Assembly: GCF_900120405.1 (NCBI RefSeq)
Contig: NZ_LT635492.1
Span: 577,478 to 641,477 of the forward strand
DNA from: Urinicoccus massiliensis
GTDB lineage: Bacteria; Bacillota; Clostridia; Tissierellales; Peptoniphilaceae
DNA length: 64,000 bases
Reading direction: 5' to 3'
The notes under the pieces are model-generated. The model was not told the DNA's origin, ran no database searches, and was given only the letters and a program-made list of their open reading frames with translations. This document shows, piece by piece, positions 1 to 64,000 of this stretch (positions are counted from its first letter, which is position 1; every line of letters begins with the position of its first letter). The translations under genes were made by a program, and so were the position numbers.

Positions 1-1076
1 TTTTTGCCATATGCCCCCAACTCCAATACTCGCTCTGCAATTTCCTTCACTGCATCCTTGTTACACATGCGGTTTGCACACCGCCCCATGTCTTGACGCA
101 TTTGGTCATTTTCCAATAATTTTTCAATGCTAGCATAGAGTTTTTCCCCTGTTAGGTCCTCTTCATAAAGTAGGATTGATGCCCCTTGGGACTCGTAACT
201 CTTGCCGTTAAAGACTTGGTGGTTCCCGGCTGTATAGGCCTTGGGGATTAAAATACTGGCCTTGGACAGGGCACTGATTTCTGCCAGGGTCATGGCAGAA
301 GAACTGGCAATAACCAGGTCCGCCCCCTGCATCAGCTTGGGAATTTCCATGGAAAAAGATAGGATTTCCACATCCTCTCTTTCCTCCAGGCCTTCCATAA
401 ATTCATCATAATAGTCCCGGCCTGTAATGTGGACCAGGTGGAAGGGCAGCCGGTCATGGTGGGCCAAAATTTCCTTAATGGCGTCATTGGTTGACTCTTG
501 TCCCCCGGACCCACCAAAGGATAGGACCACTTTTTCTTCCCGAGATTGGCTACTAGAAGCCTGGTCCAAAAAGGCTTGACGAACAGGGTTTCCTGTGTAG
601 ATTAAATTGTCCTTCCTCTTGAAGTAGACCTTGGCTTCCTTAAAATTCAAGGCCACAAAGGAGGCCTTCCTGGCCAAAAAGCGGTTGGCCTTGCCGGGAA
701 AGGCATTTTGTTCCTGTAAAACTGTGGGAATGCCAAATTGTTGGGCCTTTAAGACCACAGGAGCACAAACATAGCCTCCTGTTCCAATAACAACATCCGG
801 TTGGATCTTTTTGAGAATCCTTCCGCAAGCCTGCATGCCTTGAAAGAGGGACCACATGGTGTGGATGGTCTTGGTGGAGACTTTTTTCCTGGGCAGGCCC
901 TCTACGGGAATGGGGTAGAATTTTATCCCCTCTCTTTGCACCAGCTCCTCTTCCAAGGAACCCTCCTTACCTACATAAAATACCTCAACGCCCTCTGTTT
1001 TTTTTAATTCCTCTGCAATGGCCAGGGCCGGCATAATGTGCCCCCCAGTACCACCGCCTGATAAGATAATCCGCAT
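1..1076 (-). CDS. murG: MurG, lipid II synthesis glycosyltransferase (3' end cut by window edge)
   Basis: Transfers GlcNAc from UDP-GlcNAc to lipid I to make lipid II, at the inner face of the membrane. The reading frame is open from an ATG at 1074-1076 to the window edge, giving 358 codons; family members are about 360 residues, so only a few C-terminal residues are missing. The N-terminus has the family glycine-rich loop ILSGGGTGGHIMPALAIA, and a second loop, LSFGGSGGQ, lies mid-protein. A ribosome site (AGGAGG at 1081-1086) precedes the ATG and overlaps the ftsW stop. It is the last visible gene of the division and wall cluster. Confidence 0.95.
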   Translation of the reverse strand, partial: MRIILSGGGTGGHIMPALAIAEELKKTEGVEVFYVGKEGSLEEELVQREGIKFYPIPVEGLPRKKVSTKTIHTMWSLFQGMQACGRILKKIQPDVVIGTGGYVCAPVVLKAQQFGIPTVLQEQNAFPGKANRFLARKASFVALNFKEAKVYFKRKDNLIYTGNPVRQAFLDQASSSQSREEKVVLSFGGSGGQESTNDAIKEILAHHDRLPFHLVHITGRDYYDEFMEGLEEREDVEILSFSMEIPKLMQGADLVIASSSAMTLAEISALSKASILIPKAYTAGNHQVFNGKSYESQGASILLYEEDLTGEKLYASIEKLLENDQMRQDMGRCANRMCNKDAVKEIAERVLELGAYGK

Positions 1077-1084
1077 AAAGCCTC

Positions 1085-2170
1085 CTAGTGGTTTTTCGAA
1101 CGTCCCAGTAAGATCCCGGCAGCCACCAGACAAACCCACAATGAGGTTCCCCCATAGGAAATAAAGGGAAGGGTCAAGCCTGTAACTGGTAGGATCCCAA
1201 TGGTAACTCCCATATTAAAAAACGCTTGAACGGAAATACATATGGTAATTCCCGTTGCGATTAATTGCTCATAAAGATTTTTACACCGACCGGCAATTTG
1301 CAAGCCCGAAAGAGTAAAGAGAAAATAGAGGAGGACCACAAAGGTCGTTCCTAAAAATCCCCATTCTTCTCCAATAATGGGAAAGATAAAGTCATTGTAA
1401 CTCATGGGCAAGTAGCCTTGTTTTAACCGGCTATTTAAATAGCCCACGCCCCAAAAACCTCCAATGCCATGGGCAAAAAGCGAATTGGCCAATTGCCAGT
1501 CCGTATCCTGGATGTCATCAAAGGGGTCTATAAAGCTCATCATTCTTTCCATCCGATAGGGCATCATCCGAATCATGATAAAGGCCAGGGCTCCCCCACC
1601 CAACCCCGATAGGGCATATTGGTAGGGCTCCATTCCCAGGACGAAAAAGAGGGACATAAGGCTTAGGCCAATAACCATACCTGTGGAAAAGTCTTTTAAA
1701 ATAACCAAACCCGTCGATAGTCCAATTATACCAATAATCATGGCAAATGTCTTAAATTTTCTAGTGGTCCGTCGGTTTTTAACCAAATAATCGCTTAAGT
1801 AAAAAATGGACGCATACTTTAAGAGGTCTGAAGGCATAAACTCAAAGCCAACCAGGGGGATTTGTAGCCAGCGGACACTGTTGTAGTGGCTGACCCCCAG
1901 GGGGGTGTAGAGTAGGGCACAGAGAAAGACGCTTAGGGCGAAAAAGGGCAGGCTCATCCGCCGGATAAAGTCTATAGACAGCCTGGAGGCAAAGACAAAA
2001 AAGACCAGGCCTGTAATTAAAAAGACCAGGTGTCTTTTGATAAAGTGGAGGTTGTTTCCCATCTTAGCCAGGCCCTCATAGGAAGAGGCACTGGCTACAA
2101 ATAAAACGCCGACAATTAAAAGTAGGACAATGGAAAGCAAGAGTCCCAGGTGGAAGGGCCGTTTTTTCAT
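1085..2170 (-). CDS. ftsW: FtsW/SEDS-family peptidoglycan polymerase
   Basis: A SEDS-family polytopic membrane protein that polymerises lipid II at the division site, working with a class B PBP. The 361 residues hold about ten hydrophobic segments. The C-terminal family signature ending in LPFISYGGTSL is present, as is the conserved segment around PSDLLKYASI. The start has a strong GGAGGAGG site inside the end of murD. The gene sits between murD and murG as in other dcw clusters. SpoVE, the sporulation paralogue, is the main alternative name, and the sequence alone does not separate the two. Confidence 0.93.
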   Translation of the reverse strand: MKKRPFHLGLLLSIVLLLIVGVLFVASASSYEGLAKMGNNLHFIKRHLVFLITGLVFFVFASRLSIDFIRRMSLPFFALSVFLCALLYTPLGVSHYNSVRWLQIPLVGFEFMPSDLLKYASIFYLSDYLVKNRRTTRKFKTFAMIIGIIGLSTGLVILKDFSTGMVIGLSLMSLFFVLGMEPYQYALSGLGGGALAFIMIRMMPYRMERMMSFIDPFDDIQDTDWQLANSLFAHGIGGFWGVGYLNSRLKQGYLPMSYNDFIFPIIGEEWGFLGTTFVVLLYFLFTLSGLQIAGRCKNLYEQLIATGITICISVQAFFNMGVTIGILPVTGLTLPFISYGGTSLWVCLVAAGILLGRSKNH

Positions 2171-2171
2171 C

Positions 2172-3455
2172 TTAATCCTCCTCCAGCTTTTTCACTTGGT
2201 CCATAAAATCCCTGCCTCTTTGCTCATAATTTTGGTAGGCTCCCCAAGAAGCGCAGGCCGGCGACAAGAGGACCACTCCCTTTTTGGTCAGGTCCTTGGC
2301 CTTTTTCACAGCCTCTTCCATGGAGGCTACAGGGTGGATGGATTCCAGGCCCACTTCTTGGGCCTCCCGGATCCAGCGATCTTTTGTCTGACCCATGACA
2401 ATAAGGTGGGAAATTTTCCCCTTATACTTTTTCAGTAGGGGTAAAAAGCTACTCCCCTTGTCATAGCCTCCTGCAATCAAGCTAATATTCCCCGGAAAAC
2501 TTGCCAGGGCCACGTCTGTTGAATCGGGGTTGGTTCCCTTGGAGTCATTGTAGTAGTCCACCCCGTCAAGCTTGGCCACAAATTGAAGCCGGTGGTCCAC
2601 AGGCTTAAAGCTGGCCCCATAGTTAAAGGCATCCCCTAGGGAAACCCCAACTTCCTCTGCCGCCAAAAGGGCAAAGGCCAGGTTACTCATATTGTGGTCC
2701 CCCACTAATTGAAAGTTGCTGGTGGGTCCCAAAACTTGGCCATGGATAATCATTTGGCCGTCTTTTATATAGGCATCTGCCTCCTGGCGGATGGAAACAC
2801 ATTCTCTCCTGGCCAGGCTGGGGGTTTGATAGGATACCGGATCGTCCCGGTTAACCAGGCAAAGGTCCCCTGGATTTTGATTTTTTGTAATTTTTTTCTT
2901 ACTGGCCTGGTAGTCCTCCACCGTGTGGTGCCAGTCCAGGTGGTCCTGGCTAATATTGGTCAAGATGGCAATATTTGGATGAAAGTCCTGGATGTATTTT
3001 AATTGGAAGGAACTGCATTCCAAGACCAAATAGTCCCCATCTTGCAAGAGGCCCATAAGGTCAAAGACCCCCCGGCCGATGTTGCCAGCTAAAAAGACCC
3101 TCTTGCCAGCTTCGCTTAAGATATGGTGGATGGCCATGCTGGTTGTGGTCTTGCCATTGGTCCCTGTTACTGCAATGGTATAAACCTTCTTATCTAAAAG
3201 TTTTTGAAAGACCTCCAGGTCCGAATAGATTGGAATTTTTAAGGCTTCCAGTTGGCGGATGACTTCCTGGTCGGGATGGATGCCCGGGCTCTTGATGGCA
3301 TAGTCCACTTCTTTATACCGGTCTTGGGTCAGTCTTAGGTCTTCTGAAATATCTGCTTTTTCATCATAGATATAAATTTTATAGGAGTCCTTTAAGGCTT
3401 GGTAGCAGGCCCGACCCGTGGTACCAAAGCCCAGAATTGCAATTGTTTTTTTCAT
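2172..3455 (-). CDS. murD: MurD, UDP-MurNAc-L-alanine:D-glutamate ligase
   Basis: Cytoplasmic ATP-dependent ligase adding D-glutamate to UDP-MurNAc-L-Ala. The ATP-binding motif VTGTNGKTTTSM and the Mur-ligase motifs NISQDHLDWH and YNDSKGTNPDST are visible. The start is placed at MKKTIAILGFG (ATG 3453-3455), which overlaps the mraY stop as ATGA. The open frame continues 14 codons further upstream, but that part lies inside mraY and lacks the family N-terminus. Length is 427 residues, normal for the family. Confidence 0.95.
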   Translation of the reverse strand: MKKTIAILGFGTTGRACYQALKDSYKIYIYDEKADISEDLRLTQDRYKEVDYAIKSPGIHPDQEVIRQLEALKIPIYSDLEVFQKLLDKKVYTIAVTGTNGKTTTSMAIHHILSEAGKRVFLAGNIGRGVFDLMGLLQDGDYLVLECSSFQLKYIQDFHPNIAILTNISQDHLDWHHTVEDYQASKKKITKNQNPGDLCLVNRDDPVSYQTPSLARRECVSIRQEADAYIKDGQMIIHGQVLGPTSNFQLVGDHNMSNLAFALLAAEEVGVSLGDAFNYGASFKPVDHRLQFVAKLDGVDYYNDSKGTNPDSTDVALASFPGNISLIAGGYDKGSSFLPLLKKYKGKISHLIVMGQTKDRWIREAQEVGLESIHPVASMEEAVKKAKDLTKKGVVLLSPACASWGAYQNYEQRGRDFMDQVKKLEED

Positions 3456-4435
3456 CGAACCACCCCATAAATTAAGAGAAGATAGGCCAGGAAGCAAAGG
3501 AGGATGGATGTCAGGACAAAGGCCTTAACCACCTTCTTTTCATGCCAGCCCTTTTGCTCGTAGTGGTGGTGGAGGGGGCTCATGAGAAAGATCCGCTTCC
3601 CTGTCAATTTAAAGGAAAGAACTTGGAGGATGACAGACAGGGTCTCCATAAAATAAATACCTCCTGCCAGGGGAAGTAAAAGAGGCAGCTGCAACAAGAC
3701 AGCCATGGCTGCCACGGCTCCTCCCAGGGCCAAGGACCCTGTGTCTCCCATAAACACTTTTGCCGGATACTTGTTGTAGACCAAAAATCCTGCCAAGGAC
3801 CCCACCAACAAAAGGGCAAAACTCCCAATGGTGGGATGGTTCAAGGCATGGGCCGCCAGGGCAAAAAAGATAGCGACCGTAATGGTAATGGAGCTGGACA
3901 AACCGTCCAGGCCGTCTGTCAGGTTGACTGAATTTACCGTTCCCACCACTACAAAAATAATAAAGGGAATGTAAAAGGCTCCCAGGTCCCAACGGGATTG
4001 GATAAAGGGAACAATAATTTCTGTAGATAGTTCCCTGCTTTTGGATTGGACAAAGACCAAGACAAAGGCAATGATGATTTGGCAAAGGAGTTTTTGCAGG
4101 GCTGTAAACCCCAGGTTCCTCTTTTTCACCACCTTGATGTAGTCGTCAAAAAAACCGACCAAGCCAAAGGCCAGGGTGGAAAAAATTAAGAGGAGGCCTT
4201 CAATGTTTAAAAGGCCAAAAACCGGAATCCCCAGGCAAAGGGTCAGGAGGAAGATGATTCCTCCCATGGTGGGTGTCCCCTCCTTAACCAGGTGGGAGCT
4301 GGGTCCATCATCCCGGATACTCTGTCCTGCATTTAATCTTTTTAATTGTGGTAGGACAAGTCGTCCCACCAGGGCGGAGCAAATAAAGGCTCCCAAAAGA
4401 ATCATGATATTTTTCAGATTAAAAATCTCTATCAT
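3452..4435 (-). CDS. mraY: MraY, phospho-MurNAc-pentapeptide translocase
   Basis: Integral membrane enzyme that makes lipid I from UDP-MurNAc-pentapeptide and undecaprenyl phosphate. The sequence has the family motifs GTPTMGGI, FGLVGFFDDYIK, NLTDGLDGL and FMGDTGSLALGG, and the C-terminal PLHHHYEQKGW. The 327 residues match family length. Its start overlaps the upstream PBP stop by ATGA and its stop overlaps the murD start, so the three genes are likely translationally coupled. Confidence 0.96.
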   Translation of the reverse strand: MIEIFNLKNIMILLGAFICSALVGRLVLPQLKRLNAGQSIRDDGPSSHLVKEGTPTMGGIIFLLTLCLGIPVFGLLNIEGLLLIFSTLAFGLVGFFDDYIKVVKKRNLGFTALQKLLCQIIIAFVLVFVQSKSRELSTEIIVPFIQSRWDLGAFYIPFIIFVVVGTVNSVNLTDGLDGLSSSITITVAIFFALAAHALNHPTIGSFALLLVGSLAGFLVYNKYPAKVFMGDTGSLALGGAVAAMAVLLQLPLLLPLAGGIYFMETLSVILQVLSFKLTGKRIFLMSPLHHHYEQKGWHEKKVVKAFVLTSILLCFLAYLLLIYGVVR

Positions 4436-6786
4436 TGTTCTTCCTCGTTTCTATTGTTTTCTTTTACTTTCTTTTTGTCTTTCTTGGTCTTGTTTTTCTT
4501 GTTTTTGTCCGGCTTGGGCCTGTTTTCATCAGCCTGTCTGGCCTGGTCTTGGTTTAGGGCCGGTTCAAAGTAAAGTTCCATGGGCTTTTTCCAAGAAATC
4601 ACCTCTCCAGGTTGGGGAACCTGTTTTACCAATTGCCCACTGCCATGGACGGTATATTCTACTTCCAAGGGTTTCAAGATTTCCTTGACTTCTTCCAGGC
4701 TCTTGCCCATTAAAATGGGCATGGTCAAGGCATTGCTATTGTTGGGATTCAAGTATAAATCCACAATGGTTCCTGTATTCACCGTAGTTCCCGGTGCTGG
4801 CGACTGGTTGGTCACCATGGTAAAGTCATTCATACCAGTATATTCCGTATTGAATTTCAGGCCCTTTTCCGACAGGATCCGGCCTGCATCTCCAATGAGC
4901 ATATTTCTTACATCCGGTACTTCCACTTCAATTTTCTTTTGGGTGTCATTGACCCGGTCACTTTTTTCATAGCCCTCGTAGGAGAGGATTTCTCCCAGCA
5001 TTTGTCCGGCATAGGGAGCTGCAACAGCCCCACCATAGTAGCCATTTTGCGACTCTTGAACGATGAGCAAGAGGGTGTATTTGGGTTTTTCAATGGGAGC
5101 CACTCCCACAAAAGAGGAAATGTATTTGTTTTCTTCATAGCCCCCATTTTTGGAGACCTTGTTGGCTGTTCCCGTCTTTCCACCAATCCGATAGCCCGGC
5201 ACAGCAGCCCGGCTTCCTCCCCCTTCAGTTACAACTTTTTCCATGAGTTCCACCATGGTCTTGGAGGTTTCCTTGGAAATAACTTGTCGTTTAACCCGGG
5301 GTTTATAGACTTGGACTGGTTTGTTGTCAATGGTTTCAATGTCTTTTAAGACATGGGGCACCATTAAATTTCCCCCGTTGACAACGGCACTGACTGCATT
5401 GATCAACTGGATGGGTGTAGTGGCAATCCCATGACCAAAGCTCACAGTATCCTGTTGGAGCTTGGACACCTTGTGGAGGTCTTCAGGTATCATCCCCTCC
5501 ACCTCTCCCGGCAGGTCGATGCCGGTTTTTTGGCCAAAGCCAAAGGCATGAATATAGCGGTTCATCCGGTCCAGGCCCAGTTCACGACCAATCCGGACAA
5601 AGGTTACATTACAACTCTTGGCATAGCCCTCTTCCATGGTAATGTCGCCATGGGGGTGGGGCAAGGACGAGCACCGAATGGGTCCTCCCGGAACATCTCT
5701 TACATAGCCCGAACAATAGTAGTGCTTGTCTTTGGTGGTGGTGTGTTCCTCCAGGGCCGCTGCCGCCGTAATGGTTTTAAAGGTTGACCCCGGTTCGTAC
5801 ATATCGTTGATGCAAAAATTTCGCCAATTGTCAAACCAGACCTTGGTTTTTTCTTCCCCGGTTAAATTTTCCCATTCCCTTTGTTGTCGTTTGTTTTGAG
5901 GCTTCTTGGGAAAGTTCAGGTTGTAGTCGTCCTGGTTGGTCATGGCCACAATGGCCCCGGTGTCCACTTCTTGGACAATGACATTAATGGCCTTGGCCTT
6001 AACTTCTTCCTTGGCCTTTTTGGCAATGTCTTCCACAATTCCCTGGATGGATTCATCCAAGGTCAGGCGGACATTTAGCCCCTGGGTAGGGAGGTTGCTT
6101 TGGTCCTCTTCCATGGTCAAGGCTTGGTTTTTGGCATCTCTCAAGCCCACTCTTTTCCCCAACATTCCTGCCAGCTGGTCATTGTAGTATTTTTCCACCC
6201 CATAGGTTCCATAACCGTCCTGGTCCATAAAACCAATTAGGTGGGAGGCCAGGTTGTTGGCGGGATAAAAGCGCTTTTGTTGGTCTTGGATAAAGACCCC
6301 CCTCAGGTCTGCATTTTGAATATTCAAAGAAGTGGCCCGGTCAATATCCTTGGCCAAGACAACTTCCCCCTTGGGACTTTCCTTGTACCTGTCGTAGATT
6401 TCTTCCTTGGAAAGGTCCAGGAGGCTGGCCAGTTTATTTAAAACCTGGTCCAGGGCTTCTTGGTCCAAGGCCCCCTTTTTCATAAAGGAGTTCTTATTCA
6501 GGGTCACAGTAGAGGCAGAAATATTCACGGCCAACTTCTTGCCCTTTCGATCTAAAATATAGCCCCGGTCCGGTTGTAAAACCTCGTTTCTGGACATTTG
6601 AGTCAGGGCCTTCTTGGCAATGCTATTGGAATCCAAGACTTGTAGCTTGTACAGGCGGATAATTAGTAAACAAAATAAACACGTTGCTAGAAAAAGTAAA
6701 AAGAAAATTTTCCCGCGCCGTTTTGCGCCATTTGATTTTCTTCCACCCTTTTTTGCAACGTGTTGATATCTATGGCGTGATTTCAA
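4432..6786 (-). CDS. ftsI: Class B penicillin-binding protein with two PASTA domains (FtsI/PBP2x/SpoVD type)
   Basis: Septal transpeptidase that crosslinks peptidoglycan, anchored by one N-terminal membrane segment near residues 28-48. All three catalytic motifs are intact: STFK within EPGSTFKTI, SCN within AKSCNVTF, and KTG within GGKTGTANK. Two C-terminal PASTA repeats follow (starting near VPDVRNM and MPILMGK), then a lysine/glutamate-rich tail. The start is TTG at 6784-6786, preceded by GGGGAGGG at good spacing and overlapping the ftsL stop. At 784 residues it is larger than E. coli FtsI but typical for Gram-positive PASTA proteins. It contrasts with the degenerate class A PBP at 19797. 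Confidence 0.92.
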   Translation of the reverse strand: MKSRHRYQHVAKKGGRKSNGAKRRGKIFFLLFLATCLFCLLIIRLYKLQVLDSNSIAKKALTQMSRNEVLQPDRGYILDRKGKKLAVNISASTVTLNKNSFMKKGALDQEALDQVLNKLASLLDLSKEEIYDRYKESPKGEVVLAKDIDRATSLNIQNADLRGVFIQDQQKRFYPANNLASHLIGFMDQDGYGTYGVEKYYNDQLAGMLGKRVGLRDAKNQALTMEEDQSNLPTQGLNVRLTLDESIQGIVEDIAKKAKEEVKAKAINVIVQEVDTGAIVAMTNQDDYNLNFPKKPQNKRQQREWENLTGEEKTKVWFDNWRNFCINDMYEPGSTFKTITAAAALEEHTTTKDKHYYCSGYVRDVPGGPIRCSSLPHPHGDITMEEGYAKSCNVTFVRIGRELGLDRMNRYIHAFGFGQKTGIDLPGEVEGMIPEDLHKVSKLQQDTVSFGHGIATTPIQLINAVSAVVNGGNLMVPHVLKDIETIDNKPVQVYKPRVKRQVISKETSKTMVELMEKVVTEGGGSRAAVPGYRIGGKTGTANKVSKNGGYEENKYISSFVGVAPIEKPKYTLLLIVQESQNGYYGGAVAAPYAGQMLGEILSYEGYEKSDRVNDTQKKIEVEVPDVRNMLIGDAGRILSEKGLKFNTEYTGMNDFTMVTNQSPAPGTTVNTGTIVDLYLNPNNSNALTMPILMGKSLEEVKEILKPLEVEYTVHGSGQLVKQVPQPGEVISWKKPMELYFEPALNQDQARQADENRPKPDKNKKNKTKKDKKKVKENNRNEEEQ

Positions 6787-7199
6787 AGAGATCCCTCCCC
6801 TTTATTTGCGCCAAATATTTTTAAGATAGAGATAACCGGGCTTAAAAATACATTTTCTTTTACATCGGTTTCAGCAACCTTCTTGTCTACTTGGATATAG
6901 ACAACCTGTTCATCGTCGGGATAGACCATTCCCAGCTTGTATCTTGCTATATTGGCCACTTCATCAGAGCTTTTAATCCCAGCTAATTGCCCGCTAATAG
7001 AGTCTTTTGTCTTTTTGAGTTCACTTATTTCTACATTTTGACGCTCAATGCTGTTTTTCAGTTTTTCCAACTCTAGATAGTTTACCATAAGTAAGAGCAA
7101 CATTAAAGCACAAAGACCCCAAATTATGTAAAGACTCAAGGAGAAGAAATTGGTCTTACCGGGTCGATTTATTTTTTTATTTCTAGGCTTCATATTCAT
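6783..7199 (-). CDS. ftsL: FtsL-like division protein
   Basis: A 138-residue bitopic membrane protein with a basic N-terminus, one hydrophobic segment (residues about 18-40) and a heptad-like coiled coil (ELEKLKNSIERQNVEISELK). This is the architecture of FtsL, which helps recruit and activate FtsW and FtsI at the septum. Sequence conservation in this family is poor, so the call rests on architecture and on position between rsmH and the PBP. The start ATG has AGGAG at correct spacing; a second Met lies two codons in. Confidence 0.85.
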   Translation of the reverse strand: MNMKPRNKKINRPGKTNFFSLSLYIIWGLCALMLLLLMVNYLELEKLKNSIERQNVEISELKKTKDSISGQLAGIKSSDEVANIARYKLGMVYPDDEQVVYIQVDKKVAETDVKENVFLSPVISILKIFGANKGEGSL

Positions 7200-7215
7200 A
7201 ATTCGCTCCTTTAGC

Positions 7216-8145
7216 CTAAAGCTTTTCGGCGATCCGACACTTTGCTGAACTGGATCTGGGATTGACTTCTAACTCCTCAGGGCTGGCCGTAATGGGTTTT
7301 CTTGTAATAATCTTAATTTCCCTCTTCTTATCACAAGTACATAGGGGTTGCTGGGGAGGACAAACACAGTCTAAAAAGGCATACTTAAAGATTTCTTTCA
7401 CAATCCTATCTTCCAGGGAATGGAAGGAAATCACCACCAGGCGGCCTCCGGGATTGAGGCTTTGAATCATCTGGTAGAGGGTGTCCTTTAAAACATTTAA
7501 CTCGTCATTGACTTCAATTCTCAAGGCCTGGAAGATTCGCTTGGCCGGGTGACCACCCTTCCTGCGTACATCTTTTGGAATGGCCGCCTTGATAATCTCC
7601 ACCAGGTCAAAGGTGGTTTCAATAGGGGCCTTCTTTCTGGCCTCTAGAATAAATTCGGCAATCCGCTTAGACCACCTTTCTTCCCCATACTCTTGGAAAA
7701 TCCGGTTTAGGTCTTCCAAGGAATAGCTATTGACAATGTCCTTGGCGGAAAAACTTTTACTTTGGTCCATCCGCATATCTAATGCCGCATTAAAGCGGTA
7801 GGAAAATCCCCGGTCTTTTTGGTCAAATTGGTGGCTACTAACCCCTAGGTCCAGGAGAATTCCATCTAGACCTTGGACGCCTTCTGCCTCCAGAGCCCTA
7901 GTAAAATCTTTATAGTTCAAATGGTAGAAAGACACATTGGAAAAATCCTTTAACTTCTCCTTGCTGGCTTCCAAGGCATTGGTGTCCTGGTCCAGGCAGA
8001 TCAGGCGGCCGGTTTTTAATTGTTTCAGGATTCCCAAAGAATGGTTGCCTCCCCCGACAGTTCCGTCCAGGTAGGTCCCATCTTCTTTAATTTTTAATCC
8101 ATCCATCACTTCTTTATAAAGAACCGGAACATGGTGAAATTCCAT
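7216..8145 (-). CDS. rsmH: RsmH (MraW), 16S rRNA m4C1402 methyltransferase
   Basis: SAM-dependent N4-methyltransferase acting on 16S rRNA C1402. The N-terminal HVPVLYKEVMDGL, the SAM-binding DGTVGGGNHS and the C-terminal SFHSLEDRIVK signatures are all present. The start is placed at ATG 8143-8145 (MEFHHVP) because GGAGAAGG lies six bases upstream; an in-frame ATG four codons earlier has no ribosome site. It has 309 residues from this start. It lies second in the dcw cluster, just behind mraZ. Confidence 0.94.
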   Translation of the reverse strand: MEFHHVPVLYKEVMDGLKIKEDGTYLDGTVGGGNHSLGILKQLKTGRLICLDQDTNALEASKEKLKDFSNVSFYHLNYKDFTRALEAEGVQGLDGILLDLGVSSHQFDQKDRGFSYRFNAALDMRMDQSKSFSAKDIVNSYSLEDLNRIFQEYGEERWSKRIAEFILEARKKAPIETTFDLVEIIKAAIPKDVRRKGGHPAKRIFQALRIEVNDELNVLKDTLYQMIQSLNPGGRLVVISFHSLEDRIVKEIFKYAFLDCVCPPQQPLCTCDKKREIKIITRKPITASPEELEVNPRSSSAKCRIAEKL

Positions 8146-8161
8146 AGCCTTCTCCATTCAT

Positions 8162-8593
8162 CTATATGCCTAATTCACTCATCTTTTCTGCGATTAAATC
8201 GATGCCCAGGGCATCATCATCTGTATATCTTTCCCAAAGATCCTTGTTCCAAATTTCCACCCGGGTGGAGACCCCAATGATTACAGACTCTTTCTCAAGC
8301 TTGGCATGGTCTCTCAGGTTTGCCGGAATCAGGATCCGTCCCTGGTTATCCAGGGAAGTTTCCGCCGCTCCCGCAAAGAAAAAACGAACAAAGGCTCTGG
8401 CGTCACGATTGGTTAGTGGAAGGAGTTTGAGTTTTTCTTCGATGCGTTTCCATTCGTCATTGGGGTAGACAAAAAGACTGTGGTCAAGGCCCTTTGTCAT
8501 GACAAAGGTTTGGCCCAGTTCTTCCCTAAATTTTGTCGGAACAATCAAGCGTCCCTTTGTGTCCATTGTATGGTGATATTCCCCAATAAACAT
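8162..8593 (-). CDS. mraZ: MraZ, dcw-cluster transcriptional regulator
   Basis: DNA-binding regulator with two AbrB-like SpoVT halves. The first half begins [16 protein letters not shown] and the second contains [15 protein letters not shown]. The start at ATG 8591-8593 gives 143 residues, the usual size, and has a GGAG site; the frame extends 11 codons upstream without family similarity. MraZ is known to bind repeats upstream of its own gene, and such repeats are visible at 8613-8638, so autoregulation of the whole cluster is likely. Confidence 0.95.
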
Positions 8594-8612
8594 TTTTTTG
8601 CTCCATATTTTA

Positions 8613-8638
8613 CCACTTAAACCCACTTCTTACCACTT
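8613..8638 (-). promoter_or_regulatory. MraZ box: three AGTGG repeats with 10-base period
   Basis: Read on the minus strand, the segment holds AAGTGG three times at exact 10-base steps (8613-8618, 8623-8628 and 8633-8638), the last G of the five-base core varying between G and T. Known MraZ operators are short G-rich direct repeats separated by five bases, which matches. The repeats lie between a -10-like element and the mraZ start. Confidence 0.82.
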
Positions 8639-8645
8639 CACCTAT

Positions 8646-8653
8646 ATTTTACA
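8646..8653 (-). promoter_or_regulatory. Probable dcw promoter, extended -10
   Basis: TGTAAAAT on the minus strand resembles an extended -10 element just upstream of the MraZ box. No good -35 is visible. The transcript would begin close to or inside the first repeat, so bound MraZ could block initiation. Confidence 0.5.
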
Positions 8654-8803
8654 TGAAATTTTGGAATAAAGCCACATTTTTTCTTCTTTTTTCTCCAATA
8701 AAAAAAGAAAGGGCCTATTGTCCCTTACTCTTTGAAAGAATTTCATACTTTTTAACCGATTCCCTTCTCCTTTCCCTCCTTGATCTTTTCTTTTTACAAG
8801 AAA

Positions 8804-8838
8804 AAAAATATTGCCGACAGACTGCCGACAATATTTTT
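8804..8838 (-). terminator. Terminator after lgt
   Basis: Inverted repeat of 17 bases (8804-8820 with 8822-8838; the core AATATTGCCGACAG is mirrored with wobble pairs), with A-rich and T-rich flanks. It sits 20 bases past the lgt stop and can act on either strand. Confidence 0.8.
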
Positions 8839-8859
8839 CATCCCTATAATCAAGATTTT

Positions 8860-9603
8860 CTATGCAATTTTTTCTCTTTTCCCGCAGATGATATAAATGG
8901 CCAGACAGGCAATAATCAAGGCAATGCTGGTGACTTGGGCTGTCCTAAAGGGGCCAATCATCAAACTATCGGTTCTTAGGCCTTCTATAAAATAGCGGCC
9001 TAGGCTGTAGAGGATGCCATAAAGGGCAAAGACCTGGCCCCGAAATTTTCTTCTCTTAAAGACATAGAAGAACAAGAGGGCGAAAATGCAAAGGTCTAAA
9101 ATGGATTCATAGAGGAAGGTGGGGTGGACCCGAACTCCATCCACTAGGATGGCCCAGGGTAGGTCAGTGGGACCTCCATGGGCTTCCCCGTTCATATAGT
9201 TTCCCCAGCGGCCAATTCCTTGGGCCAAAACCAGGCCCGGAGCAATACAGTCTGCCAGGTCAAAAAAGTGGTAGCCCTTTTTTTTGCAATAGACCAGGCC
9301 CACTAAAATCCCTGCCATAATCCCACCATGGATGGCCAGACCCCCCTGGCGGATATTAATAATTTCAGACATATGCTGGGAATAATAGCCCCACTCAAAA
9401 AGAACATACCAGGTCCTGGCCCCTAAAACTCCTAGGGGGACAGCCAGGATCAAAAAATCATCCAGGGCCGTTTCCGGTAGGGTTCCAATTCTTCTTGCCA
9501 GGTATTTTCCAATTTCATAGGCCAAGAGGACACCAATACCGATAAAAATCCCATACCAGCGGATGTCCAGGCCAAATAAGTTAAAGGCCACTGGATTCGG
9601 CAT
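8860..9603 (-). CDS. lgt: Lgt, prolipoprotein diacylglyceryl transferase
   Basis: Membrane enzyme that adds diacylglycerol to the lipobox cysteine of prolipoproteins. The 247 residues contain several membrane helices and the family signature GRWGNYMNGEAHGGPTDLPW, with the catalytic region HGG (GGLAIHGGIMAG). A substrate in this window would be the lipobox protein at 49018. The gene overlaps the 3' end of deoC by 23 bases and ends the yebC operon. Confidence 0.95.
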   Translation of the reverse strand: MPNPVAFNLFGLDIRWYGIFIGIGVLLAYEIGKYLARRIGTLPETALDDFLILAVPLGVLGARTWYVLFEWGYYSQHMSEIINIRQGGLAIHGGIMAGILVGLVYCKKKGYHFFDLADCIAPGLVLAQGIGRWGNYMNGEAHGGPTDLPWAILVDGVRVHPTFLYESILDLCIFALLFFYVFKRRKFRGQVFALYGILYSLGRYFIEGLRTDSLMIGPFRTAQVTSIALIIACLAIYIICGKREKIA

Positions 9604-10249
9604 TTTTTTCTCCTTCTACAATGGCAATTCCTGCACTGACTCCCAGTCTTTCTGCTCCGGCTTCCAGCATTTTTTTTGCTGTGGCAAAGTCCCGGATCCC
9701 ACCAGAAGCCTTGACCTTGGCCCGGTCTTTGACTTGGTCCTTCATCAATTTTACATCTTCCAACTTGGCCCCTCCTGTGGAGAAACCAGTGGAGGTTTTA
9801 ACATAGTCTCCTCCGGCCTTGAGGGTCAATTGGCAGGCCCTTATTTTTTCATCCTCTGTCAAGAGGCAGGTTTCAATAATGACCTTTAAAATATGGTCCC
9901 CAATGGCCTCTTTAATGGCCCGGATTTCATCTTCCACCAGCTGGTCTTGGCCGCTTTTTAAGGCGCCAATGTTGATAACCATGTCAATTTCATCGGCTCC
10001 CTTTTCTATGGCGTCCTTGGCTTCAAAGACCTTGGTTTCCCTGGTGTTGGCCCCTAGGGGAAAGCCAATAACTGTGGCAATTTTTACCCCTGACCCGGCC
10101 AATTCTTCCTTACACAGGCTGATCCAGGTAGGTTGGACGCAGACTGAAAAAAAGTCGTGAGTCTTGGCTTCCTGGCAAAGTTTTTTGATTTGATCTTGAC
10201 TGGCCTCAGCCTTTAACAAGGTGTGGTCTATCATTCGATTTATTCCCAT
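9581..10249 (-). CDS. deoC: DeoC, deoxyribose-phosphate aldolase
   Basis: Class I aldolase splitting 2-deoxyribose-5-phosphate into glyceraldehyde-3-phosphate and acetaldehyde in nucleoside salvage. The N-terminal IDHTLLKAE, the Schiff-base lysine segment YVKTSTGFSTGGA and the KASGGIRD motif are present. Length of 222 residues is normal. It overlaps the flavin reductase gene upstream and lgt downstream, so it is cotranscribed with them. Confidence 0.95.
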   Translation of the reverse strand: MGINRMIDHTLLKAEASQDQIKKLCQEAKTHDFFSVCVQPTWISLCKEELAGSGVKIATVIGFPLGANTRETKVFEAKDAIEKGADEIDMVINIGALKSGQDQLVEDEIRAIKEAIGDHILKVIIETCLLTEDEKIRACQLTLKAGGDYVKTSTGFSTGGAKLEDVKLMKDQVKDRAKVKASGGIRDFATAKKMLEAGAERLGVSAGIAIVEGEKNAESSGL

Positions 10250-10812
10250 TGATTTCCCTTTCTTCGATTCATTCCATTGATTTGAATAGCTTCTCTCCTT
10301 AAAAATCCGGCCTCATAGGGCCGGCTATCCGTATCATCCACCCCTATACAGGTAAAATTTTCATAGCCCAGGGTCCTAAAGGTGATTTGTCCCTCCAAAT
10401 AACCGGCAGTAAACTGGTTGGGATAGGCCTTGGCCCCGGCTGTCAGTAAAAGCCAGGCCGACTTCTTCCCCTGCCAGTTCATGGGGTTGGCAAAATACAC
10501 CTGCATCCGGTCTATGGCCTTTTTCAAAAGCCAGGTCAACCCATTAAAGTAGACGGGACTTGCAAAAACCAAGTGGTTGGCCTCTTCTATCTTTTGGTAG
10601 ATGGGGCTAAAGTCGTCCCTTAACCGGCAGCTGGGCCCTTGTAGGCAGCCATTACAGTAAATACAGCCCTTAAAGTCCAAAGCATTTAAGTCCACCAGGT
10701 CCACTTTCTTGCCTTGGGCGAATTCTTGCAAGTAATCCTCCAAGAGGGCCTGGGTATTTCCATTTTTCCTTGTATAGCCAATAAGGGCTAGGACCTTTTC
10801 TTGATTTTCCAT
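10240..10812 (-). CDS. NAD(P)H-dependent FMN reductase / iron-sulfur flavoprotein family
   Basis: Flavodoxin-fold redox protein of 190 residues. An N-terminal FMN phosphate-binding loop (GYTRKNGNTQALLEDY) and the family segment FASPVYFNGLTWLLKKAIDR are visible. A CxxC-type cysteine cluster (YCNGCLQGPSC) resembles the compact cysteine motif of iron-sulfur flavoproteins, but spacing alone does not prove a cluster. The substrate is unknown. It overlaps both neighbours by short stretches. Confidence 0.82.
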   Translation of the reverse strand: MENQEKVLALIGYTRKNGNTQALLEDYLQEFAQGKKVDLVDLNALDFKGCIYCNGCLQGPSCRLRDDFSPIYQKIEEANHLVFASPVYFNGLTWLLKKAIDRMQVYFANPMNWQGKKSAWLLLTAGAKAYPNQFTAGYLEGQITFRTLGYENFTCIGVDDTDSRPYEAGFLRREAIQINGMNRRKGNQWE

Positions 10813-11411
10813 AGGCTAAAGAAATAAACTCCTTCCATTCCCAGGACAAAAAGACCGATTAAACCGGCCATTTGTTCAAAAAAGACCTGGGGCAGCATTT
10901 GAATCATGACATCTGTTTTAGGGTCTAAAAGCCAGAGGTCATTGTCAAAAAAAAGCTCATGAAAGCGGATAAAGCTTTGGTCAAAATTCATTCCAATATA
11001 GGCAAAAAAGCCTATTAGGGCCAAGAGTAGGATCCAGTTACCCGTAAAGTAGTCTCTTAAAAATTTCTTTTTATGGCCATAGATAAAGAGGCCCATAAAG
11101 GCCAGGCCCGCCAGGACCATGACCCGATTTTTTAAGACAAAGAGCCCATGGACATCCTCCATGTGGCTGACCTCTCTTTGGTTAAAGTAGGGAGAAATTA
11201 AATCATCATCCCCCTTTTCCAAGTAAATTCTCAGGGCCTTGCCCCGCTTGTGGAGGTCCTCCATGGACAGGCCCGTTGCTTGGACCGTGGCGTTTTTCTT
11301 AAACTGAAAGTCATAATAGCCCTGCCACTGGCTCACCAGGCTAATACCCAGGGCCAGGACCAAAAAAAGATAGGCCAGACCCGCCAAAAGACCTAAAAGT
11401 TTAGTCTTCAT
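10788..11411 (-). CDS. TIGR01906/DUF1461-type integral membrane protein
   Basis: A protein of 207 residues with four to five hydrophobic segments and a conserved-looking extracellular loop containing [13 protein letters not shown], which I associate with the TIGR01906 (DUF1461) family of unknown function. The start is set at ATG 9409 bases into the operon sense, i.e. at window position 11409-11411 (MKTKLLGLL), overlapping the yebC stop. The frame continues upstream only inside yebC. Function cannot be inferred from context beyond cotranscription with yebC. Confidence 0.75.
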
Positions 11412-12138
11412 CCGGCTCCTTCCAGTTGTGGTAGATGTCTTGGACATCATCATTGTCTTCCAGAGCGTCAATGAGTTTTTCCATCTTCTTGACATCCTCT
11501 TCCGAAGTCAATTCCACTTCATTTTGAGGAATGTAAGTAATTTCTGCCATTTTAGGACTATAACCAGCTTCTTCCAGGGCATCCCGGACAGCGGCAAAGT
11601 CTTCCGGGCTTGTGGTAATTTCTAAGCCGTCATCATCCCCATCTACATCTCCGGCTCCACTGTCTATGGCCACCATCATGACTTCGTCCAGGTCCAGCCC
11701 CTCTTCTTTTTCAAAGTAAAGGACTCCCCGCTTGTCAAACATAAAGGATACGCAACCAGATGTTCCCAGGTTGCCCCCGTTGCGGTCAAAGGCATGGCGC
11801 ATTTCCGGTGCCGTCCGGTTTCGGTTGTCTGTCAGGGTCTTGACCATAACAGCAATCCCGGAAGGACCGTAGCCTTCATAGGTCACTTCTTCGTAGTGGG
11901 TGTCGTCGTCTTCCCCGGTTCCCTTTTTAATGGCTCGTTCGATATTGTCATTGGGCATGTTGTAAGACTTTGCCTTGTCAATGGCCATCTTTAAAGAGGG
12001 GTTGTATTCGGGGTCTCCGCCACCCTCCCGGGCAGCCACCATGATATAACGGGCCATCTTGGTAAAGACACGGCCCTTTTTTGCGTCTTCTTTTCCTTTT
12101 TTATTTTTTATATTATTCCATTTTGAATGTCCTGACAT
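11401..12138 (-). CDS. yebC: YebC/PmpR/TACO1 family protein
   Basis: The N-terminus [20 protein letters not shown] is the hallmark of the YebC family. Members are described as transcription regulators, and more recently as ribosome-associated factors easing translation of proline-rich stretches. Length of 245 residues is typical. It heads a run of five overlapping genes ending at lgt, with a strong AGGAGG site ahead of the ATG. Confidence 0.95.
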
Positions 12139-12166
12139 TCTTATTCCTCCTTTATTTCACCTGTTT

Positions 12167-12175
12167 ATTTTACCA
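12167..12175 (-). promoter_or_regulatory. Possible yebC promoter, extended -10
   Basis: Minus-strand TGGTAAAAT lies about 30 bases upstream of the yebC ATG. The matching -35 region is weak. Confidence 0.4.
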
Positions 12176-12211
12176 TAAGATGGACTCCTATGGTAGTTTT
12201 ACTTGTAAGGC

Positions 12212-12523
12212 CTAAAAAATCAAGACCCGGGCAGCTTCATAAAGAAGGGGAAGACAGAGGGCTAGGTTGACCAGGGCCAGGCTAGCCAAGGCCAGGTTCC
12301 TCTTGGTTTTTTTCCCCATAGCAAGGCCCAGGGAAAGCAAACAAACCAGGTAACCCAGGCTAAAGACCAGGCCGTAGTTCCCGGATAAAAATCCTTCCAG
12401 GCTTCTTTTATAGGCATAGACCCTGGCCAATTGGTCGTAGTGGGGCAGGTAGTTTAAGACCATAGGACCTGTTAGGCAGATTAAATAAAGGCTATTGATT
12501 AAGATGAGTATTTTTTTCAGCAT
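12212..12523 (-). CDS. Small membrane protein, unknown function
   Basis: About 103 residues with three hydrophobic stretches (near residues 3-22, 47-66 and 73-98) and a KKTKRN cytoplasmic loop. The start at ATG 12521-12523 is preceded by GGAGG at good spacing; the open frame extends 12 codons upstream into the ribH terminator hairpin. No family was recognised. It may be read through from the riboflavin operon, since the hairpin lies directly before its ribosome site. Confidence 0.6.
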   Translation of the reverse strand: MLKKILILINSLYLICLTGPMVLNYLPHYDQLARVYAYKRSLEGFLSGNYGLVFSLGYLVCLLSLGLAMGKKTKRNLALASLALVNLALCLPLLYEAARVLIF

Positions 12524-12540
12524 AAGTCCTCCAGAGAAAA

Positions 12541-12568
12541 GCCGCCTTAATGTTTCCACTAAGACGGC
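12541..12568 (-). terminator. Terminator after ribH
   Basis: A 12-base stem with a GAAA loop (12541-12552 with 12557-12568, two wobble pairs) is followed on the minus strand by TTTTC. It ends the riboflavin operon, although the short T-run suggests leakage. Confidence 0.75.
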
Positions 12569-12574
12569 CGGTTT

Positions 12575-13039
12575 TTAAGCAAGTTGATCTTTTAAGTTGA
12601 CACATTCAATGGCGGAAACAGCGGCATCAAAGCCCTTGTTGCCGGCCTTGGTTCCTGCTCTTTGGACTGCTTGGTCAATGGTATCGGTGGTTACGATGCC
12701 AAAGATAATGGGTCTTTCTGTGTGCATGGACACTTGGGCAACCCCCTTGGCCACTTCTGCTGTTACCAATTCATAGTGGCTGGTTTCACCACGGATGACG
12801 GCGCCCAGGCAGATAACCCCGTCATATTTCCCACTTTGGGAGGCTAGTTTGGCAAACATGGGAATCTCAAAGGCCCCCGGAACCCAAATTAGGTCAATAT
12901 CTTCATCCTTGACCCCGTGTCTTAAAAGGGCATCTTGGGCCCCTTCAATTAATTTTGTCACGATAAATTCGTTAAATCTTGAGGCCACAATGGCAAATTT
13001 CTTATCCTTGGCAATGAGCTTTCCTTCAATTTTTTTCAT
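12575..13039 (-). CDS. ribH: RibH, lumazine synthase (riboflavin synthase beta chain)
   Basis: Condenses the pyrimidine amine with dihydroxybutanone phosphate to make 6,7-dimethyl-8-ribityllumazine. The motifs [21 protein letters not shown] and FGIVTTDT are present. The 154 residues match the family. Its start overlaps the end of ribBA. It is the last gene of the riboflavin operon. Confidence 0.97.
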
Positions 13040-14247
13040 TTTTCTTCCTCCAACTTAAATTGTTCTAAGATATGGTTCATCTTTTCCGCCTTGGTGTGCA
13101 AGTACCTATGGTCATGCTCTTGGGCTTGGATCTCAATGGGCTCCCGAGAGACGATTTTCATGTCGTATTGGCTTAGGTTGTAAATCTTATGGGGGTTATT
13201 GGTTAAAAGGCGAATTTCCTTCACACCCAGGTCCTTTAAAATTTGGGCTCCTATATAGTAGTCCCGGGCATCTTCCGGCAGCCCCAACATGACATTGGCT
13301 TCAACTGTATCGTAGCCATGGTCTTGGAGGTTGTAGGCCTTGAGCTTATTTATCAGGCCAATGCCCCGACCTTCCTGGCGCATGTAGAGGACAATCCCCC
13401 GACCTTCTTCTTCAATCTGCCGCATGGATTGGGCCAATTGGTCGCCACAATCACACCGCAGGGACCCGAAGCTATCTCCTGTTAGACACTCTGAATGGAC
13501 CCGGACCAGGAGGTTTTTCCCATCCCCAATATCTCCCTTAACCAGGGCTACATGCTCTTGACCTGTAAACTTTTCTTCATAGCCAATGGCTGTAAAGTGG
13601 CCAAATTTTGTGGGCATGTCCACCGGGTCTATGGCTTCAACTAACTTGTCGTTGATCTTGCGGTAGGTCTTTAAGTCTTCGATGGTCAGGTAGACCAGGC
13701 CATTTTCTTGGGCAAAGTCAATGACCTCTTGGCCCCGGAGCATTTGTCCATTATCTGCCATGATTTCACAGCAAATCCCCACTTCTGTCAAACCAGCCAG
13801 GCGGAGCAGATCCACCGTAGCCTCGGTGTGGCCCTCTCTTTCCAAAACTCCCGGAGCCTTGGCAATTAAGGGAAACATGTGGCCCGGCCGTCTAAAGTCC
13901 ATGGGCTTGGAGTTGGGGTCTGCTGCCTTCCGGGCAGTTAGGGCCCTTTCTTCTGCAGAAATTCCCGTTGTGGTGTCCACATGGTCAATGGAGACGGTAA
14001 AGGCGGTTTCATGGTTGTCTGTATTGTGAAAGACCATGGGGTCTAATTGGAGACGGTCCGCTTCTTTTTGGCTCATGGGCATACAGATCAAGCCCTTGGC
14101 CTTGGAAGCCATAAAGTTAATATTATCAATGTCTGCAAATTCAGCTGCTAAAATCAAGTCCCCTTCATTTTCCCGATGGGGGTCGTCTGTAACGACAATC
14201 ATTTCTCCTCTTCTTAGGGCATCTAACGCCCTTTCTACTTGGCTCAT
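13036..14247 (-). CDS. ribBA: RibBA, DHBP synthase / GTP cyclohydrolase II
   Basis: Bifunctional enzyme supplying both riboflavin precursors. The N-terminal half has [12 protein letters not shown] and [10 protein letters not shown] of dihydroxybutanone-phosphate synthase. The C-terminal half has the three zinc-ligand cysteines in [19 protein letters not shown] and the catalytic QEGRGIGL of GTP cyclohydrolase II. The 403 residues are normal and both halves look active. Confidence 0.97.
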
Positions 14248-14256
14248 GTCTACCTC

Positions 14257-14886
14257 CTAAAATCCATACTTGATATAGTCTGCCAGGGAGTTACCCTCCT
14301 GGTCCTTGACCATATTTTCCACATACTTACCGATTAAATCACACTCCAGGTTGATAAAGTCCCCAACCCTTAAGTGGGTAAAATTTGTCCTCTTTTTACT
14401 TTCTGGAATCAAGCTCACCGTTACATGACTTTCGGTCAAGTCTGCTATGGTCAAGCTGACCCCGTCCAAGCAAATGCTCCCTTGGGGAATCATGTACTTG
14501 CGGTAACCCGGAGGAATCAAAAGGGTCATGAGAAATTGCCCCTGGCGGTCTTGGATCCGGCTAACCTGGATTACCGTATCAATATGGCCAGAAACCATGT
14601 GGCCCCCTAGACGGGTTTGGAGGTTCAAGGCCCTTTCCAGGTGGACCTTGGACCCCACTTGTAAATTTTTTAAATTAGACTTTTTCAGGGTGACCTCCAT
14701 GACATCCCCTTGAAAGGATGTGGGAGTCAAGTCTGCCACCGTAATACAAACCCCATTGACTGCAATGGAATCCCCCAGCTGGGTTCCCTCCAGGACCCTT
14801 TGACAGGTCACTGTAAGTCTTTTGCCGTTGCTTGTGGTTTGAAGGCTGGTGACTTGTCCTATTTCTTCTATAATTCCAGTAAACAA
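14257..14886 (-). CDS. ribE: RibE, riboflavin synthase alpha chain
   Basis: Dismutates two lumazine molecules to riboflavin. Two homologous lumazine-binding halves are visible: MFTGIIEEIGQV with NGVCITV in the first, and GGHMVSGHIDT with DGVSLTI in the second. It has 209 residues. It overlaps ribD by 19 bases. The open arrangement ribD-ribE-ribBA-ribH is the standard Gram-positive order. Confidence 0.96.
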   Translation of the reverse strand: MFTGIIEEIGQVTSLQTTSNGKRLTVTCQRVLEGTQLGDSIAVNGVCITVADLTPTSFQGDVMEVTLKKSNLKNLQVGSKVHLERALNLQTRLGGHMVSGHIDTVIQVSRIQDRQGQFLMTLLIPPGYRKYMIPQGSICLDGVSLTIADLTESHVTVSLIPESKKRTNFTHLRVGDFINLECDLIGKYVENMVKDQEGNSLADYIKYGF

Positions 14887-15953
14887 TTTTTCCCTCCTTG
14901 AATCCGAAGGTCCTGGCCCAGTCGGTCCACTTTATAAATCCTACTTTCCAGGGCCTGGCTTAAGTCTTCAACTCCCAGGCTAGCAATGGTGGACTTCCCG
15001 TCGCCGCCAATGAATAAGGGGGCTTGGTAGACCACCCACTGGTCCACCAGGCCTTGCTTGATAAAGCTGCTAAGAACTTGGCCGCCCCCTTCCACCAGGA
15101 GGCTGGAAACCTGCTGGTTCTTGTAGAGGTCCTTAAGACATTCTTCCAGGGACAGGCCATCTTGGTCTTGGCCAATGGAAATCGCCTGGGCTGTAGGAGT
15201 CAAGGCCCTTGTTTCTTGGTCCGGCCCCACATAAAAAATAGTTTTTTCTCCCTGAAAAAGTTGGTGGGTCCTGGGGGTTTTTAAGGTCCGGTCCAAAACC
15301 ACCCTAAGGGGGTTTTTCCCTCCTGTCCGACAAGTCAGTTGGGGGTTGTCTTGGAGGGCAGTTCCCCGCCCCACCAGAATGGCATCGCAGGTCCCCCGGA
15401 GCCTATGGCCATCTCTTCTGGCTTCTTCCCCAGTAATCCACTGGCTGTCTCCTGTCTTGGTGGCGATTTTTCCATCCAGGCTTTGGGCCATCTTCAAGAT
15501 GACATAGGGCCTTTGATGCTGGATGGTGAAGTGGAAGAGCCTATTCATAGCATGGCATTCCTCTTCTAAGAGGCCACAGGTCACTTGGATTCCTGCCTCT
15601 TTTAACTTTTGAATTCCCCGCCCCCGAACTTGGGGGTTGGAGTCCAACTCTCCTACTACAACCCTCTTGACCTTCTTCTCAATAACCAGGTCTACACAGG
15701 GGGGTGTCTTACCATAATGGGAACAGGGTTCCAGGGTCACATAGAGGGTGGCCCCTTGGGCGGCCATGTCCCTTAGGCAGTTGACCTCTGCATGGTGGGA
15801 GCCAAATTTTTCATGGTAGCCCCGACTGATGATTTTTCCATCTCTTACCAGGACTGCCCCTACCAGGGGGTTGGTCAGGGTCTGCCCCTGGCCCTTTAGG
15901 GCCTCCTGGATGGCTTCTTTCATAAATTCTTGATCCATCTTGTGTTGATCCAT
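14868..15953 (-). CDS. ribD: RibD, pyrimidine deaminase / reductase
   Basis: Two-domain enzyme for the second and third steps of riboflavin synthesis. The N-terminal zinc deaminase motifs HHAEVNCL and PCSHYGKTPPC are present, followed by the reductase domain (ILKMAQSLDGKIATKTGDS). The ATG at 15951-15953 has AAGGAGG four bases upstream, and other Met codons follow at positions 6 and 11. The 361 residues match the family. Expression is controlled by the FMN riboswitch just upstream. Confidence 0.96.
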   Translation of the reverse strand: MDQHKMDQEFMKEAIQEALKGQGQTLTNPLVGAVLVRDGKIISRGYHEKFGSHHAEVNCLRDMAAQGATLYVTLEPCSHYGKTPPCVDLVIEKKVKRVVVGELDSNPQVRGRGIQKLKEAGIQVTCGLLEEECHAMNRLFHFTIQHQRPYVILKMAQSLDGKIATKTGDSQWITGEEARRDGHRLRGTCDAILVGRGTALQDNPQLTCRTGGKNPLRVVLDRTLKTPRTHQLFQGEKTIFYVGPDQETRALTPTAQAISIGQDQDGLSLEECLKDLYKNQQVSSLLVEGGGQVLSSFIKQGLVDQWVVYQAPLFIGGDGKSTIASLGVEDLSQALESRIYKVDRLGQDLRIQGGKNCLLEL

Positions 15954-15972
15954 CTTGCCTCCTTGGGCCCAT

Positions 15973-15999
15973 AAAAAAAGAGCCCTTACCCAGGGCTCT
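15973..15999 (-). terminator. Riboswitch expression-platform terminator
   Basis: An 8-base stem (AGAGCCCT at 15992-15999 on the minus strand, with its partner at 15979-15986) is followed by seven T. It lies between the FMN aptamer and ribD, as expected for transcriptional attenuation. Confidence 0.88.
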
Positions 16000-16017
16000 G
16001 TACAATCGAAAGTACAT

Positions 16018-16127
16018 GTTTTTCTTCCATCCGGACTTTAACCGTCGGTATTGGAATTTCACCAATTCAATCTTGCGACTTGTGGACTATCACCACCGGT
16101 GAGGAATTGCACCTCGCCCTGAAAAAC
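16018..16127 (-). promoter_or_regulatory. FMN riboswitch (RFN element)
   Basis: Read on the minus strand, the region carries the RFN signatures AGGGCGAGGTGCAATTCC, CACCGGTGGT and ACCGACGGTTAAAGTCC-GGATG. A closing stem of seven pairs (16121-16127 with 16018-16024) brackets it. FMN binding is known to end transcription of riboflavin genes; the terminator at 15973-15999 fits this. A small extra hairpin (TGTAC...GTACA, 16000-16017) lies between aptamer and terminator. Confidence 0.95.
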
Positions 16128-16151
16128 AAATTTTTTTATTTGATTAACTTC

Positions 16152-16180
16152 ATGATAACTGCTTATTTAAATTTTGTCAA
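16152..16180 (-). promoter_or_regulatory. Riboflavin operon promoter
   Basis: Near-consensus TTGACA-N17-TATCAT on the minus strand (-35 at 16175-16180, -10 at 16152-16157). The -35 box overlaps the nadE stop codon. The transcript would start about 20 bases before the FMN aptamer. Confidence 0.85.
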
Positions 16181-16893
16181 GCCTTTCTTTGGTAGATGGG
16201 CGGAAATTCTCTCTTGTGTTGGCTATTTTCGTGCATCCGCCTAATTTTTTCGCTATTGGCTGAAGGCTGGCCTGTCCGAATATAGGCATTTAACTCCTCA
16301 TAGGAAAAGCCCATTTCTGATTCATCAGTTTGGCCTTGGAAGAGTCCGGCTGTGGGTTGCTTTTGGATAATTTCTTCCGGCACGCCCAATTCCTTGGCCA
16401 GTTCATAGACCTCATCCTTTAAATAGGAAGCCAGGGGCAAAAGATCGGCTCCGGAATCCCCATATTTTGTATAGTAGCCTGTATAGTATTCACTGGCATT
16501 GGAGCACCCACAAACCAGGTAGCCCCGGTCTTGGGCATAGTAGTAGAGGGTCATCATCCGAAGTCTTGGCTTGATGTTGGACCGGGCCATTTGATTGTCG
16601 CTGTGGAAGCTGGCCTGGATAAAAGTTTCATAGCAGGCAGTCAAGTCCACCCTTTCCACTTCCAAGTCAATGGCTTGAGCCAATTTTTTCGCATCCTCTT
16701 CATCCTTGGCCTGGCTGTCTATGGGAATCATAATCCCCAGAGCCTGGTCCCCAAAGGCCCTCTTCATCAGGGCAGCTACAACAGCTGAATCCACGCCGCC
16801 ACTTAGGCCTACTACCAGGCCCTTGGCCTTGGCTGAGGCAACTCTTTCTTGCATCCAGGCTACAATGTCTTGAATTTCTTTTTTTGCGTCCAT
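16177..16893 (-). CDS. nadE: NadE, ammonia-dependent NAD+ synthetase
   Basis: Amidates nicotinic acid adenine dinucleotide to NAD+. The ATP pyrophosphatase loop GLSGGVDSAVVAALMKR is at residues about 28-45, with CGCSNASEYYTGYYTKYGD and the KQPTAGLFQGQTDE segment further on. At 238 residues it lacks a glutaminase domain, so it should use ammonia. It follows yigZ with no gap. Its stop codon overlaps the riboflavin promoter. Confidence 0.96.
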   Translation of the reverse strand: MDAKKEIQDIVAWMQERVASAKAKGLVVGLSGGVDSAVVAALMKRAFGDQALGIMIPIDSQAKDEEDAKKLAQAIDLEVERVDLTACYETFIQASFHSDNQMARSNIKPRLRMMTLYYYAQDRGYLVCGCSNASEYYTGYYTKYGDSGADLLPLASYLKDEVYELAKELGVPEEIIQKQPTAGLFQGQTDESEMGFSYEELNAYIRTGQPSANSEKIRRMHENSQHKREFPPIYQRKA

Positions 16894-17562
16894 TTATCTT
16901 TCCTCCATCTTGTCCAGTAAAATTTTTTCTCCTAAAATTGGGGCCACACCCTGGCTTATGGTCCTTATATCCACCTGGCCACTGGTAAAATTTTGGAGTA
17001 AATCTTCCAGGGCCGGCCGTCTTTTTTCCTCAACCAGGACCTTGTAGGTAACTTTTTCCAGGTAGGTCCTTTCCTCCACTTGGAACTTGGCCTGGTCCAG
17101 TTGAAAGTCCAGGGTCCCCTGCTGGCTGTAGTCAAATTCCACCTCCAAGAGGTCCACAGACTCCCAATCCACCAACTTCCCTTGGTCCAGGGCCAACTGG
17201 GCGGCCAGGGTGTAGGCCTTAACCAGGCCTCCCTTTCCCAAGAGGATGCCTCCAAAATACCGGACCACCACAATACAGACACAGTCAACTCCCCCCTGCT
17301 GGATGCTGGTTAAAATTGGCAGACCTGCTGTGGACTTGGGTTCATTGTCATCGTCATAGCGCTCCAAAATTTCTTGGCTGATCCGGTAGGCCGACACATG
17401 GTGGCGGGCCTGGGGGTGGAGCTTTTTGATCTTGTCAATATAGGCCAGGGCCTCTTCTTCATTTTTTATATGGATTGCATAGCCAATAAAGCGTGACTTT
17501 TTCATGGTGTGTTCTGCAATCCCTTCATAGGCAAGAGACTTCACTGCTTCCCTCCTGTCCAT
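16894..17562 (-). CDS. yigZ: YigZ/IMPACT family protein
   Basis: The N-terminal IMPACT domain is recognisable from KKSRFIGYA, HHVSAYRI, DDDNEPKSTAGLPIL and VVRYFGGILLGKGGLVKAY. A C-terminal DUF1949-like ferredoxin-fold domain follows. Relatives of this domain take part in the GCN2 response in eukaryotes, but the bacterial role is unclear. It has 222 residues. Its start overlaps the hflX stop by 22 bases. Confidence 0.93.
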   Translation of the reverse strand: MDRREAVKSLAYEGIAEHTMKKSRFIGYAIHIKNEEEALAYIDKIKKLHPQARHHVSAYRISQEILERYDDDNEPKSTAGLPILTSIQQGGVDCVCIVVVRYFGGILLGKGGLVKAYTLAAQLALDQGKLVDWESVDLLEVEFDYSQQGTLDFQLDQAKFQVEERTYLEKVTYKVLVEEKRRPALEDLLQNFTSGQVDIRTISQGVAPILGEKILLDKMEER

Positions 17563-18767
17563 TTTTCCATATCTTCCCTTAAAAATTCTCCCTTCAAAAG
17601 GCTCCCCTTTTCATTGTAGGAAACCTGGGCCTGGGGATAGTCCTTAAGGGCCTGGTTCAAAAGTCCCTGGTCTTGAAAGCTAAAAAAGATTTCCCCTTGG
17701 ACCCATTGGTCTCCCAAGAGGTCCACCAGGGCCTCTTCCAACTTTTCCACCGGGTCATTTAGGGCCGAATAAAACAAGAGCTTGTCTGGCCTGGGCTGGA
17801 TGACCTGGGGCCTCATGTCAGGTCGGTCAATCTTATTAAAAACTGTCAACCTGGGAATGTCCATCAGGTCCAGGTCCTTTAAAATCTTCAGGGTCTCCAT
17901 GTAATCTTTTTGCAAGCTTTCAGATTGGCCATCCAGGACATGGACCAGGGCTGAAGAATTTTTCAGCTCATCCAGGGTAGATTGGAAGGCCTCCATTAAA
18001 GTTTCTGGTAGGTCGCTGATAAAGCCCACCGTATCTGCCAGGATCACCGGCCGCTTGTCCAGGAGCTTCACCGACCTTAGGCTGGTGTCCAGGGTGGCAA
18101 AAACCATGTCCTTGACAAAGACCCGCTTGTCCGACTCCTGGCCCAAAAGGGCATTCATCATGGTGGACTTGCCAGCATTGGTATAGCCTACAAAACTCAC
18201 CAGGGGGACCTGGCTTTTTTTCCTCTGCTTTAATTGTTCCTGTCTTTGGCTCTTGATTTCCTCTAGCCGACTTTGGATTTGGTGGATTTGCCGGTCAATC
18301 TTTCGCCGGTCCAGCTCCAATTTTTGCTCTCCTGGCCCCCGGGTACCAATGCCGCCCCCGGCCTTGGACAGGGAGTAGGATCCGATTAGGCGGCTCTTGC
18401 CATAGGTCAGCTGGGCCAAGAGGACCTGGAGCTTGGCCTGCTTGGTCCTGGCCCGGCTGGCAAAGATGTCCAATATTAAGTGGGTCCTGTCCATGACTTG
18501 AATGTCCAACTCTCTTTCCAGGTTCCTGAGCTGGAAGCCCTTGAGGTCATCATTGACCAAAACCAAGTCCGGGTCCAGGGACTGGATTAGGGCCTTTAAT
18601 TCCTCTAGTTTCCCCTTGCCAATATAATAGGGCCCCGGCTCCTTTAGATTTTGCGATAGCTCTGCCAAGACACACCCATTGTCTGCCTGGATCAGGGCCC
18701 GGGTTTCCTCCGGACTACTGGGACTTAAATTTGTTGTAAGTAAAATGACACCCTCTTTTTGGTCCAT
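17541..18767 (-). CDS. hflX: HflX, ribosome-associated GTPase
   Basis: GTPase that rescues stalled or stress-damaged ribosomes. The P-loop GYTNAGKSTMMNALL, the G2/G3 segment VFATLDTSLRS and DTVGFISDLP, and the NKID motif are present. The N-terminal HflX domain has the marker GGIGTRGPGEQKLELDRR. Length of 408 residues is normal. It is the first gene of hflX-yigZ-nadE and has its own promoter. Confidence 0.96.
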   Translation of the reverse strand: MDQKEGVILLTTNLSPSSPEETRALIQADNGCVLAELSQNLKEPGPYYIGKGKLEELKALIQSLDPDLVLVNDDLKGFQLRNLERELDIQVMDRTHLILDIFASRARTKQAKLQVLLAQLTYGKSRLIGSYSLSKAGGGIGTRGPGEQKLELDRRKIDRQIHQIQSRLEEIKSQRQEQLKQRKKSQVPLVSFVGYTNAGKSTMMNALLGQESDKRVFVKDMVFATLDTSLRSVKLLDKRPVILADTVGFISDLPETLMEAFQSTLDELKNSSALVHVLDGQSESLQKDYMETLKILKDLDLMDIPRLTVFNKIDRPDMRPQVIQPRPDKLLFYSALNDPVEKLEEALVDLLGDQWVQGEIFFSFQDQGLLNQALKDYPQAQVSYNEKGSLLKGEFLREDMEKWTGGKQ

Positions 18768-18785
18768 GACATCCTCCTTTCTTTC

Positions 18786-18814
18786 ATTATACTAAAGAAA
18801 CTTTTCTCGGACAA
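18786..18814 (-). promoter_or_regulatory. hflX promoter
   Basis: TTGTCC-N17-TATAAT on the minus strand (-35 at 18809-18814, -10 at 18786-18791), about 20 bases before the hflX ATG and after the terminator of the previous gene. Confidence 0.75.
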
Positions 18815-18845
18815 TCCACTTGTCCTTCTTGTCTTCCAAAAAGAA

Positions 18846-18868
18846 AAAAGTGACCTGGGGCCACTTTT
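18846..18868 (-). terminator. Terminator after the YfjL-like gene
   Basis: Stem AAAAGTG (18846-18852) with CACTTTT (18862-18868) and a GC-rich inner part, followed on the minus strand by a T-rich run. Confidence 0.7.
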
Positions 18869-18881
18869 CTCTTTAATAATC

Positions 18882-19637
18882 CTAGTCCTTTGTTTGGGTT
18901 TCTTCCTCTTTAAGGATCCTTTCAAGGCCTGCCAGGTCCCCCTGTCGAACCAGGTCTTGGGGAATGTCAAAAATCGTCAAGGCATGGGCCCAGCTCTCGG
19001 CCTCTCCATCTGGTCTCCGGTCTTTTTCGGGGACCAAGATAATGGAATAGGTCTCAACCTTCAAAGGGCTGGTGTCCATGATTTTTTGCAGGTCTTGGAG
19101 GATTTTTAAGGCCTCCTGGATTTGAGGTTCTTTAGAATAACCATAGGCCTGGGCTTGGACCCGGCTGGGAAAGTGGTTAAAGTCCACTTCCTGGTCCAGG
19201 GTCAGCTGGTCTTCCAGGTCGTCTTGGTCCAGGGGGCTTAGGTTAATTTTATAGGGAAAGTCATGGTCTTTTTCCAATTTTCTCCCATACTGGCGGAGCT
19301 GGTCTGTAAAGCGGATGTAGCTGTTAAAAATCCGGTTGGGATAGGAGTCGTACTTTAGCCGTCCCCGCCAGTCAAAGGCAAGACTAAACTTGGAGTCGAT
19401 ACTGTTTTTGTCCTGGAGCCAAACCATGTAGGCCCCATCTTTAAAATCATAGTAGGTCTTGGACCTGTCCAGGTCCAGGTCCCGGTAGTGGGTCTCAAGA
19501 TAGGTGTCCGCAGCCCGGTTGGCCAAATATTTTGACAGGGGGTTTCCATAAAATCCTGCCAGGATCCAAAGGGCCAAGATGACCACCAGGGCCAAGAGGG
19601 CCAATAAAATCCCCTTGACTATACTTTTCTTTTTCAT
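18882..19637 (-). CDS. YfjL-like membrane-anchored extracytoplasmic protein
   Basis: A 251-residue protein with one N-terminal membrane anchor (residues about 8-29) followed by an extracytoplasmic domain. The segment NPLSKYLANRAADTYLE and the later FKDGAYMVWL with NSIDSKFSL resemble the YfjL N-terminal domain of Bacillus; this is a by-eye match. No catalytic motif is visible. It is divergent from the PBP gene and ends in its own terminator. Confidence 0.6.
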   Translation of the reverse strand: MKKKSIVKGILLALLALVVILALWILAGFYGNPLSKYLANRAADTYLETHYRDLDLDRSKTYYDFKDGAYMVWLQDKNSIDSKFSLAFDWRGRLKYDSYPNRIFNSYIRFTDQLRQYGRKLEKDHDFPYKINLSPLDQDDLEDQLTLDQEVDFNHFPSRVQAQAYGYSKEPQIQEALKILQDLQKIMDTSPLKVETYSIILVPEKDRRPDGEAESWAHALTIFDIPQDLVRQGDLAGLERILKEEETQTKD

Positions 19638-19769
19638 ACCTTCCTCCTTCTTTTTACAGCCTCTTTTATCTTAGTCTAACCCATGGCCCCTCTTTTTTCA
19701 AGAAAGTTCCCGAAGTAGGTTGATTTCCCAAGGACTTGACTATTTTCTTACCGTCTCAGGCTTTTCTTA

Positions 19770-19778
19770 TGTTATAAT
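19770..19778 (+). promoter_or_regulatory. Promoter of the class A PBP gene, extended -10
   Basis: TGTTATAAT is a perfect extended -10 element (TATAAT at 19773-19778), 18 bases before the ATG, which has AAAGGAG in between. No strong -35 is seen. Confidence 0.65.
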
Positions 19779-19796
19779 GAACAAAAGGAGTAAATC

Positions 19797-22727
19797 ATGA
19801 AAAAAAGAATCCCTCGCTTTCATTTAAATAAAAACCGCCTGCTTCTTATTCTCCTGGGTTTGGCTTTTGCCTTGACCCTCCTTGTGGGGCTTTTTTCCAG
19901 CCTCTTGGTGGGAATTTTGTTTTCCATCCCCGATACGGACTTGAAAAACCTGTCCACCAGCTACTATCAAACGTCCAGTATCTATGATGAGTCAGGCAAC
20001 CTCTTGGAAAATATTGAATCTGAAGAATTCCGTACCATCATCCCCCTAAAGGATATGCCGGAGAACCTGCGAAAGTCCTTTATCGCCATTGAAGACAAGA
20101 GGTTTTACCAGCACCGGGGTCTGGACCCCAGGGGAATTGCCTCCAGTCTTTTAGATAATTTTCGGGCCGGATCCATGGTTCGGGGCGGGTCTACCATTAC
20201 CCAGCAATTGGCCCGGAATGTCTTCTTGAGCCAGGAAAAATCCCTGGACCGAAAAATCAAGGAGGCCTATCTTTCCCTGCGTCTTGAATCGGTCTTGTCC
20301 AAGGACCAAATTTTAGAAGCCTACTTAAACCGGATCAACCTGGGCCAAGGGGCCTACGGTGTCCAGGGGGCCAGCCAAACCTATTTTTCAAAAAATGCCA
20401 AGGACTTGACCCTGGCCCAATCGGCCCTCTTGGCTGGCATTGTTAAAAGTCCCCGGGACTACTCCCCCCTCTTAAGGGTTCCTGTGACGAAAAAAATGGA
20501 CCGGCCAGCCATTGGCCAACAGGAAATTTCCGGCGTGGACTACAACCTTTACTTAAATCCCAAGAGCCTGGACCGGCAAAAAATTGTCCTGGCCGAGCTC
20601 TACCGCCAGGGAAAAATTTCCAAAGAGGACTATGAAACTGCTAAGAAGGAAGATGTCTTGGCCTCCATTGTCCCCCTGCAAAAGAAACACCACAGCATGA
20701 GCTCCTATGCCATGGACCTCATTAAGGCCCAGGCCTCCCAGGAGCTGGCCAAAACCTACCAAATTTCCCTGGACGAGGCGGAACACAAGCTCTTTACCGG
20801 AGGCTACCATATTGAAACCAGCCTCAACCTGGACCTGCAAGGGAAAATCGAAAACTTTTACAAGCACTTTCTGGAAGACTACCTGGTCCAAACTTCCTAC
20901 CGAGAAGGAGCCCGGGCCTTGACCTTCCAAAGCAATGACCAGGGCCATGTGGTGGATGCCAATGGCGAAATCCTCTACCTGGCCAAGGACCAGGCCCTGG
21001 ATCCCCAGCTGCGGTTTTTTATCCCCACTAACCAGGTCTTTAATGACCAAGGCCAACTTTCTCTGCCGGCTTCCTACTTTTCCTTCCAAGCCCGGCACAT
21101 CTATATCAAGCCCCTCTATTCCATTGACAGCAACCATGTCCTAAAGACCTATGACCTGGGTCAATGGAAGTTGGAGGACGGGGCCAAGCACCAGGGAGAC
21201 CGGGTCTTGATTTCTAAAAACTTTTTAACCAGCCACCCAGACTTTATGGAAGTGACCCCCCAGGGCTATTCCTTTAACCCCAACTACTATAGTCCCAGCC
21301 AAGAAACCATCCAACCCCAACTATCCACCGTCCTGATTGACAACCAAACCGGCTATGTCCGGGCCATTATCGGCGGATTGGACATCCAGTCCAAGGGGGC
21401 CAAGCTCCTGAACCGGGCCACCATGAGCCCTCGAGTTCCGGGAACGGCCATCCTGCCCTTTAATGCCTATTTAACCGCCCTGGAATATGGAAAAAAACCT
21501 GCCACAATTTACGACGACGCCCTGGAAGAAAACGACGGAGTCTTTTGGCCGGAAAATCCCTCGGGCAAGTACTATGGCCTGGAAACCATGCGGAAAAACT
21601 TAGAACACGACTCCTATACAGTGCCTGTAAAAATTGTCAAGGACCTGGGCTTTAAACGTGTCCTGGTGACCCTTGCCAGGCTGGGGATCTACAAGCCCCG
21701 AACTCCCCGAGACGACTTTTTCGTCCAAGCCGATGAAGAGGTCTACAATGACCTGACCCTGGACTCCCTGGGTCTGGGCAATATGCGCAAGGGTACCACC
21801 TGCTACAACCTGGCCACCGGCTACTACGGTCTGGCTGCCGGAGGTAGCTACAAGGAGCCCACCATTATCAAGTCCATCAAGGACCCTTCCGGCAGTCTAA
21901 TCTACCAGAGCAAGAATCGGAAAAACAAGAAACTTTGCTCCAGAGAAAATGCTGCCATCCTGACAGACTTCCTCCGGACCAATGCCATCCGGGGCCAGGC
22001 CGCCGGAGTCAGTGTGAAAAATAATGCCCTGGCTGCCATCTATGGGGCAAATAAGTTTGCCAGCGACCAATGGCTCTTTGGCTACACCCCCTACTATACC
22101 ATTGGAACTTGGATGGGCTGCGACCAACCCAAGGTCTCCTTGAATTCCAACAAGGACTTTATGATAGACCTTTGGAACCAAGTTGCCTACCTGGCCCATA
22201 AGCCCCTAGAGTCCATCGAAAAATTCCCCCTACCTGACCAAATCCACTATGTCAACATCAGTGAAAAAAGCGGCCTTTTGGCCTCCTCCCAAACAGAAAG
22301 GGCCCGGGCCAACTATGACGAACTCTTTGAAGAGGGCCAAGAACCCACCAGCTACGACACCAAGCACCGGACCTACAAGGTCTGTCGCCTTTCAGGAAAA
22401 AGAATTACAAAATTCTGTCCCTATGATACAATTATCTTAAAGAGCTTTTACCAAAGGCCAGACCCCTACCAGGGGAAAAAGAGACCCGACAAGTTACCCA
22501 TGGATATGGAAAACATCGACCAGGACTTCTGCGACATCCACACCCGGGAATGGTTTGAAGACCAATTGGAAAAAGAAAGAGACCAGGCTCGAGAAAAAAG
22601 TCGAAAGCAAGACCGGCAAGGAAATCGAAAGAAAAAGAAGGACGATCAAAAAAAGGATCGGAAAAAACAGCAAGGAGGCTCCCGTGAAAGTAAGGAAAAG
22701 AATCAAACAAGTAAAAAGAGGAATTAG
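19797..22727 (+). CDS. Class A PBP with intact glycosyltransferase and degenerate transpeptidase domain
   Basis: 976 residues: one N-terminal membrane anchor (about 13-40), a GT51 domain, a penicillin-binding fold and a very basic C-terminal tail. The glycosyltransferase motifs are intact: ED at 99-100 in EDKRFYQHRG, GGSTITQQLARN, and LNRINLGQGAYGV. The transpeptidase fold is still alignable (RAIIGGL, NRAT, LFGYTPYYTIGTW), but all three catalytic motifs are changed. The SxxK serine and lysine are Thr550 and Leu553 (PGTAILPF), the SxN asparagine is Thr608 (SYT), and the KTG lysine is Ile748 (IYGAN). The protein is therefore predicted to polymerise glycan but not to crosslink it. The frame is open throughout with no frameshift, so it is not simply a pseudogene. 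It is one of few plus-strand genes here. Confidence 0.92.
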   Translation: MKKRIPRFHLNKNRLLLILLGLAFALTLLVGLFSSLLVGILFSIPDTDLKNLSTSYYQTSSIYDESGNLLENIESEEFRTIIPLKDMPENLRKSFIAIEDKRFYQHRGLDPRGIASSLLDNFRAGSMVRGGSTITQQLARNVFLSQEKSLDRKIKEAYLSLRLESVLSKDQILEAYLNRINLGQGAYGVQGASQTYFSKNAKDLTLAQSALLAGIVKSPRDYSPLLRVPVTKKMDRPAIGQQEISGVDYNLYLNPKSLDRQKIVLAELYRQGKISKEDYETAKKEDVLASIVPLQKKHHSMSSYAMDLIKAQASQELAKTYQISLDEAEHKLFTGGYHIETSLNLDLQGKIENFYKHFLEDYLVQTSYREGARALTFQSNDQGHVVDANGEILYLAKDQALDPQLRFFIPTNQVFNDQGQLSLPASYFSFQARHIYIKPLYSIDSNHVLKTYDLGQWKLEDGAKHQGDRVLISKNFLTSHPDFMEVTPQGYSFNPNYYSPSQETIQPQLSTVLIDNQTGYVRAIIGGLDIQSKGAKLLNRATMSPRVPGTAILPFNAYLTALEYGKKPATIYDDALEENDGVFWPENPSGKYYGLETMRKNLEHDSYTVPVKIVKDLGFKRVLVTLARLGIYKPRTPRDDFFVQADEEVYNDLTLDSLGLGNMRKGTTCYNLATGYYGLAAGGSYKEPTIIKSIKDPSGSLIYQSKNRKNKKLCSRENAAILTDFLRTNAIRGQAAGVSVKNNALAAIYGANKFASDQWLFGYTPYYTIGTWMGCDQPKVSLNSNKDFMIDLWNQVAYLAHKPLESIEKFPLPDQIHYVNISEKSGLLASSQTERARANYDELFEEGQEPTSYDTKHRTYKVCRLSGKRITKFCPYDTIILKSFYQRPDPYQGKKRPDKLPMDMENIDQDFCDIHTREWFEDQLEKERDQAREKSRKQDRQGNRKKKKDDQKKDRKKQQGGSRESKEKNQTSKKRN

Positions 22728-22836
22728 CCTGGCAAAGTTAGTCCACAAGGGCTTTAGGCTTCACACCGCCTACAAGGGCAGCAAAATTTTAAAGGCAGGC
22801 CTGGAAGACCTCTTAAAACCCAAGTACCAAAGATAA
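22684..22836 (+). CDS. Small basic protein overlapping the PBP 3' end (GTG start)
   Basis: A 50-residue ORF in a different frame from the PBP. It starts at GTG 22684-22686 with AAGGAGG five bases upstream, which lies inside the PBP lysine-rich tail. The product is rich in Lys and Arg, with a mildly hydrophobic middle (GISLAKLVHKGF), and ends 109 bases past the PBP stop. The perfect ribosome site supports translation, probably coupled to the PBP. No family was recognised. Confidence 0.55.
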   Translation: MKVRKRIKQVKRGISLAKLVHKGFRLHTAYKGSKILKAGLEDLLKPKYQR

Positions 22837-22925
22837 AAAAAGAATTGGCGACAATGATGTGTACCCTCTTTACTGGACAAACCAGTAAGGAGGGTACATA
22901 TCACAAAAGTCGTCAATTCTTTTTT
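22836..22925 (+). terminator. Two-tier long hairpin, convergent terminator
   Basis: An outer 17-base stem (22836-22852 with 22909-22925) encloses a 22-base inner stem (22855-22876 with 22882-22903) and a five-base loop. Each departure from perfect complementarity is a G-U pair in the plus-strand RNA. It ends in a T-run and separates convergent genes; the T-run overlaps the folD stop. Confidence 0.8.
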
Positions 22926-23742
22926 AATCCCTATGTTTTTTCAAGCAAGACTCCAATAAGAGGGTGTTGGTCAAGGCACCGACACCTCCTGGCACCGGGG
23001 TCACGACTTGACTGTCCTTGAAACCTTGGTAGTCCACATCCCCTACGAGTTTTCCATCCTTCATGCCCAAGCCAATGTCGATAACCAGGGCATGATCTCC
23101 TACATCTTCTGAATGGATACTATGGGCCCGGCCTGTGGCGGTAAAGACAATATCGGCCCTTTTTAGGTGGTCTTTTAGGTTTTTGGTCTTGGAATGGCAA
23201 AGGGTGACGGTGGCATTTTCTTTTAAAAGGAGGTGGAGGAGGGGTTTTCCCACCACAGTGGTCCGGTTGATGACCACCACTTCCTTGCCGCTTAAGTCTT
23301 GCCAGTAGGACTTACAGAGCATAAGGGCCGCCCTGGGTGTGGCGGGAATATGGTAGGGAGTCAGGCCACTGTAAAGAGCCCCTCGGTTGTAGAGGGTTAC
23401 CCCGTCTAGGTCCTTTTTGGGGTCTAGGTCCCTCTTGAGTTGGTCTTCCACTTCTTTAAAAATAGGTTCCAGTAAAAGAATCCCCCCGACTTGGTCATCT
23501 TTATTTTCCCTGGCAAAATCTTCCAAGATCTGGTCAGTCATCTGGTCATAATGGTGGGTCCGCAGCTTGATCCCCAAACTTTGAGCCGTCTTAACCAATC
23601 CCCTTTCATAGGACTTGGCTCCTGAATCCTCTCCAAAACGGAAAATACAGCATTCCTTGGTCCCATCCAGGGTCCCCTCTTCTATTTGTTTTTTAATTTT
23701 GTCCAGCAGGTCCTTTTTTATTTGGTCACTTCTTAATTCCAT
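22924..23742 (-). CDS. folD: FolD-like methylene-THF dehydrogenase/cyclohydrolase, divergent active site
   Basis: Interconverts methylene-, methenyl- and formyl-tetrahydrofolate in the canonical family. The dinucleotide-binding half looks normal: VVGKPLLHLLLKENATVTLCH and TPVPGGVGALTN. The substrate half is unusual. The family motif Y-x-x-x-K reads Y45-E-R-G-L49, so the catalytic Lys is Leu, though K51 two positions later remains. The conserved Gln of LVQLPLP is also replaced (ILLLEPIF). The Asp of KDLDG is kept. At 272 residues it is slightly short. It may be a diverged subfamily with altered cyclohydrolase activity. Confidence 0.88.
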   Translation of the reverse strand: MELRSDQIKKDLLDKIKKQIEEGTLDGTKECCIFRFGEDSGAKSYERGLVKTAQSLGIKLRTHHYDQMTDQILEDFARENKDDQVGGILLLEPIFKEVEDQLKRDLDPKKDLDGVTLYNRGALYSGLTPYHIPATPRAALMLCKSYWQDLSGKEVVVINRTTVVGKPLLHLLLKENATVTLCHSKTKNLKDHLKRADIVFTATGRAHSIHSEDVGDHALVIDIGLGMKDGKLVGDVDYQGFKDSQVVTPVPGGVGALTNTLLLESCLKKHRD

Positions 23743-23784
23743 GCAAGCCTCCCTTGTCTAAAATAAGTTTTTTGTTTACTAAGT

Positions 23785-23813
23785 ATTATACACAAGACCT
23801 TGGGAAAAGCCAA
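23785..23813 (-). promoter_or_regulatory. folD promoter
   Basis: TTGGCT-N17-TATAAT on the minus strand (-35 at 23808-23813, -10 at 23785-23790). The folD ATG follows after a GGGAGG site. Confidence 0.7.
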
Positions 23814-23846
23814 TGAAAACCGTCCTCCACTATAGTGCCCATAAAA

Positions 23847-23920
23847 AACCTCCCTATTTATAAGAAGCGAGAGGTCTCTTTCAGGCTTTTTCCAAAAGAA
23901 AAGAGGGGGTTTCCCCCCTC
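23847..23920 (-). terminator. Two tandem terminators after the stalk-domain gene
   Basis: Hairpin one pairs GAGGGGG (minus strand) with CCCCCTC around a GAAA loop (23903-23920), followed by TTTTC. Hairpin two pairs 23871-23877 with 23847-23854 and is followed by TTTTTT. Both act on the minus-strand transcript. Confidence 0.8.
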
Positions 23921-23931
23921 CTTGTCTTCTC

Positions 23932-25119
23932 TTATTTTGCATTGGGATTGATGTAAATTTCTACTAATTCCACAACTTTTTCTCCATCAAATTGAACCCA
24001 AAATGGTGGTTTTAACTTCCGGCCAGCCATTTCCTTTTCAAAGGCCTCATAAGAAACTTCATGGGCAGCTTTAACCATGCCCTTTTCTTCCCGGAGGTAA
24101 AATTTACAGTCCTTGGCTAAGTCAAAGGAAACTTCTTCTTCCTTGTCATCATAGACATTGGGACCCAAGGCTGGAGGCCCTAGCATGAGGTCGGCCCGTC
24201 TTTTGACATTGTTAATAGAGATAAATTCCCCAGGATTCAGGTTAATTTTCCCAGCTTCCTTGTCCAAGGAGTTGATATAGGCTACGTATTTTTCCTCTTC
24301 TTTTAGATTATCCACAAATTGGACGGTAGCCAGGGCTTCTTGAAAGAGCTTTTCCTTTTCCTTGTAGGCTTTTTCCGTCTCTAGACTATAGGGCAAGTCT
24401 GAAGCATAATTGACTTCTGTGAAATATCCCTGGTCATACTTGAGGACCTCTGTCGGAACAATGCTAGAAAAACTGTAATTGTGGGTTCTTCCAATGGATG
24501 CAATCAACTCATTCCGGTCCTTGGTGAAAAATCCATAGGCGTTATTTTCAATATTAAAGCGAGTAGAGATGGCCTCATCAAAACCCTCTGGTAAGTACAG
24601 CCTTAAGCCAATTTCCGGATAGTCTCTCTTGGTCATCTTGGCCAGCTTTTCCTTGTCTAGAGCTGGAAAACTCTTTTCTCCAATAAGAACAGTCCTCATA
24701 GGGCCATTCCAGTCCACCTTTTCTCCATAGGCTTCTGCCACGGTCCGGGCAGGAATAAAGGTCCGATTTTTTACAGCCTTTGCAGGCACATCCATGGTGA
24801 TTTCTTTCGTCGTCTTTCCTTCTTGGACCTTCAACCTTTTATCCCCTAGGGTGAAAAGTAGCTTTTTATCTCCCTTGGTCAGGTTGATTTGGTTTTTGTC
24901 CGCCTTCCAGTCTACTTGAAAACCCAGGGCTTCAGACAGGGCTCGAACAGGCACCAGGGTCCTGGAATTTTCTACAAAGGGCTCCACATCTGTAGGCGTC
25001 TGCTTGCCCTTGACAATTAAGTTAATGGGGTTATCTTGGCCATAGATGGGACTGCCCACCAGGATAAGACTGAGACTCACAAGGCTAAATCCTTGAAGGT
25101 AGCTTAAAAATTTTTTCAT
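23932..25119 (-). CDS. Secreted protein with copper-amine-oxidase-N-like (stalk) domain
   Basis: 395 residues with a signal peptide (cleavage near residue 27, after GSPIYGQ). Two tandem halves follow: one around TLVPVRALSEALGFQVDW and one around TFIPARTVAEAYGEKVDW. They are typical of the copper amine oxidase N-terminal domain, a small beta-rich stalk common in secreted Bacillota proteins. The C-terminal 230 residues show no motif I recognise. The name does not imply oxidase activity. The ATG has AGGAGG upstream. Confidence 0.85.
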   Translation of the reverse strand: MKKFLSYLQGFSLVSLSLILVGSPIYGQDNPINLIVKGKQTPTDVEPFVENSRTLVPVRALSEALGFQVDWKADKNQINLTKGDKKLLFTLGDKRLKVQEGKTTKEITMDVPAKAVKNRTFIPARTVAEAYGEKVDWNGPMRTVLIGEKSFPALDKEKLAKMTKRDYPEIGLRLYLPEGFDEAISTRFNIENNAYGFFTKDRNELIASIGRTHNYSFSSIVPTEVLKYDQGYFTEVNYASDLPYSLETEKAYKEKEKLFQEALATVQFVDNLKEEEKYVAYINSLDKEAGKINLNPGEFISINNVKRRADLMLGPPALGPNVYDDKEEEVSFDLAKDCKFYLREEKGMVKAAHEVSYEAFEKEMAGRKLKPPFWVQFDGEKVVELVEIYINPNAK

Positions 25120-25339
25120 ATGTTTCCTCCTTTTTTCCTCTTTCCACCTTCTTTATTTATAGTTTATACCCCCTTTTAGCCTCTTTATGCAGCTTTTCCT
25201 TTAACCTAGATATCCCATTGACCATCTTCTAAATTTAATCTAGGTCGTTTCTAATGATAACAAAGCTTTTAGCTTAATACTTTAGGCCCTTGATAAATTT
25301 CCTAATTCCCATCCTTAACATAGATTTCATCTAAAAAGA
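25120..25339. other. Intergenic region, no gene seen
   Basis: AT-rich stretch between the stalk gene start and the yitT terminator. It probably holds the stalk-gene promoter (several TATAAA-like elements near 25160), but no convincing -35/-10 pair is visible and no ORF is supported. Confidence 0.5.
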
Positions 25340-25363
25340 AAAATCCACCCTGGGGTGGATTTT
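25340..25363 (-). terminator. Terminator after the YitT-type gene
   Basis: Near-perfect hairpin of AAATCCACCC and its mirror with a TG loop, followed on the minus strand by a T-run. It sits four bases past the stop codon. Confidence 0.85.
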
Positions 25364-25367
25364 TATC

Positions 25368-26024
25368 TTATGCACTTTTCCCCAGGCCTCCTTGGCTAAC
25401 CTGCCAGGCCGGTACCTGCATTTTAAGCTCGAATTGTCCAATTAAATAGGACGATACCAGGGTGGTTAGAAAGGAAAAAACCAGGCGTCCGGGACTGATG
25501 TAGGTCAAGGACAGGGCCAAAACCACAAAGTCCGTCAGCAAGTAGGCCCGGGCAATGGGCCACTTGGTTTTTTTCGAAATTACCATGGCCAAGGCATCAT
25601 CGCCTCCGGCACAACCCCCGGCAGTAATGGCAATCCCACAACCACAGCCGATAAAAATTCCACCGGCAATGGCGGCCAAAAGTGGCAGCTGGGACAGGTC
25701 CGGTAAGACCGGCCCCACTTGGTTAAAGATCCCATAAAAAATCGAGAACATCAGTGTCGCCACAGCCGACCTCTTTAAGAAGGGCCTGCCTAGGATGGAA
25801 AATCCCAAGGCATAGCATAGACCATCCAAGAGGATGGAGGTATAGGCCAGGTTAAGGCCAAAGACCTTCTTTAAAAAGAGGCCCAGACCCAGGACTCCCC
25901 CCTCGGTAATCTGAGAGGGCTCGTGGATGTTTATGACCCCAAAGGCCATAATGGCACATCCAAGAGAAATCTTCAACAAATCATCTTTCGTAATTTCTAA
26001 GCGTCTCAGTATCCCACTGAGCAT
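25368..26024 (-). CDS. YitT/YczE-type membrane protein
   Basis: A 218-residue protein with five or six hydrophobic segments. The order of motifs matches the YitT family: ITEGGVLGLGLFLKKVFG near the N-terminus and the glycine-rich CGCGIAITAGGCAGGDDALA in the middle. The short C-terminus lacks the DUF2179 soluble domain of longer members. The substrate is unknown. The gene has a 250-base structured leader (26025-26281), and the Shine-Dalgarno sequence can be hidden in a hairpin. Confidence 0.85.
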   Translation of the reverse strand: MLSGILRRLEITKDDLLKISLGCAIMAFGVINIHEPSQITEGGVLGLGLFLKKVFGLNLAYTSILLDGLCYALGFSILGRPFLKRSAVATLMFSIFYGIFNQVGPVLPDLSQLPLLAAIAGGIFIGCGCGIAITAGGCAGGDDALAMVISKKTKWPIARAYLLTDFVVLALSLTYISPGRLVFSFLTTLVSSYLIGQFELKMQVPAWQVSQGGLGKSA

Positions 26025-26281
26025 AATTTCACTCCTAATCTTACGATTAGAAAAAGCAAAAAAGACTGCTGTCTTAGGCTTTCCTAATCGCGCAATCTTC
26101 GGATGGTGTTGATGCTTTTTTGTTTAGATGATTTTTTCTTGTAAAAACTCTGAGCCAACAGAAGCATTTTAAGGCCACGAAAAATCCCACATCAGGCACT
26201 TATAGGGCACGGTCACACTTCCTGCATCAGATAAAAACTACCAATTGAATCGGTAACCACCGTTAAATAACAGTTCTTACT
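26025..26281 (-). ncRNA. Structured leader RNA of unknown class, candidate riboswitch
   Basis: The RNA starting near 26280 folds back: GTAAGAACT (26272-26280) pairs with AGTTTTTAC (26141-26149), closing a 140-base domain. Inside are a hairpin at 26239-26255 and GC-bearing conserved-looking loops. Downstream, the segment CTAATC (26045-26050) can pair either with an upstream copy GATTAG (26084-26090 region) or with GATTAGGAG at 26032-26040, which holds the ribosome site. This is the layout of a translation switch. No known riboswitch consensus was recognised. Confidence 0.6.
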
Positions 26282-26286
26282 GAATT

Positions 26287-26315
26287 ATCTTACCATACTT
26301 TCTTCCCTTTTGCAA
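26287..26315 (-). promoter_or_regulatory. Promoter of the yitT leader RNA
   Basis: TTGCAA-N17-TAAGAT on the minus strand (-35 at 26310-26315, -10 at 26287-26292). The predicted start near 26280 coincides with the 5' arm of the closing stem of the leader. Confidence 0.75.
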
Positions 26316-26331
26316 GATTTCCCTAGCCTAT

Positions 26332-26359
26332 AAAAATGGCGACATATGCCGCCATTTTT
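26332..26359 (-). terminator. Terminator after the AT-rich secreted-protein gene
   Basis: A 10-base stem AAAAATGGCG with its mirror (26332-26341, 26350-26359) is followed by T on the minus strand. Confidence 0.82.
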
Positions 26360-26436
26360 TTGATATTCTATATTCTAAATAAAACTCTAAAGATTATTAT
26401 TTATAAGCTAAAATATAATCTTTTAGAATAAATCAA

Positions 26437-27684
26437 TTATTTATTTAATTTATAATAATTTACACAGCGGTTTTGCCAAGACCATACTATACATTCATCT
26501 CCTGACAAATGCACACTGACGTGAGTTTGTGGGACACTGACTTTACCAATTTTCTTTCCATGACCATCTATAAAATCTATATTTGTTCCCTTTTTATTGC
26601 TTATAACCACAGCTATTTTTTCGCCATCAGATACAACCTCATTTACATTTGAGTATAATTTCTTTGTTCCACTTCCATCGCCCTTAGCCATAAATAGATT
26701 TGGATTTTTACCATCCGTAAAATATCCTCCAGCATCTACAAAGAATACATTTCCATCGATTGGTAGAATATCATAGTAAGGATTATTCCCCTTGCTTAAA
26801 AGAGTCGTTATCTTTGAAGCTAAATCATATTTATAAAGCATCTTTTGAGGCTCAGCCATATCTTTGGTAGTAGGTATATCCTTTAAGAAGTAGATCTCAT
26901 CTTTTCCCATAAACATAGAATGGATACCCTCAGCTAGACAAGCTTCAGCTTCTGTTTCAAGATCAAAAGCTATCAAATCATATGCATTAAAATTATCTTT
27001 TGTGCCTAAATCTTTTTTTAGATAGAGAGTGTCTCCTCTAAGGGCAGAATATTTATCAGCATAGCTAAATGCTTGACCTTTCCCCTTTAAAGATTCAAGG
27101 AAATATACGCCACTGTAAGATTCTGCCTTTGTTTGAGAATATTTTTTTCCATTCATCTCTCTAACAATATCTCCACTATATGCCCCTGTAGGAGTTATGA
27201 TTATAGATTTTTTATCACTATCAAATTGAAAATTCCCATAGTTATATGTCAAAATATTTTTGCCCTTATTAGGTCCAGTTAGACCGTAGACAAAATCACT
27301 TCCCATAAAACCTCCACCTAGATGGTAGATCATGTATAGGTTCCCGTCACTTAATACTTTAAATGAAATGTCTTTTGCTGATAAATTATAAGAGTCATAG
27401 GAGTTTATCAAAGTAGTTTTGCCCGTTTTTAAATCCTTTTCATATACTTTGACATAGCAGTTTCCTCCATAAAGGTTGCCGTTACTGTCTTTTTCCTGGT
27501 TGGTTATCTTTACGTCTGTGTAGTATAGCTTGCCTTTATGTACTGCCATATCTGAAAGAAATGAACTTTTGTTAAGCTTTACCTTTTTTTCTAGCTTTGC
27601 AGAAAATGCGTAAGAGTCACTGCCCGCTCCCAAAACGATTAAAAACGCAAATATAAATAATAAAATCTTTTGCATCTTTTTCAT
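26437..27684 (-). CDS. Secreted propeller-like protein (DUF5050-like), AT-rich
   Basis: 415 residues with a signal peptide (cleavage near residue 26). The rest is built of repeated short blades in which residues such as GKLYYTD, GNLYMIY, DTLYLKK, DEIYFLKD and GNVFFVD recur. That pattern suggests a beta-propeller of the DUF5050 or LRP1-like type. Base composition is clearly more AT-rich than the housekeeping neighbours, which suggests transfer. The start has GGGGAGG. Function is unknown. Confidence 0.65.
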   Translation of the reverse strand: MKKMQKILLFIFAFLIVLGAGSDSYAFSAKLEKKVKLNKSSFLSDMAVHKGKLYYTDVKITNQEKDSNGNLYGGNCYVKVYEKDLKTGKTTLINSYDSYNLSAKDISFKVLSDGNLYMIYHLGGGFMGSDFVYGLTGPNKGKNILTYNYGNFQFDSDKKSIIITPTGAYSGDIVREMNGKKYSQTKAESYSGVYFLESLKGKGQAFSYADKYSALRGDTLYLKKDLGTKDNFNAYDLIAFDLETEAEACLAEGIHSMFMGKDEIYFLKDIPTTKDMAEPQKMLYKYDLASKITTLLSKGNNPYYDILPIDGNVFFVDAGGYFTDGKNPNLFMAKGDGSGTKKLYSNVNEVVSDGEKIAVVISNKKGTNIDFIDGHGKKIGKVSVPQTHVSVHLSGDECIVWSWQNRCVNYYKLNK

Positions 27685-27812
27685 ATCTAAAACCTCCCCT
27701 TCAACTTATTCTTTCCTTAATTTTATCACATCACCCGGCAACAATATTTAAAGTTGTTTTTATTTAATCTAAACGTAATATTTATCTAGTTTTAAAAATA
27801 TCTATTTTAAAT

Positions 27813-28999
27813 ATGAAAATTATTAATGATCTTGCCAGTGGAGCTGTTAAAAATAATAAAAAAGACGCACTAGCCATTAAAATTTCCATACTTTTAGCAG
27901 TAATTTTACTAGGAACTGTTATTTTTATTTTCTACTCAATGAACATTGAACAGTATGAATATGTAAAGAAAACTATTGGAGATTATCATGTAGATATAGC
28001 TGAAATTGACGAAAGTTTTTATGATAAATTAAAAAATGATACAGATATAGAAAAAGTTTCTTTGAATAAAATTATTAATACAGACTTCAATGCAGTTATA
28101 TATGACCATGGAGATTCTGAAAGTCTTCTCGGCTATGAAATCAAAAATGGAAGAAAACCAGAAAATTCAAATGAACTTTTAGTACCAGAGAGATTTTTAA
28201 TAAAAAATAAGGAGTACGATTTAGGTTCTAGGATTATTGAAAATAAAAAGACATATACTATCGTTGGTGTTTACGAAATGAAAAGGCAAAGGCTATGAAA
28301 ATAAGAATTGACGAATCTATAGAAGAGATGCCTTATGAATTAGAGGCATATAAGTCAAATGAAATAGCTATTTACACAAGTGAAAGTAGTCTAAGAAATT
28401 TTATAGATGAGTACGGAATTGATGAAGCTGATCCTGTATATTATTATTTTGTAAAAATCAAAGCCGATAAAAATAAAGAAAAAGTATTTGAAGATGCCGA
28501 AAAAGTGATTTCGACCTATTTTCCAAAATCAGATCATGGTACTTCTACAGAAATTATAAGAGCTGCTATGAATAAAGAACAGACAAGAAATGAAAAACTT
28601 TTAAATCTTGGCATACAAATTATTCTTATAACCATCGCTCTTTCTAATGCCTATAATAGTTTTAAAGGCAACCTTAAAGCGAGAGCAAATGATTTTAAAC
28701 TTCTATAAACTACTGGAATGACAGAAAAACAGGTTGAAAAGATGGTATTTTCTGAAGTAAAAATATTATTTAAAAATATTTTCTTAGCATATATCTTTAT
28801 GTTTTCTATAGGCATTGTGTTAAGAGCCTATAGTAGCAAATATGAATTAGGCTTTGGAATAAAAGAGCTGCTAATAAATATTAATTATACTCCTATATTA
28901 ATAGTATTTGTATTTATAATTGCAGGTGTCTTACTTGCAATAAAAAGTGGTCTTAAAACAAAAAATGAGAACTCAGATAATACTTTCAAGAGTATATAA
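27813..28999 (+). pseudogene. Decayed FtsX/MacB-type ABC transporter permease
   Basis: Three consecutive fragments together make one permease of about 395 residues. Fragment one (27813-28298) has the N-terminal membrane helix and part of the extracellular domain, and it ends at a frameshift near 28280. Fragment two (28295-28708) is in another frame and reaches membrane helix two, ending at TAA 28706-28708. Fragment three (28718-28999) continues in the same frame with the family signature TTGMTEKQVEKM and two more helices. The TAA stands where relatives have a basic residue before TTGMT. No ribosome site precedes the first ATG and no ATPase partner is present. The gene is AT-rich like its neighbour. 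Confidence 0.8.
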
Positions 29000-29001
29000 G
29001 A

Positions 29002-29034
29002 AAAAGGCTGTGAGCATTAAACTCATAGCCTTTT
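29002..29034. terminator. Bidirectional terminator
   Basis: Stem AAAAGGCTGTGAG (29002-29014) with CTCATAGCCTTTT (29022-29034), one wobble pair, and T-runs on both strands. It serves the decayed permease on the plus strand and cstA on the minus strand. Confidence 0.85.
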
Positions 29035-29096
29035 CTCTTGCCATTTAAATCAGTTTTTCTAAAGTCCCTAATTCAATGAGCCTTGGGGCCCTTTTC

Positions 29097-30560
29097 TTAA
29101 TCTAAAATCATGTCTTTTCTCTTTTTGGCTGAATATGCTACAAACCAGGCAAAAAGAAGGGCAAAGACCAGGCCTACCAGGTAGGACCCAGTATAGCCTT
29201 CCAGGCCCAAGCGGCCATCAAAGTTCAGGCCCAATTTGGGGTCGTGGAAGATATAGCTGGAAACGATAAAGGTGTAAAACATCCCTGGTAGGAGGGAGAT
29301 GAAATAGTTCTTTCCATTGCCCTTGAGGTAGGTAGACACCATCAAGAGGGCAAAGACTGCAACCAATTGGTTGGCAAAGCCAAAATACCGCCAAAGGGTG
29401 GCAAAGCCTTCACTATTGCTTTTTGCATAGTAGAGAATGGCCGCAGCAGGAATGAAAATCACAATGGATAAGAAAACCCGCTTAATCTTCTTTTGTTGGT
29501 CAATCTTAAACTGCTCTGCAATCATCAGGCGTAGGGACCGAAAAGCCGTATCCCCGCTGGTAATGGGCAGAACAATAACCCCGATAATGGCAATGAGCCC
29601 CCCGATTTTACCCATAAATTCCTTGGATATGAGGCCCACCATCAAGGTGGCAGAAGTGTCCACTGCTGCAGACCGGTTAAAGAGAACCATGGCACCAGCT
29701 GCCCAAACCATGGCAATAAAGCCTTCGGCCAACATCATGTTGTAGAAGGTTTGACGACCCTCCCTTTCATCCATGACTGTTCTGGAAATCAAGGTTGCTT
29801 GAGATCCATGGAATCCGGACATAATCCCGCAAGCTACAGTGATGAAAAAGACTGGGATAAAGGATTGGCCTGTGGGATGGACTGAGATCAGTCCGCCTTC
29901 TGTAATGGGGTGGAGACTGGCTCCCCCATCCATTAAGACCCCCACCAAAACTCCCAGGGCGGACACAATTAAAAAGCCGCCGAAAATCGGATAAATACGT
30001 CCGATAATGGTATCAATGGGAAAGAGGGTGGCCAGGATATAATAGAGTAAAATACAAGCATAGACAATCCAAATCACATTCCCATGGATGTCCAGGCCCA
30101 GGACGTCATTGACAATCAAGTCCCCCGGAGTATAGATAAAGACAACCCCGGTTAAGAGCATCAAGATCCAAATAATAATATTGTAGACCTTGTTGGTTCC
30201 ATTTCCCAAATAGCGGGTTACCAGCTTGGGTACCTGGGCCCCGTCATTACGCATGGAAATCATCCCCACAAAATAATCGTGGAGAGAGCCTGCCAAGACG
30301 CAACCAATAGGAATGGTTAAAAAGGCAATGGGTCCAAACAAGATTCCTTGAATGGGGCCTAAGATAGGGCCGGTCCCGGCAATATTCAATAGTTCAATCA
30401 GTTGGTTTCTCCATTTTTTCATACCAACATAATCCACCCCGTCTGCAAGTTTTACAGCGGGAGTTTCTCGGTCATCTGGCCCAAAGACCCGTTCACAATA
30501 CTTCCCGTAAACAAAGCCTCCTAGCAGTAAAATACCGAGTCCAATTAAAAATAAGACCAT
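29097..30560 (-). CDS. cstA: CstA-family carbon starvation protein
   Basis: Polytopic membrane protein of 487 residues with about 12 hydrophobic segments. Family members import peptides or pyruvate. The N-terminal conserved stretch GTGPILGPIQGILFGP and the downstream DYFVGMISMRNDG are diagnostic. At under 500 residues it is the short form, lacking the C-terminal extension of E. coli CstA. The start has AGGAGG. It is monocistronic. Confidence 0.92.
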   Translation of the reverse strand: MVLFLIGLGILLLGGFVYGKYCERVFGPDDRETPAVKLADGVDYVGMKKWRNQLIELLNIAGTGPILGPIQGILFGPIAFLTIPIGCVLAGSLHDYFVGMISMRNDGAQVPKLVTRYLGNGTNKVYNIIIWILMLLTGVVFIYTPGDLIVNDVLGLDIHGNVIWIVYACILLYYILATLFPIDTIIGRIYPIFGGFLIVSALGVLVGVLMDGGASLHPITEGGLISVHPTGQSFIPVFFITVACGIMSGFHGSQATLISRTVMDEREGRQTFYNMMLAEGFIAMVWAAGAMVLFNRSAAVDTSATLMVGLISKEFMGKIGGLIAIIGVIVLPITSGDTAFRSLRLMIAEQFKIDQQKKIKRVFLSIVIFIPAAAILYYAKSNSEGFATLWRYFGFANQLVAVFALLMVSTYLKGNGKNYFISLLPGMFYTFIVSSYIFHDPKLGLNFDGRLGLEGYTGSYLVGLVFALLFAWFVAYSAKKRKDMILD

Positions 30561-30689
30561 GGATATTCCTCCTTATCAATAAATATAATGCCTAATCCTA
30601 GTATAGCAGGTTGTTTTATACAAAATCAATCAAGTTTTCAAAAATCCGGACTTTCTTTTTCCAATTTTGGCCCTTTTTAGACACAAAAA

Positions 30690-30719
30690 ATTCCCGACCT
30701 AGAAGACTAGATCGGGAAT
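30690..30719 (-). terminator. Terminator after the NlpC/P60 gene
   Basis: A 12-base stem ATTCCCGAYCTA with its mirror (30690-30701, 30708-30719), followed by TTTTTT on the minus strand. Confidence 0.9.
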
Positions 30720-30731
30720 AAAAGAATCGAA

Positions 30732-31811
30732 TTATAAAACTCTGGTTGCGTTAACAAAGTTTTGTGTATAGTATTTTTCAGTTAACTTGTTTTTAACAAC
30801 CTTGCCTTGGCCGCTGGCTGCATGGATGAATTCATCATTGCCAATGTAGACACCAACGTGGCTGACATTGCCTGTACCTGTTGTGGCAAAGAAGATTAGG
30901 TCTCCTGCTTGGAGTTGGTCCTTAGAAACTTGCTTGCCATATTGGGATTGGGCACTGGATGTTCTTGGAACATTGATGTTTAGCTCATTTTTGTAAATGG
31001 CATAAACTAAACCGGAACAATCATATCCGGCGGATCCTGTATCCCCGTAAACATAGGTGGAACCCAACTTGTTTTCCAAGGAAGCAAGAACTCTGGAAGA
31101 TTTTGACCCGTCTGCAGGGGCAACTTCTTCCTTAACCTCTGGTAAAACTGCTTTGGCTACTGTCTTGACTGGTGTAGGACTTGCTGGTGCAATGTCTTTT
31201 CCGTCAATTTGAACATCTGCCAGGGGAAGATAAAAGGCATCCCCGGTGTTGTTGATAAGAACGAAGTTTCCCTTTTCAAAAGAAATAATGGAAATTTCTT
31301 GGTTCTTTTTCACTACTAGGGTCTTGTTGTTGTTCTTTAAGGTCTTGTCTACCTTAGAAGTCCCCTTGGTTATGTAGTTACTTGTTCCCGCTGCCTCCAA
31401 GGCATCCTTGGATACCAGACCGGTTAATCCATCTTTTGTCTTGACGACATAGCCGTCATTGCGGTCTTGGGCCAGGCTCACTTGTTCTCCTAAAAATAGG
31501 TTTCTAAGAACCTTGCCATTGGATTTAATGGGTGTATTTTTCTTAGTAATGAAGGTTTTTTCACTGCCTTCTGTTTTGATCAGTTTGTTTTTTGGAATGG
31601 AAACTTGTGCATCTCCCTTTTTCACAGTAAAGATGCCTTCTTTTTCTCCAATGATATTGACTTCTTCTTCTGCTGCAAAGCTTAAAGTCTTACCACTATT
31701 TAAAGTTGTAGTGTGGTCGCTAAGTAAGATACCAGTATCCTTTAGGCCTACTAGTGCTACAGCGCATAGAGCTGCCAGCCCTAGGGTCTTTTTCAACTGC
31801 GGTTTTTTCAC
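30732..31811 (-). CDS. SH3-NlpC/P60 cell-wall hydrolase
   Basis: 359 residues. An N-terminal signal or anchor (residues about 10-30) is followed by SH3-like repeats (residues about 48-205), a Pro/Ala/Val linker and a C-terminal NlpC/P60 papain-like domain. The catalytic cysteine is in YDCSGLVYAIY, the first histidine in SHVGVYIGND, and the third residue is the histidine in FIHAAS. Such enzymes cut D-gamma-Glu-diaminoacid bonds in wall peptides. The start is GTG with AAGGAG. Confidence 0.9.
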   Translation of the reverse strand: MKKPQLKKTLGLAALCAVALVGLKDTGILLSDHTTTLNSGKTLSFAAEEEVNIIGEKEGIFTVKKGDAQVSIPKNKLIKTEGSEKTFITKKNTPIKSNGKVLRNLFLGEQVSLAQDRNDGYVVKTKDGLTGLVSKDALEAAGTSNYITKGTSKVDKTLKNNNKTLVVKKNQEISIISFEKGNFVLINNTGDAFYLPLADVQIDGKDIAPASPTPVKTVAKAVLPEVKEEVAPADGSKSSRVLASLENKLGSTYVYGDTGSAGYDCSGLVYAIYKNELNINVPRTSSAQSQYGKQVSKDQLQAGDLIFFATTGTGNVSHVGVYIGNDEFIHAASGQGKVVKNKLTEKYYTQNFVNATRVL

Positions 31812-31875
31812 AATTAAACTCCTTTAATATCTCTATAAAAAACTTAAAACCTTTTGGTCAACTTTCATATATAAA

Positions 31876-31904
31876 AGTATAACAAAAAGGTTTCAAAATT
31901 ACAA
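31876..31904 (-). promoter_or_regulatory. Promoter of the NlpC/P60 gene
   Basis: TTGTAA-N17-TATACT on the minus strand (-35 at 31899-31904, -10 at 31876-31881). The leader is about 60 bases. Confidence 0.7.
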
Positions 31905-31999
31905 CAAAAAGTTACAAAAAAGTAACGACTTTTCCAACTTTTTTTGTTTTTCCTAAGAAATATCAAAGAAATTTTGACTTTCTTACAAAATATGGACTT

Positions 32000-32336
32000 G
32001 TATGTATGAGCAAGTCTATAAGCCGTGTTCTGTTTTATCAATCATCTATCTAGGATATTTGTTGCCAAATACCTCCAGCGACCTACCTCTTGGAGGTGAC
32101 GAGCAGCCACCTTTTGATCCTTTTTGGTCTTGCTCCGGATGGGGTTTACAGAGCCAACTTGTCTCCAAGTTGCTGGTAAGCTCTTACCTTACCTTTCCAC
32201 CCTTACCACATTGTGGCGGTATATTTCTGTTGCACTAGCCTTAGAGTCGCCTCCACCGGACGTTATCCGGCATCCTTGCTCTATGGAGCACGGACTTTCC
32301 TCATGTTTACACATGCGATTGAATGACTTACTCAGG
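32000..32336 (-). ncRNA. rnpB: RNase P RNA, class B
   Basis: Ribozyme subunit of RNase P that matures tRNA 5' ends. On the minus strand, GAGGAAAGTCCGTGCTC gives the 5' half of helix P4, and the 3' end contains TAGATAGATGATTG and AACAGAACACGGCTTATAG. The terminal helix P1 is GAGTAAGTC (32325-32333) with GACTTGCTC (32008-32016). The overall sequence order matches the Bacillus-type molecule. The several short ORFs on the plus strand here are not genes. Confidence 0.95.
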
Positions 32337-32341
32337 TAAAA

Positions 32342-32347
32342 ATTATA
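32342..32347 (-). promoter_or_regulatory. rnpB promoter -10
   Basis: Consensus TATAAT on the minus strand lies about 8 bases before the start of helix P1. The -35 is weak. Confidence 0.65.
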
Positions 32348-32379
32348 GCATAAATTATCCTAAGAAGCTAGAAAAAAAT

Positions 32380-32398
32380 CCAAGCCTGGCCGTCTTGG
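32380..32398 (-). terminator. Terminator after the MeaB-like gene
   Basis: A short CCAAG...CTTGG hairpin on the minus strand is followed by ATTTTTTT, just past the stop codon and upstream of rnpB. Confidence 0.6.
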
Positions 32399-32406
32399 TC
32401 CAAAAG

Positions 32407-33321
32407 TCATTTAAAATATTTTTTTAAAAGCCCTTCTCCCAGACTTAAGGGGTCCTCCCCCTCCTCCAGGGCCTTTTCAATGGCCCCTTGTTCCTGGCAG
32501 ATGACCCTGGCTAGGTCTTCTTTTAAATAGCGAGCCATATGGCCTTGGACCTCCAAGACTTCTTGTTTTAACTTTTGTCTCGGTCTTTTTCCCCTATCTA
32601 CCAGGTGGTCTTGGTACTTGTCCAGGGCCTCTTTCAAAGCCCCAGGGCCCTGGTCCTTAAAATTTAAAACCAGGGGCCTGTCCTCCCGGTCTTCCTGGAG
32701 GTCCAACATCATTTCAATATCCAGCCTGGTTTTTTCTCCTTGGTCTCCATCCCCTTGGTTGACAAAAAAGAGTTGGGCCTGCTCCATACTTCCTGCATTC
32801 AGCATGTCCATATCCTGACCCAGACATGGTGCAACCACATCCACCAGGCAGTCCACCAAGGAAGCCAAGTCTGTGTCCAGGGGACCTCCCAGGCCATTTA
32901 CTAGAATCAAGTCACAGCCATAGGCATCTAAAATCTCCACCATGCCAGCCAGGGCATAGGAAATTCCTCCCTGGTGGCCCCGGGAGGCTACTGACCGGAC
33001 AAAGACCCGGTTATCCTGGGCAAATTGAGAAAAATAGCCCCGGTTGCCCAGAAAGGCTCCCCCAGTCCTGGGACTGGATGGCCCCATTAAGACAAGGCCA
33101 ATTTTTTTGTCCTCCTTGAGGTATTCTTCCAATAGGTCTGCCAAAAGTTTTGACTTAGACTGACCTGCTGGGCCGGTAAAGCCCACCCGGTAGGCCTCCT
33201 TTCCATGAGGACGGATGGCCCTTAAAAGGTCCAGGTAACCATCTCTTTGGTTTTCTACAAGGGATAAACATCTTGCACAGGCTTTTTCATTACCTGCCAT
33301 TAATTTTTCTACAAGATCCAT
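32407..33321 (-). CDS. MeaB/ArgK-like protein with degraded GTPase motifs
   Basis: MeaB proteins are GTPase chaperones that load and protect B12-dependent acyl-CoA mutases. The 304 residues follow MeaB along most of their length: the N-terminal helix, PSSPRTGGAFLGNRG, and ASRGHQGG. The nucleotide site is altered throughout. The P-loop glycine before Lys is S55 (GPAGQSKS), the Asp before PSSP is G80, the Asp of LGD is N93, the ETVGVGQSE switch reads NGLGGPLDT (N142), and NKxD reads NQGD (188-191). GTP hydrolysis is therefore doubtful. It is cotranscribed with a lone B12-binding domain. There is no frameshift. Confidence 0.82.
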   Translation of the reverse strand: MDLVEKLMAGNEKACARCLSLVENQRDGYLDLLRAIRPHGKEAYRVGFTGPAGQSKSKLLADLLEEYLKEDKKIGLVLMGPSSPRTGGAFLGNRGYFSQFAQDNRVFVRSVASRGHQGGISYALAGMVEILDAYGCDLILVNGLGGPLDTDLASLVDCLVDVVAPCLGQDMDMLNAGSMEQAQLFFVNQGDGDQGEKTRLDIEMMLDLQEDREDRPLVLNFKDQGPGALKEALDKYQDHLVDRGKRPRQKLKQEVLEVQGHMARYLKEDLARVICQEQGAIEKALEEGEDPLSLGEGLLKKYFK

Positions 33322-33324
33322 GGC

Positions 33325-33729
33325 CTACTCCTTGTCTATTTTTATGTGTTGGTCTACAAAAAGGATCACATCATTGAGGTCTGTCCCGGGAGGAAAGGCC
33401 TGGGCCAGGCCCTGTTCTTTCAAGGCCGGAAGGTCTTTTTCGTCAATAATTCCTCCGGCAAAGACCAAGAGGTCTTCAAATAGGTCCTTTTCCTTTAATA
33501 AGGATAGAATTTCGCTTAAAAGTTTTTTAGAGTCTCCGGATAGGATGCTGATTCCCAAGGCATCTACATCCTCTTGGAGAACTGCCGCCACAATCTGGGC
33601 AGGACTTTGCTTCAGTCCGGTATAAATTACTTCCATTCCTGCCTCCCTAAAGCGATAAGACAGGATTCGTGCCCCTCGGTCATGTTCATCCATGCCGGGT
33701 TTGGCTACCAGTATACGAATGGGAACCAT
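33325..33729 (-). CDS. Stand-alone B12-binding domain of acyl-CoA mutase type
   Basis: 134 residues forming one cobalamin-binding Rossmann-like domain. It has the base-off B12 motif DxHxxG as D14-E-H16-D-R-G19, GLKQSP at the second loop, and ALGISILSGDS followed by VFAGGII. In methylmalonyl-CoA mutase this is the C-terminal domain, and in split mutases it is a separate small subunit. No catalytic large subunit is in the window. The gene sits between the CoA-transferase and the MeaB-like gene with short gaps. Confidence 0.88.
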   Translation of the reverse strand: MVPIRILVAKPGMDEHDRGARILSYRFREAGMEVIYTGLKQSPAQIVAAVLQEDVDALGISILSGDSKKLLSEILSLLKEKDLFEDLLVFAGGIIDEKDLPALKEQGLAQAFPPGTDLNDVILFVDQHIKIDKE

Positions 33730-33789
33730 AATCTCTCCTTAGTTTTTAATGGATTCTCCTTTTGGACCAGACTTGCCTATCCAGCCCTT

Positions 33790-35295
33790 CTATTGGTCTA
33801 TTTTCATGGTGCCGGTTTCCTTTAACCGGTCATACCAGGAAAAAGCTTCCGACAAAATATGGGGTGTATGTTGCCCCGGACTTTCCTTGATGGCCCGGTT
33901 TAGATAGTCTTCCAATTGGGCCTTGTAGTCTGGATGGGCACAATTTTCAATAATCTTTCTGGCCCTTTCCACTGGGTCCAAGCCCCGGAGGTCTGCATAG
34001 CCTTGTTCCGTTACCACTACCATGACATCGTGTTCGGTATGGTCTACATGGGGGACACAGGGAACTATTGCAGAAATCAGGCCCTTTTTGGCTGTGGATT
34101 GGGTCGTAAAAATGGACAGGTAGCCACCCCGGGTAAAGTCCCCGGATCCTCCCAGGCCGTTCATCATATTGGTCCCAGAAACATGGGAGGAGTTGACATT
34201 GCCATAGATGTCAAATTCCAAGGCAGTGTTGATGGCAATAACCCCCAAACGTCGGATTAAGCCAGGATTGTTGGATATTTCAACAGGTCTTAAGATGACC
34301 TTGTCCTTGATCTTGGGCAGTTCCTCTCCCAGTCTTGCATTCATTTCAGGACTCAGGGTGAAGCTGGTGCCGGAAGCATAGTCCACCTTTCCAGCAATTA
34401 AGAGGTCAATAATTCCATCTTGTAGGACTTCAGAATACACCGTCAAGTGTTCAAAGTCTGAATCGCTAATGCCCTTTAGGACTGCATTGGCTACATTGCC
34501 CACTCCAGATTGGAGGGGCAGGAGGTTTTTAGGTAACCTCCTTGCCTTGACTTCTTCCTTTAAAAAGCGAATGATGTTTTTGGAAATATCAATACTGACC
34601 TGGTCGGGTTCCACAATGGGAGCCGGAGAGTCAGGAATATCACATTCTACAATCCCTACAATCTTGTCCGGATCACATTCAATATAGGGCTTGCCAATTC
34701 TCTCTTCCGGCCGAGTCAAGTCAATGGGCTTGCGGTAGGGTGGAAGGGGCAACTCGGTAATGTCGTGCATACCTTCCAATTCCAGGGGTTGGCTGGTGTT
34801 GATTTCCACCAGGACCTGGTCTGCCATTTCCACGCAGATGTTGGTTTGACCAACAGAGGTGGAGGGAATCAAGTGGCCCTCTTCCGTAATGGCCACCACT
34901 TCCACAATGGCCAGGTCAATATGGCCTAAAAAGCCCGCCTTTAATTGTTGGGGCACATGGGACAGGTGCATGTCCTGGTATTTGACCTTGCCGTCATTAA
35001 TGGCCTTGCGGAGGGTCCGGTCTGTTTGATAGGGGAAACGACGGGCAACCACTCCTGCATTTGTCATTTTTTCGTCAATTTCAGGCCCAACAGAAGCCCC
35101 TGTAATGACGGTTAGGTTTAACTTCTCCCCGGCTTCACCTCTTCGGGCCAATTCCAAGGGAATGGCCTTGGGATAACCAGCAGGTGTAAAGCCACTTGTG
35201 GCAATGGTCATGTCTTTTTTTACAAAAGCTGCCGCTTCCTTTGCCGTCATTAACTTATCTTTTAACTTTTCACAGCGTAGTCTTTTTTCCATCAT
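33790..35295 (-). CDS. Acetyl-CoA hydrolase/transferase family CoA-transferase
   Basis: 501-residue member of the Ach1/Cat1/ScpC family, which moves CoA between acetate, propionate or butyrate and succinate-like acids. The family segments FTPAGYPKAIP, PLQSGVGNVANAV and GGSGDFTRGGYLS are visible, and the likely catalytic glutamate is in YSEVLQDGI. Together with the B12-binding domain and MeaB-like protein downstream, it suggests propionate/succinate metabolism. The exact substrates cannot be read from sequence. The leader carries an attenuator-like hairpin. Confidence 0.88.
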   Translation of the reverse strand: MMEKRLRCEKLKDKLMTAKEAAAFVKKDMTIATSGFTPAGYPKAIPLELARRGEAGEKLNLTVITGASVGPEIDEKMTNAGVVARRFPYQTDRTLRKAINDGKVKYQDMHLSHVPQQLKAGFLGHIDLAIVEVVAITEEGHLIPSTSVGQTNICVEMADQVLVEINTSQPLELEGMHDITELPLPPYRKPIDLTRPEERIGKPYIECDPDKIVGIVECDIPDSPAPIVEPDQVSIDISKNIIRFLKEEVKARRLPKNLLPLQSGVGNVANAVLKGISDSDFEHLTVYSEVLQDGIIDLLIAGKVDYASGTSFTLSPEMNARLGEELPKIKDKVILRPVEISNNPGLIRRLGVIAINTALEFDIYGNVNSSHVSGTNMMNGLGGSGDFTRGGYLSIFTTQSTAKKGLISAIVPCVPHVDHTEHDVMVVVTEQGYADLRGLDPVERARKIIENCAHPDYKAQLEDYLNRAIKESPGQHTPHILSEAFSWYDRLKETGTMKIDQ

Positions 35296-35375
35296 TTTAA
35301 TCTACCCCCTATATGTACAAGCTAATAAAACAGCCTCTACGGATTTAAAGCCTGTTCCCGGTCTTATTTTTAACC

Positions 35376-35432
35376 CAAAAATACGGCAATGACTTGGAAC
35401 CTCCCCTATAAAAGGTTCAGTCACTACCGTAT
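35376..35432 (-). terminator. Attenuator-like hairpin in the CoA-transferase leader
   Basis: On the minus strand a stem of about 19 pairs (35414-35432 with 35381-35401; one small bulge) is followed directly by TTTTT. It lies about 45 bases after the predicted start and 80 before the gene, so it should end transcription unless antagonised. A smaller upstream hairpin (35450-35466) could be part of a sensing domain. No known riboswitch class was recognised. Confidence 0.65.
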
Positions 35433-35480
35433 TTGATTGGGCCATTCTAAGACCTGCTAGTCTTGTCTTCTCTCAATTTA

Positions 35481-35509
35481 ATACTATCATAAAGGAAAAA
35501 CATTTTCAA
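35481..35509 (-). promoter_or_regulatory. Promoter of the CoA-transferase operon
   Basis: TTGAAA-N17-TAGTAT on the minus strand (-35 at 35504-35509, -10 at 35481-35486). It leaves a leader of about 180 bases. Confidence 0.72.
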
Positions 35510-35533
35510 TAGACTGGACCCCTTCCATCAGGA

Positions 35534-36460
35534 CTACAAGTTGTCGATATATTTTTCCGCCACCATGGCTGCTGTGGCTCCTTCCCCTACTGCTGTCACC
35601 ACTTGCTTAAAGCCCTCATAGCGGATGTCTCCCGCTGCATAGACTCCAGGAATTTGGGTTTGCATCTTGTCGTCTGTTGGGATATAGCCATTGGCCAGGT
35701 CCAGCTGGCCTGCTAAAAAGTCCGTCAAGGGGGTATAGCCTACATAGATAAAGACCCCTACTCCCTTGTAGTCTGTAGAGGACCGGAAGCTCTTGACTTC
35801 CTTGGTCTTGACATTTTCAATCAAGACTTCTTGGGCTGTTCCCTCTCCCTTAATTTCCTTGAGGACACTGTCCCATAGGACTTCGACCTTGTCATTGTTA
35901 AAGATCTTTTCCTGCAAGGACTTGGCCGCCCTTAATTGGTCCCTACGGTGGACCAGGTAGACCTTGTGGGCAAACTTGGTTAAGAAGTTGGCTTCTTCCA
36001 CTGCCGCATCCCCACCACCAATGACAAAGACATCGGCCCCTTCATAAAAGGCCCCGTCACAGGTGGCACAATAGCTGACTCCCCGGCTGGCAAATTCTTC
36101 CTCTCCAGGTACATTCAACTTTCTGGGATTGGCCCCAGTGGTGATAATGACACAAGCAGCCTGGTATTCCCCTTGGTCCGTTTTAACCTTCTTGGGTTGG
36201 GACTTTAAGTCCACAGACTCCACTGTTTCATGCTTGATTTCAGCGCCAAAAGACTTGGCTTGGTCCTCCATCCGCATGGCCAATTGCATGCCAGTATGGC
36301 CGTCAGGAATCCCCGGATAGTTTTCCACATCCAGGGTCTTGTTCATTTGCCCCCCGGCCATTTCCTTTTCTATAATTAAGGTCTTCATTCGAGCGCGAGC
36401 CCCGTAGAGGCCTGCACTGAGTCCTGCAGGGCCTCCACCAATTATAATTAAATCATACAT
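35534..36460 (-). CDS. trxB: TrxB, thioredoxin reductase
   Basis: Flavoenzyme reducing thioredoxin with NADPH. The N-terminal FAD site IIGGGPAGLSAGLYGARA, the redox-active CATCDG, the NAD(P) loop VIGGGDAAVEEA and the C-terminal YAAGDIRYEGFKQVVTAVGEG are all present. The 308 residues are typical. The start has GAGGTG upstream. It appears monocistronic and likely supports oxygen and thiol stress defence. Confidence 0.95.
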   Translation of the reverse strand: MYDLIIIGGGPAGLSAGLYGARARMKTLIIEKEMAGGQMNKTLDVENYPGIPDGHTGMQLAMRMEDQAKSFGAEIKHETVESVDLKSQPKKVKTDQGEYQAACVIITTGANPRKLNVPGEEEFASRGVSYCATCDGAFYEGADVFVIGGGDAAVEEANFLTKFAHKVYLVHRRDQLRAAKSLQEKIFNNDKVEVLWDSVLKEIKGEGTAQEVLIENVKTKEVKSFRSSTDYKGVGVFIYVGYTPLTDFLAGQLDLANGYIPTDDKMQTQIPGVYAAGDIRYEGFKQVVTAVGEGATAAMVAEKYIDNL

Positions 36461-36552
36461 ATTTTCACCTCATATTTATTAGTTTATTTTATCTATACCC
36501 CACTTTTCTATTTTTATCTCTTTTCTTACCATAATCCCCCAAGGGATCTTCC

Positions 36553-37545
36553 TTAAATTGCTTGAATATCCAGAATTTCTATATCCTTGGAAATAAAGTC
36601 TTCTTCAACGGAGATGTCTTTCATCAAGTCAGTAGACAGGTATTTTTTGTTGTCATCTGAAAAGATTGTAGCCACGACCTTGTCCTGGCCCAGGATTTCT
36701 GCCGCCAAAATGGCCCCCAAGAAGTTGGCTCCAGATGAAATTCCAACACCCAGGCCCCTTCTAGCCAGCTTTTGTGCCATGAGGATGGCATCGTCAGAAT
36801 AGACAGAGACGATGTCATCCAGGTCCTTTCCCTTTACCAGGTCTGGAATAAATTCGTCGCTGATGCCGGCAATCTTATGGGACCCCACCTTGTAGCCGGT
36901 GGAAAGAGTGGGAGATTCCTTGGGTTCCAGAGGAAAGGCCTTGGCCCCCTTATTGACTTCCTTAATGGCCTTAGCCACTCCTGTAATGACACCGCCAGTG
37001 CCAACCCCGGCTACAAAGCCGTCACAAACCAGGCCATTTCTTTCAAGGTCTGCCACCAGCTCCTTGCCCAGAGACTCATACTGGCCTTGGGTATTTAATG
37101 GGTTGGAAAATTGATGGGGCAAAAAGACATGGTCGTGGTCTTTTTGGTAGTTGTCTGCCAGGTCAATGGACCCTAAAAAGCCCCCTTCTTCCTTGGAGAC
37201 ATTGATGATCTTCGCCCCAAAAGAGGAGATCAACTTCTTTCTTTCCTGGCTCATCCAGTCCGGCATAAAGATAATTACCGGATTTCCCGTATAGGCCCCC
37301 AGGGCACAAAAGGCAATTCCCGTATTGCCGGAAGTTGCTTCAACAATGGTGTCCCCTTCCTTGATTAGACCTTGTTCGTAGGATTTTTTCAAAATGTACC
37401 AGGCCATCCGGTCCTTGACAGAACCCGAAAGGTTGTAGTATTCCAACTTGGCATAGAGGGTCCCTTCCCGTCCTTGGTAGGAATAGTCAATCTTTGCCAG
37501 GGGGGTCTTGCCTATTAAGCCATCTATTTTTTCTAAATTTTTCAT
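36553..37545 (-). CDS. PLP-dependent cysteine-synthase family enzyme
   Basis: A type II PLP enzyme of 330 residues. The PLP lysine is in LSGSVKDRMA, the substrate loop in EATSGNTGIAF, and the phosphate-binding loop in GVGTGGVITG. It is related to O-acetylserine sulfhydrylase and cystathionine beta-synthase, and these activities cannot be separated here. The start is set at ATG 37543-37545 (MKNLEKIDGL) because the -10 element and ribosome site lie just upstream. The open frame continues 35 codons but would begin before the promoter. Confidence 0.87.
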   Translation of the reverse strand: MKNLEKIDGLIGKTPLAKIDYSYQGREGTLYAKLEYYNLSGSVKDRMAWYILKKSYEQGLIKEGDTIVEATSGNTGIAFCALGAYTGNPVIIFMPDWMSQERKKLISSFGAKIINVSKEEGGFLGSIDLADNYQKDHDHVFLPHQFSNPLNTQGQYESLGKELVADLERNGLVCDGFVAGVGTGGVITGVAKAIKEVNKGAKAFPLEPKESPTLSTGYKVGSHKIAGISDEFIPDLVKGKDLDDIVSVYSDDAILMAQKLARRGLGVGISSGANFLGAILAAEILGQDKVVATIFSDDNKKYLSTDLMKDISVEEDFISKDIEILDIQAI

Positions 37546-37570
37546 TTTTATTTTCATCTCCTTTATTGCT

Positions 37571-37576
37571 ATTATA
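37571..37576 (-). promoter_or_regulatory. -10 of the cysteine-synthase-like gene
   Basis: Consensus TATAAT on the minus strand. The RNA would start almost at the AAAGGAG site, which argues against the longer upstream ORF start. The -35 (TATTTA at 17-base spacing) is weak. Confidence 0.55.
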
Positions 37577-37644
37577 CAATATCTTAGGTCTCTTAAATAC
37601 TCCAAATATCCAATCTCCCCCTGAATTTTGTCCTTTTCTAAAAA

Positions 37645-37680
37645 AACCATGCCAGAGTCTAAAGGGACCCCAGCATGGTT
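37645..37680 (-). terminator. Terminator after the SLH gene
   Basis: Stem AACCATGC/GCATGGTT with a 20-base loop, followed on the minus strand by seven T. Confidence 0.75.
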
Positions 37681-37712
37681 AATTAAGTGCCTGTTCTCTT
37701 ATCTATTGAATT

Positions 37713-40028
37713 TTAGAAGCGGGTATAATGGGCTGTCCGTCCATTGTTATATTGGGTATTTAGCTGGCCAGCTCTGAGAACTGGGCCTATATTTGCCCCC
37801 TTAATATTTTTATCTCCGGAGATAACCCGACAATTTGTCCTCCTAAGTTCTAATTCCCTGGTGGCTTGGTTGAAGCGAACAGGACTGTATTCTAGAACAT
37901 AGGATTCTCTAAGGGCAGGAACCTCTACCCTTTTTATAATCTTATAACGGCCATTTCCCATCTTTGTAATAAAGAGGGTGGATTCTGTCTCATAGGCAAT
38001 TTTGTTCTTGCTATAGCTGTCTCGCCCAATCCAGGAACCTACAAGGTCATCTTCTAAGTCCGGAAGAGTATCATAGTTACCGTACTTGTTAGGAACAAGT
38101 TTTATCCTATTTTGATCTTGACGGATTTGCACCATCCTATCTTTTCCATTAAAGGTCTGTGCATTTTCTTGGAACTTGTCCAGGCCGGTAATCTTACTGC
38201 CTGTAATTTGGTCCCCCCTCAGGGTAAAGCCAAAATCTTCTTTAGTCAAGGCTACCCTGCGACCGTTCTTACCAGAAACTTCCATACCCTGCCATTTAAA
38301 GTTTTTATTGGCTTGGTCCTTGGATACATTCAAGACATAATTTCCCTTTTGTCCTTCCAGGTTAATGGACCTTGGGGTAATCATCCCCTTGGTGAAGCCA
38401 TCCGTATCAAAACCAATACTGTAGTCCTTACCTGCAATGGTTAGGTTTAAGGCTCCTTGACCTTCGATGATATAGGCATCCCTTTTGGGTACATAGTAGG
38501 TATAGGTCTTGGAATCAATTCCTGCCTCTCCCTTATCGGGACTCAGAACCCAGCGTTCGCTGCCGGATTTTAGAACCACTGTCTTGTCCCCATAAACCAG
38601 GACCCGCACTTGGCTTTCTTCAGCAGGCACCTGCCCCACTCCTTCCATAACTTTTTTCGTAGCTAGGGCATAGGACCTGGAAATATTAATGGTCCTAGCT
38701 CCGCTAGCGGCATTGGATGCCGATACAGCCCTCATGCTTCCTTGCTTTAGGTCCATAACTACTTCCTTGTTGTCCAACCCCGGATAATTGGGATCATAAA
38801 CCTTGAGGATTAATTTCCCCGGCTCTTCCCGGTAGTCATAAATAGTATTGGCATGTCCCAGGGTTCGGCCATCTTGCTGCCAAAAATAAGCCAGTTGGAG
38901 TGTTGTGTTTTCCGCCTTAGCTTGGTTGATCATTTGCTTTAGACTGCTCCCATAGGCCCCCAGGTCATTGGTATTTTTCTTAATCCAGGGATAGTTCCAG
39001 CTGGATCCATAGTCATTCTTTTTGTTCCGGACACTGGATGCATGTTGGGACAATTGAAAAATATTAATGATGGATTGGGCCTTGTAGTTTCCTTGAGGCT
39101 CAATTTCTTGAATTTTCCCCTTACTGGGTGTGTTTAAGTTGTTAACTTGCAGGCGGCCTTCCTTGTAAAGACCCGCTGTGGCAGCCATTCCATAGCAAGA
39201 TCCGCCCCAGCCCTTCCTCATTTGTTGGCGGATAATTCCAACATCACTGGTGGAGAAATATTTACCATACTGGTTCAAAAGGTCTCCGTTTACCTGGTAA
39301 CCCTTGGTAAAGTTGGGAGTGGAATTGCTGAAAGACCAATACCAGGCTCCCTGAGGACCCGGACTGGGCTTTGGATCCGGTCCCGGCACCCCGTCAGGAT
39401 ATAAGAATTGGGCAATTATGGTTACCACTTCCGCCCTGGTTAGGGTCTTCTTGGGCATAAACTCTTTCTTTTCATTACCATGGATAATCTTCTTTTCTAT
39501 GGCAGCCCCTACCAGGCCCTTGTAATTTTCACTAATTTCTCGGTAGTCTACCATGGTTTGAGCAGCTTGTGGCTTTTCCTCCAGGTCTTGATTTTTAGCA
39601 AAAATCCAAGTAGCCTCTTCCCGAAGAATAGATTCTGTAGGATTTAAAACTTCCTTCTCCTTGCCGGGATCAATATAGCCTGCTTGAACCCCCAACTGCA
39701 CTTCCTTATAAAACCAATCTGTAGGCTTCACATCGGAATAACCAAGGCTTCCCATGGCCATAGGGGCCTCTTCGCTAATCTTATTGGTATTTTTTTTAAT
39801 AAATTGGTTGGTCAGTCGATAGTATTCCGCCCTAGTAATAGGGGCATTGGGTCTAAAAGTTCCATCAGGATAGCCCTTCATGTAGCCTTCTTTTTCAGCC
39901 CATAAGATATTCTTTTGGGCCCAGTGGCCTTGAATATCCTTAAAGCCTGCTGCATGACTTACTTCCGGTAGACCGGTTAAAAGTAAAATCAAGCTTAAAA
40001 AAAGGGTGATCTGTTTGCGTTTTCTCAT
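37713..40028 (-). CDS. S-layer-homology protein with cysteine-peptidase-like core
   Basis: 771 residues. Signal peptide (cleavage near residue 27, VSHAA), then three SLH repeats at about 28-80, 92-150 and 155-215 (for example FKDIQGHWAQKNILWAEKEG and TLTRAEVVTIIAQFL), which bind wall polymers. A central region has GGSCYGMAAT with Cys278, GHANTIYDYR with His392, and VYDPNYPG about 20 residues later. These could form a papain-like Cys-His-Asp site. The C-terminal 300 residues are unrecognised. The start at ATG 40026-40028 has AAAGGAG; the longer frame would begin upstream of the promoter -10. Confidence 0.82.
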   Translation of the reverse strand: MRKRKQITLFLSLILLLTGLPEVSHAAGFKDIQGHWAQKNILWAEKEGYMKGYPDGTFRPNAPITRAEYYRLTNQFIKKNTNKISEEAPMAMGSLGYSDVKPTDWFYKEVQLGVQAGYIDPGKEKEVLNPTESILREEATWIFAKNQDLEEKPQAAQTMVDYREISENYKGLVGAAIEKKIIHGNEKKEFMPKKTLTRAEVVTIIAQFLYPDGVPGPDPKPSPGPQGAWYWSFSNSTPNFTKGYQVNGDLLNQYGKYFSTSDVGIIRQQMRKGWGGSCYGMAATAGLYKEGRLQVNNLNTPSKGKIQEIEPQGNYKAQSIINIFQLSQHASSVRNKKNDYGSSWNYPWIKKNTNDLGAYGSSLKQMINQAKAENTTLQLAYFWQQDGRTLGHANTIYDYREEPGKLILKVYDPNYPGLDNKEVVMDLKQGSMRAVSASNAASGARTINISRSYALATKKVMEGVGQVPAEESQVRVLVYGDKTVVLKSGSERWVLSPDKGEAGIDSKTYTYYVPKRDAYIIEGQGALNLTIAGKDYSIGFDTDGFTKGMITPRSINLEGQKGNYVLNVSKDQANKNFKWQGMEVSGKNGRRVALTKEDFGFTLRGDQITGSKITGLDKFQENAQTFNGKDRMVQIRQDQNRIKLVPNKYGNYDTLPDLEDDLVGSWIGRDSYSKNKIAYETESTLFITKMGNGRYKIIKRVEVPALRESYVLEYSPVRFNQATRELELRRTNCRVISGDKNIKGANIGPVLRAGQLNTQYNNGRTAHYTRF

Positions 40029-40071
40029 AATCGCTCCTTTCCTAACTCTATCTTTTAATCTTCTTGCTCTC

Positions 40072-40100
40072 ATTATATGAGATATATGAACTAAGGTCAA
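40072..40100 (-). promoter_or_regulatory. SLH gene promoter
   Basis: TTGACC-N17-TATAAT on the minus strand (-35 at 40095-40100, -10 at 40072-40077). Confidence 0.82.
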
Positions 40101-40296
40101 GTTATATAGATACTTTACGGCTTCTTTTCCCCCTTTATTTAACTTTTAGCTTTTCTAGGCAAACAAGCTTGTGCTTTTTAGCAAGCGTTTTATTTTTTCC
40201 CAGTATTTTCTTTTACAAGTCAAATGTTCAAGCCGGGAAATCCAGCCCCTAAGACCTGGTCAATCCTTCCAGCTTCTTGGACCCAATAAAAAAAGA

Positions 40297-40310
40297 GCCT
40301 CCTTGGAGGC
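40297..40310 (-). terminator. Terminator after desulforedoxin-like copy A
   Basis: Perfect GCCTCC/GGAGGC hairpin followed by TCTTTTTTT on the minus strand. Confidence 0.8.
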
Positions 40311-40327
40311 CCCTTTTCAGGTCGGTC

Positions 40328-40498
40328 TTATTTGCGAACCATTGGCTTGCCACAGCAAGTGAAATCACAGCAGCTAGCTTGGTTGTCTTGACATGGTTCG
40401 TCATGATCGCAATCACATTCGTTGATTACTTCAATTTCAAAACTACAGTCTTGACATTTGTAAATTTCGCCTTTTTTCATACTTCCACAAGATAACAT
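40328..40498 (-). CDS. Desulforedoxin-like Cys-rich protein, copy A
   Basis: 56 residues. The motif YKCQDC (Cys15, Cys18) followed by CCGKPM (Cys48, Cys49) is the four-cysteine iron site of desulforedoxin and the N-terminal domain of desulfoferrodoxin. Between them is an unusual insert rich in Asp, His and Cys (DCDHDEPC). The start has AAGGAGG. A nearly identical copy lies at 40696; the only amino-acid change seen is Glu23 here for Lys there. The protein is likely a small iron protein in oxygen defence; this is inference. Confidence 0.8.
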   Translation of the reverse strand: MLSCGSMKKGEIYKCQDCSFEIEVINECDCDHDEPCQDNQASCCDFTCCGKPMVRK

Positions 40499-40534
40499 TT
40501 TAAATCCTCCTTAGATAAATCAATCAATTCTCAT

Positions 40535-40591
40535 ATGAGCTATTGCTCATCTTTCATCTATTATTATACCCATACCCCTATTGTTCGTCAA
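40535..40591 (-). promoter_or_regulatory. Promoter and inverted repeat of copy A
   Basis: TTGACG-N17-TATAAT on the minus strand (-35 at 40586-40591, -10 at 40563-40568). The spacer contains GGGGTATGGGTAT. A perfect inverted repeat ATGAGC-N4-GCTCAT (40535-40550) lies in the first transcribed bases and could be an operator or an RNA hairpin. Confidence 0.8.
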
Positions 40592-40695
40592 GAGCTTTTG
40601 TAAAAATTTTTTCGTCATTTTTCATCATCCGGCCTTGCTCTTGCTCAAGATTTTAGGATCCAGAGGCCTCCTAAAAGGCCCCCTTTTCATTCATC

Positions 40696-40866
40696 TTATT
40701 TGCGAACCATTGGCTTGCCGCAGCAAGTGAAGTCACAGCAGCTAGCTTGGTTGTCTTGACATGGTTCGTCATGATCGCAATCACATTCGTTGATTACTTT
40801 GATTTCAAAACTACAGTCTTGACATTTGTAAATTTCACCTTTTTTCATGCTTCCACAAGATAACAT
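40696..40866 (-). CDS. Desulforedoxin-like Cys-rich protein, copy B
   Basis: 56 residues, same as copy A apart from Lys23. The four iron-ligand cysteines and the Cys/His insert are unchanged. The nucleotide differences from copy A in the coding part are few and almost all silent, so both copies appear to be kept under selection. The start is ATG 40864-40866 with AAGGAGG; an upstream in-frame extension of ten codons is not supported. Its 3' hairpin is weaker than that of copy A. Confidence 0.8.
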   Translation of the reverse strand: MLSCGSMKKGEIYKCQDCSFEIKVINECDCDHDEPCQDNQASCCDFTCCGKPMVRK

Positions 40867-40903
40867 TTTTGCATCCTCCTTAGATAAATTAATCAATATT
40901 CAT

Positions 40904-40960
40904 ATGAGCCATTGCTCATCTTTCATTTACTATTATACCCATACCCCTATAATGTGTCAA
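40904..40960 (-). promoter_or_regulatory. Promoter and inverted repeat of copy B
   Basis: TTGACA-N17-TATAAT on the minus strand (-35 at 40955-40960, -10 at 40932-40937), with the same GGGGTATGGGTAT spacer. The inverted repeat is kept as ATGAGC-N4-GCTCAT (40904-40919) even though the loop has changed. Confidence 0.82.
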
Positions 40961-41068
40961 GGCTTTTTGTAAACTTTTTTTATTTATTTTTTCTTTTTTA
41001 AAGGTCTATTTTCCAAGCTTTTCTCCTGTCTTACAAAAAAATGGCAAAAAAATTTTTAAATAAAAAAT

Positions 41069-41089
41069 AAAGGTGGCTAGGCCACCCTT
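41069..41089 (-). terminator. Terminator after fni
   Basis: Stem AAAGGTGGC/GCCACCCTT (41069-41077, 41081-41089), followed by ATTTTTTA on the minus strand. Confidence 0.82.
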
Positions 41090-41112
41090 ATCTTTTTCTC
41101 ATCTTATTCAAT

Positions 41113-42138
41113 TTATTGTCGACCCTCATAGAGGTCTTTTAAGTCTCCCTTGATGCTAAAGGACAGGTCATGGATGTCTTGGATTTTTTTACAATTGGTC
41201 AGCATCATGAGAATTTTCATTTTATGCATTAGTTGACTCAAGAATTCAGCGGCGTAATCATAGCCTCCATGGATCAAGTAGTTCAAAAGTTCTCCGGACA
41301 TGGCACAGATATCTGCCCCCAGGGCCAGGGCCTTAAGGCAGTCTTCAGCCCCCCGGATCCCTCCGGACCCCACCAGGGTCAGGTCGTCTTTTTTCATCTC
41401 TCTAGCCCAAAGCAGGCAAAGGGCCGTGGGGTTCCCCCAGTTAAAGAGTTCCGAAAAGTCTTCTTCGGGATATCTTAGGTTTTCCACTTCAAAAAAGTTG
41501 GTTCCACCAAAGCCTGCCAGGTCTATGGTCCGGACCCCCAGGTCGTAGAGGTCTTGGATGACCTTGGGGCTCATGCCAAAGCCCACTTCCTTGACAATGA
41601 CGGGAAGGTCCAAGCCTTGGACGATGTCCCGGATATTTTTTCTTATGGACCTAAAGTCCCGGTCTCCCTCTTCCATAATCAATTCTTGGCCGGGATTTAA
41701 ATGGATTTGCAGGGCATCGGCCCCAATCATATCTACAGCTTTTTTTGCTTCTTCCAAGCCCAAGAGGCCGTTGATGTTGGCAAAGACCAGGCCTTGGGAC
41801 CCAATAATTTCCCGAACTACGGCAAAGCTTTCAATGGCATCGTCGTCTTCAATGGCAATGGTTTGAGATCCCACAGCCATGGGAATCTTAAAGTCCTTGG
41901 CCAGCTGGGCCAGGTTCCTATTGATGGTTTCAGCAAAGTCTGTGCCCCCGGTAATGGCATTAATCATCAAGGGGAAGGCTATGTCCTTGCCCATAAAGGT
42001 CATTCCCGTATCAATGTCGTCATAAGCAAAGTCGGGCATGGAATAGTGTTCTATAAAAACATCTTTAAATAAAGGATCCCCTTGGTATGTTGCCCTTAAA
42101 TAATTTTCTATATGTTCTTGTTTTCGATACTTCCTCAT
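41113..42138 (-). CDS. fni: Fni, type 2 isopentenyl-diphosphate isomerase
   Basis: FMN-dependent isomerase of IPP and DMAPP. The N-terminal RKQEHIENYL, the FMN region MINAITGGT and the phosphate-binding GSGGIRGAEDCLKALALGAD are visible, along with VKEVGFGMS. The start is placed at ATG 42136-42138 with AAGGG upstream, giving 341 residues; a GTG seven codons earlier lacks a ribosome site. Relatives use FMN made through the riboflavin pathway. Confidence 0.9.
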   Translation of the reverse strand: MRKYRKQEHIENYLRATYQGDPLFKDVFIEHYSMPDFAYDDIDTGMTFMGKDIAFPLMINAITGGTDFAETINRNLAQLAKDFKIPMAVGSQTIAIEDDDAIESFAVVREIIGSQGLVFANINGLLGLEEAKKAVDMIGADALQIHLNPGQELIMEEGDRDFRSIRKNIRDIVQGLDLPVIVKEVGFGMSPKVIQDLYDLGVRTIDLAGFGGTNFFEVENLRYPEEDFSELFNWGNPTALCLLWAREMKKDDLTLVGSGGIRGAEDCLKALALGADICAMSGELLNYLIHGGYDYAAEFLSQLMHKMKILMMLTNCKKIQDIHDLSFSIKGDLKDLYEGRQ

Positions 42139-42350
42139 TCCGATTCCCTTTCCTTTCACTCTAACTTATCATAGCACAAGAAAAACTTTCCAACAAGCCG
42201 GGCTAAAGCTTTCCAGTAGATAGAGTTTTCATCGTAATCCCTTTTATTTTATATGATAGCCGGCCTTATGAAAAGGGTCTAGGGAAAATTAAATCCTTCT
42301 TTTTTCATCTTTTTATTGTTTTTTTAGGCAAGGCCTTTCAGCCACAAAAA

Positions 42351-42380
42351 AACCGACCCACCCCAGGGGGCAGGCCGGTT
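42351..42380 (-). terminator. Terminator after fprA
   Basis: A 14-base imperfect GC-rich stem (42351-42364, 42367-42380) followed by TTTTTTT on the minus strand. Confidence 0.85.
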
Positions 42381-42392
42381 CTTATCTTTTTC

Positions 42393-43631
42393 TTATTCTG
42401 CAGATTTTTCCTTGATTTCTCTTATTTTTTTCATGGATTCAATAATGGAATCTGCCAGGGCATTCATGTCATTTTCGTTTGCTTCATTTAAGGAAGTGTT
42501 TAAGGTTACACGTTCATTTAAAATGTCAAACATTCTGAGGTTTTCATCCATATATTCTTCCATCTTGTCCCCAACTGTACATGCCCAAGATCCATTTTCG
42601 ATAAGGGCAACAGTCCTGTTTTGAACATTCAGGGCTTCAAGGTCAACTAGGAAGTTTTTCATCTTTGGATAGATTCCCAGGTTGTAGGTTACAGAAGCCA
42701 GGACCAGGTGAGAAAGTCTGAAGGTTTCAGAAATTAATTGAGAAACATCTGTATTGGATACATCATAGACTACCACATTGGTCATGCCCCGTTCGCAAAG
42801 AGCGGAAGCAAGAGCTTGGGCTGCATATTCTGTATTTCCATACATGGAGGCATAGGCAATCATAACCCCTTCTTCTTCGGGTTCGTAGGTTGCCCAGTGG
42901 ATATACTTGTCAATGAACCAAGCAATGTCTGTTCTCCAAACAGGTCCGTGGAGAGGGCAGATCATCTTGATGTCCACAGTGGATGCTTTTTTAAGAACAT
43001 CTTCAACAAAGGGACCATACTTACCAACGATGTTGGTGTAGTATCTACGAGCATCATCCAGCCAGTCTCTTTCGAAGTTGACTTCGTCGTTAAAGAGTTT
43101 TCCGTCCAAGGCTCCGAAACTACCAAAGGCATCTGCAGAGAAGAGGGTGCCTGTAGTGGTGTCAAAGCTTAGGATAACTTCCGGCCAGTGAACCATAGGA
43201 GCTTCTAGGAACAAAAATTCGTGTTTACCGAAGGAAATGGTGTCGCCTTCTTTCACGATAATGCTTTGTTCGTCTTTTACATGGTAGCCAATTTGCCGCA
43301 TGATTTGGAAGCCTTGTTCGCTGGAAATAATTTTTACATTGGGGTAACGTAAAACAATTTCGTCAATGGCTCCGGCATGGTCTGGTTCCATATGGTGGAT
43401 GACCATGTAGTCCAATTCACGACCAGCTAGAACTTCTTCAACATTGCGAAGGTATTCTTTGGCAATGGACCAGTCTACAGAGTCGAATAGGACGGTTTTT
43501 TTATCTAACAAGAGATAGGAGTTGTAGGTAACCCCTCTTGGAATTGGAAAGATATTTTCAAAAAGTGCCAGACGGTGGTCATTGCCGCCAACATAATATA
43601 GGTCATCTTGTACCTTGCGTACGCAATACAT
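42393..43631 (-). CDS. fprA: FprA, flavodiiron protein (oxygen/NO reductase)
   Basis: 412 residues in two domains. The N-terminal metallo-beta-lactamase-like half carries diiron ligands in HHMEPDHAG, VHWPE and CPLHGPVW. The C-terminal flavodoxin half has the FMN loop ASMYGNTEYAAQ. Flavodiiron proteins reduce O2 to water or NO to N2O using electrons from rubredoxin. It starts 15 bases after the dehydrogenase fusion gene, which carries a rubredoxin domain, so the two are likely cotranscribed partners. Confidence 0.95.
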   Translation of the reverse strand: MYCVRKVQDDLYYVGGNDHRLALFENIFPIPRGVTYNSYLLLDKKTVLFDSVDWSIAKEYLRNVEEVLAGRELDYMVIHHMEPDHAGAIDEIVLRYPNVKIISSEQGFQIMRQIGYHVKDEQSIIVKEGDTISFGKHEFLFLEAPMVHWPEVILSFDTTTGTLFSADAFGSFGALDGKLFNDEVNFERDWLDDARRYYTNIVGKYGPFVEDVLKKASTVDIKMICPLHGPVWRTDIAWFIDKYIHWATYEPEEEGVMIAYASMYGNTEYAAQALASALCERGMTNVVVYDVSNTDVSQLISETFRLSHLVLASVTYNLGIYPKMKNFLVDLEALNVQNRTVALIENGSWACTVGDKMEEYMDENLRMFDILNERVTLNTSLNEANENDMNALADSIIESMKKIREIKEKSAE

Positions 43632-43645
43632 GCATTTCCTCCTTT

Positions 43646-45586
43646 TTACTTACGATCAGCTGGGAATTCTTCTTCAATAAAGTTTTGTTTTTCTTCTTGA
43701 CAGTTTGGACAGGTCCATTCGTCAGGTAACTTTTCAAAGCTTGTTCCCGGATCGATTTCAGCTTCCGCATCTCCTTCGTCGGGTTTGTATTCATAACCAC
43801 AACCTGGGCATACCATAACTTTGTGGTTGGGAGCTAGTTTTCTCGGTTTAGACCGACGGACCTTTTTCATTGGAGGTGCCGGCTTTTTTTCGCCAGTACC
43901 CAGGGCCTTGGCCAATAGGGGCATGATTTCAAACATGTCTCCAACAATTCCGTAGTCACAGTTTTTGAAGATGGGGGCATTGGCGTTTTTATTGATGGCA
44001 ACAATGGTAGAGGCATTTTTAATTCCCTTTAAGTGTTGGCTTGCTCCACTGATACCGCAGGCAATATATAGGTTGCCGTTGAATTTTTGACCACTCATAC
44101 CCACATAGCGGTCTAGGGGCATTAACTTCAAGGTTTCTGCAACAGGTCTAGACCCACCCAGGGCAGCTCCTGCAGCCTTGGCTAATTCTTCTCCATAGTG
44201 AAGATTTTCTTTTCCACCAATTCCCTTACCTACAGAAACAACTCTTTCAGCATCATAAACTGGAGTGTCCATTGGAATACCTACACTGAAGTCATAACCG
44301 TCTTTTTTCAGGTTAGCAACCAGGGTGTCTACCGCTTCTTGCGGATTGTCTGCTTGGATAATTTCTCTTTTACGTTCCCCGGTAATGGGACCGTCTTTTT
44401 TAGCAACAGCCTTGGCTCCACCTGCATGGGAGGGCTTGCCGAGACGACCAACAATGTTGGATGCAATAACAACATTCATGATTTCGTTGGTTCCTTCATA
44501 AATCGTTGTAATCTTGGCATCTCTGTAGAAGCGTTCAACTTCCATACCCTTCAAGTAGCCGTTACCACCATGGATTTGGAGAGCATCGTTGACGATTTCA
44601 AGAGCCTTATCTGAAGCATATTTCTTGGCCATAGCTGCTTCCATACCGAAGTTTTCATGGTTTTGTTTCATTTCAGCGGCACTGTAAATTAAGAAACGAG
44701 CAGCCCGTAATTTTGTAGCCATTTCAGCAAGTTTAAAGGAGTTGATTTGTTGGGCAGCAATGGGCTTGCCAAATTGGATTCTTTCTTTGGCATATTTTAA
44801 GGCAGCTTCATAAGCACCTTGGGCAATACCCAGGGCTTGAGAGGCAATCCCAATCCGACCACCATCAAGAGTTTGCATAGCAATCCGGAAACCTTGGCCT
44901 TCTTTACCAAGTAGGTTTTCCTTTGGAACCTTAACATTGTTGAAAATCAATTCAGCTGTAGAGGATGACCGGATACCCAACTTGTCATAGTGGTCTCCGA
45001 AGGTGAATCCTTCCCAGCCCTTTTCAACGATAAAGGCGGAAATACCATGAGTTCCAATACCTGGGTGAGTTACAGCAAAGACAACATAGGTGTCTGCATA
45101 GGGAGCATTGGTAATAAAGATCTTACCACCATTTAAGATATAGTGGTCGCCTTCCAAGACGGCTGTGGTTTGAGTTCCACCGGCGTCACTACCAGCTTCA
45201 GGTTCTGTTAAACCGAAAGCACCGATTTTTTCCCCTTTAGCTAGAGGTACTAGATATTTTTTCTTTTGTTCTTCTGTACCAAAGGCTTCAATTGGATAGG
45301 AACCTAAAGAAACGTGGGCAGATAAGATAACTCCTACACCACCGTCAACTCTTGACAGTTCTTCTACGGCAATGGCGTAAGAAATTACATCTTCTCCTAG
45401 TCCACCATATTCCTTGGGATAGGGAATCCCCATGATGTGTAGTTCCGATGCCATTTTCTTGACAATTTCTTCTGGGAATTCGTTATTTTGATCGAGTTGA
45501 AAAGCAATAGGTTTTACTTCAGCTTCTGCGAATTCACGCACTTTTTTTCTAAACTCTTCGTGCTTTTCAGTGGTTTTAAATAACAT
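43646..45586 (-). CDS. Acyl-CoA dehydrogenase fused to ETF-alpha FAD domain and rubredoxin
   Basis: 646 residues in three modules. Residues 1-385 form an acyl-CoA dehydrogenase: FGLTEPEAGSDAGG, and the catalytic Glu364 in IYEGTNEIM. Residues about 400-585 match the FAD-binding half of ETF-alpha (GSRPVAETLKLMPLDR, ACGISGASQHLKGI, YGIVGDMFEIMP). Residues about 600-646 form a rubredoxin with VCPGCGYEY and TCPNC. Electrons from a short-chain acyl-CoA could thus pass FAD to FAD to iron in one chain. No ETF-beta gene is visible. The start at ATG 45584-45586 has AAGGAGG. The next gene is fprA, a known acceptor of rubredoxin electrons. Confidence 0.93.
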   Translation of the reverse strand: MLFKTTEKHEEFRKKVREFAEAEVKPIAFQLDQNNEFPEEIVKKMASELHIMGIPYPKEYGGLGEDVISYAIAVEELSRVDGGVGVILSAHVSLGSYPIEAFGTEEQKKKYLVPLAKGEKIGAFGLTEPEAGSDAGGTQTTAVLEGDHYILNGGKIFITNAPYADTYVVFAVTHPGIGTHGISAFIVEKGWEGFTFGDHYDKLGIRSSSTAELIFNNVKVPKENLLGKEGQGFRIAMQTLDGGRIGIASQALGIAQGAYEAALKYAKERIQFGKPIAAQQINSFKLAEMATKLRAARFLIYSAAEMKQNHENFGMEAAMAKKYASDKALEIVNDALQIHGGNGYLKGMEVERFYRDAKITTIYEGTNEIMNVVIASNIVGRLGKPSHAGGAKAVAKKDGPITGERKREIIQADNPQEAVDTLVANLKKDGYDFSVGIPMDTPVYDAERVVSVGKGIGGKENLHYGEELAKAAGAALGGSRPVAETLKLMPLDRYVGMSGQKFNGNLYIACGISGASQHLKGIKNASTIVAINKNANAPIFKNCDYGIVGDMFEIMPLLAKALGTGEKKPAPPMKKVRRSKPRKLAPNHKVMVCPGCGYEYKPDEGDAEAEIDPGTSFEKLPDEWTCPNCQEEKQNFIEEEFPADRK

Positions 45587-45643
45587 GTTTGCCTCCTTTT
45601 CTTGAATCATACCCTAAATAAATTTATACTATACTGTGAGACT

Positions 45644-45672
45644 ATACTATCACAATAGTATTTTTAAGTCAA
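45644..45672 (-). promoter_or_regulatory. Promoter with palindromic operator for the dehydrogenase/fprA operon
   Basis: TTGACT-N17-TAGTAT on the minus strand (-35 at 45667-45672, -10 at 45644-45649). A perfect palindrome ATACTAT-N4-ATAGTAT (45644-45661) covers the -10 and part of the spacer, so a bound protein would block the polymerase. A related ACTATACT element lies just downstream at 45630-45648. Confidence 0.75.
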
Positions 45673-46081
45673 AGGTTTTCTTACAGAATACTTCTTGGAA
45701 TTTATGATAAAATTCCAGTCCCCCTTTGATGACTTTCAGTCTGTAAAACCTCTCCCGGTTGTCCTGATTCAAATCTTTCAACTTACAATATTTCGGGAAT
45801 TTTTATAATGAACCCGTTATCATTTATGTACCCCTATTCCCTAAAAACAAACAAAAAAATCATAAGTTCCCCGCCTATTTGCCAAGAATTTTTCCAAATA
45901 CTGCTCCAATAAAAAAACCGGCACGGTTTTATCCCTGCCGGTCCTAAATCATATGATTGATCTTGCTTCCTAGCTTCCCTCTTTTTCCTGAATTGAGCAT
46001 ATTCTTCTCCGTGAGCACACATTCTTATTCTTCCCCTTAAGGGTTGCCTCAAAATAACTTGCCTGCCCACCAGGAAGGCCC
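45673..46081. other. Intergenic region, no gene supported
   Basis: About 400 bases between the operon promoter and the lemA stop. A 78-codon minus-strand frame (45834-46070) has a GTG start without a ribosome site and is not believed. The only clear element is the terminator at 45917-45942. Confidence 0.6.
45917..45942 (-). terminator. Terminator of the DUF3137-lemA transcript
   Basis: Stem ACCGGCA/TGCCGGT with a 12-base loop, followed by TTTTTTT on the minus strand, 140 bases past the lemA stop. Confidence 0.78.
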
Positions 46082-46729
46082 CTAGGCCTTCACTTCATAA
46101 TCAAAGTCCTCAAGACTTTTCTTTTGGTCAATCTTGTCCTCCTTGAGAAAGTCTATTTCCCTTAATCCGCTTATTCCTGCAATGATGGAGGTTGGAAAGC
46201 TAACCACTTCTTGGTTAAAAATACTTATATTACTATTGACAATCCTTTTGGCCGCAGCCAACTGCTCATTTTCATCGTCTATTTCCTTTTGTAAATGTAA
46301 AAACTCCTCGGAAGACCTCAGGTCGGGATAGGCCTCGGCCAGGGCGTAAATCTTTCCTATAGCCTGGTCTTGATCCTGGATGGCTTGGTTGAATTCCCCA
46401 ATGCTGGACCCCTGTCTCAGCTTGACCAAGTCGGAAAATGTGGCCTTTTCATAATTGGCAAATGATTTCGCAAGTTTTAACATTTGTGAAATGGTATCGT
46501 ACCTTTTTGCTAGGGCTATGTCTACATTTTTCTTAGACTCAGTAATGATGATGCGGTATCTTTTCAATTTATTGACCTTCTTGATAAAAAATACCCCTAC
46601 AAGAATAACCAAGACCACCGGCAAAAAATTCAAACTAATATATTTATCCAAAGCAATTCCCTCCATTACAGCAAAAATTCCTCCTATCCAAATGAATAAA
46701 ACAAGGGAATAAATCCAGGACCTATTCAT
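46082..46729 (-). CDS. lemA: LemA family protein
   Basis: 215 residues with N-terminal membrane segments (about 6-25 and 31-48), followed by a long alpha-helical domain. The family features RYDTISQMLKLAKSFANYEK and LAEAYPDLRSSEEF are present, as is FNQEVVSFPTSIIA. The function of LemA is unknown; it often accompanies membrane proteins of DUF3137 or TPM type, as here. The start has AGGAGG. Confidence 0.88.
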   Translation of the reverse strand: MNRSWIYSLVLFIWIGGIFAVMEGIALDKYISLNFLPVVLVILVGVFFIKKVNKLKRYRIIITESKKNVDIALAKRYDTISQMLKLAKSFANYEKATFSDLVKLRQGSSIGEFNQAIQDQDQAIGKIYALAEAYPDLRSSEEFLHLQKEIDDENEQLAAAKRIVNSNISIFNQEVVSFPTSIIAGISGLREIDFLKEDKIDQKKSLEDFDYEVKA

Positions 46730-46739
46730 CTTAAACCTC

Positions 46740-47681
46740 CTATAATTTTTCCCTAATCGTATGAATCAAGTCATAAAAATCAGCCAACTTATCTCGGACT
46801 TTTCCGTATTCCCCCACAAGAGACAGGACTTCCGCCTCCCTTTTGCTAGACGGCGGCAAAAACAAGTTACTGTTGGAATCATAGGCCAGGGCAATAAAAT
46901 TTTCATCCATATACAGGGCCAGCTTCATCTTCTTGCTCCAGTCATTGAAAATTTCAATCAGGCTTGGGTCCAAGATTAATTTTGTATAAAAATCATCTGT
47001 AGAAAAGATGGCATAGGATCCATTAAAGTCAATGGACTCGGTTTTAATTTCCCCTTCCTCCGCCTCCCTGGATCCATAAGGCTGGTAGTTTTCCCCCTTC
47101 TTTATGAGGGGGACAACGCGGATGTGCCCCTTTAGCTTGCTTTGCCATTTAACCATCATAACCTGGCCGGCAAAATCCCTGTTGGCTATCTGGTCTCCCT
47201 TGCTGTTGATTGTATAGTGGTAGGCCTGCATGTTGCAAAACTCCGTTTTAAATTGGTCTGCAAAAATGATATGGCAATTGGAGTCGTATTCTTCAGACTT
47301 AGGAAGGAGCTTTTGAAATAGGTCCCCATCAATCCCTTCAAAATAGCCTAGACTTGTTCCCGGAAAGATTGCCTGCAAGATAGGCAGCAAGACCTTGTCT
47401 GCATAGGGCCCATTTATGTCCACCCTACTTTCTTCTGCGGTATTCTTGCTGTAGACATAATAGCCAATGAGGATGATTAAAAAAATATAGGAACCGGTCC
47501 TTAACATGATAAGGGCTAGGCCGGCCATGATAATCCATCTCTGGCTGAGGCCACTGGACCTCTTCTCCAATTCTTTTTTTATGGTATTTAATCCTTCTTG
47601 AAAGTCCCTAGACCCTTCAATTTCTGCAATTTTTTTCAGGGTTTGGGGGTCTGTAAACTTGTTTTTATATCCCTTTTCCAT
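46740..47681 (-). CDS. DUF3137-domain membrane protein
   Basis: 313 residues. A short cytoplasmic N-terminus, two close hydrophobic segments (about 48-80) and a large soluble domain. The pattern (DVNGPYADKVLLPIL-like start, IFADQFKTEF, then FNGSYAIFSTDDFYTKLIL) fits DUF3137, a family often next to lemA. The start is ATG 47679-47681 with GAGGA; the frame extends upstream to a TTG with no proper spacing. No enzymatic motif is seen. Confidence 0.8.
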   Translation of the reverse strand: MEKGYKNKFTDPQTLKKIAEIEGSRDFQEGLNTIKKELEKRSSGLSQRWIIMAGLALIMLRTGSYIFLIILIGYYVYSKNTAEESRVDINGPYADKVLLPILQAIFPGTSLGYFEGIDGDLFQKLLPKSEEYDSNCHIIFADQFKTEFCNMQAYHYTINSKGDQIANRDFAGQVMMVKWQSKLKGHIRVVPLIKKGENYQPYGSREAEEGEIKTESIDFNGSYAIFSTDDFYTKLILDPSLIEIFNDWSKKMKLALYMDENFIALAYDSNSNLFLPPSSKREAEVLSLVGEYGKVRDKLADFYDLIHTIREKL

Positions 47682-47743
47682 AGCGTCCTCTTTTATACTG
47701 TATCGGTTTTCCAATTCCTTTTCCTTGTCCTAGCTATATTTTT

Positions 47744-47772
47744 ATATTACGACTATTGATATTGAATTTCAA
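47744..47772 (-). promoter_or_regulatory. Promoter of DUF3137-lemA
   Basis: TTGAAA-N17-TAATAT on the minus strand (-35 at 47767-47772, -10 at 47744-47749). Confidence 0.72.
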
Positions 47773-47826
47773 TAACCTCTTAACACTTTCTCCCCTTCCC
47801 CTCCATGGGCTTTTGACCATAAAAAA

Positions 47827-47849
47827 GGAGCGAGATCAAATCTCACCCC
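47827..47849 (-). terminator. Terminator after the GNAT gene
   Basis: A 9-pair stem with wobble pairs (47827-47835, 47841-47849), followed by TTTTTT on the minus strand. Confidence 0.8.
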
Positions 47850-47885
47850 AAGTTTTATTTCCCGGAACAGAAAGTTCCATGATTC

Positions 47886-49016
47886 CTATTTAATCTTCTT
47901 TTTAAAGACCCGGTAGACAATATTTTTTCTTGCTCCAAATTTTTCTATGTCGTTCATCATGGGTTGGTTGTAGTCCCAAATTGTGGATCCTTCCAACTTT
48001 TCATAGCCCAATTTTACCGCATTTTTAAAGACCTTGTAGTAGATGGCTGCCGAAACCCCCTTTTGGTGGTAGTCGGGAACCACAAAGAGCACAAACATCC
48101 GGACCCTTTTGATCTTATTCCGCTTGAAGAAGAATTTTAAGAGTTGGACTGGTCCCAACTTGCCCTTAAAGTCAATTAAAAGTTCATTGTAGTCCGGCAG
48201 GGACAGGGCAAAGCCAATGGGTCGGCCCTCATCTGTCCGAGCAATGGCAATGAGGTCTTCCACAGCAAAAAATTTCAGCTGGTTAAAGATATTGTCGATT
48301 TCTTCCTTGGTAATGGGCTTAAAATCTTCCCATTCTTCAGGCAGGCCTTCTTGTAAAATTTGGTAGATGTCGTCTTTTTCCCTTTGGAGCTGGCCCTTAA
48401 TATCCACGGTGTCTACATGGAAATTATAGCGCTTTTCCACCAGGGGCAGGGTTTTTTCCAGCCTGTCCACCTTGGCCTGGAGGTCACTTTTTTCAGCCGT
48501 ATAGGCAAAGACGTCATGGTGCTTTTCCATGCCATAGGCCTCCATTTGCCCGGGATAATAGGGCAGGTTGTAGGTATTCATAATAGAGGGAACTTCTTGG
48601 AAATTATCAATAATAAAGCCCCGGTGGTCGTCTCCTCCAGGTAGGGTGTTGGGGCCCCGCATGACTTCAATGTCGTGTTGGGCGAAAAAATCCACACAGG
48701 CATCCAAGAGGGCCTGGGCCACCTCTTGCCGGTCTACAGCTTCATACTCACTAAAGTAACCCACCTTGACCCCCTTGTAGTCGTTTAATTCTTGGTCAAT
48801 ATAGGCTAGGACCCGTCCCAGGACTTTCCCATCCTCATAGGCCAAGAAAAGCTTGTGGGGGGTTAGGCCCAAATCATTGTTTTGCCCCTGGAGGTACTTT
48901 AAGTAATCCGACCGAATGGGCTGGACCCAGTAGGGGTTGTCCTTGTAGAGGTCCCTGGCCAGGTCTGCAAAGGCTTCATAGTCTTTTTGACTTGCTACTT
49001 CCTTGATTTTTATCAT
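47886..49016 (-). CDS. GNAT-fold acyltransferase-like protein
   Basis: 376 residues, probably two GNAT-like halves. The N-terminal half holds DNPYWVQPIRSDY and LFLAYEDGKVLGRVLAYID; the C-terminal half has VRMFVLFVVPDYHQKGVSAAIYYKVF, which resembles the acetyl-CoA pyrophosphate loop. The substrate is not known. The stop lies 35 bases before its terminator. It starts two bases after the TAXI-binding protein stop, so it is in the same transcript, though a link to transport is unproven. Confidence 0.72.
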   Translation of the reverse strand: MIKIKEVASQKDYEAFADLARDLYKDNPYWVQPIRSDYLKYLQGQNNDLGLTPHKLFLAYEDGKVLGRVLAYIDQELNDYKGVKVGYFSEYEAVDRQEVAQALLDACVDFFAQHDIEVMRGPNTLPGGDDHRGFIIDNFQEVPSIMNTYNLPYYPGQMEAYGMEKHHDVFAYTAEKSDLQAKVDRLEKTLPLVEKRYNFHVDTVDIKGQLQREKDDIYQILQEGLPEEWEDFKPITKEEIDNIFNQLKFFAVEDLIAIARTDEGRPIGFALSLPDYNELLIDFKGKLGPVQLLKFFFKRNKIKRVRMFVLFVVPDYHQKGVSAAIYYKVFKNAVKLGYEKLEGSTIWDYNQPMMNDIEKFGARKNIVYRVFKKKIK

Positions 49017-49017
49017 T

Positions 49018-49986
49018 CTATTCCTCCCAATGAGTGGCTTGTGGACTGACTTCCCGGTAGTATTTCATGGCTCCGGGATGGACTGGCAGGTCGGAAATAT
49101 CTTCCAAGGCCTCCTCAACCCCTATTCCTTTTAAGGAGGGAATGGTCTTTTGAAGGTCCTGGATGTTTTCCCAAAAAACCCGGCACATTTGGTAAACCAC
49201 TTGGTCATCTAAGTCTTTATCTGTGTACATTAACATTTTTATGGCTGTTGTATGAATATCTTGATCTTGCTTGGGATAGGTCCCCTTGGGAATGGTATAG
49301 GCTGCATACCAGGGGTAGTCCTTTTGAATCCGGGCCAGGTAGGCAGGATCCAGGGACAAAATTTTGACAGGGCTGGTGGTCATAAGCTCTGTTACCGCCG
49401 CCGTTGGTGTCCCGGCCATGATCCAGGTTCCATCCAAAGATCCGTTGCGGATTTCTTCCCCAGCTTCTGTAAAACCCAGGTATTGGGCCTTAAGGTCCCG
49501 GTCTGGGTCCAGCCCCAAAATTCCCAGGTGGTTGCGGCATTCTGTCTCCGTTGTGGACCCGTGAGACCCCGGGGCAAATGAATGCCCCTTTAAGTCTTCC
49601 AAACCTTCAATCCCCCGGTCGGACCGAACGACGATTTGGTTGGGATTGTAGTAGAGGCCGGCAATGACCCGGAGGTCCTTGTTGGCATGGCCTTGAAAAA
49701 GTCCCTGGCCCATATAGGCATCATAGACAATATTGCTGACACCAAAAGTCAGCTGGGCTTCCTTCCTTTCCATTAAGTGGAGGTTGTCCAGGCCCCCATT
49801 GGAGGCTTGGTTGCAGGCCTTGATACCGGGAATTTTATCATTATAGAGGTTGGCCAGGGCCGCTCCCAGGGGGTAGAGGTTGCCGGATGTGGCTGCTGTA
49901 GGAATGTTGATGACCTCTTCTTTTTGACTGCAAGATGTGGTTAAGAAGGCCAAAAGAACCAGGCAAAAAATCTTAAACTTTTTCAA
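49018..49986 (-). CDS. TAXI-family TRAP transporter solute-binding lipoprotein
   Basis: About 322 residues. It has a signal peptide with lipobox LTTSC near residue 19, then a TAXI-type periplasmic-binding fold: IPTAATSGNLYPLGAALANL, VRSDRGIEGLEDLKGHSFAPG and GTYPKQDQDIHTTAIKML. Members bind small carboxylates such as glutamate. The start is TTG at 49984-49986 with AGGAGG seven bases upstream, inside the permease 3' end; a longer ATG frame would lengthen the signal region unnaturally. It works with the permease at 49973. Confidence 0.88.
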   Translation of the reverse strand: MKKFKIFCLVLLAFLTTSCSQKEEVINIPTAATSGNLYPLGAALANLYNDKIPGIKACNQASNGGLDNLHLMERKEAQLTFGVSNIVYDAYMGQGLFQGHANKDLRVIAGLYYNPNQIVVRSDRGIEGLEDLKGHSFAPGSHGSTTETECRNHLGILGLDPDRDLKAQYLGFTEAGEEIRNGSLDGTWIMAGTPTAAVTELMTTSPVKILSLDPAYLARIQKDYPWYAAYTIPKGTYPKQDQDIHTTAIKMLMYTDKDLDDQVVYQMCRVFWENIQDLQKTIPSLKGIGVEEALEDISDLPVHPGAMKYYREVSPQATHWEE

Positions 49987-51760
49987 CTTTCCACCTCCTG
50001 GTATGGAGTCCATAGGCCAAGGCCCCAAGCCCCAGGCCCAAGAAGTCCGATTCTTGGCCGGGAACCATAAGGGCTAAGCCGGCTATAAAGAGAAGGACCC
50101 CCTCCAACTTAGACAGCTTGGTCTTGAAGTAACCACTTAGGGCCACAGACAAGGCAAGGGTCCCCAAGACCCCCGAAAGGGCCGGAAGAAAAATATCTGT
50201 CCAAGACCCCAGGCCCAGTAAAATAGGATTCAATAAAAATAAAAAAGGTAAAATAAATCCGACGAGTCCTATTTTAATGGCCAAAAGCCCCGTCTTCCAA
50301 GGGTTAGACCCAGCCAAGGAGCTGGCCATGTAACAAGAGATGGCCACTGGCGGAGTGATGTTGGACAAGACGGCATAGTAGAGGCAAAACATGTGAGCCG
50401 CCAGGGCCGGAGCTCCCAGTTCCAAAAGAACAGGCACCGCCACAGAGGCCACAATAATATAGGCCGCCACTCCCGGCACCCCCATGCCCAAAATCACACT
50501 TAAGACCATGACAAAAATTCCCCCTAGGATTAGGGAGTTACCTGCCAGCTTAGACAGGACCAGGTGGCCGAAGTTGATGCCAAAACCCGACAGGGTCACA
50601 GACCCAATCAAGAGGCCGATTAAGATACAGGCCAGGCTGATTTTCAAGGCCATCCTGCCCCCCTCTTCCAGGCCGTCAAAAAATTCCTTCCCCCGAAACT
50701 TCCTCCTAGGGTGGGCCTGCATAGTAACCACCAGGACCAAGATGGCCCAGAGGACACTATAAATAGGAGTATAGCCCATAAGCATTAAGACAATAAGACA
50801 GAGGATGGACAAGAGGGGTAGGAGGTCCCAAAAATCAAAATCTTCCCGGACCAGGTCCCCTCGGATCCCGGCCTTTTTTGCCTCATAGTGGACCTGGACA
50901 AAGAGGCTGACATAGTAAAGGGCCGCTGGTAAAACTCCGGCCACCATAACCCGGCTATAGGGAATACTTAAGTACTCTGCCATAACAAAGCCCACAGCCC
51001 CCATAATGGGAGGACAAAACTGCCCTCCCGTTGAGGCAGCAGACTCTACAGCCGCTGCATATTCACTGGAATAACCACTTTTCTTCATCAAGGGGATGGT
51101 CAGGGTTCCTGTGGTGGCTACATTGGCCACAGCCGACCCGTTCATCATTCCCAAAAGCCCCGAGGCCAAGATGGCCATCTTGGCACAGGCCCCCTGGCTC
51201 CGGTCTAAAAAGCGATGGGAAAATTGATAGATCATCTGGATAAAACCCGACTCCTTTAAAAGGGCCCCATAGATGACAAATAAGAAAATATAACTCATGG
51301 AAACCCCGGCCCCCAGGCCAAAGATCCCCTGGCTCCCCCAAACCATATGGTCACAAAGCCGGTAAAGAGAAAATCCCCCGTGGCCTAAAATTCCTGGAAC
51401 CCACCGGCCCCAGTAAAGGTAGGACAGGAAGAAAAGGCAAATATAGGCCAATTCTCGGCTGACCCTCAGGGCCATGACTAAAAGTAAGAGGATAATGGCC
51501 AGGCCCAAATAGATATGGACAGGCCCCAACCGGCCCCCAGTTAGGGAAAGTTGGGGGTAGAGATAGATAAAGGCTCCCAGGGCCGAGGCACTTAAGCCCG
51601 CAAAGACATAGGACAGCTTTTTATGGTCGATAAAAAATAAACCGCTTAGGGAAAGGACAAAAAGAAGGTGGATCCCCCTTAAGGTCATGGCGTCCATCTT
51701 GGACAGGGTGGACATATACAATTGTAAAAAAATCCATGCAATCAATAGACGCCGCTTCAT
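49973..51760 (-). CDS. TRAP transporter fused permease (DctQM type)
   Basis: 595 residues with about 14 to 16 hydrophobic segments. The small and large membrane subunits are fused, as is usual for TAXI-type TRAP systems. Typical segments include GSAVANVATTGTLTIPLMKKSGYS, broken here as NGSAVANVATTGTLTIP, then STGGQFCPPIMGAVGFVMAEY and GMGVPGVAAYIIVA. Transport should be driven by a sodium or proton gradient. The gene follows purA by 17 bases and overlaps the binding protein start. Confidence 0.92.
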   Translation of the reverse strand: MKRRLLIAWIFLQLYMSTLSKMDAMTLRGIHLLFVLSLSGLFFIDHKKLSYVFAGLSASALGAFIYLYPQLSLTGGRLGPVHIYLGLAIILLLLVMALRVSRELAYICLFFLSYLYWGRWVPGILGHGGFSLYRLCDHMVWGSQGIFGLGAGVSMSYIFLFVIYGALLKESGFIQMIYQFSHRFLDRSQGACAKMAILASGLLGMMNGSAVANVATTGTLTIPLMKKSGYSSEYAAAVESAASTGGQFCPPIMGAVGFVMAEYLSIPYSRVMVAGVLPAALYYVSLFVQVHYEAKKAGIRGDLVREDFDFWDLLPLLSILCLIVLMLMGYTPIYSVLWAILVLVVTMQAHPRRKFRGKEFFDGLEEGGRMALKISLACILIGLLIGSVTLSGFGINFGHLVLSKLAGNSLILGGIFVMVLSVILGMGVPGVAAYIIVASVAVPVLLELGAPALAAHMFCLYYAVLSNITPPVAISCYMASSLAGSNPWKTGLLAIKIGLVGFILPFLFLLNPILLGLGSWTDIFLPALSGVLGTLALSVALSGYFKTKLSKLEGVLLFIAGLALMVPGQESDFLGLGLGALAYGLHTRRWKVEKV

Positions 51761-51777
51761 TCTCTCCCTCTTTCCAC

Positions 51778-53034
51778 CTATCTTACAATCAATTCATCCC
51801 GGGCCGGTCCAATAGAGATGTATTTAATTTTTGTCCCCAATTCCCCTTCAATGGCCTCAATATAATCCCTGGCCTCTTGGGGCAGGTCTTGGTAGGATCG
51901 AATCCCTGTAAGGTCTTGCTTCCAACCCTTAAAGGTCTTATAAACCGGTTCAAATCCCTCCAACATAGGCGTAAAGGGAAATTCCTTGGTGGTGATGTCT
52001 CCCTTTTTATAGGCCACAATCATGGGGATTTCGTCATAACTACTAAGGACGTCCAACTTGGTCAGGGCCAATTCCGTCGCCCCTTGGAGGTTGACGCCAT
52101 AGCGGCTGGACACACAGTCAAAGTAGCTGATCCGACGGGGTCTACCGGTGGCAGCCCCATATTCATGGCCCAACTCCCTTAACTTGTCTCCCTGGTCTCC
52201 CGTTAATTCCCCTATAAAGGGGCCTTCACCTACGCAGGTGCCATAGGCCTTGACAATCCCCACTACAGAATCAATCTTGAGCTTGGGATAGCCGCAGCCC
52301 AAGGGGGCATAGCAGGCCAAGGGACTGCTGGAAGATGTATAGGGATAGATTCCATAGTCCACATCCCGCATGGCCCCCAGTTGGGCTTCCAGCAGGATGG
52401 ACTTGTCCTTAACCGCTTGGTCCAAGATGTCATAGACATCTACAATATAGGGCAAAAGTTCCTCTCTTAATTCCACCAGCCGGTCCCAGATTCCTGTAAA
52501 GTCGTATTGGTAGTTAAAAACTTCCTTCTTATATTCCACCAGCTGGTCAAAGTGATCCTTGCACAGGTCCATGTTGTAGAGTTCCCCCAACTGGATGGTT
52601 TTTTTCATGTACTTGTCCCCATAGGCCGGGGCAATCCCCTTCTTGGTGGACCCATACTTCTTGTCCTTGAGGCGTTTTTCCTCTTCTTGGTCCTGTTGGA
52701 CATGGTAGGGCAAAAGTAGGCTGGCCCTGTGGGAAATCTTCAAATTGTCTGGGCCCACATGGATGCCCCCCTCTTTCAACTGGTCAATTTCCCTTTTCAG
52801 GCTTTCCAGGTTCACCACCATGCCGGGGCCTAGGATGTTTACCGTCTTTTCGTGGAAGATTCCCGATGGAATTAAGTGAAGGGCAAACTCCCCAAATTCA
52901 TTTTTTACCGTATGACCGGCATTGTCTCCGCCTTGGTAGCGGACAACATAGTCATATTGGCCGGCAAAGTAGTCCACCATCCGGCCCTTGCCTTCATCGC
53001 CAAAGTTTACGCCAACAACAGATGTTATTTTCAT
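51778..53034 (-). CDS. purA: PurA, adenylosuccinate synthetase
   Basis: GTP-dependent first step from IMP to AMP. The N-terminal VVGVNFGDEGKGRMVDYF, the loop YQGGDNAGHTV and the C-terminal ISIGPARDELI are the family landmarks. It has 418 residues, normal length. The start has AAAGGAG. It is cotranscribed with the TRAP genes, which may be chance. Confidence 0.96.
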   Translation of the reverse strand: MKITSVVGVNFGDEGKGRMVDYFAGQYDYVVRYQGGDNAGHTVKNEFGEFALHLIPSGIFHEKTVNILGPGMVVNLESLKREIDQLKEGGIHVGPDNLKISHRASLLLPYHVQQDQEEEKRLKDKKYGSTKKGIAPAYGDKYMKKTIQLGELYNMDLCKDHFDQLVEYKKEVFNYQYDFTGIWDRLVELREELLPYIVDVYDILDQAVKDKSILLEAQLGAMRDVDYGIYPYTSSSSPLACYAPLGCGYPKLKIDSVVGIVKAYGTCVGEGPFIGELTGDQGDKLRELGHEYGAATGRPRRISYFDCVSSRYGVNLQGATELALTKLDVLSSYDEIPMIVAYKKGDITTKEFPFTPMLEGFEPVYKTFKGWKQDLTGIRSYQDLPQEARDYIEAIEGELGTKIKYISIGPARDELIVR

Positions 53035-53093
53035 TTCACCACTCCTTTTAATACGGAAAATAGTTTAACACAATTCCTAAAGCTTGCCAAACA

Positions 53094-54974
53094 TTATTTA
53101 ATCAGGTTTAGCAGGTCTCCAAGTTGACCCAAAAGGAGCTGGGGAAGCTTGGAAAGGTTTTGGCCCAGGATGATTCCTTGGGAGGTGCCCGGTTCTTGCC
53201 AGATATACTTGAATTGCTTCAATTCTTCCTCTGTCAATTGGCCGATTTGCACGCCCAAAACCACAATTTTTTCTTTTCTCAACTTGGCCAAGGCTTCCTT
53301 GACCTTTTCCTTGTCGTTGCTGGCTCCATCGGTAATGACAAAGATAATTTTTAAGAGTTTGTTTTTTTCCAGGAGGTCTTTTTGTTCCTTGTTGAGATTT
53401 TCATAGACATCCCTGAGGGGTTTTTCATCATGGGTGTGGCCCGAAAGCCCGTTGAGGTAGGCAATAAGGTCCAACCACTGCTTTTCTTCCTTTTGAAAGG
53501 ACTGGGGCCGACTCAGGGGCCGGACCTCTTCAAAGTCCGACCCGAAATAGTAGACCTGGGTCTTGATGTCCGTCCTCTTGCCCAAAAGCTTCCGATAACG
53601 GACCAGGTAGGCATTTAGGTCTTGGAGGGAAAACAGCATGGCCGACATGGCCCTTTTGGCATAGTGGCGTTTGATGTCATCCATGGACCCGGAATTGTCA
53701 ATCATCAGAGTCACTTCAATGCCGTCTACCCCGATCATGCTTTTGACCCGGGTTTGGTATTGGCCGTAAATTTCCAGGTCATTCAAAGACCCCTTCCGCA
53801 TAGACTCTTGGTAGTCCGGATAGCCCCGGACAAATTCATCAATAATCAGGCTCCCCTTTTTCAAGGGCTGCTTAAAGACCTTTTTAAATTGCAGGCTGTT
53901 TCTCAACATTTCCTTCCAAAAGGTCTGCATTTGGTTTCGCAGGGGGTTGATTTCCTTTTTGATTTGCTCATATTCAGCCCGGGTCCGCCCCTCTATGGAC
54001 CAGTGCTTGTCCATTTCTTGAATCTCGTGCTCAATCCGGTTGTCCTTTCTCTCCTGGGCCGTCTGGTCGTCATTGTCAGGAGAGTCCAATTCTTCATTGG
54101 CCAGTTGGTCCTGGTCTTGGAGGTCAATGGCGTCAATGGTTTCTTCCTCTTCGTCCATGTCCTCCATAACCTTCATGAGCCTATGCTCTTCCTTGACATC
54201 CTGGAATTTCTTTTCCGCCTCCTTGTAGCGGGACTCCAATTCTTCAATCCAAAGCTCCAGGTAGACGGGATAAAAGTAGCCGTCAAAGAGGTCGTCCCGG
54301 ACCCCTTGGGGGTAGAGGCAGACATCCTTTAAAAAGTCAATGGTGTCCTTGCCCAGGATCTTCCTGTGGATCAATTCATAATTTCCATAGTCCTGGGGAG
54401 GATAGCCCGTCAAGGCTTCAATCTCCATATTGTAGAGGTATTGGATGTGGGGAGACCGCTTGTCTAACTTGTCCGTAACCCCCTCATGGACCAAGACCTG
54501 GTAGATGGCTTCCGCCGATTCCGCTTCCCGGTAGACAGGCAGCCTTTGGGCCAGATGGACCCCCTGGGCAATCCGGTCCAGGTGGTGGTAAAAGCGCCGG
54601 ACTTCTGTCAGGATGTAGTCAAAAACACTGGTGGGGTTTAAGTCCTTGCCGGGAAAGAGATCCCGGGCCATCCAAGAATTAAAGTCCTGGGCCTTTTCCA
54701 TAATCCGGTCCTTGCGGTGGGCCAGGTACTTGTAGTCCTCTTTTAAAAAGAGATAGGACGTCAGCTCATGGTAGATTTTCCACTCCATTTCTTTGGTGGC
54801 CAAGCCCCCTTCGTCAAACCATTGGACCGGAACAAAGAGTTGCTTTTCTTTGATGTCAATCCGGAACTTGGGATTTTCCGTAGACCCCAGCACAAGAAAG
54901 TGAGGGTCTCTAGAATAGAGGACCATCCCCCTTTTTTCCGCTGCTATAAATTCATAAAGTGTTTCTAAGCCCAT
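53094..54974 (-). CDS. vWA-domain protein of an AAA+/vWA operon
   Basis: 626 residues. The C-terminal third is a von Willebrand A domain with an intact metal site: DNSGSMDD near residue 426, and VFVITDGASND with a conserved Asp. An acidic, glutamate/aspartate-rich stretch lies mid-protein (about 280-315). The N-terminal half is helical and unrecognised. In known MoxR/vWA pairs (for example RavA-ViaA) the vWA protein recruits the ATPase to targets. The gene overlaps the middle gene by 10 bases. Confidence 0.85.
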   Translation of the reverse strand: MGLETLYEFIAAEKRGMVLYSRDPHFLVLGSTENPKFRIDIKEKQLFVPVQWFDEGGLATKEMEWKIYHELTSYLFLKEDYKYLAHRKDRIMEKAQDFNSWMARDLFPGKDLNPTSVFDYILTEVRRFYHHLDRIAQGVHLAQRLPVYREAESAEAIYQVLVHEGVTDKLDKRSPHIQYLYNMEIEALTGYPPQDYGNYELIHRKILGKDTIDFLKDVCLYPQGVRDDLFDGYFYPVYLELWIEELESRYKEAEKKFQDVKEEHRLMKVMEDMDEEEETIDAIDLQDQDQLANEELDSPDNDDQTAQERKDNRIEHEIQEMDKHWSIEGRTRAEYEQIKKEINPLRNQMQTFWKEMLRNSLQFKKVFKQPLKKGSLIIDEFVRGYPDYQESMRKGSLNDLEIYGQYQTRVKSMIGVDGIEVTLMIDNSGSMDDIKRHYAKRAMSAMLFSLQDLNAYLVRYRKLLGKRTDIKTQVYYFGSDFEEVRPLSRPQSFQKEEKQWLDLIAYLNGLSGHTHDEKPLRDVYENLNKEQKDLLEKNKLLKIIFVITDGASNDKEKVKEALAKLRKEKIVVLGVQIGQLTEEELKQFKYIWQEPGTSQGIILGQNLSKLPQLLLGQLGDLLNLIK

Positions 54975-56065
54975 CCAATCGACTCCTTGTATCTTTCCAT
55001 ATAGTCCTGGAAACTTTCCGGTTTAGAAGCCCGGGCCTTCATGGCAAAGCCGTTCCAGCCTCCCAAAAGCAGGCTCCCGTCTTCCATTTGCCGGGCCGAG
55101 GAAATGTAGGAACTAAATCCATCCAGGTCCTGGTTCACTAGCCCCTGGTCCGGGTGGAGGAGGTAGGCCCTGCCATTGGATTGGTAAAGTAAAACCGTAT
55201 CCAGATCCAAGGCCAGAGCCTGGTAGATGGGACCTTGAATTCCCTCATAGTCTTGGACAAAGTCCTCTTGGTCCAAGGAAAAACGGGCAATCTTTCCCTG
55301 GTCCCCATAGACTAAAAAATCTCCTTGCCAGGATAGGACCCCGTGGGCCTTTTGACCGAAGTCTCCCACTTGCCTATTTCCCAAGGCCAGGACGCCCCCA
55401 CTGCTGACAGAGAAAATCCCCCGGTCCGTTTCTTGGCCGAAAATCCAAGTTTCCTCAGACCAGGTCCAATCCTTTACCAAGACCAATTTTTGCCAAGTTT
55501 CCATCCGGGCCAGGCCCCGAAGGCCTCCGGACCCTAAGACCAAAAGTCCCTCCTGGACCCTCTTTATATAATGGAGGTCTTGCCCCAGGTCCTGGTCCAC
55601 AGTTTCCAAGTGGTAGTCTCCATTTTTTTCAAAAACCCTCTTTAGGATTCCCTCCCCGCCAGCCAAAAGATAGGATTTGGGCCCCATCTTTTCCACAGCC
55701 AGAACATGGCCGTCAAAGCCTTCCAATTCTTGGTCTTCTTCCTCTTCATCCCTGGGCCGGACCAAAATCCTGCCATGGGCCCCGACAAAAAAGTCAGCCC
55801 CAGACCAGGTGTCCATATAGACCAGGTCATCCTTAAAGGGCATGGGGATTTTTTCATAGGTCAACCGGTAGTCCATATCCATGGCCCGGTGGCGGCTTAA
55901 GAAGTCAATAATCTCTTCCTCTTCCCCCTTTTGCCGCCTTTCCAAATCATCCAGGGTGTCCAAAAAATCTTGGGACACCTGGCCGCTGGCATGGATATCC
56001 GTTTCCATAAGTCGGAGCTTTAAGAGCCCCTCCTTTTGCCGGTTGACAAAACTATTAAACTTCAT
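54965..56065 (-). CDS. Middle protein of the AAA+/vWA operon, propeller-like, unknown function
   Basis: 366 residues. A charged helical N-terminus (to about 65) precedes repeated short blades such as DFFVGAHGRILV, SYLLAGGEGILKRV, GLLVLGSGGLRGL, GIFSVSSGGVLALG and DFLVYGDQGKIARF. The regular spacing of about 40 to 45 residues suggests a WD40-like beta-propeller with six or seven blades. No family was recognised. It overlaps both flanking genes, so the three proteins are probably made together. Confidence 0.7.
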   Translation of the reverse strand: MKFNSFVNRQKEGLLKLRLMETDIHASGQVSQDFLDTLDDLERRQKGEEEEIIDFLSRHRAMDMDYRLTYEKIPMPFKDDLVYMDTWSGADFFVGAHGRILVRPRDEEEEDQELEGFDGHVLAVEKMGPKSYLLAGGEGILKRVFEKNGDYHLETVDQDLGQDLHYIKRVQEGLLVLGSGGLRGLARMETWQKLVLVKDWTWSEETWIFGQETDRGIFSVSSGGVLALGNRQVGDFGQKAHGVLSWQGDFLVYGDQGKIARFSLDQEDFVQDYEGIQGPIYQALALDLDTVLLYQSNGRAYLLHPDQGLVNQDLDGFSSYISSARQMEDGSLLLGGWNGFAMKARASKPESFQDYMERYKESIGWA

Positions 56066-57836
56066 CCTGGTCCCGGTCTCCCAGCCGTTCTACTAGAGAA
56101 GTATTTTCCTCCAGGTCCTGGAGGCGGTTTTTAAAGTCCAAAAATTCCACTGGGTCCACTCCTTGACCTTGGTAGACAGAAGCCAATTCTTCCGGGACCT
56201 CCTCCCACTGGGGCAGGGGTCCAAACAAGAGGGCCAAAAAGTCCTCCCGGGCCACTTCTTCCAAGTCCAAGGGCAGGTAGTGGTAGGGGCGAGACCGCAA
56301 TTCCTCCTTCAAGGGAGCCGGTTCCCCTACCCCCCGTCGCTTGACAGTCCAGCCGTCCGAAGACTTGAAAAATCCGTAATTGGCTGCCAATTCCAACAAG
56401 AGGTTGACGTCATCATCATTGTGGTTGGAAGAAATAAAGCCTTGGTAGAGGGCCATGGACAGGTCAATCTTTTCCCCAAAGGCCCATTCTTCTAAAATCC
56501 GGACCAGGTGGCGCAAACTCATAACCCCTTCCCGTAATTCCACATCCATATCCCCATTGTCATACCAACGGTTGGAGAAAATCAGCTGGGTGGTCTTGGC
56601 CAATTGGGCCAACCGGTAGAGCTCTTCCATGGACTTCAAGCCTCCCGGCAGGTAGAGCCTGCCATCTTGCCCCGTTAAAAGAGAAATCAAAACCTGGTAG
56701 AGTTGGTTTTTCCCCGGGTCCTCCATCTTGGCAAAGCGGTCGTCAATACTTTGGGGCAGGTAGTCATATTCCAAGGAAATAAAGCGGCTGGAAAAAGCCG
56801 GGTTCAAGTCCTCTGTCCCCTCGTAAAAAATAGACTCTGTAGAAATATTCCCCGTTGCAATCAAACCAAAGCCCCGTTTAATAAGGACTTGGCCAATGCC
56901 CGTAATGTAAACCGATTCTCCCGGTTTCTTTTGTAGGAGGTCGTTGAGGGCAATAAGGTGCTCCATGGGAATGGCATTGAGCTCGTCAATGATTAAGGGT
57001 CGGCCTTCCTTAATAGCCAGGTAGACCTCCTTGGGCAGGTCAATAACTTCCGTACCAAAGTTCCCATACTTCATGCTATAAAGTTGGTTGACCACTTCCT
57101 TTTCCCCTTGGGACTTGCCCAACTCTTCCCTTAAGGCCTCCAATTCTCCGTAGGCCTTTTGGATGCTCTTGCCCTCCAAGGCCCCCTTCAACTTCAGAGA
57201 CTTTTCAATAAATAAGTCCGAAGCCCGGATGTCCTTGTTGCCGGAAATAAAGTAGGGAGAAGGCAAACTTTCCCCTTGAACTTGGTCATAGGCCCTTTGG
57301 TAAATTTCCCGGTAGTCCTCTTCCTGGGCCTTGTCCAAAAGTGGCCAAAGGACTTGGTCTAAGTGGACCTCAAAAGAAAAAACCTCCATGGCCTCATAGG
57401 CCAATTCCGTCTTTCCCGTTCCCAAGTGCCCCCGTAAAAAGACCGCATCTCCCCGGTGCAAGACATCAGTAATCCGGCCAATGGCCTCCCGGACATAGGC
57501 AGTCAAGACCAGGTTGGAGTGCCTAGCCTCTTGGTTCTTTTGGAAAAAAACCTCCCCATAGGCCAAAAAGTGGATGGGGTCAATTCCCTTAAAGTCCTTG
57601 ATTTGGTCCCGGAGCAAGATTTCATCCAGGGCATACTTGCGGGTTTTTGCATTGGACACAAACCGCTCCTTGGACTTTCTCTTGGCATAGTAACGGTGGA
57701 TGGCCTTGGTGTAGGCCAAATCTTCTAAAAGAGCCTCCAAGACCTCTTTCTTATCCTCTACTTGTTTGCGGAACCAGGCAAAAGCCTCCGGGTCCTTTTT
57801 CACCGGTTCCAACCAACTTTCTACTTGTTTCGTCAC
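56055..57836 (-). CDS. MoxR-like AAA+ ATPase
   Basis: 593 residues. The Walker A motif GHLGTGKTEL has Lys142, Walker B is PLIIDELNAIP with Asp284-Glu285, sensor 1 is the Asn330 in GLIATGN, and the arginine finger is likely Arg351 in FSSRF. The order and DELN form place it near MoxR/RavA and McrB-like ATPases. The N-terminal 120 and C-terminal 200 residues are unfamiliar. The start is GTG with GGAGG. It is the first gene of a three-gene operon. Confidence 0.88.
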   Translation of the reverse strand: MTKQVESWLEPVKKDPEAFAWFRKQVEDKKEVLEALLEDLAYTKAIHRYYAKRKSKERFVSNAKTRKYALDEILLRDQIKDFKGIDPIHFLAYGEVFFQKNQEARHSNLVLTAYVREAIGRITDVLHRGDAVFLRGHLGTGKTELAYEAMEVFSFEVHLDQVLWPLLDKAQEEDYREIYQRAYDQVQGESLPSPYFISGNKDIRASDLFIEKSLKLKGALEGKSIQKAYGELEALREELGKSQGEKEVVNQLYSMKYGNFGTEVIDLPKEVYLAIKEGRPLIIDELNAIPMEHLIALNDLLQKKPGESVYITGIGQVLIKRGFGLIATGNISTESIFYEGTEDLNPAFSSRFISLEYDYLPQSIDDRFAKMEDPGKNQLYQVLISLLTGQDGRLYLPGGLKSMEELYRLAQLAKTTQLIFSNRWYDNGDMDVELREGVMSLRHLVRILEEWAFGEKIDLSMALYQGFISSNHNDDDVNLLLELAANYGFFKSSDGWTVKRRGVGEPAPLKEELRSRPYHYLPLDLEEVAREDFLALLFGPLPQWEEVPEELASVYQGQGVDPVEFLDFKNRLQDLEENTSLVERLGDRDQDEV

Positions 57837-58075
57837 GTTTCCTCCTTCAAATTCTTACCATCTATATAAAAAAATACACAATCTTCCATTATATATAAGT
57901 ATAATACATTCCCCAGCAAATGAACACACTTTTCAAGTAAAATACACACTTCAAAAGAAAGTAGCCTAAATAATCTCTGGCTAAATTGTCCCAACAACTT
58001 TTCTCTTCCCCTTCCCCATCTCCAACCAGGTTAAGATAGGATTCCTCTTAATAGCTTCTCCCCCCATGCAATTTA
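57837..58075. other. Divergent intergenic region
   Basis: Lies between the AAA+ operon and rhuM. A TATACT/TATAAT-rich patch near 57890-57905 probably gives the minus-strand promoter, but the -35 is poor. No ORF is seen. Confidence 0.5.
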
Positions 58076-58104
58076 TTTACGTCCAGAAATCTTTATACTA
58101 TAAT
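58076..58104 (+). promoter_or_regulatory. rhuM promoter
   Basis: TTTACG-N17-TATAAT (-35 at 58076-58081, -10 at 58099-58104), about 100 bases before the gene. Confidence 0.68.
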
Positions 58105-58211
58105 AGGCTTATAAGTCCAGTAGAAATCTAGGAATTTACATAAGTCAATACAAGCATAAGCAACCAGCTAGAGCCTATTGTGTAAAATGGAATGAATACT
58201 TGGAGGAAACT

Positions 58212-59252
58212 ATGCCTACAGAAAAACACAAGCAAATAAAATCATCTGCAGCTGAATATTTAACCTTTATTGCTGCTAGTGGCAATGACCAGGAAGCTAT
58301 CGAAATTAGATATGAAGATGAAAATATTTGGCTAAGTCAAAAGATGATGGCAGCTCTTTATGATGTTAGTGTATCGGCAATAAATCAGCATCTAAAAAAA
58401 ATATTTAACGATAACGAACTAGACGAAAATTCAGTTATTAAGAAATACTTAATAACTGCAAACGACGGAAAATCATATAATACAAAACACTATAACCTAC
58501 AAGCAATTATTGCAGTAGGCTTTAAAGTAAATAATGAACGTGCCGTCCAATTTAGAAAATGGGCAAACCAAATTGTAAAAGATTTTACAATTAAAGGTTG
58601 GGCCATGGATGATGAAAGACTCAAGAATTCTGGCACAAGGCTTACCAAGGATTATTTCGAAAAATTACTTGTAAAAATTCGTGAGATTCGATTATCTGAA
58701 AGAAGATTCTATCAAAAAATCACAGATATCTATGCCACATCTTTAGACTATGATCCATCTGCAAAGGCAACAAAAAGGTTTTTTGCAGCTATTCAAAATA
58801 AATTGCACTATGCAATTCATGGAAAAACTGCAGCTGAATTAATTGTAGATAGAGCCAATCACAAAAATAAAAATATGGGACTTACAACTTGGGAAGGCTC
58901 CCCAGATTCAAAAATTCATAAATATGATGTAATCGTTGCAAAAAATTATCTAAACGAAGAAGAATTAAATCAAATGCAAAGAATTGTTTCATCTTATTTG
59001 GATATGGCAGAATTACAAGCCGAAAGACATATCCCGATGACAATGGAAGATTGGGAAAAAAGATTAAATGGATTTTTACAATTATGGGATAAAGAAATCT
59101 TAAACGATGCAGGAAAAGTCTCGGCAGCTCTTGCTAAAAAACACGCAGAAAGTGAGTTTGAAAAATATAGAATTATACAAGACCAGCTCTACAAAAGCGA
59201 TTTTGATAAATTCTTGGAACTTGAAGAAGATAGCAAAAAGTTAAAGGAATAA
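58212..59252 (+). CDS. rhuM: RhuM family protein
   Basis: 346 residues. An N-terminal winged-helix-like part contains IEIRYEDENIWLSQKMMAALYDVS, read here as WLSQKMMAALYDVS, and HYNLQAIIAVGFKVNNERAV, split as HYNLQAIIAVGF. These, with the C-terminal TTWEGSPDSK-type region, are diagnostic of RhuM. The family was named from a Salmonella island; its role is unknown and relatives lie near defence or mobile genes. The start is ATG 58212 with GGAGG; a TTG four codons earlier is unlikely. AT-rich composition suggests it was acquired. Confidence 0.88.
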   Translation: MPTEKHKQIKSSAAEYLTFIAASGNDQEAIEIRYEDENIWLSQKMMAALYDVSVSAINQHLKKIFNDNELDENSVIKKYLITANDGKSYNTKHYNLQAIIAVGFKVNNERAVQFRKWANQIVKDFTIKGWAMDDERLKNSGTRLTKDYFEKLLVKIREIRLSERRFYQKITDIYATSLDYDPSAKATKRFFAAIQNKLHYAIHGKTAAELIVDRANHKNKNMGLTTWEGSPDSKIHKYDVIVAKNYLNEEELNQMQRIVSSYLDMAELQAERHIPMTMEDWEKRLNGFLQLWDKEILNDAGKVSAALAKKHAESEFEKYRIIQDQLYKSDFDKFLELEEDSKKLKE

Positions 59253-59307
59253 GTTCATAGGCCCTTATGACCTATCATTTTAGTTGTAAGTTTAAAGAGA
59301 TGAAAAT

Positions 59308-59337
59308 GGAGCACCCCTTAGGGAATGCTCCTTTTTT
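59308..59337 (+). terminator. Terminator after rhuM
   Basis: GGAGCA/TGCTCC with an inner CCCT/AGGG pairing, followed by TTTTTT. Confidence 0.82.
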
Positions 59338-59354
59338 CATCTCTTCCGCCGCTT

Positions 59355-60194
59355 TTATAGCCTTAAATAGGCCACCACATAGGCATCCGGCCCCGAGTGA
59401 GTTCCCAAGACAGCCGTTACAGGCCCCTCCAAATATTGGTCCGCCCCGTCAACCAGGTCCCCCAACTTGTCCTTGACCTCTCCTAGCTTGTCCCGGTCCC
59501 CGGCATAGGCCAGGGCAAGATAATAAGGCTCCCCGCCGGCCAGGTCCATCCGGACCTTGTCCACAATAAAATTCAGAGTCCGCTTCTTCCCCATGACTGA
59601 CTTGTAATTTTCTATACTTCCATCTTCAGCCAGGGTTAAAATGGGATTCAGCCTGAGACTGCCACCAATGAGACCCTTGACTCGACTCAGCCGGCCACCC
59701 CGCACCAGGTATTTCAAGTCCCCTACCCCAGCAAAAATTTTCACATTCCTTTTCTTTTCCTCCAGTTTCTCAGCAATCTCATCCAAGATCAAGCCCTCTT
59801 GAATGAGCTGGTGGCCATAAGTCAGCAAGAGCCCCTGGCCCATGGTGATGGTCTTACTGTCAATTAAGCGATAGTCCATATCCTGACTGTCCAGGGCCAA
59901 GCGCATAGAATTATAGGTCCCTGAAAGACTTTGCGATACCGCTATGGCCAAAATTTTACCATAGCCCGCCTCTTGAATCTGCTGAATCTTGGTCAGAAAA
60001 TCCTCCACCCCCGGAGCCGAAGTCTTAGGCTCCTCCGTCTCTATCCGGTCATAGAGCTCCTGAGGACTGATTTCCTCCAAGTCCTTCTTGGACCCATCCT
60101 GAAAATTCACATAGAGGGGGACGATAAAAATACCCACCTCCCGGTTTTCCCTTACATTACTTGCCGAATCCGATAATATTGCAATCCTAGTCAT
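59355..60194 (-). CDS. DegV family fatty-acid-binding protein
   Basis: 279 residues. The N-terminal AILSDSASNV, the GAxPKTSAP-type stretch (EEPKTSAPGVEDFL), the AVSQSLSGTYNSMRLA segment and DSKTITMGQG place it in the DegV family. Members bind a fatty acid, and related FakB proteins present it to the kinase FakA. No fakA is in the window. It overlaps the DUF1836 gene by eight bases and is probably cotranscribed with it. Confidence 0.92.
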   Translation of the reverse strand: MTRIAILSDSASNVRENREVGIFIVPLYVNFQDGSKKDLEEISPQELYDRIETEEPKTSAPGVEDFLTKIQQIQEAGYGKILAIAVSQSLSGTYNSMRLALDSQDMDYRLIDSKTITMGQGLLLTYGHQLIQEGLILDEIAEKLEEKKRNVKIFAGVGDLKYLVRGGRLSRVKGLIGGSLRLNPILTLAEDGSIENYKSVMGKKRTLNFIVDKVRMDLAGGEPYYLALAYAGDRDKLGEVKDKLGDLVDGADQYLEGPVTAVLGTHSGPDAYVVAYLRL

Positions 60195-60717
60195 CTTGTC
60201 CCTCCTGGTGGTATATTCCCCTTGCTTTTAAAATCTCCCGGGTTAGGGTCTGGAAGGCAAAAGCCTTAATGGCTATGGTCAAAGAGACGCTATCCCAGTC
60301 AGCCTCAAAGCCCCCGTAAGACATCCCCTTGCCCACTTGCAAGGCAGCCAAAAGATCCCTTAAAGACCCCTCTAAAATATCCATAAATTCATTGTAGGCC
60401 CTTTCAATCCCCATGATGCCCAGCTGGAGGTCAATCCCCTCCTTGATACTCTCAAGAGGAAGCAACTCCTTCAAAACCGCCACCACCATCAAAACCCCTA
60501 TGTGGTCCCGGTAGTATTTTTTATTCACAGGCTTGGGAATAATGCCATTTTTGACATAATTGTTAATCATGCTGGAAGTCAAAGTCACCATATCCGGAAA
60601 ATAAGACAGCAAATGCTCCTCCAGATAGGTTAAAACCTGCATGGAATAAAGCCCATAGTCCGGAATATCCTCCCAGTTCGTTTTTTTAAATTCCCTTAAA
60701 GCCTTAAAATTTTCCAT
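60187..60717 (-). CDS. DUF1836 protein with MerR-like helix-turn-helix
   Basis: 176 residues. The segment LTSSMINNYVKNGIIPKPVNKKYY resembles a MerR-type winged helix, and the rest is helical as in DUF1836 proteins. The usual partner in many Bacillota is degV, as here. The start is put at ATG 60715-60717; the GTG two codons earlier has a weaker ribosome site. A 17-base palindrome upstream may be its own binding site. Confidence 0.8.
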   Translation of the reverse strand: MENFKALREFKKTNWEDIPDYGLYSMQVLTYLEEHLLSYFPDMVTLTSSMINNYVKNGIIPKPVNKKYYRDHIGVLMVVAVLKELLPLESIKEGIDLQLGIMGIERAYNEFMDILEGSLRDLLAALQVGKGMSYGGFEADWDSVSLTIAIKAFAFQTLTREILKARGIYHQEGQDD

Positions 60718-60738
60718 AATCACCCAGTCCTATAAATT

Positions 60739-60762
60739 ATTTTATCTAGTTTTTAAAACTAG
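60739..60762 (-). promoter_or_regulatory. DUF1836-degV promoter with palindrome
   Basis: A -10 TAAAAT (60739-60744, minus strand) is directly preceded by the perfect palindrome CTAGTTTT-T-AAAACTAG (60746-60762) in the -35/-10 spacer. This is a possible operator for the DUF1836 protein. Confidence 0.55.
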
Positions 60763-60885
60763 CTGTTTTATTTTAACTCATTTTCCCCCTCTTGCCAAGC
60801 CCCTTTAAAAAATTTAAAGGTCAGGGAAATTAGGTCTTGGAAAAATCGTAAGAGACAGTTTTTCATGGCTTTGGGCATAAAAAGA

Positions 60886-60907
60886 GAAGTAGATTTTCCT
60901 CTACTTC
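60886..60907 (-). terminator. Terminator after the YhcG-type gene
   Basis: Stem GAAGTAGA/TCTACTTC (60886-60893, 60900-60907), followed by TCTTTTT on the minus strand. Confidence 0.82.
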
Positions 60908-60924
60908 CCTTGCTTCTTTCTATT

Positions 60925-61947
60925 TTATTTTTCCTGGTATTTTTCAATGACTTTTTCTACTTGTTCTTCAAGCTCTTCCCTGTTTGGGATATACAAGGTG
61001 TATTTTGATGCGAATATTTTATTTGATAAATTTCCTAGAGCGTATTCTGCCTGTACTCCGTCCTTATCTGTACACAAGATTATTCCTATTGGTTCATTGT
61101 CCATCTCATCATTGACTTCTGCCTTATAATAATTGAGATACATATTGATTTGCCCAACTGCTTCCGGCATTAGCTTACTTGTTTTTAATTCGATTAAGAC
61201 ATAGGACCTTAATATTTTATTGTAAAATACCATGTCCACGTAATAGTGAGTGTTGCCTAAAGTTACTCTTTGCTGGCTACCTACATACATAAAACCCTTA
61301 CCAAGTTCAAGCAAGAATTTTTCAATATGATCTATGAGTGCTTTTTCTAAATCACTTTCCATCATTGGCTTTTCTTCTGGCAAGCCTAAAAATTCAAACA
61401 CATAAGGATCTTTTACAAGGTCGGCTGCCTTACTTATTTCATTGCCCTTTAAGGCTAGGTCTAGGACTTTTTCTTTGTTTTCTTCTCCAGATGATAGGAG
61501 CAATCTTTCGAAAAGTGAAGTTTTTATTTGTCTTTTAAGTTCTCTTACTGACCAATTTGCATTGATACTTTCTTTTTCATAGAAGCTTCGCTTTTTCTCA
61601 TCGCTGATGGATAAGAGTTCACAATAATGGGACCAGGTCAATTTGCCAGACAGTGTCTGGCAAATTGGATAGCATAAATATAGGTTTCTCATATTCTGTA
61701 AGTTAGATCTTGAAAATCCTCTACCATATTCTCTTGTAAGTTGTCTTGACAAGTCGTTTATAAGCTCTTTACCATACTCTGCTCTTTCTGAGTGACCTTG
61801 CTCATCTTCTACGATGATGCGTCCAATCTCCCAGTAAGTTTGCACCAATATACTATTGACTTGTCTTGCAACTTCATTCCTTGCCTTATCCATCAATGTT
61901 TTTATACTCTGAAAAACATCATTATGAACCCTATCAATCGTATCCAT
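60925..61947 (-). CDS. YhcG/DUF1016-type PD-(D/E)XK nuclease
   Basis: 340 residues. The N-terminal DUF1016 part has YWEIGRIIVEDEQG and QTLSGKLTWSHYCELL. The C-terminal nuclease part has YYVDMVFYNKILRSYVLIELK, split as VDMVFYN and VLIELKT, matching the D-ExK active site, and GIILCTDKDG. YhcG proteins are thought to act in DNA repair or interference, but the function is not settled. A perfect 27-base palindrome lies in the coding region at 61640-61666. The start has AGAGGTGG. Confidence 0.9.
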   Translation of the reverse strand: MDTIDRVHNDVFQSIKTLMDKARNEVARQVNSILVQTYWEIGRIIVEDEQGHSERAEYGKELINDLSRQLTREYGRGFSRSNLQNMRNLYLCYPICQTLSGKLTWSHYCELLSISDEKKRSFYEKESINANWSVRELKRQIKTSLFERLLLSSGEENKEKVLDLALKGNEISKAADLVKDPYVFEFLGLPEEKPMMESDLEKALIDHIEKFLLELGKGFMYVGSQQRVTLGNTHYYVDMVFYNKILRSYVLIELKTSKLMPEAVGQINMYLNYYKAEVNDEMDNEPIGIILCTDKDGVQAEYALGNLSNKIFASKYTLYIPNREELEEQVEKVIEKYQEK

Positions 61948-62063
61948 ATAACCACCTCTTTGCCTTCTTTATTACAGTGATTATATCATAAATATTCAAT
62001 TTTTATTTTTCTATTCACCTGGATTTTCTTTATTAAAATTTTAAATTTAGAAACCCAATTCTC

Positions 62064-62387
62064 TTAAGCCCCTTTAAAGCCAATAAAAATATAGATGATT
62101 AAAAGCATCCCCCCAACAAGGAGCAATGTAGAAATAACCCCCTTGATCATAGCTCCTAGTAGCTTTCTGTTCCATTTTTTTGATAAATCCCTAAGAGCTT
62201 CTGCTTCATTTAAGTTTACATCTACATCTTGTTTAGGAAGACATGTCGATTTCATCTGCCTGAACATATCTTCACATCTACTGCATTCAGACAAGTGTTC
62301 CTCTACCACTTCTTTACTTTCTTCACTGCATACCCCATCTATATATAGGGGAAGTAGGTCTTCAATAATCTTACATGAAATGTCCAT
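62064..62387 (-). CDS. Anti-sigma factor with HC2 zinc finger
   Basis: 107 residues. The zinc-finger-like N-terminus has HLSECSRC with upstream conserved acidic residues (LLPLYIDGVCSEES). A single C-terminal membrane helix (about 77-103) follows. Such proteins hold an ECF sigma factor at the membrane. It overlaps the sigma gene by 17 bases, typical of a sigma/anti-sigma pair. Confidence 0.9.
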   Translation of the reverse strand: MDISCKIIEDLLPLYIDGVCSEESKEVVEEHLSECSRCEDMFRQMKSTCLPKQDVDVNLNEAEALRDLSKKWNRKLLGAMIKGVISTLLLVGGMLLIIYIFIGFKGA

Positions 62388-62868
62388 TATATCCCTCCGT
62401 CAACTTATTTTTAGCCCTATAAAACACAACCCTTGCCCAACCATCCGATTTACCAAATAAATCACCAATTTCTTTAAAAGATAAGTCCGCAAAAGCTCTC
62501 AGGGTAAATACCTCTTTATATGGTTCTTCTAACTTGTGTAAAAGACCATGTATCTCTAGAATCCCTTCTCTTTTCTCAAGCTCATCTGTAAAATCTATCT
62601 CCCATGTCAAATACTCACAGTTGCCATCAATAGGGAGATTTTTCTCTTCCTTTTTGTAAAAATCATATAGGGTATTTTTTGCAATTTGACATAGCCAAGT
62701 ATATATTTTGCAATCCCCCTTAAATGTCTCCATTTTCTTTAGGGCCTTGAAAAAGGTTTCTTGAGTGATTTCTTCCGCTATATGCTCGTCACGACTCATG
62801 GTTAAAACATATAAATAAACCTTAGAAAAATATTCTTTATAGATCATTTCATAAGTATCTTCCAACAA
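62371..62868 (-). CDS. ECF RNA polymerase sigma factor
   Basis: About 165 residues. Region 2 has the helix IAEEITQETFFKALKKM and YTWLCQIAKNTLYDFYKK; region 4 has EPYKEVFTLRAFADLSFKEIG. Only these two regions exist, as in the ECF group. The start is uncertain: TTG at 62866-62868 has GGGAG at proper spacing, while a GTG two codons earlier overlaps the ribosome site. An ECF-type promoter lies just upstream, suggesting autoregulation. Confidence 0.92.
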   Translation of the reverse strand: MLEDTYEMIYKEYFSKVYLYVLTMSRDEHIAEEITQETFFKALKKMETFKGDCKIYTWLCQIAKNTLYDFYKKEEKNLPIDGNCEYLTWEIDFTDELEKREGILEIHGLLHKLEEPYKEVFTLRAFADLSFKEIGDLFGKSDGWARVVFYRAKNKLTEGYNGHFM

Positions 62869-62898
62869 AATCACTCCCTTCCATCTTTTTCTACCTAT

Positions 62899-62926
62899 TA
62901 GACGATTGTATATACAAAACGTTACA
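62899..62926 (-). promoter_or_regulatory. ECF-type promoter of the sigma/anti-sigma pair
   Basis: TGTAAC-N16-CGTCTA on the minus strand (-35 at 62921-62926, -10 at 62899-62904). This matches the Bacillus ECF sigma consensus better than the housekeeping one. Confidence 0.75.
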
Positions 62927-63060
62927 AAAACTTTATATCCTTTTTCTTGATTTCTATAGATTTTACTGACTTATTATGCTTTTATACTTGTCTTTTTCTT
63001 TTATTTTAGCTCAAAACTCTATGGTAAAGAAAAGGATACGTATATTTTATAAGGAAAAAT

Positions 63061-63089
63061 AAACGTTGGCATACAAGGCCCCAACATTT
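63061..63089 (-). terminator. Second hairpin downstream of the GIY-YIG gene
   Basis: AAATGTTGG/CCAACGTTT stem on the minus strand with an 11-base loop, followed by ATTTTTCC. It may be a backup terminator. Confidence 0.55.
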
Positions 63090-63135
63090 ATTATAGAATG
63101 AACCTCTTATTACAATCATTTAAAAGGTATAAAAA

Positions 63136-63162
63136 AGACGATATTGCAATCGCATATCGTCT
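63136..63162 (-). terminator. Terminator after the GIY-YIG gene
   Basis: Stem AGACGATAT/ATATCGTCT (63136-63144, 63154-63162), followed by TTTTT on the minus strand, 15 bases past the stop codon. Confidence 0.82.
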
Positions 63163-63176
63163 AGTACCTGTTATTA

Positions 63177-64000
63177 CTACTTCATTTCATTTTCTTCTAA
63201 GTCTTTTAAACTTATACCCTTTTCAGTTTTCCATTGTATTTTCCCATTTGCGTTAGTTCCCAAAACAAAGGCCGCAGCGTAGGATGGACTATTGAATAAA
63301 TAATTTTTGCTTATTCTTCCATCAATAATCTCATTTTTATTTATGCATTCCTTCCTCAGTTCTTTTATTGATTTTGGAATGGCTGTAGAATCTATAGTTT
63401 CTATCATGCTGCCTTTTAATACTACAAAACCTTCATCTGTTCTTTTACATTTTGCCTCTATCAATCTATTTGACTTGCCACTTTTTCTGGAAAGATATAG
63501 TAATAGTTCTTTATCACCATTATTATTTTCACTTGATTCTTTTGGTGTTCTATCAACTATAGGAACAAATAGTTTATACCCTAGTACTCCAAGAACCATT
63601 TTAGAATATTCTATAAAGTCTTCTAACTCAGATTCTTTTTCTTCCGTTACATTGCCAGGGTTTGGATCATTTCCATTTCTGACTTTATATCTATCTACAT
63701 CTATAGCCATGTTAGTGAATTTGTTCTCTAAGTAAGAAATTTCTGTAGGTCCAAATGAGTTATTTTGTGTGGTTAACATTACTGCTTCAGAAAAATAAAA
63801 TTCATTTTTCAGGTGTTCAGCGACCCTATATAAAACTCCCTCACCATTTTTTCTAATTCCTGCTTGACCTATATATACTTCATCATCTCCATCATCATTC
63901 TTGCCAAATAAAAAATATACTCCACTTTGCTTTAAATCTTGCCTGTCTTTGCATTTTTCAAGATATGGTCTTGGAACTTTATAGACTATGCCCGTCCAAT
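63177..64000 (-). CDS. GIY-YIG nuclease with DUF4357 domain (5' end cut by window edge)
   Basis: The frame is open through the right edge, giving at least 274 codons. The N-terminal part seen has GVYFLFG then VYIGQAG, the two halves of a GIY-YIG site, and RVAEHL downstream. The middle has NNSFGPTEISYLENKFTNMA and the C-terminus AAFVLG with WKTEKGISLKDLE, which resembles DUF4357. An internal ATG at 63779 is not the start. Relatives are often stand-alone accessory nucleases. AT-rich. Confidence 0.88.
   Translation of the reverse strand, partial: WTGIVYKVPRPYLEKCKDRQDLKQSGVYFLFGKNDDGDDEVYIGQAGIRKNGEGVLYRVAEHLKNEFYFSEAVMLTTQNNSFGPTEISYLENKFTNMAIDVDRYKVRNGNDPNPGNVTEEKESELEDFIEYSKMVLGVLGYKLFVPIVDRTPKESSENNNGDKELLLYLSRKSGKSNRLIEAKCKRTDEGFVVLKGSMIETIDSTAIPKSIKELRKECINKNEIIDGRISKNYLFNSPSYAAAFVLGTNANGKIQWKTEKGISLKDLEENEMK

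Follow-up and report, generated by a model that had tools for sequence, protein, structure and literature searches.

Why class A PBPs join glycosyltransferase (GT) and transpeptidase (TP) activities, and what role the TP domain has beyond crosslinking, is usually studied with engineered mutants. A locus in Urinicoccus massiliensis poses the same question in a native protein. Within the 64,000-nucleotide stretch of DNA analyzed here (the window), a class A PBP called A1 has lost its TP motifs while its GT51 motifs stand, and we ask what such a protein would do and whether its second domain is maintained. In a limited open-access literature search, no natural TP-dead class A PBP was found in titles or abstract openings.

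Domains and motifs of A1

A first-pass annotation of the window had described A1 as a class A PBP with an intact GT51 domain, three lost TP motifs, and a frame open for 976 codons, a description that the alignment, the Pfam matches, and the ORF check all bear out. The gene is a single open frame, with the following features in window coordinates.

19797..22727 (+): class A PBP with pseudo-transpeptidase domain, 976 aa, called A1 (ORF, Pfam, alignment)
19830..19922 (+): N-terminal helix, residues 12-42, putatively membrane spanning (predicted structure)
19995..20477 (+): GT51 glycosyltransferase domain, residues 67-227, motifs intact (PF00912, 207.8 bits)
20919..21296 (+): ~125-residue insertion separating linker from TP domain, residues 375-500 (alignment occupancy)
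21312..22196 (+): pseudo-transpeptidase domain, residues 506-800, modeled fold retained (PF00905, AlphaFold2)
21444..21455 (+): former SxxK, T550-A-I-L553 (alignment)
21609..21617 (+): former SxN, D605-S-Y607 (alignment)
22038..22046 (+): former KTG, I748-Y-G750 (alignment)
22050..22067 (+): clade-specific motif N752-K753-F-A-S756-D757, directly after the former KTG (clade conservation)

Transgly (PF00912) matches residues 67-227 and Transpeptidase (PF00905) residues 510-742, the latter scoring 43 bits where the cut-off is 22.1, while the PBP1A family model TIGR02074 reaches 431.8 bits, under its curated cut-off of 508.75. The GT51 signature is complete: EDKRFYQH carries the catalytic Glu of EDxxFxxHxG, and GGSTITQQ and RKIKE match GGST.TQQ and RKxxE. 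In an alignment of 169 class A PBP ORFs, among which the A1 gene itself occurs a second time, TAIL, DSY, and IYG occupy the places of SxxK, SxN, and KTG, so the active site of a class A PBP is gone from a protein that keeps the C-terminal PF00905 fold by both score and model. The replacement of the SxxK Ser and Lys by Thr550 and Leu553 and of the KTG Lys by Ile748 had been read correctly, as had the continued alignment of the GYTP block, which forms part of a D757...FGYTP stretch common to A1 and its intact relatives. Thr608, previously placed at the SxN Asn, was one residue out of register; the ungapped alignment puts SxN at D605-S606-Y607, so that neither the Ser nor the Asn survives. The annotation had allowed that another alignment might place an intact SxxK elsewhere, but there is no sign of one in A1, as the R-x-P-G-S-x-x-K-P block of intact relatives aligns without gaps.

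For the fold model, the A1 alignment was deepened with loci from a contig scan; among the 80 loci listed in that scan, at least seven (L077-L083) are near orthologues, and 33 further ones served for this depth alone. AlphaFold2 gives the pseudo-TP domain a mean pLDDT of 86.9, with 22 of the 30 ten-residue blocks of residues 501-800 at 90 or more, and superposition of the whole protein on 7u4h_B yields an rmsd of 2.8 over 564 residues. The model indicates that the TP fold is kept. The insertion at residues 375-500, which by alignment occupancy is present in A1 orthologues and missing from the second class A PBP of these genomes, is modeled at pLDDT 82-95 in ten-residue blocks.

Positions conserved at ≥95% in 103 intact relatives were taken as near-invariant and scored in 37 rows of the A1 clade described below (36 genomes plus Peptoniphilus harei's near-copy). 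Ten of 47 such TP positions are lost, K553, S605, K748, T749, and T751 included, and none of 35 in the GT domain; by this sequence comparison, the change is not a general drift of the whole protein. The catalytically intact second PBP, used as a control, has lost 5 of 46 TP and 6 of 35 GT positions, with no SxxK, SxN, or KTG residue among them.

Phylogeny of the loss and constraint on the domain

The sample comprised all 119 strong A1 matches in 130 genomes of the family. The KTG Lys is lost in all 35 readable members of one clade, which spans ten genera including that of P. harei; 14 of its 36 members have lost three motifs, and none keeps all three. All three are intact in the 80 readable orthologues from the rest of the family and in the 21 from other families. 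On GT-domain columns alone, the clade forms one branch with support of 100/100, recovered against all other rows in 100% of 200 bootstrap trees, which excludes a long-branch artifact of degenerate columns. This GT-only tree omits 11 of 81 earlier rows (L250, L075, L074, L049, L038, L076, L059, L048, L229, L256, and L254), the long GT-only rows among them. A1 falls together with the class A PBP found in the remainder of the order, and one change on the tree suffices for the loss of K748. The motif positions differ from genus to genus, and the former nucleophile position carries Ser, Thr, or Asn. On this sequence evidence, KTG was lost once, at the base of the ten-genus clade, and SxxK and SxN were lost repeatedly. 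Whether related genera share the substitutions had been proposed as a check, with recent local decay as the outcome that would undo the claim; the loss recurs across the clade, and since same-genus G001 and nine more genera share it in open frames, both local decay and sequencing error can be set aside.

Among 55 within-genus pairs from 3 genera, the dead domain has a median dN/dS of 0.153 (range, 0.04 to 0.38), and the TP domain of intact relatives has a median of 0.133 (97 pairs, 12 genera). These values indicate that the dead domain is under purifying selection, and it is full length in ten genera. Relative to its own GT domain it is somewhat less constrained, with a median dN_TP/dN_GT of 2.36 in the dead clade versus 1.81 in intact relatives. 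A1 therefore has the attributes of a pseudoenzyme under selection, its catalytic residues gone and purifying selection and the predicted fold retained. The first-pass view of a glycan polymerase whose noncatalytic TP domain is kept rather than freely decaying thus gains support from the sequence evidence.

Directly after the former KTG, the clade conserves N752, K753, and S756 (genus-weighted 0.90, 0.94, and 0.80), followed by D757, which is common to clade and intact relatives. N752 is found in 34 of 35 readable members and K753 in 30, with Glu (3/35) or Arg (2/35) at the remaining 753 positions. The A1 clade has nine newly conserved positions in the TP domain and one in the GT domain; by the same reference, the active paralogue A2 has 15 and 18. 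Such new conservation does not by itself establish a new function, and the larger numbers in A2 weaken any argument for one drawn from it.

Two neighbors frame the gene.

17541..18767 (-): HflX, divergent neighbor, marks the orthologous locus (neighborhood comparison)
22924..23742 (-): FolD, downstream neighbor (ORF, neighborhood comparison)

HflX is the landmark of the A1 locus both in the clade and among intact relatives, and it also flanks the GT-only remnants (265 and 296 aa) of the two genomes examined from genus g14. As the TP domain is missing there and the A1 gene is absent from genus g5, some lineages can dispense with the domain.

A second class A PBP and the reading of A1

A2, a further class A PBP of ~800 aa in the clade genomes, belongs to the Clostridioides difficile PBP1 type. 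Each of the 36 clade genomes encodes two or more GT51 proteins, and the family's 82 intact genomes have one each. SxxK, SxN, and KTG are intact in all 24 A2 proteins examined (17 from clade genomes, 7 from g5 and g14). A1 motif loss apparently followed the appearance of this second, fully equipped class A PBP in the lineage, though the link rests on one evolutionary event; in other families, seven sampled genomes have two GT51 proteins yet an intact A1 (G040, G042, G043, G051, G056, G058, and G059). The window has two further features of note.

4432..6786 (-): class B PBP, PGSTFK, SCN, and KTGTA intact, possible crosslinking partner (ORF)
1097..2140 (-): SEDS protein, FtsW/RodA family (PF01098 at G000:C12:578574-579617)

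Crosslinking need not fall to this class B PBP, as the first-pass annotation had supposed. Outside the window, the genome encodes a second class A PBP (L061; SSIK, SSN, and KTG intact); in all it has three class B PBPs with intact KTG, counting the one at 4432, as well as two YkuD L,D-transpeptidase-type proteins.

C. difficile PBP1, likewise of class A, makes the septum; its GT activity was needed for septum synthesis, and its TP activity was dispensable for division though needed for growth (PMC12539705). Its closest kinship is with A2, not A1. In the tree, the f206 proteins are sister to A2, and one of them, L273, matches C. difficile PBP1 at its published residues E137 and S487. The ~125-residue insertion of A1 is probably not the C. 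difficile GI domain: in an alignment judged by eye only, an insertion beside the GT domain like that of L273 lies in A2 and not in A1. RKxxE is replaced by RKxxD in all 24 A2 proteins, which could have made A2 a GT-dead partner; this was dropped because all seven f206 proteins share RKxxD and because C. difficile PBP1 has an essential GT activity (PMC12539705). A C. difficile-like mode of division that dispenses with FtsW/FtsI is likewise unsupported, with three SEDS proteins in the genome and a class B PBP in the window.

The reading we favor, with a probability of roughly 0.75, is that A1 is a glycan polymerase whose TP pseudoenzyme is kept as a scaffold or regulatory module, its crosslinks being made by other transpeptidases. 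The GT51 domain would polymerize glycan strands that A1 itself no longer crosslinks, the folded extracellular TP domain would serve as the scaffold or module, and the strands would be crosslinked most plausibly by A2 and class B PBPs, A2 having presumably relaxed the need for crosslinking by A1. GT activity, the lack of transpeptidation, absent or weak penicillin acylation, and the scaffold role are all inferred from sequence. A more specific version is tentative and, in our judgment, rather doubtful: after the gain of an A2-type protein, A1 may have become the polymerase half of a two-protein synthase, its dead domain rebuilt around GxNKFxSD to bind either a partner, perhaps A2 itself, or the nascent strand, so that class A polymerization and crosslinking would be split over two proteins.

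Slow decay, in which the TP domain is an outgoing remnant after takeover by A2, held only by fusion to a useful GT domain or as an aid to its folding, would account for the g14 remnants, the missing A1 of g5, the variation of motif positions between genera, and the raised dN_TP/dN_GT; we consider it unlikely given the low dN/dS, the full-length frame across ten genera, and the retention of N752 and K753. That same retention, maintained while the old catalytic residues drifted, together with the nine-to-one excess of newly conserved TP over GT positions, could instead point to a remodeled site with a new enzymatic activity or cell wall peptide binding through GxNKFxSD. This is improbable, as the old nucleophile position varies by member, 753 is not always Lys, and A2 has even more newly conserved positions, so that a structural role or shared ancestry explains the motif equally well. 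Eight of the 36 clade members (g9, g20, and g26) keep S550 and K553 and might acylate weakly, leaving the family only partly dead, but the same eight have Asn at the SxN Ser and have lost the KTG Lys and Thr, which makes this a very slim prospect and one inapplicable to the window protein. The earlier statement that A1 should not bind penicillin is likely correct for the window protein; it is not extendable to the whole clade because of these eight.

This clade of anaerobes, Peptoniphilus among them, is a natural experiment in which intact proteins of relatives, KTG loss, wider motif loss, domain loss, and gene loss can be compared. The prediction is that A1, at least in members without SxxK, is a peptidoglycan polymerase beyond the reach of beta-lactam acylation, and that a moenomycin-type GT inhibitor would be required to block it.

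Comparison with known systems

A1 resembles the PBP1A family (TIGR02074; PF00912 plus PF00905) in domain order, GT51 motifs, and TP fold and differs in the loss of all TP catalytic motifs and in its score below the TIGR02074 cut-off. Its best match is the Pbp1a crystal structure 7u4h (E of 4.5e-154 by sequence, Z of 46.7 by structure), in which SxxK, SxN, and KTG are intact. The entry is deposited as Chlamydia trachomatis; a stretch of 341 residues that it shares identically with G131 suggests an intact orthologue belonging to genus g21, within the family of A1.

Monofunctional glycosyltransferases of the MtgA/SgtB type are single GT51 domains that polymerize without crosslinking. A1 would work in a similar manner but has a complete, conserved second domain, and only the g14 remnants resemble such enzymes. 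C. difficile PBP1 is a class A PBP, as is A1, but a relative of A2.

Laboratory-made class A PBPs also combine an active GT with a dead TP domain (PMC4632607 and PMC12539705); there the substitutions are engineered, whereas A1 reflects a natural, clade-wide loss. According to PMC4632607, a class A PBP with active GT and mutationally inactivated TP supports crosslinking by pneumococcal PBP2b and PBP2x, an engineered precedent for the favored reading; counting against that reading, a mix of TP-dead and GT-dead E. coli PBP1B gave no significant crosslinking.

The A1 protein and its motifs across Peptoniphilaceae

A1 is a class A penicillin-binding protein (PBP) encoded by one uninterrupted frame in a genome of 2.09 Mb (G000).

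19797-22727, + strand: A1, class A PBP, 976 residues

PF00912 scores 207.8 bits over residues 67-227. PF00905, over residues 510-742, scores only 43 bits, which nevertheless exceeds its cut-off of 22.1. In this family the SxxK Ser acts as nucleophile, and transpeptidase (TP) activity is described as depending on residues from all three motifs (PMC4810414). Aligned with 169 class A PBP open reading frames, one of them the A1 gene refetched, A1 reads T550-A-I-L553 at the SxxK box, D605-S-Y607 at SxN, with Ser and Asn both gone, and I748-Y-G750 at KTG, all with gap-free flanks. The GT51 glycosyltransferase (GT) motifs are intact (EDKRFYQH, GGSTITQQ, and RKIKE). The alignment confirms the motif loss beside an intact GT51 domain reported by the first-pass annotation and corrects its SxN register, as the replacement it had placed at Thr608 falls one residue earlier without gaps. 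The core of its interpretation is also supported, and the finding is wider than it had claimed: we conclude that A1 carries a clade-wide, old, and selected pseudo-transpeptidase.

Among 130 sampled family genomes, 119 match A1 at E <= 1e-60. All 119 were fetched, and 118 remain for motif counts, G112 being a fragment that lacks the region. A degenerate A1 occurs in 36 of these, from ten genera (g1, g2, g3, g8, g9, g10, g18, g20, g23, and g26), and the KTG Lys is lost in 35 of 35 readable cases. All three motifs are lost in 14 of the 36; SxN alone is kept in 13 and SxxK alone in 8. The A1 of G147 has a split frame in which SxxK is gone, SxN is kept, and KTG is unreadable. This frame lies in pieces of 643 and about 290 aa (L189, L261), with another GT51 frame of 308 aa, and the split may be an assembly error in a genome that is 87% complete with 5% contamination. 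The other 82 family genomes have intact SxxK and SxN, with KTG intact in 80/80 readable. Elsewhere in the order, outside this family, 21/21 A1 orthologues are likewise intact. Of named organisms, Peptoniphilus harei has an A1 (L077) that shares 99.9% identity with its counterpart from G140, of degenerate genus g23, and the Anaerococcus marasmi protein (L083) has exactly the sequence found in G074, of intact genus g25. These names identify the family as Peptoniphilaceae.

A match at this threshold is absent from 11 of the 130 genomes: four of g14, three of g5, G114, G012, and G117 (65-81% complete), and G083 (99% complete). The last, from g25 (Anaerococcus), has no GT51 protein at all, either because of an assembly gap or because its class A PBPs have been lost naturally.

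Origin of the degenerate form

A phylogenetic tree was generated from GT columns only, so that degenerate columns cannot drive the grouping. One branch with 100/100 support splits the 15 sampled degenerate A1 proteins from all 55 other rows; it is recovered in 100% of 200 bootstrap trees and adjoins the intact genera g29, g36, and g60. On an earlier tree of 81 rows, loss of K748 needs one change, and loss of S550, K553, S605, and N607 needs four, three, three, and two, respectively, which suggests that KTG was lost first and that the remaining motifs decayed piecemeal.

The A1 locus is the same across the degenerate, intact, and GT-only forms. A divergent HflX lies beside A1 in 12/13 degenerate loci (the other one, L046, was retrieved with hardly any DNA upstream), in six of seven intact loci (L032 being the exception), in 3/3 intact loci of named organisms, and beside 2/2 GT-only remnants. 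In the window genome, one further hypothetical protein is seen here, with no match at 25 other compared loci.

18882-19637, - strand: 251-aa protein between HflX and A1

The GT-only remnants, of 265 aa (G014, L075) and 296 aa (G152, L250), come from the two g14 genomes, of four, that were examined at this locus; both also carry an intact second class A PBP (A2). In g5, A2 is the sole GT51 protein (3/3 genomes). As g14 and g5 group with g9 on A2 trees, the loss of the TP domain and of the gene, respectively, probably postdates catalytic loss. The g14 remnants represent a natural path by which a class A PBP becomes a monofunctional glycosyltransferase. In the sub-branch of G009, G020, G023, G026, G014, and G005, PF00905 gives three or four matches and SEDS proteins number two, against three in most of the sampled family; this sub-branch may have lost a pair made up of a SEDS protein and a class B PBP.

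Constraint on the dead domain

The main rival to a scaffold role of the dead domain is its slow decay, which is favored by the g14 and g5 lineages, where the domain and the gene are gone. Across residues 506-800 (Nei-Gojobori, within-genus pairs of moderate synonymous divergence), the dead domain has a median dN/dS of 0.153 (range 0.041-0.381; 55 pairs, 3 genera) and the intact domain one of 0.133 (0.018-0.357; 97 pairs, 12 genera), the pairs being non-independent. Set against its own GT domain, the dead domain is less constrained than intact ones are (dN ratio 2.36 versus 1.81). Judged from the selection on it, the domain probably serves as a scaffold.

Conservation counts used 37 rows, namely L077 and those of the 36 genomes, with equal genus weights and the Peptoniphilus of L077 kept separate from g23. 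The A1 clade has lost 10 of 47 near-invariant TP positions and 0 of 35 in GT, and nine TP positions and one GT position are newly conserved (>=80%). The active paralogue A2, used as a control with the same reference, has 15 and 18 newly conserved positions in TP and GT, which tempers the weight of those in A1. Its losses (5/46 TP, 6/35 GT) spare SxxK, SxN, and KTG and strike GT; the peculiarity of A1 is therefore the concentration of losses on the TP active site, with GT untouched. The clearest new residues lie in a GxNKFxSD motif directly past the former KTG: N752 (34 of 35 readable clade members), K753 (30 Lys, 3 Glu, and 2 Arg), and S756 (0.80 weighted).

An AlphaFold2 model of A1, built with 41 sequences, has a mean pLDDT of 86.9, with values >=90 in 22 of 30 ten-residue blocks of 501-800 and a weak loop at 531-534. 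This predicted fold leans on intact relatives in the alignment and is no proof of domain stability. In the PDB, the structure that fits best is 7u4h, with Z 46.7 and 2.8 A over 564 residues. Deposited as Chlamydia trachomatis Pbp1a, 7u4h has a 341-residue stretch identical to the class A PBP of G131 (g21, Peptoniphilaceae). Class A PBPs are reported as missing from Chlamydiae (PMC4810414), and contamination of an assembly is the probable source of the organism label.

A2, a further class A PBP

Each of the 36 clade genomes encodes two or more GT51 proteins, against one in each of the 82 intact family genomes. A2 was fetched from 17 clade genomes and from seven genomes of g5 and g14, and it keeps SxxK, SxN, and KTG in 24/24; from the GT51 counts, it would also be present in the other 19 clade genomes. 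The A2 of the window genome (L061) lies outside the window. A third GT51 protein, monofunctional and of 256 aa, accompanies A1 and A2 in G018 (G018:C105:1931-2425).

The association of A1 motif loss with A2 rests on a single evolutionary event. Having a second GT51 enzyme does not force motif loss, as seven sampled genomes of other families have two GT51 proteins and an intact A1. The second protein is monofunctional (246-251 aa) in G042, G043, G056, G058, and G059, a 685-aa frame in G040, and a class A PBP with every motif intact in G051.

From its motifs, A1 would polymerize glycan without crosslinking it, and that of the window species should escape penicillin acylation. Candidates for crosslinking its strands are A2, three KTG-intact class B PBPs, and two YkuD proteins. 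As described in PMC4632607, pneumococcal PBP2b and PBP2x crosslink alongside a class A PBP whose TPase has been inactivated by mutation, and TPase-dead and GTase-dead PBP1B of Escherichia coli fail to complement in vitro.

Among 391 sampled genomes from the class, the best matches of A2 outside the family come from seven genomes, all belonging to family f206 (E 1e-121 to 1e-136). The f206 proteins (L273-L279) keep the KTG Lys (7/7), and GT motif 3 is RKxxD, not RKxxE, in 24/24 A2 and 7/7 f206 proteins, the Clostridioides difficile PBP1 type included. In a quick tree, A2 and f206 group together at 99% SH-aLRT, although the branches are long. The lack of A2 in the rest of the family suggests a horizontal gain, with transfer possible in either direction. 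A class A PBP with a GI domain in Trichomonas vaginalis is described as acquired from a Peptoniphilus (PMC12539705); judged by that domain, it would be of the A2 type and not a pseudo-transpeptidase A1.

For C. difficile PBP1, the account in PMC12539705 has septum synthesis requiring GTase activity, with TPase activity dispensable for division and required for growth. Its published GT Glu 137 and SxxK Ser 487 occupy the same positions, 137 and 487, as the catalytic residues of L273, the f206 relative of A2.
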